Below are positions 1 to 46,275 of a stretch of 46,275 nucleotides of DNA, one piece after another. Made by a program: the position numbers and the translations under genes. The notes beneath the pieces were generated by a model. It was not told where the DNA came from and ran no database searches. It worked only from the letters and a program-made list of their open reading frames with translations. Each line of letters begins with the position of its first letter. Position 1 is the first letter of the stretch. Source of the DNA: Actinomycetota bacterium (GTDB taxonomy: Bacteria > Planctomycetota > Phycisphaerae > JAACET01). The DNA is taken from the NCBI GenBank assembly GCA_011682385.1, contig JAACET010000003.1, forward strand, positions 1 through 46,275, written 5' to 3'.

Positions 1-9
1 TAACAGGCA

Positions 10-86
10 CAAAGGGGCATTGCCCCGTTCCTAATTGGTTTTTCTTTTCTTTCTTCTAATCAGTGTCAATCTGTGTTCATCTGTGG
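10..86 (-). repeat. Dispersed intergenic repeat, inverted copy of 9581-9646
   Basis: CAAAGGGGCATTGCCCC-TTCCTAATTG-TTTTTCTTTTCTTTCTT-TAATC...CTGTGTTCATCTGTG matches the reverse complement of 9581-9646 with a few mismatches and one short indel. Confidence 0.9.
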
Positions 87-830
87 CTAATTATTCTTTT
101 CCGTAGCTGTCTGATCACCTGTGGATATGGGCCTAAACTGTATCTCCAGCAGGTCCGGCTTGATTCGTATGTCTTCAATAACTATATGCAGGTCGTCGCG
201 AGTCACAAAGCGGGTTACTACCGACTCACCGGATAGTGCACTGAAAACCGCCCGGATGATTTGTTCGTTACTAGCTGCGTCTTTGGCCTTTGCCGGATTG
301 TTTCGCTGCGGGGCCAGCCTGTCCAAAAGAGATTTCTCTATAGCCGCCATCGTATCCGGCAGAAATGTCTCCGGCAAACTCAGCGCCCCAGCTTTGAGTT
401 TATCCAGTTCCATGCGCAACAGCCCCGCTGAGTCCACCAGTATTCTCAGTCGGACGGACACTATCGCCTGTTGACCTTTCCAGGTCACCCTGGCCCCAGC
501 CCAGATCGCTCCATCTCCCAGAAACACCACCGGATCGGCAATATATTCCGGCAAAATGCGGTATCTATTCACTAGAACCGCCAGCCGGTCATTAATTTGC
601 TTGCCGCTCAGCTCCAGTATGAATGGTTCTGCTATTTGGGCAGCCGATTTGAATTTAGCCGTCGTGCGGATCATCTGCTCTTCGGCTTCCAGCAGTTCTT
701 CACGGCTAAGCTGTTCCGGCTCATACCAGTTCGGCCGGGCGTGCACCAGAATGATTCCCACAATTCCCCCGATCACCAGAAGTCCTGCCAGCCCCAGAGC
801 TGTCAAACCCAGTATTTTTTTCGTCGACAT
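87..830 (-). CDS. Hypothetical membrane-anchored protein with one N-terminal TM helix
   Basis: 247 aa ORF; N-terminal hydrophobic segment ILGLTALGLAGLLVIGGIVGIILV; no recognised domain. Confidence 0.7.
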   Translation of the reverse strand: MSTKKILGLTALGLAGLLVIGGIVGIILVHARPNWYEPEQLSREELLEAEEQMIRTTAKFKSAAQIAEPFILELSGKQINDRLAVLVNRYRILPEYIADPVVFLGDGAIWAGARVTWKGQQAIVSVRLRILVDSAGLLRMELDKLKAGALSLPETFLPDTMAAIEKSLLDRLAPQRNNPAKAKDAASNEQIIRAVFSALSGESVVTRFVTRDDLHIVIEDIRIKPDLLEIQFRPISTGDQTATEKNN

Positions 831-1046
831 CGCTGCTCTTTGGTTTCCGGGCTACTTATTCTCCGAAGTCCCAATGTGAGCTTCCTTTTATCACATCCGG
901 ACCACCGTTACAAGAAAGTAACCCTATCCGCTATAAAGGCACTAGGCTAAGTCCGTACTCTCTGCTATAGTGTCTCCTCCGGGCCCGGAGTTGTTTGCGG
1001 GTCCAGTAGTAGTCTTTTAAATTTCGATTTGCTGAAAGGACTGTGT

Positions 1047-2003
1047 GTGAGCGAGCATTTTACCGACCGAATCATTGACCTTGGTCAACAGAAGAACAGT
1101 CGTCTGGTATTGGGTTTCGATCCCGTCTATTCCAAGCTTCCGGCTGCGATCACCGAGCAGAAACACCTCAACGACGAGCTCGACAGCGAGGCCAGCCTGG
1201 ACGCTATTATGGAGTTTGGCCGTAAGGTTTTTAAACTCACGGCCGATCATGTTGTCGCCGTCAAGATGAACATTGCTTTTTTTGAACGATATTTGTGGGA
1301 CGGCCTGGACGCCTTCTATTCGCTCATCCAGGAGGCCAAGGCCCTGGGCTTGCCCGTCATAGCCGATGCCAAGCTCTGCGACATTGGTTCTACCGCCGAT
1401 AGTTACGCCCAGGGACTGTTGGCCGATCCTGCTTTTGTGAACATGGAAGACCTGGCCGGCCCGGACGCCATTACGGTTACGCCTTATTGTGGACTGGAGG
1501 GCGTCCAACCCTTTATTGATATCGCTCAGCAGCAAAATAAAGGCGTGTTTGTGCTCGTGCGTTCCAGTAATCCTTCCGGGGCCGACATCCAGGATTTTAC
1601 CGATGCCTCCGGAAAGCGGTTTTTTGAGCACGTGGCCGAGCAAGTAGCGTCGTGGGCCTCAGCCAGCAGCCTGATTGGCGAACATGGTTTCAGCTCGGTG
1701 GGCATGGTTGTTGGGGCGACCAAGCCTGACGACCTTCAGTTGCTCCGCGAGCGTTACCCGAAGATATCCTTGTTGGCTCCCGGATTCGGCGCTCAGGGCG
1801 GCACTGCTGCCAACTGTGTCGGCGGATTCCGCTCTGATGGTATCGGAACCCTGGTTTCCAGTTCCCGATCCATAATCTACGCCTTTGATCGCCCGGAATA
1901 TGTAGAATTATTCAGCGGCGACTGGGAAGCTGCCATCCAGAGAGCTGCTGCCGATATGCAGAAAGAAATTAACGAAGCCCTGGCCGCACGTGCCACCGGG
2001 TAA
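1047..2003 (+). CDS. pyrF: Orotidine 5'-phosphate decarboxylase (type 2-like)
   Basis: LVLGFDPVYSKLP, VIADAKLCDIGSTADSYAQ, VTPYCGLEGVQPFID, GFGAQGG; GTG start at 1047 with AAAGGA upstream preferred over TTG at 1029. Confidence 0.9.
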   Translation: MSEHFTDRIIDLGQQKNSRLVLGFDPVYSKLPAAITEQKHLNDELDSEASLDAIMEFGRKVFKLTADHVVAVKMNIAFFERYLWDGLDAFYSLIQEAKALGLPVIADAKLCDIGSTADSYAQGLLADPAFVNMEDLAGPDAITVTPYCGLEGVQPFIDIAQQQNKGVFVLVRSSNPSGADIQDFTDASGKRFFEHVAEQVASWASASSLIGEHGFSSVGMVVGATKPDDLQLLRERYPKISLLAPGFGAQGGTAANCVGGFRSDGIGTLVSSSRSIIYAFDRPEYVELFSGDWEAAIQRAAADMQKEINEALAARATG

Positions 2004-2054
2004 ATCGTACAGTTAAATCTTCTGTTCACAACAGTCTCGGCCCGGATAGACCTC

Positions 2055-3530
2055 ATGGGTGCAGAGGTGTCGTCAACAACGTTACTGAGACCTTTTGATC
2101 TTGAGCCGAATAGCTTAGCCGGTAAGAAAATTACCATAATGGGCCTGGGCCGATTCGGCGGCGGGTCCGGTGCCGCTCGTTTCTTTGCCCAGCACGGTGC
2201 ACAGGTAGTGGTAACGGATTTGGCCCAACCCCAAACCCTTACCGAGTCTGTCCAGGGCCTTGCTGATCTACCGAATATCACCTTTCATTTGGGCGCCCAC
2301 CGGGATGAGGATTTCACCTCTGCCGATGCCGTAGTGGTCAATCCTGCCGTTCCTTTGGACTCACCTTTTCTCGTCTTGGCTAATCGCGCCGGGGTCCTAT
2401 TGACGGCCGAGATGAACATCTTGTTCCGATTATGCCCAGCCCAGATTGTGGGCGTCACCGGCTCTAATGGTAAGAGCACTGTCACGGCGATGATTGGCAG
2501 TGTCTTTTCAGCCGCCCAAAAGGCTCAGCAGGGCAACTTCCGCCGAGTATTTGTTGGCGGAAATATCGGACACAGTCTATTAGCCGAGCTAGACCGGATC
2601 AGCTCCGGGGATGTCGTGGTAGTTGAGCTTTCCAGTTTTCAGTTGGAGGCCCTCACTGCCGAAGGGATTTCCCCACACGTTGCGGTTTGGACGAATTTTT
2701 CAGCCAACCACCTTGATCACCACGGCACCATTGATGCTTACCGAGAGGCCAAGCGGAACATTTTCCGTTTCCAGCTCCCCCAGGATGTGTTGGTCTACAA
2801 TGCCGACGACGTCGGCTTGGAGTTCCTCAGGTCGGACGCGGCAGTGTGCTCTCGGCGAGTTATTTTTTCTCTGCAAGATTCCTCTGCTGATGCGCATACC
2901 GCTGACGGTTGCCTGGCCTTGAGATATCCGCCCGGCAACCGTGTGGAAAAATTGCTTGATTTGAAAGATATGCCCGTTCCTGGCCGACACAACATTGCCA
3001 ACGCCTTGGCGGCTGCGTGTGTCGGTGCCCAGTTCAACCTCTCTGGTGCTGCCATCACTGAAGGGCTCAGGACATTCAGGCCCTTGCCGCATCGACTGGA
3101 GTTGGTGGCCACTGTCGCGGGTGTCAGCTACTACGATGACTCCGTAGCCACTACCCCGGAATCTGCCCTGGTTGGCTTGAATTCCTTTGACTGCCCTCCT
3201 ATTATTATCTTAGGAGGCAAAGATAAGGGAGCCGAGTTCGATATATTACTACGTGCTTGTATAGACAAATGTTATGGAGTTATCTGCCTGGGCCAGATCC
3301 GGGATAAACTCCTGCAGCAGCTCCTAAACTTGCGAGGCCGGAAGCGTCGGCCCCACATAATTGGCGTCGATAGCCTGGAACAGGCGGTTGCAGCCGCAGC
3401 CTCTCTGGCCAAGCGGGGCCAGGCAGTCCTGCTCTCGCCGGCCTGTTCAAGTTACGATATGTTTACTAATTTCACCGATCGTGGGCAGCGATTTGCAGAG
3501 ATTGTCCGTGCTTTGCCTTCTGCCAAGTGA
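2055..3530 (+). CDS. murD: UDP-N-acetylmuramoylalanine--D-glutamate ligase
   Basis: GVTGSNGKSTVTAMIG, ELSSFQLE, TNFSANHLDHHGT, FRPLPHRLELV, DDSVATTPES, ILGGKDKG. Confidence 0.95.
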   Translation: MGAEVSSTTLLRPFDLEPNSLAGKKITIMGLGRFGGGSGAARFFAQHGAQVVVTDLAQPQTLTESVQGLADLPNITFHLGAHRDEDFTSADAVVVNPAVPLDSPFLVLANRAGVLLTAEMNILFRLCPAQIVGVTGSNGKSTVTAMIGSVFSAAQKAQQGNFRRVFVGGNIGHSLLAELDRISSGDVVVVELSSFQLEALTAEGISPHVAVWTNFSANHLDHHGTIDAYREAKRNIFRFQLPQDVLVYNADDVGLEFLRSDAAVCSRRVIFSLQDSSADAHTADGCLALRYPPGNRVEKLLDLKDMPVPGRHNIANALAAACVGAQFNLSGAAITEGLRTFRPLPHRLELVATVAGVSYYDDSVATTPESALVGLNSFDCPPIIILGGKDKGAEFDILLRACIDKCYGVICLGQIRDKLLQQLLNLRGRKRRPHIIGVDSLEQAVAAAASLAKRGQAVLLSPACSSYDMFTNFTDRGQRFAEIVRALPSAK

Positions 3531-3834
3531 CACATGGAAGGCCCGAATGGGCTGCGGGAGAGATTGCTACCCTAAGTCTTTGTAAAAGCAGGAGTTGTGC
3601 GCAGAGCTTCGTGTGGCCGGTATTGTTGCTCGTGGAGATTTTTTTCGATTATCTCCAAAAGTAGCTGATATGGCTAATATGTACAGCCGATATCCAGTTT
3701 ATGAAGCCTTAGCGGGTCAAGTCCTTTTGCCTGGGACGCCTGCTGGCTATAGCGACCATAGCCGATTATCTGAGGCCCGTTTTTAGAGCACTAGACTGAG
3801 TAATCGGCTCTGTGCCGCAGAAAGGAGCCCGAAA

Positions 3835-4074
3835 ATGTTGGTCCTCTCGCGACAACGCGATGAATCCATAATGATCGGTGATGACGTTGAGATCACCATT
3901 GTAGACGTGCGTGGCGACAAGGTACGGCTAGGTATAACCGCCCCAGCGAATATCCCCGTTCATCGCAGGGAAGTCTACGAGTCCATAAAACGTGAAGGTG
4001 GTAGCTCTTACAAGTCACATGCCCGTCATGGTAAGAGCCAGGACTCACCGGAACACACCGACCCGAAGTCCTGA
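3835..4074 (+). CDS. csrA: Carbon storage regulator CsrA
   Basis: [58 protein letters not shown] upstream. Confidence 0.97.
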
Positions 4075-4110
4075 AGTCGGATTCCTCGGAAAGACCCTTA
4101 GTTTTTTTCC

Positions 4111-4139
4111 TTGACAGGCTGAAGACATTTCCCTAAAAT
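4111..4139 (+). promoter_or_regulatory. Sigma-70-type promoter
   Basis: TTGACA (4111-4116), 17 nt spacer, TAAAAT (4134-4139); about 250 nt upstream of polA. Confidence 0.7.
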
Positions 4140-4396
4140 GATCGCAATCTCGCCTGGAAGATTCCTATTTAGTGAACCTATCGGTTTGACGGACCTGTCG
4201 ACTTCTGAAGTGATCTTTTCACGCGACCACTTTATAACACAACCGGGGCTTAGTAAGAATTGCTGGCGCTAGCCCGGCTACTTCCTGGAACCATTTCCGG
4301 ATCATTAACCAGCCATCATAGATAACAGTCCCGCAAATTTTTTCCGATTGCCACTCAATACTAGAAGTCATCCCAGAACCCACTTTCGTCGCGAGA

Positions 4397-7102
4397 ATGA
4401 GCAATACGCTATACATCATTGATGGCCATTCGTATATCTACGCGGCCTTCTATGCCCTGAGGAACTTGATGAGTCCGTCCGGTGAGCCCACCAATGCCAC
4501 ATTTGGTTTTTTGGGTACCCTGCTGAAGCTGCTCAGGACCAGAAAGCCCGACAAGTTGGTTTTGACCATGGACTCTCCAGGCCCCACCTTTCGGCACCAA
4601 CAGTTCGATCAATACAAGGCCAATCGGCCGGCTATGCCGGAGGAACTCCCCTGCCAAATTGAGCGCATCAAAGAACTGGCCCAGCTTCTACACATACCAG
4701 TCCTGGCCAAAGAGACCTACGAAGCCGACGATATCATTGCCAGCCTGTGTCGACAGGTGAACGGCACAGATACAGAGGTATTCATTTGCTCCAAGGATAA
4801 GGACCTCGAACAGCTCATCAGTCCAAAAGTTGCCATGTACGATGCCAAAACCGACACTGTACTGGACCTTGAACAGTTGCACCGGCAAAAGGGCCTAACC
4901 CCCCAGCAGACCGCTGATGTTTTGGCTTTAGCTGGCGATACTTCCGACAACATCCCTGGTGTGCCTGGAATAGGGCCGAAGAAAGCGACGGCCCTGATAC
5001 AAAAGTACGGCAGCTTGGATGAGTTATTGGCTCACGTCGATGAGGTGCCCGGAGTAATGGGCCGTAACTTAGCAGCTAACATCCAGACGGTCCGAACAGC
5101 CAGGCAATTGGTAGCTCTGCGTGACGATGCGGATACCGGCAGCGCCTTAGATGGTGTAAGTTGGCAGCAGCAGCCGGAGACGGAACTCAAAGACATTCTG
5201 AAAGAACTGGGTTTTAACAAATACATCTCCGCTATCGAGGAGCTTTGGCCATCCTCGGTTGCTCAGCCGACAGCTCAACCTGCCCCGCAACAGCCCCACG
5301 GCTATGTCCTGGTGGATACCGAACGGAAGTTTGATGAGTTTCTTGCGAGACTAACCCAGCAGAAGGCCGTTGCTCTTGATACTGAGACAACAGGTCTGGA
5401 TCCTATCAAGGCAGCGCTAGTGGGCCTGAGTTTCAGTTGGCAAGCTGGGCACGCTTATTATTTACCGTTACGAGCCCCGCTGGGACAAGCTACGCTCAAG
5501 GTGGACACCCATTTGGAAAAGCTTCGCCCTGTATTGCAGGATGAGCGGATTGCCAAGTATGGGCACAATATCAAATATGATCTGCTGGTTCTAAAGGCTG
5601 CGGGAATAGAGCTGGCCGGCGTGAGTTTTGACACTATGGTAGCCAGCTACCTGCTGGAAGCGGACCGACCTAGTCATTCGCTCAAGGCTCTGGGTCAAGA
5701 ACTACTAGGGCTTGAGGTGACCGACATTTCCGAGCTGATCGGCTCGGGCAAGAAGCAGATCACTTTCGATCAGGTTCCCCTCGAGCAGGCCTATCCTTAT
5801 GCTTCTCAAGATGCGGATATGACCTGGCAACTGCAGGATTTGCTGTCATCTCAGCTCGCACCGGCCGGAGTCCAAGAGCTTTTCTACGAGGTAGAAATGC
5901 CTCTCGTGCAGGTGTTGGCTCAGATGGAGCATCACGGTATCACGCTCGACGAGTCAAAACTTCGACAAATGAGTCGAGATCTGCAAAAGCATTCCCAACA
6001 ACTCATCAAGCAAATCCATCAGCAGGCTTCCGGACCGTTCAATATAGATTCACCGCAGCAGTTGGCTGAAGTGTTGTTTAATAAGCTCGGCCTGACTCCA
6101 GTGCGCAAAACCAAGACGGGTTTATCCACGGACATGGCCGTCTTGGAAACGCTCAGCAGTTCGCATCCTCTGCCGGGTTTGGTTTTGCAGTACCGCCGGA
6201 TAGCCAAGCTGAAGAATACGTACCTGGATGTTTTACCTACCATGGTGTCCACCAAGACGCACCGGCTGCACGCCTCGTTTAATCAAACCATGACCGCCAC
6301 CGGCCGGCTGAGCAGCTCTTCTCCTAATCTACAAAACATACCCATCCGCGATGAATTAGGCCGCCAAATCCGAGACGCATTTGTTCCCGGAGAACCGGAA
6401 AATATTCTGCTGACAGCCGACTACTCCCAGATTGAGCTGCGCGTGTTAGCCCACTTCAGCCGGGATGAAGAACTTTGTCAGGCCTTCGCCCGGCAAGAAG
6501 ATATTCACCGCTTCGTGGCCTCTCAGGTCTTTGGTGTTGATTCACAGTCAGTCAGCCAGGACCAGCGTCGGGCGGCTAAAACAGTCAACTTCGGCATTAT
6601 TTATGGGCAGACTCCTTTCGGTTTGTCCAAGAGCTTAGGGATAAGTCGCTCCGAGGCACAGGCCTTTATCGAGCAGTACCACCGCCGTTACCCGGGGATT
6701 AAGCAGTTCCTCCAGCAGTGTGTGGACCAGGCCAGCGGGAGTGGTTTCGTGCAGACCATCCTTGGCCGACGGCGGAGGATTCGCAATATCGATTCGTCCA
6801 ACCGCACCCAGCGGGAGTTCGCCCGGCGAACTGCTATTAATACTGTGGTGCAGGGTTCTGCTGCGGACCTGATAAAGGTAGCTATGGTCCGCGTGCATGA
6901 ACATATCAGAGACAATTGTCCGCAGGTCAAGATGCTCCTGCAAATCCACGATGAGTTGGTCTTTGAGCTGCCCGAGGCCCAGGCCGCCGAACATGCTCAA
7001 TGGATACGTCAGATTATGAGTCAGGCAATACCGCTTTCAGTGCCGGTTATTGTGGATATTGCCTGGGGAAAAAGTTGGCTTCAGGGGAAGTACAGCGGAT
7101 GA
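4397..7102 (+). CDS. polA: DNA polymerase I (5'-3' exo, 3'-5' exo and polymerase domains)
   Basis: N-terminal FEN domain (GDTSDNIPGVPGIGPKKA), proofreading motif LDTETTGLDP, polymerase motifs ADYSQIELRVLAH, RRAAKTVNFGIIYG, QIHDELVFE. Confidence 0.97.
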   Translation: MSNTLYIIDGHSYIYAAFYALRNLMSPSGEPTNATFGFLGTLLKLLRTRKPDKLVLTMDSPGPTFRHQQFDQYKANRPAMPEELPCQIERIKELAQLLHIPVLAKETYEADDIIASLCRQVNGTDTEVFICSKDKDLEQLISPKVAMYDAKTDTVLDLEQLHRQKGLTPQQTADVLALAGDTSDNIPGVPGIGPKKATALIQKYGSLDELLAHVDEVPGVMGRNLAANIQTVRTARQLVALRDDADTGSALDGVSWQQQPETELKDILKELGFNKYISAIEELWPSSVAQPTAQPAPQQPHGYVLVDTERKFDEFLARLTQQKAVALDTETTGLDPIKAALVGLSFSWQAGHAYYLPLRAPLGQATLKVDTHLEKLRPVLQDERIAKYGHNIKYDLLVLKAAGIELAGVSFDTMVASYLLEADRPSHSLKALGQELLGLEVTDISELIGSGKKQITFDQVPLEQAYPYASQDADMTWQLQDLLSSQLAPAGVQELFYEVEMPLVQVLAQMEHHGITLDESKLRQMSRDLQKHSQQLIKQIHQQASGPFNIDSPQQLAEVLFNKLGLTPVRKTKTGLSTDMAVLETLSSSHPLPGLVLQYRRIAKLKNTYLDVLPTMVSTKTHRLHASFNQTMTATGRLSSSSPNLQNIPIRDELGRQIRDAFVPGEPENILLTADYSQIELRVLAHFSRDEELCQAFARQEDIHRFVASQVFGVDSQSVSQDQRRAAKTVNFGIIYGQTPFGLSKSLGISRSEAQAFIEQYHRRYPGIKQFLQQCVDQASGSGFVQTILGRRRRIRNIDSSNRTQREFARRTAINTVVQGSAADLIKVAMVRVHEHIRDNCPQVKMLLQIHDELVFELPEAQAAEHAQWIRQIMSQAIPLSVPVIVDIAWGKSWLQGKYSG

Positions 7103-7863
7103 CCCATAACAGTCAGAGTAAAACTTGTAAGAAGAATCCCAGCCAGACCAGCCGGCCTCAAGGTTCAATTCCCGTGATTGGCCTGGCCGGGGGAATTGGT
7201 TCCGGCAAAACCTTGGTTGCCGAGCAACTGGCACAAATGGGCTGTGTGGTAATTGACGTTGACCGCCTGGCCAAACAGCTGCGGGACCTGCCGCAGACCC
7301 TTAAGGCTATCCGCTTGGCCCTGGGCGATCAGTTCTTTAGCAAGGATGGTCAAATCGACGACAAGTCCTTGGCAGAACACGTCTTCGGCTCATCGACAGG
7401 TAACAACAGCGACTCCCCCCTGGCTCGTCTGAATTCCATTGTGCACCCGTTGGTAGTCCGCAGATGCCGGGAACTGATCGAACAGCACCGTTGCCAAAAG
7501 GATTGCCCGGCCATTGTTCTGGACGCCCCTTTACTGTTTGAAGCCCGTCTGGATAGTTGTTGTGACGCGGTCATCTTTGTCCAGGCCGACCCGGCTGTCC
7601 GCAGCCTCCGGGTCCGTACCAATAGGGGCTGGAGCGAAAAGCAGTGGCAACTGAGAGAAAAAGCACAGATTCTTCTGGACAAAAAGCGTGATATGTCCGA
7701 TTATATCGTCGAGAATAATTCCAGCAAAATTGATCTGCGCTGTCATATCCAAAGACTATTTCCACGGATTCTAGGCAAAACCAGTGGCGTTCAGCGCAAG
7801 GCCTGGTCATCCGAAGCCCTTTGTGAGCGCTCGGATGGGAGGCCCCGGCAATTCGGAGACTAG
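7099..7863 (+). CDS. coaE: Dephospho-CoA kinase
   Basis: VIGLAGGIGSGKTLVAEQLAQMGCVVIDVDRLAKQL; VLDAPLLFEA; ATG at 7099 overlaps the polA stop (ATGA), preferred over the ORF-track start at 7000. Confidence 0.92.
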   Translation: MTHNSQSKTCKKNPSQTSRPQGSIPVIGLAGGIGSGKTLVAEQLAQMGCVVIDVDRLAKQLRDLPQTLKAIRLALGDQFFSKDGQIDDKSLAEHVFGSSTGNNSDSPLARLNSIVHPLVVRRCRELIEQHRCQKDCPAIVLDAPLLFEARLDSCCDAVIFVQADPAVRSLRVRTNRGWSEKQWQLREKAQILLDKKRDMSDYIVENNSSKIDLRCHIQRLFPRILGKTSGVQRKAWSSEALCERSDGRPRQFGD

Positions 7864-7954
7864 GTGCCCGGCCGGTCCGGGCCCAAAGAATAGAAGTTTA
7901 ACGAAAGTGTAAAAAACTAACAAAGCTAGCCAAAAGCTATGGAGGTATATTTAG

Positions 7955-9451
7955 ATGGCTAAATCAACAACCAGGGGTAGACGACCAAAGAAGGTCCAGG
8001 GAGATCCGAATGGTAATACCCGCAAGCCCACCGAGGCTGTCGTCGAGGTAAAAGCTAAGCCGGTCAACGGCAATGAGGATTCCCCAGCCAAGAAGGATGC
8101 TTCTGCCAAGTCGGCCCAAGCCCCCAAAGGCTCGCAGTCTAATCGGGCTGTCATCGACCAGGAAACTCACGCCAAGTACGAGTCGATCAAACGCGGCGAG
8201 TTGCACATAACCGACTTGCAGAAGATGACAGTCTCGCAACTGCACGATCTGGCCAAAAGGGAAGGTTTCAGTGACTATGTCGGTCTGAGCAAGCAGGAGT
8301 TGGTTTTCAAGATACTCAAAGAGCGCATTCAGCAGAACGGTCTGATGTATGGCGAGGGTGTTTTGGAGCTGCTCCCCGACGGCTATGGCTTTTTACGCAG
8401 CCCCGACTACAGTTACATGCCCTGCCCGGACGACATCTACGTTTCACCTTCCCAGATTCGTCGATTTGGTCTGCGCAATGGTTCTACCGTCGCCGGCCAA
8501 ATCCGTCCGCCCAAGGAGTCCGAGCGTTACTTCGCTTTATTGCGGGTCGAAGCCATCAATTATGAAGAGCCCTCTGCCTTGTTGGATAAGGTCAACTTTG
8601 AGGACCTCACGCCCACGCATCCGATCTCGCGTTACTACCTGGAGACCACCCCGGAAGAAATCAACATGAGGCTTGTGGACTTGGTTACTCCGGTAGGCAA
8701 GGGCCAGCGCGGCCTGATCGTCGCTCCGCCGCGGACCGGTAAGACGGTCCTGCTTCAGAAGGTCGCCAACGCCATTTCCGCCAACGATCCGAACGCTTAT
8801 CTGATTATTCTTTTGATAGATGAGCGTCCCGAAGAAGTCACCGAAATGAAACGCGCCACCAAGGCTGAGGTTATTTCTTCGACCTTTGATGAGCCCGCTT
8901 CTCGTCACGTACAAGTTGCCGAGATGGTCATCGAGAAAGCTAAACGCCTTGCCGAGTACAGTCGTGACGTCGTGGTCCTGCTCGATTCTATTACTCGTTT
9001 AGCCCGAGCCTATAACACCGAAGTACCCCATTCCGGCAAGATTCTTACCGGCGGTGTCGATGCCAATGCTCTGCAGAAGCCCAAGCGCTTCTTCGGGGCT
9101 GCTCGTAAACTCGAAGAGGGCGGCAGCCTGACCATTCTGGCCACAGCCCTGATCGACACCGGGTCCAAGATGGACGAAGTCATTTTCGAGGAGTTTAAGG
9201 GCACCGGCAACATGGAGCTGCACCTGGATCGTCGGCTCGTAGATCGCCGCATTTGGCCGGCCATTGATATTTCCCGTTCGGGCACTCGCAAAGAGGAGTT
9301 GCTGATGGACCCGAAGGAGTTGGAGCTGATTTATCGTCTCCGGCGGGTTTTAGCCGATATGAATCCCGTGGAGGCTGTCGAGCTGCTCAAGAGCCGACTG
9401 CAAAAGGTAAAATCCAACGCCGAGTTCCTGATGACCATGAATCTGGATTAA
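7955..9451 (+). CDS. rho: Transcription termination factor Rho
   Basis: [64 protein letters not shown]; charged low-complexity N-terminal extension. Confidence 0.97.
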
Positions 9452-9580
9452 GAAGGCACAAAGCAGAAAGAAGAAACATAAAGAACTCACCACGAAGGAC
9501 ACGAAGATCACGAAGTTGAAGAGAGCAAGAAACGGATAAGATAATCAGCCACAGATACCCGCTTTCGCGGGCACAAGCTT

Positions 9581-9646
9581 CACAGATGAACACAGATTAT
9601 AAGAAAGAAAAGAAAAATCAATTAGGAATGGGGCAATGCCCCTTTG
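9581..9646 (+). repeat. Dispersed intergenic repeat, partner of 10-86
   Basis: CACAGATGAACACAGATTATAAGAAAGAAAAGAAAAATCAATTAGGAATGGGGCAATGCCCCTTTG. Confidence 0.9.
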
Positions 9647-9776
9647 ACGCTGATTTCGCAGATTTCGCTGATTATAAGATGAACACAGATAAGAAGAAGG
9701 TACAAAGGTCCGTAATATTTGATCTTTGATTTTTGATATAGAGACAAAACCTGGATACCTGCTTTCGGGCCTGTTG

Positions 9777-10862
9777 CTAAAGACACTGCCTTCCCTGCCG
9801 TTCCATACGAGCCACCAAATCCTTGACCGCTTGAGCTTGGCTCTTATGGCAGATAAGAGTAGCCTCGGCACTGTGTACTACTATCACGTCTTCCAGTCCG
9901 ATCAGGGCCAACAGATGGTTCTCATCTTCTGATACGATCACATTGTTCCTGCTGTCGAGAAACTCAATTGCAGCCGCGCTGGCCACGTTACCCTCTTTGT
10001 CCATGGGCAACACGTCGGACAACACCGACCATGAACCCATATCCACCCATTGGCAGGGCAGGGCGACCATCAGCACGTTCTGAGCCTTTTCCATTACCGC
10101 ATAGTCAATGGATATTTTCTGCAGTGTCGGAAATATCTGCTGGAATGTCTTCTCGCCGCCATCTTTCCCCCAGTCCGCAGCGATTTCCTGCAGGGCCTTG
10201 TACGACTCCGGCAAAAATTGCTGCAGTTGATCCAGTATAGTCCGCACGCCCCAGACGAACATACCGCTGTTCCAGTAGTGCTGGCCGCTGTCGAGATATT
10301 CTTGAGCCAATTCGCTCGATGGTTTTTCCTTGAACGAACGAACTTTGAAAGCCTGATAGTCATCTTCGGACGATGTTACCGGTTCGCCGGCCTGTACGTA
10401 TCCCAGGCCGGTATGGGCCCAGGTTGGTTTTATGCCGAAGGTGATCAGGCTTTCGCTGTATTTTTCCGCCAGCTCGAAGGCCCGCGTGACGGTTTGACCA
10501 AACACATCGATTGGTTCGATCATGTGGTCGGCCGTGAACACACCCATGACCGCCTCAGGATCCTTTTCATTCAGAATTGCTGCCGCCAGCCCAATGGCGT
10601 TGGCTGTATCTCGGCCTTGCGGCTCGCCGATGACGTTTTCCGCCGGCAGTTCGTGTAGCTCATCTCTGACTGCACTAGCATAGTCGGCATTGGTCAGCAC
10701 GTATATATTGGACGCCTCAACCACTTCCTGCAATCTTTTTACTGACAGGCTCAGCAGACTGCTCTGTCCGAAGATGCGTAGTAATTGTTTCGGCCGGGAT
10801 TTCCTGCTCAACGGCCAAAGCCTGGTCCCCGAACCACCAGCCATGATAATCGCGTAACGCAT
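9777..10862 (-). CDS. manC: Mannose-1-phosphate guanylyltransferase
   Basis: MRYAIIMAGGSGTRLWPLSRKSRPKQLL; TADHMIEP; FKEKPSSELAQEYL..G.YWNSGMFVW; WVDMGSWSVL. Confidence 0.92.
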   Translation of the reverse strand: MRYAIIMAGGSGTRLWPLSRKSRPKQLLRIFGQSSLLSLSVKRLQEVVEASNIYVLTNADYASAVRDELHELPAENVIGEPQGRDTANAIGLAAAILNEKDPEAVMGVFTADHMIEPIDVFGQTVTRAFELAEKYSESLITFGIKPTWAHTGLGYVQAGEPVTSSEDDYQAFKVRSFKEKPSSELAQEYLDSGQHYWNSGMFVWGVRTILDQLQQFLPESYKALQEIAADWGKDGGEKTFQQIFPTLQKISIDYAVMEKAQNVLMVALPCQWVDMGSWSVLSDVLPMDKEGNVASAAAIEFLDSRNNVIVSEDENHLLALIGLEDVIVVHSAEATLICHKSQAQAVKDLVARMERQGRQCL

Positions 10863-10880
10863 AGAACTTTTGTCCTTAGA

Positions 10881-11831
10881 TCACAAAGTAAATAAGGCCA
10901 GTATCGGCAGAACAACCAGCAAAAACAACGCCGTGTTGACCACGAACAAGGCTGAGGCCAAGCGGGCATTTAGGCCAAGGATATTAGAAAGTAACACACT
11001 ATATACGCCCGCTGGCATAAAACCCTGAGTCAGCACAACCTTGGCTGGAAGATCCTGAAACTTCAAGCCAAACAGGCTTACCATCAATAGAGCCACCAAT
11101 GGAGCGATCACGAATTTAACGCCGGCTTGCGTGAAATACAAGCGGATATATTTGCGGATATCACCCAGGTGCAGGTTCAAGCCGATAACTGCATAGGACA
11201 TGAATGTCCCCGCCACGATGAGGATTTGCAGCAGGCGATAGGTTTTAATCCATGACGGATAAGGTATTTTCAGAATGGAAAAGATTATCCCTCCCACAAG
11301 ACCAAAAATACAAGCCGAACGAATGTTCCAGATGCCTTCCCAGATAACTCGGCCCGGCGATTTCTGCGCCGAGTGGGGATTGAAGTGATTAGCCAAGGGA
11401 AAGATGAGTAAAACCACTGCCGGATTCCAAAGAAAAACGTAGATTTGAGACAGGGCCAAACCATCCGAGCCGTAGAAGAAATAACAGACCAGACCGCCCA
11501 TGGTGTACCCGAAGTTGCTTATGGCACAGGCCAGGAAAAATGCCCCGCGATCTGTTTTGCTCAACTTGTGCAGACGGGATACGAATAGACTCACCGCTAT
11601 TATAATGACAAAACTCAAAACCTGAATACAGGGCAGCAGAGCGAACCTGCTTTGCAGGGTACTGGGCCAGATGGACAGAAAGGCTACGCTCGGATAGCTC
11701 ACCACCAGAACTATCAAAGAGATGTGTTGCGACGCTTTATCACCCAGTAGCTCGCCTCGACGCAGCAAATAGCCGCAGCAGAGACCGCCGACAATGATAA
11801 GCAAAATGAAGATAAAGGGGGTTGCGCTCAT
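10881..11831 (-). CDS. AEC (auxin efflux carrier) family transporter
   Basis: 316 aa multi-TM protein; N-terminal PFIFILLIIVGGLCCGYLLRR, GFMPAGVYSVLLSNILGLNARLASALFVVNT. Confidence 0.8.
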   Translation of the reverse strand: MSATPFIFILLIIVGGLCCGYLLRRGELLGDKASQHISLIVLVVSYPSVAFLSIWPSTLQSRFALLPCIQVLSFVIIIAVSLFVSRLHKLSKTDRGAFFLACAISNFGYTMGGLVCYFFYGSDGLALSQIYVFLWNPAVVLLIFPLANHFNPHSAQKSPGRVIWEGIWNIRSACIFGLVGGIIFSILKIPYPSWIKTYRLLQILIVAGTFMSYAVIGLNLHLGDIRKYIRLYFTQAGVKFVIAPLVALLMVSLFGLKFQDLPAKVVLTQGFMPAGVYSVLLSNILGLNARLASALFVVNTALFLLVVLPILALFTL

Positions 11832-11834
11832 AAA

Positions 11835-14093
11835 TTACATCTCGCTCGTGGGCTTATGCAAATCAGCGTATTCGAGCATCATGGTCTGTGGGCCGGTCTC
11901 TTCAAAATCAATGACTGCCCGGGTGAACTTGCCGAATCGCCCGATCTGTTCGATCTTGCCCAGACCGTACCTGGGATGATAAACGCTGCTGCCCTCGATA
12001 AGTCCCGCCACAAAGCCGGATCGACCGGCGCGGCGATTGGAGCCTTCTCGGCTGGAGCGCTGCAACAGGGCATCGGGTGTCTTGACAAGTTTAGCCAGGC
12101 TCTCTGTGCCGGCTGATACTTCGCATTGGCAGTGTCGCACCGACTCGGCGGGCAGCTCGGCCAGGAAGCCCGACGCAACCGTGCGGTTGGTCGAGCCGCG
12201 GACCTGCCGATAGCGGGCATAGCTCATTACCAGCCGGCGCTGGGCTCTGGTCATACCCACGAAGCACAGGCGGCGCTCTTCTTCAAGTTCGGACCTATTC
12301 TCTGCAGCGCGGCTGTGCGGAAGCAGGCCGTCTTCCAGCCCCACCATGAACACCACGGGAAACTCCAGACCCTTGGCCGCATGGAGGGTCATCATGGCCA
12401 CTGCCCCCTGCGACGGATCGAACGAATCGACATCGCAAACTAAGGATGTTTGTTGCAGATAATCTTCCAGATTGCCTTCGGGGTTATCCTTATCATACTG
12501 TGCCGCCGAGGAAATCAGCTCGTTGATATTGTCCATAGCCGTGCCGTCTTTGTGCCGATCAGTGCTATATTCAGCTTCCAGATTTGTTCGGCGAATGACT
12601 CGTTCCAACACTTTTTGGACCGGCCTTTGAGGTCCGTTGACAAGCTCATCCAAAAGGACGGCAAACTGCTTGAGTGGCCCGGCAGCTCGTCCCAGACCCG
12701 CAATGATACCAGGCGTGGCCAGGGTTTCTCGAATAGTGGCCCCGGACCTACGGCTGTGCTCCCGCAGGGCCTGGACCGTTTTGGCCCCGATCTTACGTGC
12801 CGGAACATTGATAATCCGCAGCAGACTCAACTCATCGTTCGGGTTGACTATGGCACGCAGGTACGCCAGTACGTCCTTAATTTCTTTACGAGCGTAGAAG
12901 GCTACCCCGCGAACCATTTGGTATGGAACCCCCGCCGAACGGAGCGCCTGCTCCAGCGGACGTGAAAGACTATTGACCCGGTAGAAGATAGCCACATCGT
13001 TATAGCTGCCGCCTTGGACATATTCGGCGATTCTCTCGGCCACGTAGCCGGCCTCAGCCCGCCCATCGGCACAGCAGACTACCTCTATTTTTTCGCCCTC
13101 GGGATTCTCCGTCCAGAGTTTCTTATCTCGGCGGAGTTTGTTGGCTTTGATCAGTCTGTCCGCTGCCGCCAGAATATGTTTTGTACTGCGATAATTCTGC
13201 TCCAGACGCACGATTTTGGTTTGGGGGAAGTCCCGCTCGAAATCGAGTATATTGGAGATATCCGCCCCACGCCAGCCGTAGATCGACTGATCCGGATCGC
13301 CGGTTGCGCAGATATTCTGGTGGTCACGGCAGAGCACACGCCCAATCACATACTGTGCCTGGTTGGTATCCTGATACTCATCGATGAGTATGTACCGATA
13401 TCTACCGGCCAGTTGCCGACGTATCGATTCGTTTTCTCGCAAAGCATCCACCATCCGCAGCAACAGATCGTCAAAATCCAGGGCACTGTTTGATTCCAGT
13501 ACTTGTTGATACCGACGGTATATTTTGGCTACTTGCTTGGTGTAGAAATCGTTGGCCCGTTCCTGGTACTCCGCTGGCCGCAGCAACTTGCTTTTGGCTC
13601 GGCTGATCTTTTCGCAGGTAGCTGCCGGTGGCCAATTCTTAGGATCCAACCCGCTCTGCTGGGTGGCCTCTCGCAGGGCGGCCAGGCTGTCGGCCCGGTC
13701 GAAAATAGAAAAGTTCGGTGTCAGAGACAGTTCTTCCGCAAATTCGCGCAGCAGACGTGCACACAGGGAATGGAAGGTGCAAATGGTTGTCTTAGCCGCT
13801 CCAACCAGTCCAATCACACGGCTGCGCATCTCTGCCGCGGCCTTATTGGTAAAGGTCAGAGCCAGGATGTGTTCGCCCTGCACTCCTGTGGCCATCAAGT
13901 ACGCCACCCGATGGGTTATGACTCTGGTTTTTCCGCTTCCCGGGCCAGCCAGTACCAGTAAGGGGCCGTCACGGTGGGTAACCGCCGTATGCTGAGCACA
14001 GGTCAGGTTCTCCAGCAAATGCTGCTGCGATGTCGATTGTATCACGTCTTTACCCTTAGATGATTCGGCTGAGTCGACACGTTTAGTCGCCAA
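11835..14093 (-). CDS. uvrD: UvrD/PcrA-type ATP-dependent DNA helicase
   Basis: LVLAGPGSGKTRVITHRVAYL, ILALTFTNKAAAEMRSRV, ILIDEYQDTNQAQY, GDPDQSIYGWRGADISNILDFE, LEQNYRSTKHIL, MTLHAAKGLEFPVVFMVGLEDG. Confidence 0.95.
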   Translation of the reverse strand: MATKRVDSAESSKGKDVIQSTSQQHLLENLTCAQHTAVTHRDGPLLVLAGPGSGKTRVITHRVAYLMATGVQGEHILALTFTNKAAAEMRSRVIGLVGAAKTTICTFHSLCARLLREFAEELSLTPNFSIFDRADSLAALREATQQSGLDPKNWPPAATCEKISRAKSKLLRPAEYQERANDFYTKQVAKIYRRYQQVLESNSALDFDDLLLRMVDALRENESIRRQLAGRYRYILIDEYQDTNQAQYVIGRVLCRDHQNICATGDPDQSIYGWRGADISNILDFERDFPQTKIVRLEQNYRSTKHILAAADRLIKANKLRRDKKLWTENPEGEKIEVVCCADGRAEAGYVAERIAEYVQGGSYNDVAIFYRVNSLSRPLEQALRSAGVPYQMVRGVAFYARKEIKDVLAYLRAIVNPNDELSLLRIINVPARKIGAKTVQALREHSRRSGATIRETLATPGIIAGLGRAAGPLKQFAVLLDELVNGPQRPVQKVLERVIRRTNLEAEYSTDRHKDGTAMDNINELISSAAQYDKDNPEGNLEDYLQQTSLVCDVDSFDPSQGAVAMMTLHAAKGLEFPVVFMVGLEDGLLPHSRAAENRSELEEERRLCFVGMTRAQRRLVMSYARYRQVRGSTNRTVASGFLAELPAESVRHCQCEVSAGTESLAKLVKTPDALLQRSSREGSNRRAGRSGFVAGLIEGSSVYHPRYGLGKIEQIGRFGKFTRAVIDFEETGPQTMMLEYADLHKPTSEM

Positions 14094-14209
14094 CTCAGCC
14101 GCAGAAGTACACCCACCCGAACATACCCTAAGCGGACCAGCCGGTCAACAATCCAAACTGATGGGCCAGCCCCGGCACCTGCGTACGGGCCGATCCCGGA
14201 GGATTAAGA

Positions 14210-14237
14210 TTGCACAAACCACTCATTCCGGTAGAAT
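14210..14237 (+). promoter_or_regulatory. Sigma-70-type promoter upstream of hisF
   Basis: TTGCAC (14210-14215), 16 nt, TAGAAT (14232-14237). Confidence 0.5.
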
Positions 14238-14298
14238 ATCAGGGGCTCATGGGACCATCGGTCCGGCCGAAAGTTCGGATTCCTTCCGGATATAATTG

Positions 14299-15105
14299 AT
14301 GTTAGCCAAACGTATTATCCCCTGTTTGGATGTGGACAAGGGCCGGGTCGTCAAGGGCGTGAAGTTCTTTGAGCATCGCGATGCCGGAGATGTGGCCGAG
14401 GCTGCCATGCGCTATGATGCTCAGGGCGCTGACGAATTGGTCTTCTATGATATCTCAGCCTCGCATGAGGGCCGTGATCTGATGATTGATGTGCTGCGTG
14501 AGGCTGCCGAGCGGGTTTTTATGCCCCTGACGGTTGGCGGCGGGATCCGCAGCGTCGAGGATTGTCGTCTAATGCTCTCCAATGGGGCCGACAAGGTTTC
14601 GATTAATACCGCGGCCGTCAAGGACCCGGACCTTATCCAGCGAGCCGCTCTGCGTTTTGGCAGACAGTGTATTGTTTTGGCCATTGATGCCAATCGCGTG
14701 CAGATTAACGGCCGGGAGCAGTGGAAGGTTTTTATCAATGGTGGTCGGACCCCCACTGATCTGGAAGTGGTTGACTGGGCCAAGCGAGGCCGCGATAACG
14801 GTGCCGGTGAGATTGTATTAAATGTCATGAATGCTGATGGCACCCTTGACGGCTATGATCTAGAGATGACCAGGGCTGTTTCCGAGGCTGTGGACATTCC
14901 CGTCGTAGCTAGCGGCGGAGCCGGTGAGTTGGAGCACTTGGCTGATGTGTTGACTGTGGGCAAGGCCGATGCCGCCTTGGCCGCCAGCATCTTCCACTTT
15001 GGTACCTACACCATTGGCCAAGCCAAGGAATTCCTCAGTGCCCGCGGAGTTACCGTTCGGCTCGAGCCGCAATTTGGGTCGAAGGCCACTGTGAACAGTA
15101 ACTAA
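14299..15105 (+). CDS. hisF: Imidazole glycerol phosphate synthase subunit HisF
   Basis: [70 protein letters not shown] at 14299 preferred over TTG at 14296. Confidence 0.96.
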
Positions 15106-15126
15106 GCATGGGAGTGTAAGTAGTAC

Positions 15127-16287
15127 ATGGATCAGGATATTAGACCCAAAGCTGCCCCCCCGGTTGATGACTACGAGCACCGGGTAGCGGACGAGAAGTT
15201 GATTAAGTATTTCAAGGCCGTGGTCGAGCTGGATGCCTCGGACTTGCACCTTAAGGAGGGTGCTCCTCCGCGGGTCCGGGTTACCGGCCGGATGCGCCCG
15301 ACCAAGAGCGAACCTCTGACCAATCAGCAAATAGTCGATTTGGTCACACCTCTGCTCAGTGAACGGCAGAAGGAGTTTCTGCGTACTCACGGAGCCATCG
15401 ACCTGGCCTACGAGTTGGAAGGTAGTGATCGTTTTCGGATCAATATTTTTCGCCAACGCGGCAAGTTGTCAGTAGCGGCCAGGCGGGTACCGCGGAATAT
15501 CCCCGATTTTTCATCTCTTCATCTCCCCGCTATGGTTACCAAGATTGCGGAATACCACCAGGGGCTGGTCTTGGTCAGCGGTATTACCGGTTCGGGGAAA
15601 AGTACGACGCTGGCAGCCATGTTGGAACATATCAACAAGCATCGTTCCTGTCACATTGTGACCATCGAGGACCCGATTGAATTTCTCTTCGACGACAAGA
15701 AGGCCTTCATCAATCAACGCGAGATCGGCATTGACGTGCCTACTTTTGATGATGCCCTACGCTATCTGATGCGCGAGGACCCTGACGTGGTGCTCATCGG
15801 CGAGATGCGCGACAAGGAGACTTTTGCTGCAGCCTTGCGCGCTGCCGAGACCGGCCACCTGGTCTTTGCCACGGTTCACGCTTCCAGCACTTATCAGACG
15901 ATCACACGCATTCTGGAATTGTTTACTCCCGACGAACGCAACTTAGCTCGGCAGTCCTTGTGCTTTAATCTTCGGGCTGTCATCTGCCTGAAACTGATGC
16001 CCAGCATCGCTGATGGTGTCGATCGTGTGCCGGCCACGGAGATTATGTTGACTACACCCACGGTACACAAGATGCTCGAGGAGGGCCGCGACGCTGAGAT
16101 CGCGGAGATTGTCAAGAGTAGCTCCCACGAGGGAATGCATGATTTCACCGCTAGTTTAATGCAGTTGATTGAGAAAGAATGGGTTGATCCCCGGGTGGCC
16201 TACGATTATGCTCCGAATATCGATGAGTTAAAGATGCGGCTCAAAGGGATATCTACCAGCGGTTCCGGCGGAATGCGCGCGGAATAA
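15127..16287 (+). CDS. PilT/PilU-type type IV pilus ATPase
   Basis: GITGSGKSTTLAAMLEHIN (Walker A), IVTIEDPIEFLF, DDALRYLMREDPDVVLIGEMRDKETF (Walker B), ALRAAETGHLVFATVHA; no clear AIRNLIRE motif near the C terminus. Confidence 0.9.
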   Translation: MDQDIRPKAAPPVDDYEHRVADEKLIKYFKAVVELDASDLHLKEGAPPRVRVTGRMRPTKSEPLTNQQIVDLVTPLLSERQKEFLRTHGAIDLAYELEGSDRFRINIFRQRGKLSVAARRVPRNIPDFSSLHLPAMVTKIAEYHQGLVLVSGITGSGKSTTLAAMLEHINKHRSCHIVTIEDPIEFLFDDKKAFINQREIGIDVPTFDDALRYLMREDPDVVLIGEMRDKETFAAALRAAETGHLVFATVHASSTYQTITRILELFTPDERNLARQSLCFNLRAVICLKLMPSIADGVDRVPATEIMLTTPTVHKMLEEGRDAEIAEIVKSSSHEGMHDFTASLMQLIEKEWVDPRVAYDYAPNIDELKMRLKGISTSGSGGMRAE

Positions 16288-16343
16288 GGCCGGATTTGCT
16301 CCGTTGGCCAACGGCACTGCTGGGATTATATGGAATCTGACGT

Positions 16344-18029
16344 ATGTTAACTTTGATAGCCAGTGGGACACATCTTGCCCTAGCCATCGGTGGCGTCTTG
16401 GGGGCGGTTCCTGTCCCTGGGCAGTATTTTTCCTTTACTAAAATTGTATTAGCTCTGGTGCTCTTTGGCGTCTTGGCCCGGATTATGACCTGGACGGACG
16501 CCGACTTGGATCGCCTTCATGGCCCCAGAACTTTATGGAACACCATAATGCTCGCGGTTGGCCTGATAGCTGTTAGCATCTTGTTATTCATTCCCAATTT
16601 CCTCGTGGCTGTATTGTTGTTTCTAGCCGTCACCTCCACTGGGCTCGGCAGCTATGTACTTTGGCGTAACTCCTTGGTGGCCGAGGTTGATCGGGTATTT
16701 ACGGCTACCCATTTGAGGAAGGTTTTGACGGGCTCTGCTGGGGATGTTTCCGACAAAACCGGTCCCATGCCCGAGTTGGACATTGCCATACAGCAGACTA
16801 ATGGGGCCATTGTTACTCCACCGCAGAATGATGAGCTTTTGCAGACGGGTTTTCAATTGACTCATTTCCTGCTTGCCGATGCCTTGACTCAGCGGGCCAC
16901 GGATGTAGCCCTGATTCCCACGGGTCAGGCAACCAAACTTCTGTACCGCATTGACGGTGTCACCACGGAGCGCCAGCGGCTGACCTTGCAGGATAGTTCC
17001 GCTCTGGCGGGTTTTATGAAGTATGCAGCCAAGTTGGACGTGCAGGAAAAACGAGTTCCGCAACGTGGTCGGCTGGCTGTAAAGTCCGGTGCCGGCCTGA
17101 CTCCTCTTTGGATAAGTACCTCCGGTTCCAGTGCCGGCGAAAGGCTGGATATAAAGCTTCTGCGTAAGGCCCAGGAGTTGGGGCTGAATGATTTGCGTTT
17201 GCCGGCTGAGGACCTCAAGAGAGTCCAGGCCCTGGCTCAGGAGGAGAAGGGCCAGGTTGTGGTTACTGGTGGACGGGATTGTGGAACCACCACCACTCTT
17301 TATGCCTTTTTGCGATCTCACGACGCCTATGTTCAGCATATTCACAGTATAGAAACCAGACCTTTGGCAGAGTTGGAGAACGTTACTCAGCATAAGCCCA
17401 AGATTGTCGACGGCAAAATCAACATTGCCGACACTCTTCGGACTGTGCTGCGGGGAGATCCTGGCGTGGTATTGGTCGAGCCGGTGAAGGAGGCCACCAC
17501 GCTGAAGATGATGCTCAAGGCTGCTCAGGGTGATAGGAAGGTTTACGCGGGTATGTCTTGCAGTAGTACCTTCGCCGCCTTGGCCGAGATTATGACCTTG
17601 GCAGGAGCACCCGAGCTTGTGGCCGAGTCGCTCAAGGGTATTGTGGCTCAGAAGCTGCTGCGCAGGTTGTGCCCTTCGTGTCGGGAGGCCTATCCTCCCG
17701 ATGCTCAACTGCTCAAGCGTCTTAACCTTCCTGTAGACAAGATAAAACAGTTTTACCGCCCACCTTCAAAGCCTTTGGTGAATGAGAAGGGCAAGCCCAT
17801 AATTTGTTCCACCTGTGGCGGCACGGGTTACTTTGGGCGGGTGGGGGCTTTCGAGATATTGATGATTACCGACGAAATCCGAGACCTGATCAGGCAGGAT
17901 GCCGGCATCAGCCAGATAAGGTCTGCCTGTAGGAAGAAACGTATGCTATACCTTCAGGAGCAGGCCCTAAGAAGAGTCATTGAAGGACTCACTAGTATCA
18001 GCGAGGTGGTTCACATTAGCAAGACTTAG
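16344..18029 (+). CDS. GspE/PulE/PilB-like protein with N-terminal TM region and degenerate nucleotide-binding motifs
   Basis: YRIDGV..., C-terminal CPSC...CSTCGGTGYFGRVGAFEIL Zn motif; Walker A reads TGGRDCGTTTTLY and Walker B DPGVVLVEPVKE; hydrophobic segments in the first ~105 aa. Confidence 0.85.
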   Translation: MLTLIASGTHLALAIGGVLGAVPVPGQYFSFTKIVLALVLFGVLARIMTWTDADLDRLHGPRTLWNTIMLAVGLIAVSILLFIPNFLVAVLLFLAVTSTGLGSYVLWRNSLVAEVDRVFTATHLRKVLTGSAGDVSDKTGPMPELDIAIQQTNGAIVTPPQNDELLQTGFQLTHFLLADALTQRATDVALIPTGQATKLLYRIDGVTTERQRLTLQDSSALAGFMKYAAKLDVQEKRVPQRGRLAVKSGAGLTPLWISTSGSSAGERLDIKLLRKAQELGLNDLRLPAEDLKRVQALAQEEKGQVVVTGGRDCGTTTTLYAFLRSHDAYVQHIHSIETRPLAELENVTQHKPKIVDGKINIADTLRTVLRGDPGVVLVEPVKEATTLKMMLKAAQGDRKVYAGMSCSSTFAALAEIMTLAGAPELVAESLKGIVAQKLLRRLCPSCREAYPPDAQLLKRLNLPVDKIKQFYRPPSKPLVNEKGKPIICSTCGGTGYFGRVGAFEILMITDEIRDLIRQDAGISQIRSACRKKRMLYLQEQALRRVIEGLTSISEVVHISKT

Positions 18030-18070
18030 GCACGCGGCCACGACGGCTGAAGTTTTGGGAAAGGTAGATT

Positions 18071-19600
18071 GTGAGCACTGTGTTTCCGCTAGCCTTGGGC
18101 AGCATAATCGTCATTGGTACGATCATGCTTTATCATGCTTATCAGGGCTTATTCAGTTCTTTTATCATGTTAGCCTTGACTGCTATCAGTGCCGTCATAG
18201 CCTGGAACTACTGTGAGCCGTTGGGTTGGTCTCTAGGTAAATGGCATCAGGAACATCTGTTTTTCATACTCTTGTTTGGTGGACTGATTACCTTAGGTGG
18301 TCTGGCCAAGTCCATTATGCTCACCCAGCGCTACGTGCGATTAGCCATCGGGATAGGTGCCGTAGTTTTTCTGATAGTCGTGTCTTCGCGGGCCAGGATG
18401 TCCCCGGAGGCTGCCACCGGTGGTTCCTACGGTCAGCCAATAGCTCTGATCGGATTATTCGTAATAACCCTGCTTTCCTTGCGGGCCATAGCCGACAATG
18501 TCGTGCTCGGAAATATGACCTTCCCCTGGCAAGTGGAGCGTTCCGGTGGGGCAGTTTTGGGATTTGTTATCGGCCTGATCGTCGTGGGGATGGTCTTGAT
18601 CGCTTGGCAAATGATGCCTTTTCCTCCAGGCTTATTGGCCGGCGGGTATCAGGATTTTTATGGACTCTCCGCACAGCGTCAACGTCGGCCGGCTGAGATA
18701 TCCGAAGCCCGTTGGAAAAGAACCTCCAACCAGATCAGGCTTTCTGTATCTACCCCACCTCAAGACAGTTGGGCTGGATACAATCGCTACAATGAAAAAA
18801 TGGAACTGCAAGCCGCCCCCTTCCCCTATGCCGACAGCTTTACCCTGGGCTTAATAAAGGCCCTTAGCTACGGCAGTACCGGATCGCGGCAGAGCTTTGG
18901 CAGCGTGCATCACGACCTGCTGCTGGAGCTGTGGGCTAACCGCAATGGGATCAATTTCGCATCCCGGCAAGCCGCTCCGGGTAATGCGCTTATCTCAGCC
19001 AAGTGGCTGCCAAGTCTCGAAGCCGGACCGCGGATGAGCATTGACAAGGCTGCGGGAATACTGTCCTTGACGCTGGACTACGAAGCTCGCGACGAAGACG
19101 GCCTGCTTCGCTTCAAGGGTACACAGGTCCGGCTGGTAGGAACCAGTGGACGCTCCTACTGGCCGGTGGCCATCCACCTGGATGGCATTTCTTGGCCGGA
19201 ACTGTATGGCGATCTTAGTAAGCTCGCCCTGCTGGAAGCAAAAGGGACGCTGGGTTACCTGCGATACAAGGCTCCTAACGACGGTAATTACCTTTGGGCC
19301 AAGGACGAGCAGGGCCAGGGAAATATCCGTCGGGAGATTCGTATACATCGTAAGGAAGAAGGACTTTGGTTCCAGGTGCAGCTCTTGGGGCCCAGTGGAA
19401 ATCTCGAAATGCTGCCCACCAGTCTTGGCCTGGTTCGTAGCCTAGAGCGAAATGAAAAGCCTGTTATAGAATTGATATTTGACATTGATCGGGAAGATGA
19501 GCCTGACTATGTGGTTTTCAAACGCACCGCCACCAAGCGGGTTAGTATCATCGTCCCTAAGGAACAGACCTCCGATAGTCCGCCCACCCCGGCAAGTTGA
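18071..19600 (+). CDS. Multi-TM membrane protein (possibly CvpA-like N-terminal) with large soluble C-terminal domain
   Basis: 509 aa, GTG start; several hydrophobic segments in aa 1-200; CvpA assignment tentative. Confidence 0.7.
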   Translation: MSTVFPLALGSIIVIGTIMLYHAYQGLFSSFIMLALTAISAVIAWNYCEPLGWSLGKWHQEHLFFILLFGGLITLGGLAKSIMLTQRYVRLAIGIGAVVFLIVVSSRARMSPEAATGGSYGQPIALIGLFVITLLSLRAIADNVVLGNMTFPWQVERSGGAVLGFVIGLIVVGMVLIAWQMMPFPPGLLAGGYQDFYGLSAQRQRRPAEISEARWKRTSNQIRLSVSTPPQDSWAGYNRYNEKMELQAAPFPYADSFTLGLIKALSYGSTGSRQSFGSVHHDLLLELWANRNGINFASRQAAPGNALISAKWLPSLEAGPRMSIDKAAGILSLTLDYEARDEDGLLRFKGTQVRLVGTSGRSYWPVAIHLDGISWPELYGDLSKLALLEAKGTLGYLRYKAPNDGNYLWAKDEQGQGNIRREIRIHRKEEGLWFQVQLLGPSGNLEMLPTSLGLVRSLERNEKPVIELIFDIDREDEPDYVVFKRTATKRVSIIVPKEQTSDSPPTPAS

Positions 19601-19631
19601 GCCTTACGTGACGACGATCACTTCGATAGAC

Positions 19632-19660
19632 GTGACTTTCCGTTTTTGTGAGCATATAAT
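19632..19660 (+). promoter_or_regulatory. Possible sigma-70-type promoter
   Basis: GTGACT (19632-19637), 17 nt, TATAAT (19655-19660). Confidence 0.4.
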
Positions 19661-19900
19661 AATTTCGGCTGGACAGTGTGAGTCTGTTTCTGTGCTGACA
19701 TTTGACATAACGTCTTTTTGTGTAAAAGGTTGCTAACATTGCCCGAGGTCTACAGAGCTGATGCTGACGCGATTTACGTTGGGTTTTTGAGTTTTTCCGG
19801 AACAAATCTCCGCCCCTGTATGGGTAAAAAAATCGGTCTGGTTTGATAAAAAAACGCAACACTCAGGATGGTATATCGTGGTTCCGGCTGGATGGTTTGT

Positions 19901-20677
19901 ATGGATTATGACATAAGCCAAATACTTCGCAAATGGAAGCACAAGTCCGGAGAAGTGACGGTCCGCTGTATAGCTGGCCGTGATGGCCGGCCCAAGATTC
20001 AGATGCGTCTGGACCTGGGGCTCTTACAGATGGAGCAAGATGGTCGGCCGGACGGTAGACGTCCTCACGGTTGTGAATCGCTGCTGGAATATTACCTGGG
20101 CCGTCTGGATCGTTACAAGATGATTAACGGTGTGGAGATTGGTTTTGAGTTGTCCAAGGAACAATGTGAAACCTTGCGCGAAGAGTCGGTAATGTACTAT
20201 TACCGTTATCTCAGTTTGTTTATTATGGGCCGGTATCACCAGGTCGTCCGGGACACCAACCACAACCTAGCCGTCTTCGATCTGTGCCGAAAGTGTGCCT
20301 CCCGCAAGGTGGACCGCTTTGCTTTGGAGAAGTATCGGCCTTACGTTCTGATGATGAACACCAGGGCTCAGGCCCAGTTGGATATTGACCGGGGCAATTC
20401 GGCTGATGCTCTGCAAACATGTCAGATGGGCATCGAGAGCATTGCTGATTTTTTCAAGCAGATGTCCAGACCCGAACTGGCTGAGAACTCTTCGGAGTTG
20501 GCTATTCTCCAGGCCCTGCGTGAGGATATCCAGCGAAAGATACCCCCCGATCCCGCCAAGGTCCTGCACGCCGACCTGGCCAAGGCCATCGCAGGTGAGC
20601 AGTACGAGAAAGCCGCCGAGCTGCGCGACCGGCTGCGACACCTGAACGGCCCCAATTCACCCTCTGCCCAGAACTAG
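19901..20677 (+). CDS. UVR-motif protein with uncharacterised N-terminal domain
   Basis: C-terminal LHADLAKAIAGEQYEKAAELRDRLRHL resembles the UvrB/UvrC (UVR) motif; start MDYDISQIL at 19901 preferred. Confidence 0.75.
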   Translation: MDYDISQILRKWKHKSGEVTVRCIAGRDGRPKIQMRLDLGLLQMEQDGRPDGRRPHGCESLLEYYLGRLDRYKMINGVEIGFELSKEQCETLREESVMYYYRYLSLFIMGRYHQVVRDTNHNLAVFDLCRKCASRKVDRFALEKYRPYVLMMNTRAQAQLDIDRGNSADALQTCQMGIESIADFFKQMSRPELAENSSELAILQALREDIQRKIPPDPAKVLHADLAKAIAGEQYEKAAELRDRLRHLNGPNSPSAQN

Positions 20678-20774
20678 ACCTCACAGGTCTGTATTGCTCC
20701 TGGTCAAATTGCCCTTGCACCGGTTCTCTGTTCTTGGCACTATATTACCCACACCACCATAGAAGGTATTTGTT

Positions 20775-20831
20775 ATGGCTCTAATCAGTTGTCCGGAATG
20801 TGGAATAAGAAAGGATCGTTATGGCCGTTAA
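20775..20831 (+). CDS. Micro-ORF MALISCPECGIRKDRYGR (zinc-ribbon-like N terminus), overlaps the ArsR start
   Basis: ATG with AGAAGG upstream, 18 codons, TAA at 20829-20831; CPEC motif; absent from ORF track because it is short. Confidence 0.5.
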   Translation: MALISCPECGIRKDRYGR

Positions 20832-21120
20832 TCCTCAAATAATCCATCGTTTTGCTCACGTCATCAAGGAACCTATGCGGGTGCGGATTATATTGGCCCT
20901 GGTCGGAGGACCCAAAACGGTCAATGAGTTGGTGGCCGCTATGGGCCTTAAGCAGCCGACTATCTCCAACCATTTGCGTGTATTAACCGACAATAATATG
21001 GTCAAACGGAGACGTGAAGGCCGAATGGCTTATTATTCATTAACTACCAAGAAGATCGCTCGGGCGCTGGAGTCCATCATGCGAGCCGACACTGACATGC
21101 TGGCCACCAGAGGTAAATAA
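20821..21120 (+). CDS. ArsR-family winged-helix transcriptional regulator
   Basis: PMRVRIILALVGGPKTVNELVAAMGLKQPTISNHLRVLTDNNMVKRRREGRMAYYSL; RBS AAAGGA. Confidence 0.9.
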   Translation: MAVNPQIIHRFAHVIKEPMRVRIILALVGGPKTVNELVAAMGLKQPTISNHLRVLTDNNMVKRRREGRMAYYSLTTKKIARALESIMRADTDMLATRGK

Positions 21121-21145
21121 TGGTCTATGAACCCGCGCCTTCTGC

Positions 21146-21406
21146 CTAGTCAGGCACCACCTTGTAGACCACATCGTGCTCTCTGACATGGTCGGACACC
21201 GTTATACCAATCGAGTCGCCTTTCTTGGCTGTTTGCACCTGTTCGTGTTCGATTTGAATAGACTGGATCGGCTCGGTCAGATCTGTGGTATGTCCTTTGA
21301 TATGGATCGTGTCGCCGACTGCCAATGAGCCGTCAATTAGCTCAATGGTTGCCACCTGGATTTTGCCAAAATAATGGCTTATCTTTCCGATCTGTTCCTC
21401 AGCCAT
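21146..21406 (-). CDS. Translation elongation factor-like (EF-Tu domain 2-like) small protein
   Basis: IGKISHYFGKIQVATIELIDGSLAVGDTIHIKGHTTDLTEPIQSIQIEHEQVQTAKKGDSIGI; SD AGGAGGT. Confidence 0.85.
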   Translation of the reverse strand: MAEEQIGKISHYFGKIQVATIELIDGSLAVGDTIHIKGHTTDLTEPIQSIQIEHEQVQTAKKGDSIGITVSDHVREHDVVYKVVPD

Positions 21407-21519
21407 AGCAGACCTCCTTTTGAATCAAAGCGATATGGCAGCCCCGTATTAACCGTATATATGATATCCGTTTCGTCGGTCCGGACAAGAGAATATTAGC
21501 CTTGCCGGATGGCCCTGTC

Positions 21520-22335
21520 TCAGCTAAACCAACTGCGGAACAGGTCTTCATTGTTGATCGGCGCAAAGATGATAAAAGCAATGTAGGCCCCCGTGACTAT
21601 ATCGTAAACAAGAGTCCCCCGTCGGCAGCGATCAAACACGGATCCATCGCTGGGCTTGCCGGAGTAATCCGGTTGCAGTTTATTTTCTTGAGAGATCTCT
21701 CCGATAGCCCAACGGGTGAATTGGATTCGCCGAAGGCCGGTGAAGAAGGGGAAGACCGCCAATTCCCACAGTACCGCTGGAATCCCCCCGGCAAAGACAG
21801 CTATGGTCAGGGCCGCAGAGCGTTCCCCTCGTTCCCAGTATCCCACCCGACAGGAGCTGATGAAATCTTCCGCCCGGGCCTTGGCGTAACTAATTATCAG
21901 AGCGTTGGCCATTCCTACTGTAGACAAAACTTGATAGGTTAGATTCCCCTGCTGCCCATAATAGATGCCGATTCCCAGAAACAACAGCACATCGCTGTAG
22001 CGGTCTACTACCGAGTCGAGGAATCCCCCGAACGTGGTCGTCTTACCGCCCAGCCGAGCCATGGCTCCATCCAGCATATCCGCTGCCCCGCACAGCACCA
22101 GAAATACTCCTGTCCACAGACGCCAGAAGTTCTCTTGTGCTCCTGCCCCTTGGACCAGACACACAGCCGCCGCCACAGTAAACACCAGGCCCGCCACGGT
22201 TAGTGCGTTGGGGCCTAGGCCCAGCCTTAGCAGACATTTTGCTAACCTATCTCGGCTTTTCGTAAAGCCCAGCCCGATCCATTTACTCAAGCCTGTGCTT
22301 CCGGAGCCCTCTTTGTCTGTGGATGTATTGCCCAC
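21520..22335 (-). CDS. CDP-alcohol phosphatidyltransferase family protein
   Basis: Motif DMLDGAMARLGGKTTTFGGFLDSVVDRYSD, matching DG-x2-AR-x8-G-x3-D-x3-D; multi-TM. Confidence 0.92.
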   Translation of the reverse strand: MGNTSTDKEGSGSTGLSKWIGLGFTKSRDRLAKCLLRLGLGPNALTVAGLVFTVAAAVCLVQGAGAQENFWRLWTGVFLVLCGAADMLDGAMARLGGKTTTFGGFLDSVVDRYSDVLLFLGIGIYYGQQGNLTYQVLSTVGMANALIISYAKARAEDFISSCRVGYWERGERSAALTIAVFAGGIPAVLWELAVFPFFTGLRRIQFTRWAIGEISQENKLQPDYSGKPSDGSVFDRCRRGTLVYDIVTGAYIAFIIFAPINNEDLFRSWFS

Positions 22336-22349
22336 GAGTTTAACCTCTG

Positions 22350-22625
22350 TTACCAGCGTAGACTGAAGTCCGGGAATTCACCGGTCGGTTCCTGTTGGTC
22401 CAGTTCACGCTCCTTGATGTAACTATCCATCTGGCTTTCAACGGCCTGTAGAAAGAGATCCAGCTCGTCGGTCTGTCCCTCTGTAACTACCTGCACGCGC
22501 CCGTCTGCTAGATTACGGACGAATCCTTTCACATCAAATCTGCCGGCAAGACGGCACACGCTGTACCGAAACCCCACCCCCTGCACCTGCCCCCGGTAGT
22601 AGACCGTGTACCTTTGTTTTTTCAT
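22350..22625 (-). CDS. Acylphosphatase
   Basis: YYRGQVQGVGFRYSVCRLAGRFDVKGFVRNLADGRVQVVTEG; ATG at 22625 preferred. Confidence 0.93.
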   Translation of the reverse strand: MKKQRYTVYYRGQVQGVGFRYSVCRLAGRFDVKGFVRNLADGRVQVVTEGQTDELDLFLQAVESQMDSYIKERELDQQEPTGEFPDFSLRW

Positions 22626-22879
22626 AGCCTGTCTCACCTTAGTCGATCGCTCAGACTATCGCCAACCGGGCCTCTGCGTCAACAGCGATCCTGTACGAGT
22701 TGAGCCGGTGGTGCGAGGTCTTCTGTGCAACTTAAGGCCAACGCGTGTGCAAAGTCTTGCTCAGCATGTGATCCTTAAGCAGTCTCGTTTATAGGTCGCA
22801 AGAGACAGAGTTCCCCCTAACCCCCTTTAAATAAACATGTTGCAGGCTATCTTCTTTCGGATGTTTTTTATTCTCTGTT

Positions 22880-22895
22880 AGGCACGGCCTTTGCA
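22880..22895 (+). promoter_or_regulatory. Sigma-54 (-24/-12) promoter
   Basis: AGGCACGGCCTTTGCA against consensus TGGCACG-N4-TTGCW: one mismatch; GG and GC separated by 10 nt. Confidence 0.75.
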
Positions 22896-22939
22896 TTGAT
22901 AAGTAGAGCATAGGAGTAACGTAAGTTAGGGATAAAGTC

Positions 22940-23227
22940 GTGGAGAATGTATCAGTGTTATCAGGTGCGCGTGTGCGCTTTGCGCTATCTCGCGTAGTGT
23001 GTCCGGATTTTGATGAGGTTTGCAGAAAGACTGACTCGAATCTGGAGGTTGAAGGGCGAATCGTATTTCTTTCCGACTACGGAAAAGTTCGGAAGCATTT
23101 TGCGGTCGTTCAGGTCAAAGGAATACATGTGCCCTTGATTGTACCTGTGGAGGAACTCCGGTTGGGCGGTGCTTCCCAAACCCAACCCAGGAAGGTCTCG
23201 ATAAAGAGGAATAGGGCTGTCGGCTGA
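22940..23227 (+). CDS. Hypothetical 95 aa protein
   Basis: ORF directly downstream of the sigma-54 promoter; GTG start; LEVEGRIVFLSDYGKVRKHFAVVQVKGIHVPLIVPVEELRL looks like a small beta-rich fold. Confidence 0.65.
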   Translation: MENVSVLSGARVRFALSRVVCPDFDEVCRKTDSNLEVEGRIVFLSDYGKVRKHFAVVQVKGIHVPLIVPVEELRLGGASQTQPRKVSIKRNRAVG

Positions 23228-23235
23228 GTAATGCA

Positions 23236-23490
23236 GTCCTGACAGGAAGCAATAATAAGCACTCTCTCTCCCCCAGGCTTGGGTTTTTCAGAGAAATGAA
23301 GTTCTCAAGCCTGACTGAAAACATCGGCCGTTGAGTGAGGCCGAGGATATATAGTTTCAAGGTAGTTCTTCCCTTTCATGGGGAAGCAGTATTTGCTCTC
23401 TCTCCTCCAGGCTTGGGTCTTTGTTCTTACACAAGTCTCAAGCCTGATAGAAAACAACGGCTGATGTACTGGCCGATGTATCTTATATAA
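23236..23490 (+). ncRNA. Candidate structured RNA: two tandem units, each with three hairpins
   Basis: Units from about 23236 and 23368, period about 134-137 nt. Shared GAAGCA, TCTCTCTCCYCC, CAGGCTTG...CAAGCCTGA, GAAAACA, CGGC(C/T)...GGCCGA; ends in an intrinsic terminator. Confidence 0.55.
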
Positions 23491-23491
23491 C

Positions 23492-23523
23492 GGGCCCGCC
23501 ATTTGTTGGTGGGCCTTTTTTTT
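23492..23523 (+). terminator. Rho-independent terminator
   Basis: GGCCCGCC-ATTTGTTG-GTGGGCC followed by TTTTTTTT. Confidence 0.92.
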
Positions 23524-23676
23524 GCGACCTGCCGGCTCAGCCTATAATACAGATACACAGGCTGTGCAATTAATTTCCCAAAGAGCCTGATTCGTAGAGT
23601 AGAATCCGGAGGCGTGTTTGTTTGTAACCTCTGTTTCTACAGGGGGTAACGCCAGCAGAGACATGTGCCTTCAGGC

Positions 23677-23692
23677 TGGCACAGCTTTTGCT
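23677..23692 (+). promoter_or_regulatory. Sigma-54 (-24/-12) promoter
   Basis: TGGCACAGCTTTTGCT against consensus TGGCACG-N4-TTGCW: one mismatch; 10 nt between GG and GC. Confidence 0.78.
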
Positions 23693-23823
23693 CATTGTAA
23701 TAAGGATAAAGAGAGGCAAGGGATTGATCTGTATTTCCGTCTCTAGGCCAAATAGGAGAATAAGGCGATTTGGACCGGCCCTTATCTTGGGCCCGGAAGG
23801 CCAGTGAACCTCAGGAGTACCAA

Positions 23824-24306
23824 ATGCAAATACGCGTAGCGAAGAGAGAGGTTGGCGGACGGAAGCTCGCCGCCCGCAGAGGCCTATTTCTTTTCCCCAA
23901 AGGCATAGGACTATTTAAGCTGGCTGCTGGTTTGCTGGCCATTGCATCGGTTTTGTTTTTGGTTCCGGGCTTGAGGCTTTTGGTGCCAGGGCTACAGGAT
24001 ATTGGCACCACCAAGTCCCAGGCCATGCCTGTCAAGGATCCCCAGGAGAAGGTTCCATCCGAGCCTGACACGCAGCAGCCTCACGAGGCCCTCAACTTTG
24101 GAACCGATGAGCTTGGTCTTATTAGCGTTAGCGTTTTGGGGGACAACGGCAGTCTGGGTCTGATACCTGCCACGGTTCAACCAGAACGTCCTTCTTCCGA
24201 TGTCATAGATGTTGGTGACCAGTTGCTGGACCCGCAGGTCTGGCCTCATGTGTTTGGCACGGAGGAGTTATCCCTGGGTCTGGCAGGGGGTAGTCGCGTT
24301 AGATAG
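23824..24306 (+). CDS. Hypothetical single-TM protein
   Basis: ATG at 23824 with CAGGAG upstream; basic N terminus, hydrophobic stretch LFKLAAGLLAIASVLFLVPGLRLLVPGL; repeated FGT(D/E)ELxL in C-terminal half. Confidence 0.65.
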   Translation: MQIRVAKREVGGRKLAARRGLFLFPKGIGLFKLAAGLLAIASVLFLVPGLRLLVPGLQDIGTTKSQAMPVKDPQEKVPSEPDTQQPHEALNFGTDELGLISVSVLGDNGSLGLIPATVQPERPSSDVIDVGDQLLDPQVWPHVFGTEELSLGLAGGSRVR

Positions 24307-24339
24307 ACAAGAGAAGCAGGGAAGAGAAGGAATTGATAA

Positions 24340-24371
24340 CCCCCGGGATATCTCGGGGGTTTGTTTTTTTT
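24340..24371 (+). terminator. Rho-independent terminator
   Basis: CCCCCGGGATATCTCGGGGG followed by TTTGTTTTTTTT. Confidence 0.92.
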
Positions 24372-24453
24372 GCTGCCTGTCTGTCTTCGGCACTACAGCC
24401 ATTCACGCCCAGAATGCCCTGGGCTTGGCTCTGGACGAGTCTGTTAGCTACCG

Positions 24454-24798
24454 ATGCTGGATGAGAATATTCTGGACTATTACCACTTGTGTGACCATGT
24501 TATCGCCAGCAGCCATGTTCTCTACGGCGAGGGAACGGGCCAGGCCCAAACTTGGCGTGAGCAGATGATGGGATATGTGTGGAATCAGGGCTCTCTGGCG
24601 ATGCTGGACAGATTGGGCAATTATCTCCGCTGCCATCGTAGCGGTCCTACGGAGTCATTTTGCGGGACGTTGACAACCCGGCTGAAGGGCCGAGGAATGC
24701 GATGAGACAGGGATAATGCCGAAGCCATGATGGCTCTGGGTAGTCTGTATTACTCCGATTTGTGGAGCGACTACCGGGACCAACAACGAGCCGCCTAA
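24454..24798 (+). pseudogene. Decayed ISKra4-like transposase fragment
   Basis: ILDYYHLCDHVIASSHVLYGEGTGQAQTWREQ... and GPTESFCGTLTTRLKGRGMR*DRDNAEAMMALGSLYYSDLWSDYRDQQRAA; in-frame TGA where W is expected, internal deletion, 5' part missing. Confidence 0.65.
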
Positions 24799-25032
24799 GG
24801 CTGCCAGAAAATCAGGTCGCTCACGATCAAAGTACATCTGCCTAGCCCTGTTTTTGCTTGACAGGGCTCCCTTGGACCAGTAGCTTGCTAGACTTGTTGG
24901 CTGGCGCAGCAAAGCTGAGATGCCTAAGCTGTGCTGGCTCAGAGTGTTGTGACTTTCAGCCCTCTTGGCGCCTTTCTACCATCTCATAGGTGAGTTGGTG
25001 TTAGGCTCCCTGTCCGAAAGGTTTTCTTACTG

Positions 25033-25218
25033 ATGCTGCCTGTACAGAAAAAGAGTAAATCAAAAACGCGTACCCGCCGAGCCCATCACAGTCTATCACG
25101 GGTCGGTTATGTGCTCTGTCCGAAGTGTGGTTCTGCCAAGCTGCCGCACGCGGTTTGCGAAAACTGTGGACTTCTCAACCGCCGGATATCCATGAAAGTG
25201 GCCGAGAAGGGGAAGTAA
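25033..25218 (+). CDS. rpmF: 50S ribosomal protein L32
   Basis: MLPVQKKSKSKTRTRRAHHSL...CPKCGSAKLPHAVCENCG. Confidence 0.93.
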   Translation: MLPVQKKSKSKTRTRRAHHSLSRVGYVLCPKCGSAKLPHAVCENCGLLNRRISMKVAEKGK

Positions 25219-25222
25219 CTCT

Positions 25223-26209
25223 ATGAAGTTAGCAGTTGATGCCATGGGTGGTGACCGGGCTCCTGCGGAGGTGGTTCGCGGTGTTTGCGAAGCACTGGAG
25301 TTCCTCCAGGATGATACCATCGTGCTGGTGGGCAGAGAGCCGGACATCATGGAGCATCTGGCCGGCAGCAATGGTTGGCAGGGCAGGATTGAGATTTTGC
25401 ATGCCGACGAGGTGATCGGTATGGGGGATTCACCTATCAATTCCATTCGACAGAAAAAGGATTCTTCCTTGAATCGCTTGGTGGAGTTAGGGGCTACTGG
25501 ACAGGCTGACGCGGTTATTTCTGCCGGCAACACCGGTGCTTATGTAGCGGCCTGCCAATTGGGCATGCGGACTTTGCCTGGGGTTTTACGACCGGGAATC
25601 GCTGTAGCCATCCCCCGCCCTCAAGGGGTCTCTGTGGTAGCTGATGTTGGTGCAAACGTCGCTTGCAGGCCGCAGCATTTGTATCAATATGCGGTTATGG
25701 CCTCGGTGTATTATGAGAAGCTCTTTCATAAGAAGAACCCTCGGGTCGGATTGATCTCGGTTGGCGAGGAGGCCTCCAAGGGTAACCAACTGGTGCGGGA
25801 GGCTTACGAGCTATGTCAGGCCGATTCAGCGATGAACTTTCTGGGCAATATTGAAGGGCGTGACATTTTCTCCGGCAGTTGTGAGGTCATGATCTGTGAA
25901 GGCTTTGTGGGTAACGTGCTCTTGAAGGTTGTCGAGTCCCTGGTTGGTAACCTCATGGATACTGTCCAGAGCCTGGCCCAGAAGCAGATACCGGAAGCTG
26001 CCGCTGGCCTTGTGCCCATAACTAGGGAAATACAAAGCAGTTATGATTATTCTTTGTATGGCGGGGCGCCGTTGCTGGGCCTGCAAGGATTGAGTATAAA
26101 ATGTCATGGTTCAAGCGGTAGCCAAGCCATAACAAACGCTATACGCACGGCCAGAAATCTGGCTTATGATCACTTGAACGAGCAAATAGTCGAGCGATTA
26201 AACCGATAA
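25223..26209 (+). CDS. plsX: Phosphate acyltransferase PlsX
   Basis: MKLAVDAMGGDRAPAEVVRG, AVISAGNTGA, VADVGANVACRP, YGGAPLLGLQG. Confidence 0.96.
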   Translation: MKLAVDAMGGDRAPAEVVRGVCEALEFLQDDTIVLVGREPDIMEHLAGSNGWQGRIEILHADEVIGMGDSPINSIRQKKDSSLNRLVELGATGQADAVISAGNTGAYVAACQLGMRTLPGVLRPGIAVAIPRPQGVSVVADVGANVACRPQHLYQYAVMASVYYEKLFHKKNPRVGLISVGEEASKGNQLVREAYELCQADSAMNFLGNIEGRDIFSGSCEVMICEGFVGNVLLKVVESLVGNLMDTVQSLAQKQIPEAAAGLVPITREIQSSYDYSLYGGAPLLGLQGLSIKCHGSSGSQAITNAIRTARNLAYDHLNEQIVERLNR

Positions 26210-26222
26210 ATAGGTAACATAT

Positions 26223-27215
26223 ATGACGGACAGACCGGGGGCTACTATTGCCGGCACGGGAAGTTTTGTACCTGAGAAGGTGTTGGCCAACTCTGATTTG
26301 GCCAAGATTGTCGATACCTCCGACGAGTGGATTACTGTTCGCACGGGAATCAAGCAGAGACGCATAGCCTCTGAAGGACAAACCACCGCGACCATGGCAG
26401 TGAAGGCCTGTAGACAAGCTTTGGAAGATGCTGCGGTTGCTGCCGAAGATGTCCAGGCCATTATTTGTGCGACGATTACCCCGGAAATGCCTCTGCCGGC
26501 CACAGCTTGTTTCATACAGGATCAGCTTGGCGCAGCCGGGGCTGCTGCATTTGATATAGCAGCCGCCTGCAGTGGGTTTGTTTATGGTCTGGAAGTCGGC
26601 AAGCTTTTCATTGAGAGTGGCCGGTATGACAATGTCCTGGTAGTCGGCAGCGAGACCCTCAGTCGTATCACCGATTATCAGGATCGTGCCTCATGTATTT
26701 TATTTGGCGACGGCGCAGGGGCGGTCTTGTTGCGTGCTACTAATGATGCTCAGCGGCGAATCCTCTACACTCACCTGGAATCGGACGGTCAGAAGTGGGA
26801 TATGTTGCAGCTTCCCGGTGGCGGATCAAGGTATCCGATGAGCCAGCGGGTACTGGATGAGCGGATGCAATACATGAAGATACAGGGCCGAGCTATATAC
26901 AAATTTGCAGTTAATGCCATGCAGGAGCTGATTGCTGATGCCATGAAGGCCTGTAATCTGTCAGTGGATGACATTAAGCTCATCGTACCCCATCAGGTCA
27001 ATCAACGCATTATCGACTCAGCTATGGAGAAGCTCGGATTCCCTAAGGAGCGGGTCTATGTCAATATTGACCGCTATGGCAATACATCGTCGGCTTCGGT
27101 TCCAATAGCTTTGGATGAAGCCCGGCGGACAGGTAAGATAGGCGCTGGTGATACGCTTGTAATGGTAGCTTTTGGCGGGGGCCTTACCTGGGCCTCCGCA
27201 GTGGCGAGGCTGTAA
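26223..27215 (+). CDS. fabH: 3-oxoacyl-ACP synthase III
   Basis: SDEWITVRTGIKQRRIA, DIAAACSGFVYGLEVG, LIVPHQVNQRIIDSA, VNIDRYGNTSSASVPIALDEA. Confidence 0.96.
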   Translation: MTDRPGATIAGTGSFVPEKVLANSDLAKIVDTSDEWITVRTGIKQRRIASEGQTTATMAVKACRQALEDAAVAAEDVQAIICATITPEMPLPATACFIQDQLGAAGAAAFDIAAACSGFVYGLEVGKLFIESGRYDNVLVVGSETLSRITDYQDRASCILFGDGAGAVLLRATNDAQRRILYTHLESDGQKWDMLQLPGGGSRYPMSQRVLDERMQYMKIQGRAIYKFAVNAMQELIADAMKACNLSVDDIKLIVPHQVNQRIIDSAMEKLGFPKERVYVNIDRYGNTSSASVPIALDEARRTGKIGAGDTLVMVAFGGGLTWASAVARL

Positions 27216-27268
27216 TCGGGACGGCCATAGCAGTTGTTCCGGAATAGTCAGTAGCAAAGAGGAGCCAC

Positions 27269-28198
27269 ATGGCCGATAAGGTTGCTTATATTTTTCCTGG
27301 TCAAGGAGCCCAGCACGTGGGTATGGCCCGGGATGTTCATCAGGCTTATCAGTGTGCTCGGGACGTCTTCGATCAAGCCGCTGAGCTTACGGGCATTGAT
27401 CTTGCTCAGGTGTGTTTTGACGGCCCGGAAGAGCGGCTGAATGCCACTGATATCAGCCAGGTAGCCATACTGACTACCAGCATGGCCATGCTTCAGGTGG
27501 GTCGGGAGCAGGGTTTTCTGGACCCGGGAACTATCTCGGCCACAGGCGGATTGAGTTTGGGAGAATATACTGCTCTTTGTGTAGCTGGCGTCATGGATTT
27601 CGCCGAGGCTGTCAAGCTGGTCCAAAAGCGTGGCCAATATATGCAGGAAACGGCTGATGCCAATCCTGGCACGATGTTGGTCCTGCGCGGCACCGATGAG
27701 CAGACGGTTGAGCAGCTCTGCCGTCAGGCCTGCGATGGCGAGGTTCTTTGGCCGGCAAACTATAATTGTCCGGGTCAGATTGTGGCCTCTGGAACCAAGC
27801 CGGCCTGTGCCCGATTGGCTGAGCTGGCCCAGCAGCAGCAGATTCCCACCATCGAGTTGCGCGTAGCTGGGGCTTTTCACAGTGAACTCATGACTCAAGC
27901 CAGCCGGCGATTAGCTCAAGCCTTGGCTGAAGTCAAATTGAGTGAGCCGCGGATTCCTGTTGCTTGTAACGTGACGGGCCGGTATTACAGGGATAGCCAA
28001 GAGGTCCGCGAGAACTTGGCTAAGCAGGTGAATAATCCGGTGCGCTGGCAGAAATGTATGGAACAGATGATTGCTGATGGTATTGAAGAGTATTATGAAA
28101 TTGGCCCGGGAAAGGTTCTTGCTGGCTTGGCCAGGAGGATTTCTCGTGCCATTAAGGTGAAGAGTGTCAATTCCCAGGCTAGTTTTGACAAAGCATAG
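27269..28198 (+). CDS. fabD: Malonyl CoA-ACP transacylase
   Basis: KVAYIFPGQGAQHVGM, ATGGLSLGEYTALCVAG (GxSLG), GAFHSELM. Confidence 0.96.
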   Translation: MADKVAYIFPGQGAQHVGMARDVHQAYQCARDVFDQAAELTGIDLAQVCFDGPEERLNATDISQVAILTTSMAMLQVGREQGFLDPGTISATGGLSLGEYTALCVAGVMDFAEAVKLVQKRGQYMQETADANPGTMLVLRGTDEQTVEQLCRQACDGEVLWPANYNCPGQIVASGTKPACARLAELAQQQQIPTIELRVAGAFHSELMTQASRRLAQALAEVKLSEPRIPVACNVTGRYYRDSQEVRENLAKQVNNPVRWQKCMEQMIADGIEEYYEIGPGKVLAGLARRISRAIKVKSVNSQASFDKA

Positions 28199-28207
28199 GA
28201 GCCGAAT

Positions 28208-28942
28208 ATGAAGGGCCGCGTGGCTATAGTAACTGGTGCTGCTCGAGGTATTGGTCGGGAGATCTCCCTCAAGCTTGCCGAGCAAGGAGCGGATATTGTC
28301 GCAGTTGATCTTTTGGAAGACGACTTGAAGGAAACGGTGGTCCTTGTTACTAAGTTGGGGGTCAAGGCTGTGGCCAAAACCGCCAATGTAACCGATGCTG
28401 AGTCCATGAAACAGATGGTCGAGCAGGTTCTCGAAGAATTCGGCAAAATTGACATAATGGTCAACAATGCCGGCATAACCCGTGATGGGCTTTTGTTGAC
28501 CATGGAAGAACAGGAATGGGATCAAGTTATTAATGTCAACCTCAAAGGAGTGTTTATTGGCATCCAGGCGGTTGCTAGACCAATGATTCGTGCCCGCTAT
28601 GGACGAATTGTCAATTTGGCCAGCGTGGCTGGCGTTATGGGTAATCCCGGACAGGCCAACTACTCCGCCAGCAAGGCTGGAGTTATCGGTCTAACCAAAA
28701 CGGCTGCGAAGGAGCTCGGCCGTAAGAATATTACCATAAATGCTGTGGCGCCAGGGTTTATAGATACGGAGATGACCAAAGTCTTGCCGGATAAGGTCAA
28801 GGAGGGTGTTAAGCCGCTGATTGCCCTGCGACGGTTCGGCGAGCCCCAAGAGGTGGCCGCGGTGGTGGCTTTCTTGGCTAGTGACCAGGCCAGCTATGTC
28901 ACCGGCCAGGTGCTCATCGTGGATGGCGGATTGCGGATGTGA
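28208..28942 (+). CDS. fabG: 3-oxoacyl-ACP reductase
   Basis: VTGAARGIGREI, NNAGITRDGLLL, YSASKAGVIGLTK, GQVLIVDGGLRM. Confidence 0.96.
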   Translation: MKGRVAIVTGAARGIGREISLKLAEQGADIVAVDLLEDDLKETVVLVTKLGVKAVAKTANVTDAESMKQMVEQVLEEFGKIDIMVNNAGITRDGLLLTMEEQEWDQVINVNLKGVFIGIQAVARPMIRARYGRIVNLASVAGVMGNPGQANYSASKAGVIGLTKTAAKELGRKNITINAVAPGFIDTEMTKVLPDKVKEGVKPLIALRRFGEPQEVAAVVAFLASDQASYVTGQVLIVDGGLRM

Positions 28943-29068
28943 TTGTTTTAGGAAAAAAGTTGCAGCCCAACGTACTCAGCAGTATATTGTCGCCTCGGCG
29001 AAATCGCTGACCATTATGGGCTGAGACTGAAAAATCGGGTTTTTCACCTGCGACAAGGAGATTGGACA

Positions 29069-29320
29069 GTGCCTACAGAAGAAGAAATCCAAGAAAAGGT
29101 TTCTCAGATTGTTAGTGAGCAGATGGGTATCGACAAGTCGGAGCTGACGCGAGAGACGTCATTTGTCGATGATTTGAATGCAGACTCCCTGGACACCGTA
29201 GAGCTGGTCATGGAATTCGAAGACGAGTTCGAGATGAGCATACCGGACGAGGAGGCTGAGAAGATTCGAACCATCGGCCAAGCCATCGACTACATCACGG
29301 AACACTCCAAGCAAAAGTAG
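29069..29320 (+). CDS. acpP: Acyl carrier protein
   Basis: [39 protein letters not shown] start with AAGGAG RBS. Confidence 0.97.
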
Positions 29321-29336
29321 GGGAGATCCTTTATCC

Positions 29337-30581
29337 ATGTCGCGTCGTCGTGTGGTAATTACGGGTCTCGGGGCTATCACCTCCCTGGGGGATAACACCA
29401 AGAGCCTGTGGGACGGTCTCTGCACAGGGGCAAGTGGTATTGTTCCCATAGGCCGTTTTGACGCCAGCAAGTTTTCTTGCCATATAGGTGGGGAGCTGAC
29501 GAATTTTGATCCCACCGCTTACATGGGTACCAAGCAGGCCAAGCGAATCGACCGGGTAACGCAGTTTGCCTTGATAGCTGCCCGTGAAGCGGTCAACGAT
29601 TCCGGCCTGGATTTCTCCAAGATGGACCCCTTTCGAGCAGGCGTGATCATTGGTTCCGGGATCGGCGGTCTCGAAGAGCTCGAGACCCAGCACAGACGAC
29701 TGATAGAGTTGGGGCCGAAACGGGTATCGCCCTTTACAGTACCGCGTTTGATGGTCAACGCCTCTGCCGGCAATGTCTCCATAGAGTATAAAATTAAAGG
29801 CCCGAATTCAGCGACGGCCACAGCCTGTGCTTCCGGCGCCAACGCCATGGGCGATGCCTTCAGGATTATCCAGCGTGATGAAGCTGAGGTTATGATCACC
29901 GGAGGAGCCGAGGCCGCGTTGACCGTGATCGGCTTAGCCAGTTTCTGTGCCTTGAAGGCCGTCTCACGCCGGAACGACGAGCCGACCAAGGCCAGTCGAC
30001 CTTTTGACCTGAATCGTGATGGATTCGTGTTGTCGGAAGGGTCCGGTATCGTTGTTTTTGAAGAGTTGCAGCACGCCATTAATCGGGATGCCAAGATATA
30101 TGCCGAGGTCCTCGGCTACGGCATGAGTGGGGATGGCTATCATATTACCGCCCCCGATCCCGCCGGCGCAGGGGCTTGCAAGGCCATGCAATTGGCCTTG
30201 GCTGAAGCAAAGCTCAATCCGGAGCAAGTTGACTATATTAACGCTCACGGCACAGCCACTCCCGCTGGTGACGTCGCGGAGACCAGAGCCATTAAATCCG
30301 TCTTTGGCGAATCCGCCTATAAAGTGGCTGTCAGTTCAACCAAGAGTCAGTTGGGGCATCTGTTGGGGGCCTCAGGCGGGGTTGAGATGGTAGCCGTGTG
30401 CCTGGCGATTGAGAATGGACTTATACCACCGACGATCAACTTGGAGACGCCGGATCCTCAGTGCGACCTGGACTATACGCCATTGACCGCCCGGCAAACT
30501 AAGGTGGACGTGGCCATGAGCAATTCCTTTGGTTTCGGCGGACACAACGCCAGTCTGGTTGTCAAATCCTACAGCGGCTGA
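29337..30581 (+). CDS. fabF: 3-oxoacyl-ACP synthase II
   Basis: RRVVITGLGAITSLG, ATACASGANAMGDAF, NAHGTATPAGD, KSQLGHLLGASGGVEM, SNSFGFGGHNASLV. Confidence 0.97.
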   Translation: MSRRRVVITGLGAITSLGDNTKSLWDGLCTGASGIVPIGRFDASKFSCHIGGELTNFDPTAYMGTKQAKRIDRVTQFALIAAREAVNDSGLDFSKMDPFRAGVIIGSGIGGLEELETQHRRLIELGPKRVSPFTVPRLMVNASAGNVSIEYKIKGPNSATATACASGANAMGDAFRIIQRDEAEVMITGGAEAALTVIGLASFCALKAVSRRNDEPTKASRPFDLNRDGFVLSEGSGIVVFEELQHAINRDAKIYAEVLGYGMSGDGYHITAPDPAGAGACKAMQLALAEAKLNPEQVDYINAHGTATPAGDVAETRAIKSVFGESAYKVAVSSTKSQLGHLLGASGGVEMVAVCLAIENGLIPPTINLETPDPQCDLDYTPLTARQTKVDVAMSNSFGFGGHNASLVVKSYSG

Positions 30582-30624
30582 GCCTTCACCAAAGGCAGCT
30601 TAATCCACTGATTTTCTGACGCGG

Positions 30625-30655
30625 GACCCTCGATGAATTCGTGGGTCATTTTTTT
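30625..30655 (+). terminator. Rho-independent terminator of the fab cluster
   Basis: GACCC-T-CGA-TGAAT-TCG-T-GGGTC followed by ATTTTTTT. Confidence 0.85.
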
Positions 30656-30658
30656 AGG

Positions 30659-31144
30659 TCAGGTCAAGTCTCTCAGGTGTCGTTTGAAGACGCGATGAAC
30701 CAGCGACAACACCAGAACGCTGGCTATCAGAGCGGTCAGCACTGTGGGGGTAAAACCGCTGATGGCTACTCCCAAGGCTGTGCCCGAGGCCGGCGGGTGC
30801 TCTGTGTCAGTAACTACCATTATGAAAATCGACAGACCGACGGCAAGTGAATATACCACAGCCGAGGCCAAGAAAGATTCATGTGGAATTAGGCCGCACA
30901 AATATCCACAGGCAAAGCCTATCAGTTGCCCACCTATGATATTTATCGGCCTGGCGGCGACGCTGTTGGGCATGGCAAAGACTATGAAGGCGGTAGAACC
31001 TATTGAAGCTATTATCACCACTTGCTGGAATCTCAAGCCCAGCAGTACTGCGAATATTACCAAGGTGGCGAAAAGGCTCTGGAACACATAGTTCTTCCAG
31101 TGCAACCTCAATTCTTCAAGTTTCTTAGCTATTGATCTTTTCAT
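30659..31144 (-). CDS. HPP family membrane protein
   Basis: ASIGSTAFIVFAMPNSVAARPINIIGGQLIG, DTEHPPASGTALGVAISGF. Confidence 0.9.
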   Translation of the reverse strand: MKRSIAKKLEELRLHWKNYVFQSLFATLVIFAVLLGLRFQQVVIIASIGSTAFIVFAMPNSVAARPINIIGGQLIGFACGYLCGLIPHESFLASAVVYSLAVGLSIFIMVVTDTEHPPASGTALGVAISGFTPTVLTALIASVLVLSLVHRVFKRHLRDLT

Positions 31145-31364
31145 GAGCCGGTTTCCAAGCGATCTGAACTATGAAACGCCGCCTGATAGACACTTTCCTC
31201 AGAGGCCTAAGATGATATCTTTTGCCGTATGTCATATCCAGCAGAAAACCCGTGTGTTCTTAGTATGAACTGATTACCATTGTCTGGTTGTTGGTCATAA
31301 CACTCTGGGGGGGAGAGGTTATTTGGAGTACGATCGCGGGCGATTTGGGGTTTTGAAATAGCTT

Positions 31365-31613
31365 CTAGCTTTTGGGACGCGCTTCATTGACGACCAATGT
31401 ACGTCCGTCCAGCTCGGAGCCGTTAAGGGCCTCGATTGCAGCTTGGGCTTCGTCGCTGTTGGACATCTCAATAAAGCCAAAGCCGCGGGGACGACCGCTG
31501 ATGCGGTCCATAATTACCTTAGCCCGGTCGACCGCCCCGAAGGATTCAAAAGTCTCCTGCAGTGTGGCATCTGTTGTGCTGTACGGAAGGTTGCCTACAT
31601 AAATGTTCGTCAT
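31365..31613 (-). CDS. RRM-domain RNA-binding protein
   Basis: NIYVGNLPYSTTDATLQETFESFGAVDRAKVIMDRISGRPRGFGFIEMSN (RNP2 and RNP1). Confidence 0.95.
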   Translation of the reverse strand: MTNIYVGNLPYSTTDATLQETFESFGAVDRAKVIMDRISGRPRGFGFIEMSNSDEAQAAIEALNGSELDGRTLVVNEARPKS

Positions 31614-31884
31614 AACACTGACTCCTGGCGACGGTCCAGATTTCAGCTAATGGACGGCCAACCTGAACAAACGTCGCAACTCGAAAAATCCTGCTAAACC
31701 ACGCGTAGCCGCCTGACATCCATGTTTGCCAAAGGTTACGACAAAGTCAAGTCGGAATTTCGCCAAGTCTTATTGGTTGCGGTCTGCCGGCCAAATGTTT
31801 CTTGATTTCGAAGCCGTGTTAGCCTACTAACTATATCTCATAGCTGAAGGTTAAACTCTGTCCGTGTGCAGGAATTGAGCAAGC

Positions 31885-33081
31885 GTGAAACTCCTCTGGA
31901 TTGTATCTGGTCTGGGCGTGGCTTTACGGCTATGGCTGCTATATTGTGGCCACCGGCTGCGACAGTTCGTTCTCGAACAGCTCGCCGGAAAGACGCCGCG
32001 TTCAGCTCTTCCGACGACCTTGATTGCCCCGTGCAAAGGCATTGACCCCGGTTTTGAACAGAACGTCAAGGCCGTGCTGGATCAGAACTATCCGGGGCCC
32101 TGGCAGGTTATCTTTGTTGTTGAGAGTGCCGACGATCCAGCCTACGCGGTCCTGACCCAAATACTGAGCGAGAATCCTCGCAGCTTTGCCTCGGTTCACG
32201 TAGCGGGGCCGACGGACAGATGTAGCCAGAAGATCCACAATATGCTCGCCGGCGTGGCCTTAGCGCATCCTCGAAATGAGGTGTTTGCTTTCATAGACTC
32301 CGACGTACGTCCGGCCCCGGACTGGTTGACTTTTCTGACCGAGCCTCTGAAGCAGTCGGAGTTCCCTGTTAGTACCGGCTACCGTTGGTATGTCCCCGTG
32401 CGGGGCGGCTGGGCCAGTGCTACCCGAGCGGTGTGGAATGCCTTGGTCAGTGCTGCGGGCGATCCCCGTTGGCGAGCCTACGCCTGGGGAGGTGCTTTTG
32501 CAATTACCCGCAGAGCCTTCGAAGAATTGCAGATATCGAAGATCTGGTCCAATGCGCTTTCCGATGACCTTAGCGTATCTCAAGCCGTGCATGATGCTGG
32601 TAAGAAAGTAGCCTTTGTGACTCAGTGCGTATCCCCCAGCCACGAGGACTGTGACTGGTCGAGTGCATTTGATTTCATGCGTCGCCAGAGCTTGGTAGCT
32701 CGGGTGTATGCGCCATTGTTGTGGTTCATCGGATGGGTTTTGTGCTTGGGTTTTCTTGGCAGTCTAATAGTCGTGGCGGTTGCCGGACTGTGTTTGTTAC
32801 TGAGTGGTCGGTCCGAGGGCTATCTGATGTTGGGTTCAGCAGCTTTGCTTTACGGTCTGGATCTGCTGATTGGGATACAACGGCGAAGAACCGTCAAGTC
32901 CATCTTGCCCAGATGTGATTTCAGCAAGACCTTCTGGATGGAGACCTTTGGACAGATCTGGGTCGTGCTGGTGACCTTGGTTGCCTTGCTTTGTTCGGGG
33001 TTGTCTCGTAAGATGTTCTGGCGAGGACGGCTTTATACTTTGCTCAGTCCCAGCCGGACCTTAGTCGAGCAGCGAAGGTAG
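31885..33081 (+). CDS. Family 2 glycosyltransferase (ceramide glucosyltransferase-like)
   Basis: TTLIAPCKGIDPGFEQNVKAVLDQNYPG, AFIDSDVRPAPDWL, GGAFAITRRAFEEL, ALSDDLSVSQAV; C-terminal TM helices. Confidence 0.85.
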   Translation: MKLLWIVSGLGVALRLWLLYCGHRLRQFVLEQLAGKTPRSALPTTLIAPCKGIDPGFEQNVKAVLDQNYPGPWQVIFVVESADDPAYAVLTQILSENPRSFASVHVAGPTDRCSQKIHNMLAGVALAHPRNEVFAFIDSDVRPAPDWLTFLTEPLKQSEFPVSTGYRWYVPVRGGWASATRAVWNALVSAAGDPRWRAYAWGGAFAITRRAFEELQISKIWSNALSDDLSVSQAVHDAGKKVAFVTQCVSPSHEDCDWSSAFDFMRRQSLVARVYAPLLWFIGWVLCLGFLGSLIVVAVAGLCLLLSGRSEGYLMLGSAALLYGLDLLIGIQRRRTVKSILPRCDFSKTFWMETFGQIWVVLVTLVALLCSGLSRKMFWRGRLYTLLSPSRTLVEQRR

Positions 33082-33130
33082 GAATTGTTTTTTCAGGCCT
33101 CAAGTGTAATTAAGAAAGGGGGTCTGGCTC

Positions 33131-34303
33131 ATGTCTATATGTTTGATAATCTGTTTGGCCGGAGTAATTTGCCGAGCTGATGGTGCCCCTGTTCGCGAAA
33201 GGCAGCAAGTGGTATCTGTGCCCGGGGGGACGCTTTTGGCCCAACGAGAATACTCGACGCTGGAACGTTTGGCGAGGCCAGCGGGCAAACTCCCTAACAG
33301 AGTCGCAGGTATATCGCTCGCCCCTGCTCAGCAGCGCATCCTGGTGAAACGCATCTTACAGGAGCAGATAAAGATTTGGCGAGCCCAAGCCCGGAAAATC
33401 TCGCTTCACTTGGCTCAGCAAGCTCTGGAGGAGAAGCCCGAACTGACAGATGTCGATATCGGTTCGGCGGAATCAGCGAAACAGTCTCTGGAGTTCGAAA
33501 GCCTCGTCAGGAAGAATCTGCGGGAAGTGGCCTTGCAGTTTGTCAGGGAAATGAGAATCCCGGCCGACCCTTGGGAACAGGCCTACGTCGGCAGAGCGAT
33601 GGTAGCTCTTCTTGAGCGAGCCCATGAAGACCAGTTGGCTGACCAAGATAGGCTGTTGGTGCAAGTGTTGGTTTCTGGACCCAAGGTTGTGCGCGAGCTT
33701 CCGGAGCCGAGCGTCAGATTTCCGCCGACCCGTGCAGAGGATCCCGGTCAATCCCAGCCTGTAAAATCAAGTGATGGTCAGGTGGCAGATAAGAATTCCG
33801 AGGCCTATCTGCTGGAGTTACGCCGCGCCCGACAGGACGCCGAGCAGCGCAACGCTCAGGATGAGCGAATCATGTGGACCAACCGGGCGGTAGAGGCATT
33901 TTATCGTGATTCTATTGACATGATGATTAGAAGCAGAAGTCCATATGTCTACAAGGCTGTGCTTGAAAGACTCAACCGGCAACTTCGTAGTGGGGATGCT
34001 GTCTTCGAGCAGACGATTGCAGCCCTTAGTCGAATTCAGCTGAGCCAACTGGATCTAAGCCAGTTGAAGCTCATGCGGGCCAAGCTGAAGGGCCTGGCCT
34101 GGCAGTCTCGTGGCCGCCGCCGATACACCGTCTATACTGAAGTGCAAAAGCAGGTTCGAGCGCAGTCGAGTTTTGAGCAGCGCGAGTTGGATTTTTCTCA
34201 GTCCGTGCAGAAATTGTTGACTAGGTTGGCTCAACAGATAGAATCATCCAGCCAACGTGAGCCTCTGGGCATACGCCGAAGGACGCTGGGTCCCGACGAT
34301 TAA
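33131..34303 (+). CDS. Hypothetical secreted, helix-rich protein
   Basis: Signal-peptide-like MSICLIICLAGVICRADGA, then charged helical sequence; no recognised domain. Confidence 0.6.
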   Translation: MSICLIICLAGVICRADGAPVRERQQVVSVPGGTLLAQREYSTLERLARPAGKLPNRVAGISLAPAQQRILVKRILQEQIKIWRAQARKISLHLAQQALEEKPELTDVDIGSAESAKQSLEFESLVRKNLREVALQFVREMRIPADPWEQAYVGRAMVALLERAHEDQLADQDRLLVQVLVSGPKVVRELPEPSVRFPPTRAEDPGQSQPVKSSDGQVADKNSEAYLLELRRARQDAEQRNAQDERIMWTNRAVEAFYRDSIDMMIRSRSPYVYKAVLERLNRQLRSGDAVFEQTIAALSRIQLSQLDLSQLKLMRAKLKGLAWQSRGRRRYTVYTEVQKQVRAQSSFEQRELDFSQSVQKLLTRLAQQIESSSQREPLGIRRRTLGPDD

Positions 34304-34474
34304 GCGCTGGCCGCTCGCCTTGGCTACGAGCAGATGGATGAGCTTATTCACCGAGTTCGACAAAAACCTTGCAGGTCGCGATTAATTCGTATAGTTTTTT
34401 GACCGGGAGTCGTTTTGAAATGGCTTCTGGTTGAGTTCCTTTCCGGCAAATCCCATTGTGGTATTGGGGCCATT

Positions 34475-35428
34475 ATGAGCAAATCCGAAACAGCTAAGCC
34501 TGACGAACCCCTGGTGGTGGTTATTGGTTCGATCAATATGGACCTGGTGGTTAAAACAGCCGTGCTGCCTGGTCCGGGGCAAACTGTACAAGGAAGGAAC
34601 TTCGCCAGCATACCTGGCGGCAAAGGAGCCAATCAGGCAGTAGCTGCATCCAGGCTGGGTGCCAGGGTACATATGATCGGCAAGGTGGGCAGTGACCACT
34701 TCGGCGAGCACTTGTTGATGTGTCTGGACAAGAACCAGGTGGACACTTCAGCCGTGGTTGTAGCGGAGGGTATTTCCTCTGGACTGGCCATTGTTATGGT
34801 TGATGGCCAAGGTGAGAACTCCATTTGCGTAGTAGCCGGGGCTAACGGCCAAGTGCAACCGGAGGATCTGGCCGCCCAGGAAGAGCTCATATCTCGGGCC
34901 AAGGTGGTTGTGTTGCAGTTGGAGTTGCCGGTGCCTACTGTGTTGCAGGCCATCAGGTTAGCCCGCAAGCATGGCGTTATGACGATTCTTGATCCAGCTC
35001 CTGCTGCGGCAGACACCCCGCCGGAATTGCTCAAGGTGGACATAATTACCCCCAATCACATTGAGGCCGGTTTGATGGTTGGTGAGCCTATCGCGGACGT
35101 TCGCTCAGCCAAGACGGTCGCGGCTGCTCTGCTGGCCAATGGTCCGGAGGCGGTGGTGGTAACCATTGGTGAGAAGGGGGCGGTGCTGGTGGATAAGTCC
35201 GACAACATCCGTCACTTTCCCGCCCCCAAGGTGGGTATTGTAGACACTACTGGTGCCGGCGACGCCTTCACGGGCGCTCTGTCTGTAGCTATTGCTCGGG
35301 GCCAGAAGTATTCCGATGCCATCCGTTACGCCAACACTGCTGGGGCTTTGGCCTGTACGAAGTTTGGAGCTCAGCCGGCCATGCCCAATCACCGGGAAGT
35401 TGGGGAGTTGCTGAGCAAGCAGAGCTAG
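34475..35428 (+). CDS. rbsK: Ribokinase (PfkB family)
   Basis: VVIGSINMDLVVKTAVLPGPGQTVQGRNFASIPGGKGANQAVAASRLG, VDTTGAGDAFTGALSVA; ATG at 34475 preferred. Confidence 0.9.
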   Translation: MSKSETAKPDEPLVVVIGSINMDLVVKTAVLPGPGQTVQGRNFASIPGGKGANQAVAASRLGARVHMIGKVGSDHFGEHLLMCLDKNQVDTSAVVVAEGISSGLAIVMVDGQGENSICVVAGANGQVQPEDLAAQEELISRAKVVVLQLELPVPTVLQAIRLARKHGVMTILDPAPAAADTPPELLKVDIITPNHIEAGLMVGEPIADVRSAKTVAAALLANGPEAVVVTIGEKGAVLVDKSDNIRHFPAPKVGIVDTTGAGDAFTGALSVAIARGQKYSDAIRYANTAGALACTKFGAQPAMPNHREVGELLSKQS

Positions 35429-35453
35429 GGCCCCCTAGCTTCTGAGGCGGCAT

Positions 35454-38144
35454 TCAGCCCTGTTGGTTTTCTCCTGCCAAGCTCGCCGAACTTGTCACCA
35501 TGAGTGACGATGCTTTTAGATGTTTGGTCACTATTTCAATTAATTTGTCGGGGCCAAAGGGCTTAGCCAGATAATCATCGCATCCGGCCTCCAGACACTT
35601 CTGAGCATCTGACTCCATGGCATAGGCGGTCAAAGCGATGATCGGCACGGTTATATCTTTTTCTCGCAAGGCTTTTGTGGCGTCGTAACCGTTCATTACG
35701 GGCATCTGCATATCCATCAATATCAGATCAAAGGATTCGGAGGTGGCCCTATCCACCACTTGCTGACCGTTTTGAACCGAGGTTGTCTCCAGACCCATTT
35801 TCTCCAGGAGTACCTCGATGAATCTTTGATTTGTGGGATTGTCCTCGGCCAGCAGAACTCGACTGGCCGAAAGACCCTCAAGGGAATCGAGGACCCTTTG
35901 GCTGTGGGGTTCAGCAACGAGCTGCTGTTGGCTAAGAAGATCTTTTTTATCGAGCAAAACCACAGATTCTATCTCAACACCAGCCGGGATAATCAGGGAA
36001 AAGACGGAGCCTTTTCCGAGTTCACTTTGGACCCTAATATCGCTGCCCAGGATTTCAGCCAGACGTTTAGTGATGGCCAGTCCCAGGCCGGTACCACCAT
36101 ATTTGCGGGTGGTACTGCCGTCGACCTGATGAAAGGACTCGAAGATCAGTTTTTGGTCTGCCGACGAAATACCGATGCCGGTATCTTCCACGTCGAAGCG
36201 GATAAAAGCCTTATCTGCTTCATTTTCTAGAGTCACTTTGACATACACATGTCCGTTCTCGGTGAACTTGATGGCATTATTTATCAGGTTCAGCAGGCAC
36301 TGCCGAACCCTGCCGGGGTCGGTCTTGATTCTTGTGGACAAATCACATTCGGACAGGATTTCAAATTCAAGCCCCTTCTGCCTGGCCACTGGCCGCAAGA
36401 GCGAGTCTGTGCTGGCCAGGATTTTTTCCAGTGAACATTCGATAATTTCAGTATGGAGTTTACCGGCCTCAAGTTTGGAGAAGTCCAGGATATCATTAAT
36501 TACGGTCAAGAGGTTTTGGCCGGCGTCACTGATAATATTAAGATATTCCCTTTGTTCATCTTGCAGATCTTCTTGCTCTAGAAGTTCACTAAAGCCGATA
36601 ATGCCGTTCAATGGCGTGCGAATCTCATGACTCATGTTGGCCAGAAACTCACTCTTGGCCTTGTTGGCGGCCATGGCTTCTTGAGCCAGCAGCTTAGCCT
36701 GTTCGGTTGAGGCCGACAGGTGTTTGTTGATCTCTTCGATCTCGGTCTTTCTCCGCTCCGCCTGTTCTTTGGCTTGTCTAACCTCTTGCTCAGCCCGTGT
36801 AGTCTGAATCACCTGAGCTGTGGTATTGACAAGACTCTCCAGTAAGGCATCTTCATCGTTGGAAATTGGGTGTTTGGCGAATAAGGCCAAAACGCCGCTA
36901 GTTTCACCGCCCGGCGGGCGAAGCTGATAGCCGGCGAAGGAGACTAACCCCAACTCCTTAGCCCATTCATGGTTATGGACCCGTGGATCATGAGTAACGT
37001 CATTGGTCAGGAATTTGCGTTCCGCTCCGTTGGCCACCAGCCCGATCTTGTAGGCCCCGAATGGCACTCGCCGATGGGCTGGGCTGTCAATGTGCGTGTA
37101 GCGGCCTGAACTGGACATCAGCCACAGGCAGAGGTTTCGTTCACGGCAGACATGGGGACCTTCGCTGATCTTGGCATGCATACAGCCGGACTCACAAAGG
37201 TCTCCCGGCCGAGTGATCCAGATACGGCAAAAATCGGCGTCGAATATGTCCATCACGCCGTCCGTGATCTTTTTCAGTTTTTCTTCCAAGTTGCCCGGCT
37301 TGAGTAATTCCGCCTGCAATTCATTCGTTTTCTCAATACGTTCTTCGTTCCGCTTGCGGTCGGTGATTTCCTTTTTAAGTTGTTCGTTGTTTCTTTGTAG
37401 TTCGGCAGTACGCTCTTCTACCAGCTTCTCGAGGTGATCGTGGTGTTTTTTCAATTCCTCGTTTACCTGCTGCAATTTCTCATAAGTCGTCTTAACTCTG
37501 TTCACCATCGGTCGAAAAATAAACAGACCCTCAAGCAATAAAAGAAGCAGCACGGCAGGTAAAGTATAGCTTCCCATGTAGTTGAGGGTATCGACCCGGC
37601 CCTGAGCCTCTTTATCATATTGAAAGACCGCTTGATCCATCCATTTCAGGTATAAAGGTGAGGCTTTGACAATCTCTTGGACCAAAGGAGAACGTGGAGA
37701 GATTTGAATAAGCTCGCCGGGCTCTAAGGCCAAAATCCCATTTACCGCCTTTCTGATTGTTTGATAGTAGGGTTCGATCCTCGCGAACAAATCTTGAATT
37801 TCAGGACTGTTATTCCCGGGAAGTTGGAGTTCCTTATTTCCATACTGTAGGCCGTTATGTACTTGTGTCCAACTTGACACGGAAGCTGATAACGACTGAC
37901 GATGGTGTTGCCTCATTTTCATATCTTGGCTTTGGGCCAACAAAAGCGCCTCTTTAGCGATTTTCTGGGAGAGCATTCTTTGGCGACCGGAGAGATTGAT
38001 CACCGGTGCATCTGAGGCCTGTCTGTACACGGCAAGGCGTACTAAGGTATAGGCGGAAATACTAAGTAAGGCTATCAAGGATAGAGCTATCAGATAACGA
38101 AGGGTAAGTTTTCTTGTCTGGTAAATAGTTGTATCATCGGACAT
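35454..38144 (-). CDS. Hybrid sensor histidine kinase/response regulator
   Basis: PilJ/NarX-like N terminus ([23 protein letters not shown]), GAF-like region, H-box [19 protein letters not shown], HATPase ([13 protein letters not shown]), receiver ([16 protein letters not shown]); ATG at 38144 with GGAG upstream preferred. Confidence 0.92.
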
Positions 38145-38579
38145 GCTTGATCTCCTGGCATATCTCTGCTGCAATTCTTACGGTCAATACGTGACAATTT
38201 TTGTTCTTGAAGGACCAGGCAGGCCCCTCTTTTTGAAAATAAAATCACGCTGTAAGAACATTGGTCTATTAGAGCCCCCGACTGTTGTGCGGATAGCGCC
38301 CCCCCCGCACTGTCCTCGATCTATATCTACTTTCGGCTCACAACAGGCCGGTCTTGAGCTATTTAGACCGAGAAATTCTTAGGCCGAATACTACCTAACA
38401 TTTTTATTGACAGGGTATTGTGTCTGGAGCGTCTAGCCGTGAGATGTTGTCTGTCTACCCAAACAATCTTAGGGTTTTTGCTGGCTCAGTAATTCTGGGC
38501 GGATATAATCAACTCAGCCGATGGCAGCATAGTGTAGTCAAACGCAAGTTCCGCGTCACAACATGGAGGACCAAAGCTT

Positions 38580-38948
38580 ATGCCCGAACAAGGCAAGCTG
38601 CTAATTCAGACGATCCAGGGGATTACTCTGGTAATCTTTGAGGACGAATCGATTCTTGATCCTCTTCAAGTGCAGGACATCGGAGAAAAGCTACATCAGC
38701 TTATCGAGCAAGAGGATCGCCAGCGTCTCATTCTGGATTTCCACAAGGTCAAAATCCTTTCCAGCCAGATGTTAGGCGTACTTATCGGCTTGCTCAAGCG
38801 TATCCGCAGCGACCGGGGACGTATCGTTATCTGCGGGATGAAATCTGAGCTGCACAAGGTTTTCAAGATAACCAACCTGGATAAGCTGTTTAGTTTCTAT
38901 GATACTGAGGGTAAAGCTCTGCGTTCCTTTGAGAGTCAGGCCCTGTGA
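38580..38948 (+). CDS. STAS-domain anti-sigma factor antagonist-like protein
   Basis: RLILDFHKVKILSSQMLGVLIGLLKRIRSDRGRIVICGMKSELHKVFKITNLDKLFSFYDTEGKAL. Confidence 0.88.
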   Translation: MPEQGKLLIQTIQGITLVIFEDESILDPLQVQDIGEKLHQLIEQEDRQRLILDFHKVKILSSQMLGVLIGLLKRIRSDRGRIVICGMKSELHKVFKITNLDKLFSFYDTEGKALRSFESQAL

Positions 38949-39367
38949 TTGATGTTCAACGGGGGCGGCTCGATTGTTTTGCAAACATGAGTGAAGAACC
39001 AAACAACAGCCAGGATGTCATTACTTTCCGTTGGACCCCCACGGCCGTGGTTGTAACCTTCAAAGAAAAACGCATTTATGATGTGCGGACCGTGGAAGCC
39101 GTTGAAGACCAGATTCGTTCTATTTTGGCTAAAGATCCTGCAAACATGGTGGTGAATTTTTCCAACGTGGATTTTATGGTCACACGGGTGATAAATATTC
39201 TGCTGGTGGCCCTGAAGTGGGTCCGTGCACGAGGCGGCGAAGTCTATCTATCCGGTATGAATCCCAACATCCGACGAGTATTTAAGCTCATGAGACTCAC
39301 CGAGGTCTTTCGGATTTTTCAGACTGAAGAGCAGGCTCTGGCCGATCTTGAGAATCAAGAGAAATAG
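38945..39367 (+). CDS. Second STAS-like protein, divergent phosphosite
   Basis: MVVNFSNVDFMVTRVINILLVALKWVRARGGEVYLSGMNPNIRRVFKLMRLTEVFRIFQTEEQAL; GTG at 38945 overlaps the upstream TGA, ATG at 38987 is an alternative start. Confidence 0.8.
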   Translation: MIDVQRGRLDCFANMSEEPNNSQDVITFRWTPTAVVVTFKEKRIYDVRTVEAVEDQIRSILAKDPANMVVNFSNVDFMVTRVINILLVALKWVRARGGEVYLSGMNPNIRRVFKLMRLTEVFRIFQTEEQALADLENQEK

Positions 39368-39383
39368 CCCCCCACGAATCTGA

Positions 39384-40724
39384 TTAATCGTTTGGCTTGA
39401 CCAAAAGGTCGTAGCCGTCGTAACCATAGATCACCGCGGGGATTATGCGTCCTTCTGCGATTGACTGGGTCCTTTCAATCCGGCAAATACCGTCTACTTC
39501 CGGCGCTTGGCCGTAGTATCTGCCCTCAGCATGGCCGTTCGATAGTACACGTTCGACCAGTACGTCAATATGTTTTCCGATTAGTGACTTGTTACGCTTG
39601 ACAACGATTTGTTGCTGGGCCCCCATTAGGGCTTCGAGCCGTTGTTGCTTGATATCTTCCGGAATTTGTCCTGCAAAGTTTGCCGCTGGTGTGCCTGGCT
39701 CCGGCGAAAAGACAAAGGCTCCCAAGGCGTGAAAACGCACCTGAGCTACAAAATCCAGCAGCTCTTGAAATTCAGAGTCTGTTTCCCCCGGAAATCCCAC
39801 GATCATTGAAGTCCGCAACGCCAGATCGGATACAGCCTTGAACAGACGCTCAATGAGTCGCTCAGTTTTAGCCCGACTGAACCGTCGACCCATTCGTCGC
39901 AGGATTCGGTCACTTATATGTTGCAGGGGCATATCCAGATAGTGGACCACATGCTTTGCCTCAGCCATAGCTTTGATGGTGTCATTATCTAAGCTCGATG
40001 GATAGGCGTATAGCACCCGCAGCCAACCCAGTCCCGCAAGTCTGTCCAATCGTCGCAGCAGAGCACCTAAGCCGTTGCTATTGGGACAATCACGTCCATA
40101 GCTACTGGTGTCTTGCCCGATGATATTGAGTTCTACTGCACCATTGGCCAGCAGTTCTTTGGCTTCACAGAGAATAGTCTTGGCTGCCTTTGACCGGTAA
40201 CTTCCTCTGATTGCTGGTATGGTGCAGAAACTGCAGTGTTGGTTGCAACCCTCCGCGATCCGCAAGTACGCGTAGGCCGTCGGCGTGATACGGACCCTTG
40301 GCGTGTCCCTTCGAGGGCGTTTCCTTTGCCGTCCCAGCAGTATCCGCCCTTCCCCTGATATGGCTTTTAGAAGATCTGCTTCGCTGCTGTTAGGCCCCAA
40401 CAGGGCATTAATGCCCGGAAAAACCTTCAGTAATTCTCGGCCCATTCTCTGTCCCAGACAGCCAGCTACTACTACCCTCCGGCAAGGCCCGGCCTGTTTC
40501 TGAGCTAAGGCCTGACTGATTACCTCGTACGATTCCCGGCAGGCGTCAGCGATGAATCCGCAGGTGTTGATTATTATGACGTCAGCTTGTTCCTGTGCTG
40601 CGCCCACGATGTGCCCTGCTTGTCCTATCCAGGCAAGCATCCGCTCGGAGTCCACCAAGTTTTTGGCACAACCCAGGGATACGAAGGCCACCGATAATTG
40701 CTCGGCGGATTTTCCACAGCCCAT
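39384..40724 (-). CDS. rimO: Ribosomal protein S12 methylthiotransferase RimO
   Basis: VSLGCAKNLVDSERML, AEGCNQHCSFCTIPAIRGSYRSK, GFPGETDSEFQELLDFV. Confidence 0.95.
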   Translation of the reverse strand: MGCGKSAEQLSVAFVSLGCAKNLVDSERMLAWIGQAGHIVGAAQEQADVIIINTCGFIADACRESYEVISQALAQKQAGPCRRVVVAGCLGQRMGRELLKVFPGINALLGPNSSEADLLKAISGEGRILLGRQRKRPRRDTPRVRITPTAYAYLRIAEGCNQHCSFCTIPAIRGSYRSKAAKTILCEAKELLANGAVELNIIGQDTSSYGRDCPNSNGLGALLRRLDRLAGLGWLRVLYAYPSSLDNDTIKAMAEAKHVVHYLDMPLQHISDRILRRMGRRFSRAKTERLIERLFKAVSDLALRTSMIVGFPGETDSEFQELLDFVAQVRFHALGAFVFSPEPGTPAANFAGQIPEDIKQQRLEALMGAQQQIVVKRNKSLIGKHIDVLVERVLSNGHAEGRYYGQAPEVDGICRIERTQSIAEGRIIPAVIYGYDGYDLLVKPND

Positions 40725-40770
40725 GCTTTAGTCCTTTTCTTCAGCCCGGAGGATGATTCTTAACACTTCC

Positions 40771-40798
40771 TTGACATTACGACTAAGCCAACTAGAAT
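40771..40798 (+). promoter_or_regulatory. Sigma-70-type promoter of the DUF47-PiT operon
   Basis: TTGACA (40771-40776), 16 nt, TAGAAT (40793-40798). Confidence 0.65.
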
Positions 40799-40891
40799 GC
40801 CCCCAACAGTCCTCGGGTAGAATATATGTTAGCCTAACGTATTGGCCATTGATAGAACAATCCTTCTAAGGACTCATGTTAGGAGAATGCT

Positions 40892-41563
40892 ATGGGTTTG
40901 CTAGAAAAATTTAGAGGCACATCCCCCTTCAAGTTGGTGGCTCAGCACACCAAGAAGGTCCATGAGTGTGTTGTACTTCTGCGTCCCTTGACCAAAGCTC
41001 TTCTAGCTGGAGACTATGCCGGGATTGAAGATCTCCACCACCAGATGTCAAAGACAGAACATGAGGCTGACGATATCAAAGCTCAGATTCGAGAACGGCT
41101 CTCTGAGATTTACCTGCTCTCCGTCGGAAGAAATGAGTTGAATCGATTCATAGGCGTGCAGGACGACGTGGCTGATTCAGCGGAAGACTACTCGGTGGTT
41201 TTATTGTTGCGAAAAACGGAAATCCCTTTAGAAATAAAAAACGATTTCTTAGCCTTTGTGGAACAGGTTATTAAGGTCAGCGAACATCTGTTAACAGTGG
41301 CAGAAGAGTTATCACTTTTATCCGAGTCCGCCTTTGCGGGGGAAGAGGCCAAGCGCGTTATCCAGGCTATTGACCAAATTGGAGAGGAAGAATGGAAAGC
41401 TGACAAACTCCAACGGAAATTGGCCCGCCATTTTTACGGTATGGAAAGTCACTTGGATCCGGTTACTCTAGGTTTTCTCGACAAATATTGTTGTACCCTC
41501 AGTGCCGTGGCCAACAGTGCCGAAAAGGCCAGCAAGTATCTAAAACAAATCATAAGCAGATAG
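40892..41563 (+). CDS. DUF47/PhoU-like phosphate transport accessory protein
   Basis: LHHQMSKTEHEADDIKAQIRERLSEIYLLSVGRNELNRFIGVQDDVADSAEDYSVVL; precedes a PiT transporter. Confidence 0.92.
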   Translation: MGLLEKFRGTSPFKLVAQHTKKVHECVVLLRPLTKALLAGDYAGIEDLHHQMSKTEHEADDIKAQIRERLSEIYLLSVGRNELNRFIGVQDDVADSAEDYSVVLLLRKTEIPLEIKNDFLAFVEQVIKVSEHLLTVAEELSLLSESAFAGEEAKRVIQAIDQIGEEEWKADKLQRKLARHFYGMESHLDPVTLGFLDKYCCTLSAVANSAEKASKYLKQIISR

Positions 41564-41598
41564 AAAGCCGGAGCTTGCCCAAGAGAGGATCCGAATAG

Positions 41599-42843
41599 AT
41601 GACTTTGTTACTGATAATTGCGATCATAGTTGCTTTCTATATGGCCTTCGGTATCGGGAGTAACGATGGGGCAAACTCCATGGCGGATGCCGTCGGCGCC
41701 AAAGCCATCCCCATCTTTTGGGCTCTTATCCTGGCCGCCATTTGTGAGTTCGGCGGGGCAGTGCTCGTAGGCAGCCAGGTATCCAATACCATTCGTAAGG
41801 GTATCATCGACGTTCAGGCCGTTTCCCTGACTCCGCAGATTCTGGCTTACGGGATGGTTTGCGCCCTTTTGGCCTCCGCCATCTGGTTACACCTGGCTTC
41901 GGTCTTTGGTATGCCCGTCTCGACGACTCATTCAATTGTAGGGTCTATTTTCGGCTTCGGTCTTTTATGTGCGGGATTCGACAGCGTCAATTGGGCCAAG
42001 ATGGGGCAAATAGTTGCCAGTTGGCTTATTTCGCCTTTAGCTGGAGGCTTGATGGCTTATGTTATCTTCAAACTTATCTCTCGTCATATTCTAGGTAAGA
42101 ACCAACCAATACGTGCAGCCTTAAAGGGGATTCCCCTGTGTGTGTTTATCACCTTCGCGACAGTCACCCTGGCCATAATTCTTAAGGGCTTAAAAAATCT
42201 TCATTTGGACTTCAACGGAACACAAGCTCTATTGCTCAGTGTATCCGTAGGAGCGATAGCCGCTATCATATCAGTATTCTTGATGCGTCGAGTTCGAGAG
42301 GCTGAAAAAGACTTATCCCCGGCTGAACAACTGCTACGGGTAGAAAAAACATTCATTCCCCTTGTCATAATCACTTCATGTTCGGTGGCCTTTGCCCATG
42401 GAGCGAATGATGTGGCCAATGCTATTGGCCCGCTTGCAGCCGTCGTGGAGATTGCCAAAACGAATGATGTGCCTCGGCAGGTAAATGTGGACCTTTGGGT
42501 TCTGCTTCTCGGAGGTGTCGGTATAGCCGCAGGCCTTATGATCCTTGGGTATCGAGTGATAAGAACTGTGGGAGCGAATATCACTGATCTTACTCCTTCC
42601 AGAGGAGTGGCCGCAGATATTGCCGCCACAATTACCGTGTTAGTGTGTTCGAAGATTGGCCTGCCTATTTCAACAACACACACGCTTATTGGTGCGATCA
42701 TAGGGGTAGGTTTGGCTCGAGGTATAACAGCTATTAACGCCAGAATTGTCAGGTCCATATTTTTTTCATGGATTCTGACAATTCCTTTTACAGCTGGATT
42801 GACAATACTGTTTTACTTAGCTTCACGTTTGGTGATAAAGTAA
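41599..42843 (+). CDS. PiT-family inorganic phosphate transporter
   Basis: FGIGSNDGANSMADAVGAKAIP, MPVSTTHSIVGSIFGFG, FAHGANDVANAIGPLAAV, LPISTTHTLIGAIIGVGLARG. Confidence 0.95.
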   Translation: MTLLLIIAIIVAFYMAFGIGSNDGANSMADAVGAKAIPIFWALILAAICEFGGAVLVGSQVSNTIRKGIIDVQAVSLTPQILAYGMVCALLASAIWLHLASVFGMPVSTTHSIVGSIFGFGLLCAGFDSVNWAKMGQIVASWLISPLAGGLMAYVIFKLISRHILGKNQPIRAALKGIPLCVFITFATVTLAIILKGLKNLHLDFNGTQALLLSVSVGAIAAIISVFLMRRVREAEKDLSPAEQLLRVEKTFIPLVIITSCSVAFAHGANDVANAIGPLAAVVEIAKTNDVPRQVNVDLWVLLLGGVGIAAGLMILGYRVIRTVGANITDLTPSRGVAADIAATITVLVCSKIGLPISTTHTLIGAIIGVGLARGITAINARIVRSIFFSWILTIPFTAGLTILFYLASRLVIK

Positions 42844-44850
42844 CGACTCTGGTGAACATATCAAGGCGTGGGCTCGTAGCAGTTCGGCTACACTCCAGGC
42901 CTGAGCGATGCACCCCCGGGGGCTATGCGGCGGATTACCGTCGAATATCTCGGAGACAAAGCCCACTCCTGCTTGGTCCAGATGTTCCAGCAGGGGCTGA
43001 ATCATTTGCTGAGCTTCTTTTCGAGCCTTTGGTGAGAAGTTGTGCACCTTCAGATACGCCTCAACGAAGGGCCCTATCAGCCAGGGCCAGACTGTCCCCT
43101 GATGGTAGGCACTGTCTCGGCTGAACAAGTCGCCAGTGTAGTGTGAACGGTATTTGGGGTTATCAGCCGAGAGGGTCCGCAGGCCGAACGGTGTCAGAAG
43201 ATGCCGCCGGACAGTATCCATTACGGCTTTCTGCTGTTTTTTATTAAGAGGCGAATGGGGTAGTGAGACCGCAAAGACTTGGTTGGGCCTGATATCCCTA
43301 TTGGCCTTTCCCTGCCATACATAATCATAAAGACAGTTGTCCTGCTCGTTCCAGAATATGCGGCTCAGGGCCTGGCCCGCTTTTTGGGCCAACTCCAGGT
43401 ATCGCTTTGCTCTGGCCTGATCATCTTTTTTCAGTCGGCCTGCCATTCGTTTTAGAACGCTGTGCCACAGGGCGTTGATCTCCACAGTCGCACCCGGCCG
43501 AGGCGTGAAGCATTGCCCGTTATACTGCGTATCCATCCAGGTGATTTGGGTCTGATCGTCGCCGCAGACTATTAGTCCATTCTCATCGGCATGGATACCA
43601 AAACGTGTTCCCGCTTCGTAGGCATCGAGAATTTCGCAGATCACCGGCTTGAAGAAGTCTGGCCAGGATTTGGCATCTCCGCTGGCCCGCAGGTATAAAT
43701 CTGCTGCGTGTGCGAACCAAAGTGAGGCATCCACACTGTTATAAGCTGGTTCACAGTCGTATTCGTTGAAGCAATTGGGAATCATCCCTTCGCTCAGTGC
43801 CTCGGCGAAGGTTTCAAAGACTTCCAGGGCTCGATCGTATTTCTCGGTTAGTAGCAACAGACCCGGCAGGGCTATGAAGGCATCCCGCCCCCAATCGCCA
43901 AACCAATGGAAGCCAGCCAATATGGTGGCCCTCATTTGTCCGTTCGATCCTCGTCGACCGGCTATAAAGGCCTCGCTTGCTCTGATTAACCGGCGGACGG
44001 ACGAATTATCTGTTGGTATCGCCCTGGACACGCTGACGGATTGAGTTGGTGTTGTAATAAACTTGTCTATTGGTTCGACGTTTTCTTGTTCATTTAAGAA
44101 TGCGGCCAGAACCAGTTCATCTTCCCCGCATCCGGTAGCAACGAACGCCCCGGGCACAAAAAGGTCTTCAAAACAGTCCTGTCCCCGCTCTGCCTCCCCG
44201 CGGTAGCGGAACCTGTACCACCAGTCTGCGCCGTGGGCAAATTCAGTTCCTTCAACCCGCAGGTATAGTGTCGGCGTATCAGCCAGACGGTCCTGTACCG
44301 AGATCTGTTCACCTTCACCTTGGACTACCATCTGATCGTCGATGCAGAAACTTCGCAGACTATGAAAGTTGCGCAGGGCCACAAATGGAGTCACCTCAAG
44401 GCTCCAAGGCTTATTCTCTGCCTGAATGTGGTAGCGGACCAGCAGAACATTACTGCGGGGTACCAGAGAAATGGTTTTCTCCAGTTGTATATGGTCCACC
44501 TCGTAGAGCATGCGCACGTCCGATCCCACCTGCACCGATTTGAGGTGATTAAATCCCCTGGGGTGGAAAAGGTTGGCAAACTCCCAGCCATAGAGTTTTA
44601 CACCTTGTCCTTTTACGCTCAGCGTCTCGCCTAGACCGGCCAGCATATTGACCCGGCCCAGAGGCGCTTTGGTAGCTGCTATCAGCAGGCCGTGGTAGCG
44701 CCGCGTGTTGATTCCCGCCAGTGTGCCTGAGCTGTACGAGCCGGTGCCGTTGGTCAACAGCCATTCCTGAGTCAGCCACTTATCGATTGGCTCTGTAGGG
44801 TTTATAGCCGTGGTGAAACTGTCTTGTTCTTGTATCGAGCTGCTGGTCAT
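42823..44850 (-). CDS. Amylo-alpha-1,6-glucosidase/glycogen debranching-type enzyme
   Basis: EWLLTNGTGSYSSGTLAGINTRRYHGLLIAA, WFGDWGRDAFIALPGLLLLTEKYD, RDSAYHQGTVWPWLIGPFVEAY. Confidence 0.92.
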   Translation of the reverse strand: MTSSSIQEQDSFTTAINPTEPIDKWLTQEWLLTNGTGSYSSGTLAGINTRRYHGLLIAATKAPLGRVNMLAGLGETLSVKGQGVKLYGWEFANLFHPRGFNHLKSVQVGSDVRMLYEVDHIQLEKTISLVPRSNVLLVRYHIQAENKPWSLEVTPFVALRNFHSLRSFCIDDQMVVQGEGEQISVQDRLADTPTLYLRVEGTEFAHGADWWYRFRYRGEAERGQDCFEDLFVPGAFVATGCGEDELVLAAFLNEQENVEPIDKFITTPTQSVSVSRAIPTDNSSVRRLIRASEAFIAGRRGSNGQMRATILAGFHWFGDWGRDAFIALPGLLLLTEKYDRALEVFETFAEALSEGMIPNCFNEYDCEPAYNSVDASLWFAHAADLYLRASGDAKSWPDFFKPVICEILDAYEAGTRFGIHADENGLIVCGDDQTQITWMDTQYNGQCFTPRPGATVEINALWHSVLKRMAGRLKKDDQARAKRYLELAQKAGQALSRIFWNEQDNCLYDYVWQGKANRDIRPNQVFAVSLPHSPLNKKQQKAVMDTVRRHLLTPFGLRTLSADNPKYRSHYTGDLFSRDSAYHQGTVWPWLIGPFVEAYLKVHNFSPKARKEAQQMIQPLLEHLDQAGVGFVSEIFDGNPPHSPRGCIAQAWSVAELLRAHALICSPESLLYHQT

Positions 44851-45031
44851 AACCGTGATTCTACGCTGGCCTCAATGCCCGCTCAAGCGGCAAATCAAGG
44901 TTTAATGTTTTGGTTTCGTTTGGCACCCAGTGATTGCTTGACAATGCTTTCCCAATGACCGAATATATTATCGGTGAGTCTGGCCATACGGTTCTATTGC
45001 TCACAGCCGGGAAAATAAAGGGGAGCTGCAT

Positions 45032-45511
45032 ATGATTACCTTGGCAAAAGCGTCTAATATCTTGATTTTTTCATCAGCCGTTATTTTGCTGACCTCGTTT
45101 TTCGTCGGATGTGCCCCCACGGGTTCACCTGATCCGCTGGCCAAGCAGGTTGCCGGCACACCTTCCGATCAAGTCCCGCTCATCCCGGAGAAGATAACTA
45201 TTGTCTCTGATTTGCCCGTCCCTGCCCGCATGAAGATTAAGAAGAGCGTCTCTCACAGCTACGAAGGTTCCGGAACCAGGACGGTCAATTACACCTACGA
45301 GGGTTGGGTAGACATTCGCCGAGTACATCGATTCTATTTGGATCAGATGCCCTTGAGCAATTGGCAGCTTCTCTCCAACAACTATGACCGGGGCGTATAC
45401 ACCCTTACTTTCCAGAAGGGCCGCGAAATCTGCACCGTGATAATCCGCAAGAATATAGTCTTAATGACCGTGGCTCGCCTTCTCATTGAGACACCGCAAA
45501 CAATCAGATAG
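45032..45511 (+). CDS. Putative lipoprotein
   Basis: Signal peptide ending in lipobox-like SFFVGC; short beta-rich C-terminal part. Confidence 0.75.
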   Translation: MITLAKASNILIFSSAVILLTSFFVGCAPTGSPDPLAKQVAGTPSDQVPLIPEKITIVSDLPVPARMKIKKSVSHSYEGSGTRTVNYTYEGWVDIRRVHRFYLDQMPLSNWQLLSNNYDRGVYTLTFQKGREICTVIIRKNIVLMTVARLLIETPQTIR

Positions 45512-45550
45512 CACTTGGGCAGGCGCTATCCTCGGCCGAGAGGTTGTTAC

Positions 45551-46275
45551 ATGTCTGAAGTCATTGCCTACCTGAATGCTCACCGCGAGCACTTTCTGGA
45601 CAAGCTCTTCGAATTATTACGTATTCCTTCGATAAGTACGCAGTCAGCCCACGCCGGCGACGTGCTCTGTGCAGCTCAATGGCTCCGGCAGTGCCTTGCG
45701 GAGTTGACTCTGGAGGCCGAGTTGATCAGCACCGCAGGCCATCCGCTTGTTTTCGCTGGGACCCGGATGCGCACCGACAGACCTACGGTTCTGATCTATG
45801 GCCATTACGACGTACAGCCGCCCGATCCTTTGGACCAGTGGCTAAGTGACCCATTTGAGCCGGAGATCCGCCAGGACCGCATCTTTGCCCGTGGAGCCAG
45901 CGACGATAAGGGCCAACTGATGTGCCATGTCGCAGCCGTGCAGGCTTGGCTCGAAACATCGGGAGATTTGCCGCTAAATGTAAAGTTTATCCTTGAGGGC
46001 GAGGAGGAGTGCGGCGGTGATAGCTTAGCCGATTTCATCCTGGCCAACAAGTCACGTTTGGCCTGTGACTACGTGGTCATATCCGATGGTTCACAGCTCT
46101 GCGAGGGCTCCCCGGCTATTACTTATGGACTGCGCGGACTTGTGTATATGGAGGTAATAATCAAAGGTCCTGCCCAGGATTTGCACTCAGGTCAATTTGG
46201 CGGTGTCATCGCCAACCCGGCTAACGAATTGGCTCGGCTGATTGGGGGCCTGCACGATGCCCACGGGCGCGTTGC
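45551..46275 (+). CDS. M20-family metallopeptidase/dipeptidase (truncated by window end)
   Basis: MSEVIAYLNAHREHFLDKLFELLRIPSIST..., LIYGHYDVQPPDPLDQW, RGASDDKGQL, LEGEEECGGDSL; no stop before the window end, so missing from the ORF track. Confidence 0.93.
   Translation, partial: MSEVIAYLNAHREHFLDKLFELLRIPSISTQSAHAGDVLCAAQWLRQCLAELTLEAELISTAGHPLVFAGTRMRTDRPTVLIYGHYDVQPPDPLDQWLSDPFEPEIRQDRIFARGASDDKGQLMCHVAAVQAWLETSGDLPLNVKFILEGEEECGGDSLADFILANKSRLACDYVVISDGSQLCEGSPAITYGLRGLVYMEVIIKGPAQDLHSGQFGGVIANPANELARLIGGLHDAHGRV

Follow-up and report, generated by a model that had tools for sequence, protein, structure and literature searches.

Organization of the array

The window is a 46,275-nt stretch of a planctomycete genome of 2.35 Mb in 185 contigs. 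On its plus strand, an array of two hairpin units begins 35 nt after the stop codon of a 95-codon ORF (22940-23227) and closes with the strongest terminator-like site of the stretch. The features of the locus are as follows.

22940-23227, + strand: conserved 95-codon gene with a GTG start, from a family unnamed in Pfam and NCBIfam, with the RNA array as its 3′UTR
23236-23248, + strand: small hairpin TCCT-gac-AGGA, 5′ of unit 1, sequence not conserved
23253-23316, + strand: unit 1 core, C/U tract plus hairpin I (model R1, 49.4 bits)
23262-23274, + strand: unit 1 C/U tract CTCTCTCTCCCCC, unpaired, proposed anti-Shine-Dalgarno seed, running on into AGGCTT
23274-23313, + strand: unit 1 hairpin I, arms 23274-23281 and 23306-23313 plus inner pairs
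23324-23344, + strand: unit 1 hairpin II, TCGGCC/GGCCGA (23324-23329/23339-23344); position kept in relatives, sequence variable
23368-23386, + strand: small hairpin CTTCCC/GGGAAG, 5′ of unit 2
23387-23449, + strand: unit 2 core, C/U tract plus hairpin I (model R1, 49.0 bits)
23396-23408, + strand: unit 2 C/U tract CTCTCTCTCCTCC, proposed seed
23408-23446, + strand: unit 2 hairpin I, arms 23408-23415 and 23439-23446
23458-23475, + strand: unit 2 hairpin II, CGGCT/GGCCG (23458-23462/23471-23475)
23492-23523, + strand: intrinsic terminator closing the array, 10-bp stem and 5-nt loop (stem 23492-23516) plus U-run

Each unit takes the form of a single-stranded C/U tract, CUCUCUCUCC(C)YCC, followed by a hairpin in which the 5′ arm, AGGCUUGGG, shows conservation as well. 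Within the unit, conservation is highest in the tract rather than in the stem. Pairing in hairpin I extends beyond 8 bp through the inner pairs GGG../..CUC and CUU/AAG. The fold of the 296-nt stretch is predicted at -110.9 kcal/mol, against -83.6 ± 5.1 kcal/mol for shuffles (z = -5.3), with none of 200 shuffles as good.

An initial annotation of this DNA had placed the C/U tracts, the CAGGCTTG/CAAGCCTG arms, GAAAACA, the second stems and the terminator, and we find each of them where it had been put; the conserved small ORF directly before the array had been missed. It had also described a small hairpin ahead of each unit. Both are present in the window, but the feature is not constant in the family, and most relatives have only one variable hairpin between successive units. 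Spacers between units usually contain a second, variable hairpin (mean z of -1.6 for 24 spacers, mononucleotide shuffles).

Structure and covariation

The absence of covarying pairs from an adequate alignment had been named beforehand as grounds for giving up the RNA interpretation. In a MAFFT alignment of 45 units, 11 of the 17 pairs show compensatory changes, and hairpin I has 85 double-changed cells against 24.6 ± 6.0 after shuffling (plain MAFFT alignment). When this alignment is slid by one column, the covariation score of 0.36 falls to 0.17 or less. Among 111 distinct fitted rows there are 235 double-changed cells against 72, and 16 of the 17 pairs covary across all matches, though the all-match alignment is fitted to the model and so biased toward the structure. 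The lower stem and the C/U tract are almost invariant across the family. Pairs of U with G are frequent on this strand; the opposite strand would read A-C. Judged from the alignments, a conserved structured RNA family on the plus strand is close to certain.

In the window, the arms CAGGCTTG/CAAGCCTG form an inverted repeat whose spacing is nearly constant, and the initial annotation had left room for a DNA-level element in which they are half-sites for a dimeric regulator. Across the family, however, the arms co-vary with pairing kept, the loop varies in length, and only one strand has frequent U-G pairs. Since covariation and one-strand U-G pairs point to RNA rather than inverted DNA half-sites, we give this alternative next to no credence, and the covariation has already largely refuted it. 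The tandem structured units followed by a terminator could also suggest a tandem riboswitch or aptamer, the other function that had been raised. This option found no support and we regard it as very unlikely: the array lies after a stop codon, the terminator stands at its end with no directly controlled gene downstream, the genes that do follow differ among genomes of the same genus, and what is conserved is an unpaired tract instead of a binding pocket.

Distribution of the RNA

A DNA search of 60 relatives detected tandem units in the two genomes of the same genus and in a single genome from a different family. Each same-genus genome has a homologue of the 95-aa gene with three units (two in the window), and the last unit of these arrays is itself a terminator hairpin with a U-run. 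Three further DNA matches were obtained, one of which (L006) is a true relative; the others (L004 and L005) were rejected as chance matches in coding sequence. Downstream of the protein homologues, the DNA contains units of one common form, CUCUCUCUCCCUCCCAGGCUUGGG-stem-loop-stem.

The exact pattern CTCTCTCTCYCTYYCAGGCYTG is found in 30 stretches among 84,980 species, all within the class Phycisphaerae. The underlying records are MAGs named Phycisphaerae, Phycisphaerales, Sedimentisphaerales, Planctomycetota or "bacterium", with one exception, a 666,241-base contig labelled Alphaproteobacteria (L050, JANQQE010000021.1). Because its length and its unit are those of contig C10 of class member G022, the label is taken to be wrong and the contig appears to belong to the planctomycete class.

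We built covariance model R1 from the 45 units. It matches both window units at an E-value of about 1e-11, though both were among the units used to build it. In the class, it detects the unit in 72 of 397 genomes, about a fifth. A phylum sample of 294 genomes gave 4 matches, of which the 2 outside the class are only weak, and no unit was found in viral contigs. Rfam release 15 yielded no family at gathering or permissive thresholds. The suhB/mmgR family (RF00519) resembles the terminator part only weakly (17.8 bits, E = 0.79), and membership was rejected as far under the 41-bit gathering score. The initial annotation had proposed an undescribed tandem structured RNA, to be checked by covariance-model searches of related genomes and Rfam. 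With homologous units in the class, no Rfam match and strong strand-specific covariation, that proposal is borne out. On these sequence searches the array belongs to a previously unlisted small-RNA family that is confined, apart from the two weak matches, to the Phycisphaerae. The literature we searched contains no described sRNA family for this planctomycete class. A candidate RNA from Planctomycetes and Proteobacteria, the Rhodopirellula-1 motif, has been reported (Weinberg 2010; PMC2864571). The sequences were not compared, but the unit described here was not found outside Phycisphaerae save for the two weak matches.

Genomic context and the 95-aa protein

A protein profile search found homologues of the 95-aa protein in 32 of the 397 class genomes, and all 32 also have the RNA (hypergeometric 2e-27). 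This co-occurrence is partly circular, as the model was built from these very loci. At the protein loci fetched, the units lie directly 3′ of the gene, and every same-genus array sits 3′ of a homologue. About 40 class genomes have the RNA without a detected protein. For the 34 homologues, Pfam gave no match and NCBIfam none beyond chance. AlphaFold2 predicts a small, beta-rich, barrel-like fold with moderate confidence (pLDDT 73.6). A structure search with this model gave no PDB match at E ≤ 0.001, and the best matches, to SH3/chromo/Tudor-like barrels, were weak (E of 0.1 or worse).

Family f5 has 20 loci that resemble free-standing single sRNA genes. Their tract, hairpin and U-run are invariant, the 5′ part is variable, and the last 55 nt are nearly identical. 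Most have a promoter-like TTGAAR/TTGCAR-N16-17-TACGAT/TAGAAT about 85 nt before the tract, though these promoters are consensus-like only, and by sequence the unit hairpin serves as the terminator. The gene upstream in several of these loci (L104, L114, L115) presumably encodes a glycyl-tRNA synthetase. The 3′UTR-derived sRNA offered as one option by the initial annotation fits well with these free-standing copies. There are no transcript data, but a trans-acting sRNA processed from the 3′UTR array is the probable product.

The C/U tract could instead be a cis element, a Rho-loading or RNase entry site, with the hairpins merely protecting or ending the small-protein mRNA. YC-rich tracts suit Rho, and the arrays end in terminators. 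However, the free-standing copies have promoter-like sequences where the gene is absent, and a 13-15 nt tract conserved letter for letter, together with the 5′ arm, exceeds what Rho needs. We consider a purely cis role unlikely.

An RNA-binding protein, conceivably the 95-aa protein, might also recognize the tracts and hairpins as repeated binding sites, with the array then acting by titration or by feedback on its own mRNA in the manner of a CsrB-like sponge. Tandem copies, the very strict sequence conservation of the tract and 5′ arm, the strict adjacency to one small-protein family and the predicted small, barrel-like fold would all be consistent with this. Yet the protein was not found in the approximately 40 class genomes noted above, and its predicted structure is only of moderate confidence and without a significant PDB match. 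Such a protein-binding array is a minority possibility that we do not dismiss.

Other arrangements were seen in the window's genus. Variant units follow ECF sigma genes in L101 and in L336 (2080-2139, 17 bits), and in L100 they precede a PEP-CTERM cluster. A second unit type, with UCUUCUCUCCUUCUCUCUACC or a divergent version of it as its tract, is present at L336:2080-2139, L099:3695-3751, L100:4714-4910 and L101:3045-3103; within the genus these units are placed downstream of ECF sigma genes and upstream of PEP-CTERM genes. In L041, L052, L108 and L109, a purine-rich leader (GGAGCGGAGGAGAGA-like) about 100-150 nt 5′ of the unit might base-pair with the C/U tract of that same unit.

Relation to known systems

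The closest parallel in organization is CcsR1-4/CcaF1 of Rhodobacter sphaeroides (cuckoo RNAs, CIN1), in which a small-protein gene is followed by tandem homologous 3′UTR sRNAs and an intrinsic terminator (PMC10253847, PMC8625941). The planctomycete locus has tandem homologous RNAs in the same position, also ending in a terminator, though only the sequence arrangement is known here and transcription has not been shown. In Rhodobacter, RNase E together with the small protein cuts the transcript into unit-length sRNAs, a step that is only presumed for the planctomycete array. The upstream protein in Rhodobacter is a DUF1127 protein, whereas the 95-aa protein has no Pfam match and is not DUF1127, and the RNA differs in phylum, target set and seed and has no Rfam match. 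The Sinorhizobium anti-Shine-Dalgarno sRNAs AbcR1/2 and NfeR1 act through CUCCUCCC-type motifs on ribosome-binding sites (PMC8844928). A C/U-rich motif proposed to pair with target ribosome-binding sites is common to both, but no sequence relation was found, the planctomycete unit is tandem behind a small-protein gene, and Hfq was not found in the RNA-bearing genomes searched. In outline, the planctomycete RNA would work like CcsR/CcaF1 and AbcR, but it is a member of neither.

Hfq (PF17209) was not matched in any of the 12 RNA-bearing genomes searched, several of which are incomplete; 5 of 14 control genomes were matched. The arrangement looks independently reached relative to the alphaproteobacterial CcsR/CcaF1 loci. 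Because Hfq was not found in the genomes tested, another protein would have to assist the RNA, and the neighboring 95-aa protein is a possible helper. Its role as a partner is inferred from the neighborhood and by analogy with CcaF1, without binding data. The family can now be searched for by model and comes with this candidate protein partner.

Predicted targets and proposed action

The C/U tract is complementary to the extended Shine-Dalgarno sequence GGAGAGAGAG. In the window's own genome, GGAGAGAGAG occurs outside the array as the ribosome-binding site (RBS) of three genes and at a few coding or intergenic places. All three genes are PEP-CTERM by sequence; two pass the TIGR02595 cut-off, and the third was not scanned. 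Among RNA-bearing genomes, 23 readable genes have GGAG[AG]GAGAG before the ATG, and 16 of them are PEP-CTERM; in RNA-lacking genomes the count is 4 of 15, a modest contrast (P = 0.011). These PEP-CTERM calls were mostly made by regular expression; seven were checked with curated models, with five confirmed and two unmatched. The four PEP-CTERM genes from RNA-lacking genomes are in G010 and G023 (L316, L317, L319, L322), where either a divergent RNA or another cause of the RBS word may be involved. Since PEP-CTERM genes have the same RBS in genomes without detected RNA, the word may have a cause other than the RNA. Copies of TCCCTGGGAGGGAGAGGG in G010, G004 and G031 were considered as a divergent relative and rejected, as they are numerous and apparently a palindromic genomic repeat.

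Three genomes yielded 13 non-self sites in a search for the 19-nt complement (tract plus AGGCUU, up to 3 mismatches), which is independent of the choice of RBS; the reversed control yielded 1. Six of the 13 are at PEP-CTERM genes: one at the RBS, one in the 5′ region and four a single base past the stop codon. Another coincides with the RBS of an ECF sigma gene. The single such site in the window's own genome is the RBS of a PEP-CTERM gene, matching at 18 of 19 nt. The best candidate duplexes are predicted at -34 to -38 kcal/mol. Complementarity is extended by CCUGG.. at some GGAGAGAGAG sites, and CCAAGCCTGGTTAGGAGATGAGAG precedes the ATG of one more PEP-CTERM gene (L161/L334). An array of protein-binding sites would leave this complementarity unexplained.

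Across the GGAG-type RBSs of the genus, GGAGAGAGA is not clearly enriched (11 observed, about 7 expected, P about 0.1). RNA-lacking relatives have the GGAGAGAGA-type word at rates similar to those of RNA-bearing genomes, and three RNA-bearing f5 genomes have no such RBS sites at all. For these reasons, the target claim is suggestive only. Unselected PEP-CTERM genes often have ordinary RBSs, and the sample from unselected stretches is thin (two genes in 268 kb of the window's own genome, none in 400 kb of G327). Pairing of the RNA with the small protein's own RBS, as in autoregulation, was not evident. Without expression or pairing data, we put the chances of anti-Shine-Dalgarno action on PEP-CTERM and ECF sigma mRNAs at about even.

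The explanation that we favor by a little, without transcript data, is that the 3′UTR array of the small-protein gene gives rise to processed sRNAs that repress a small regulon. The array would be co-transcribed with the 95-codon gene and cut into unit-length sRNAs, and the C/U tract would then pair with the extended Shine-Dalgarno sequence and block translation. Targets would chiefly be PEP-CTERM surface proteins and an ECF sigma factor, and the RBSs of PEP-CTERM and ECF sigma genes provide a concrete target list. A more speculative extension, which we hold to be possible but doubtful, is a two-part module specific to Phycisphaerae, in which the small beta-barrel-like protein is the dedicated chaperone or processing factor of its sRNA array in the absence of a recognizable Hfq, with the sRNAs acting at the RBS to regulate ECF sigma factors and the exported PEP-CTERM proteome.

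Places resembling the whole unit, tract and hairpin included, were also seen on the antisense strand over the stop codons of adjacent PEP-CTERM genes, at 20-28 bits (L102:1300-1353 (-) and 2251-2304 (-); L100:2398-2439 and 3454-3495). At these loci the end of the PEP-CTERM mRNA is nearly complementary to the sRNA, and a shared origin or a target mimic is possible.
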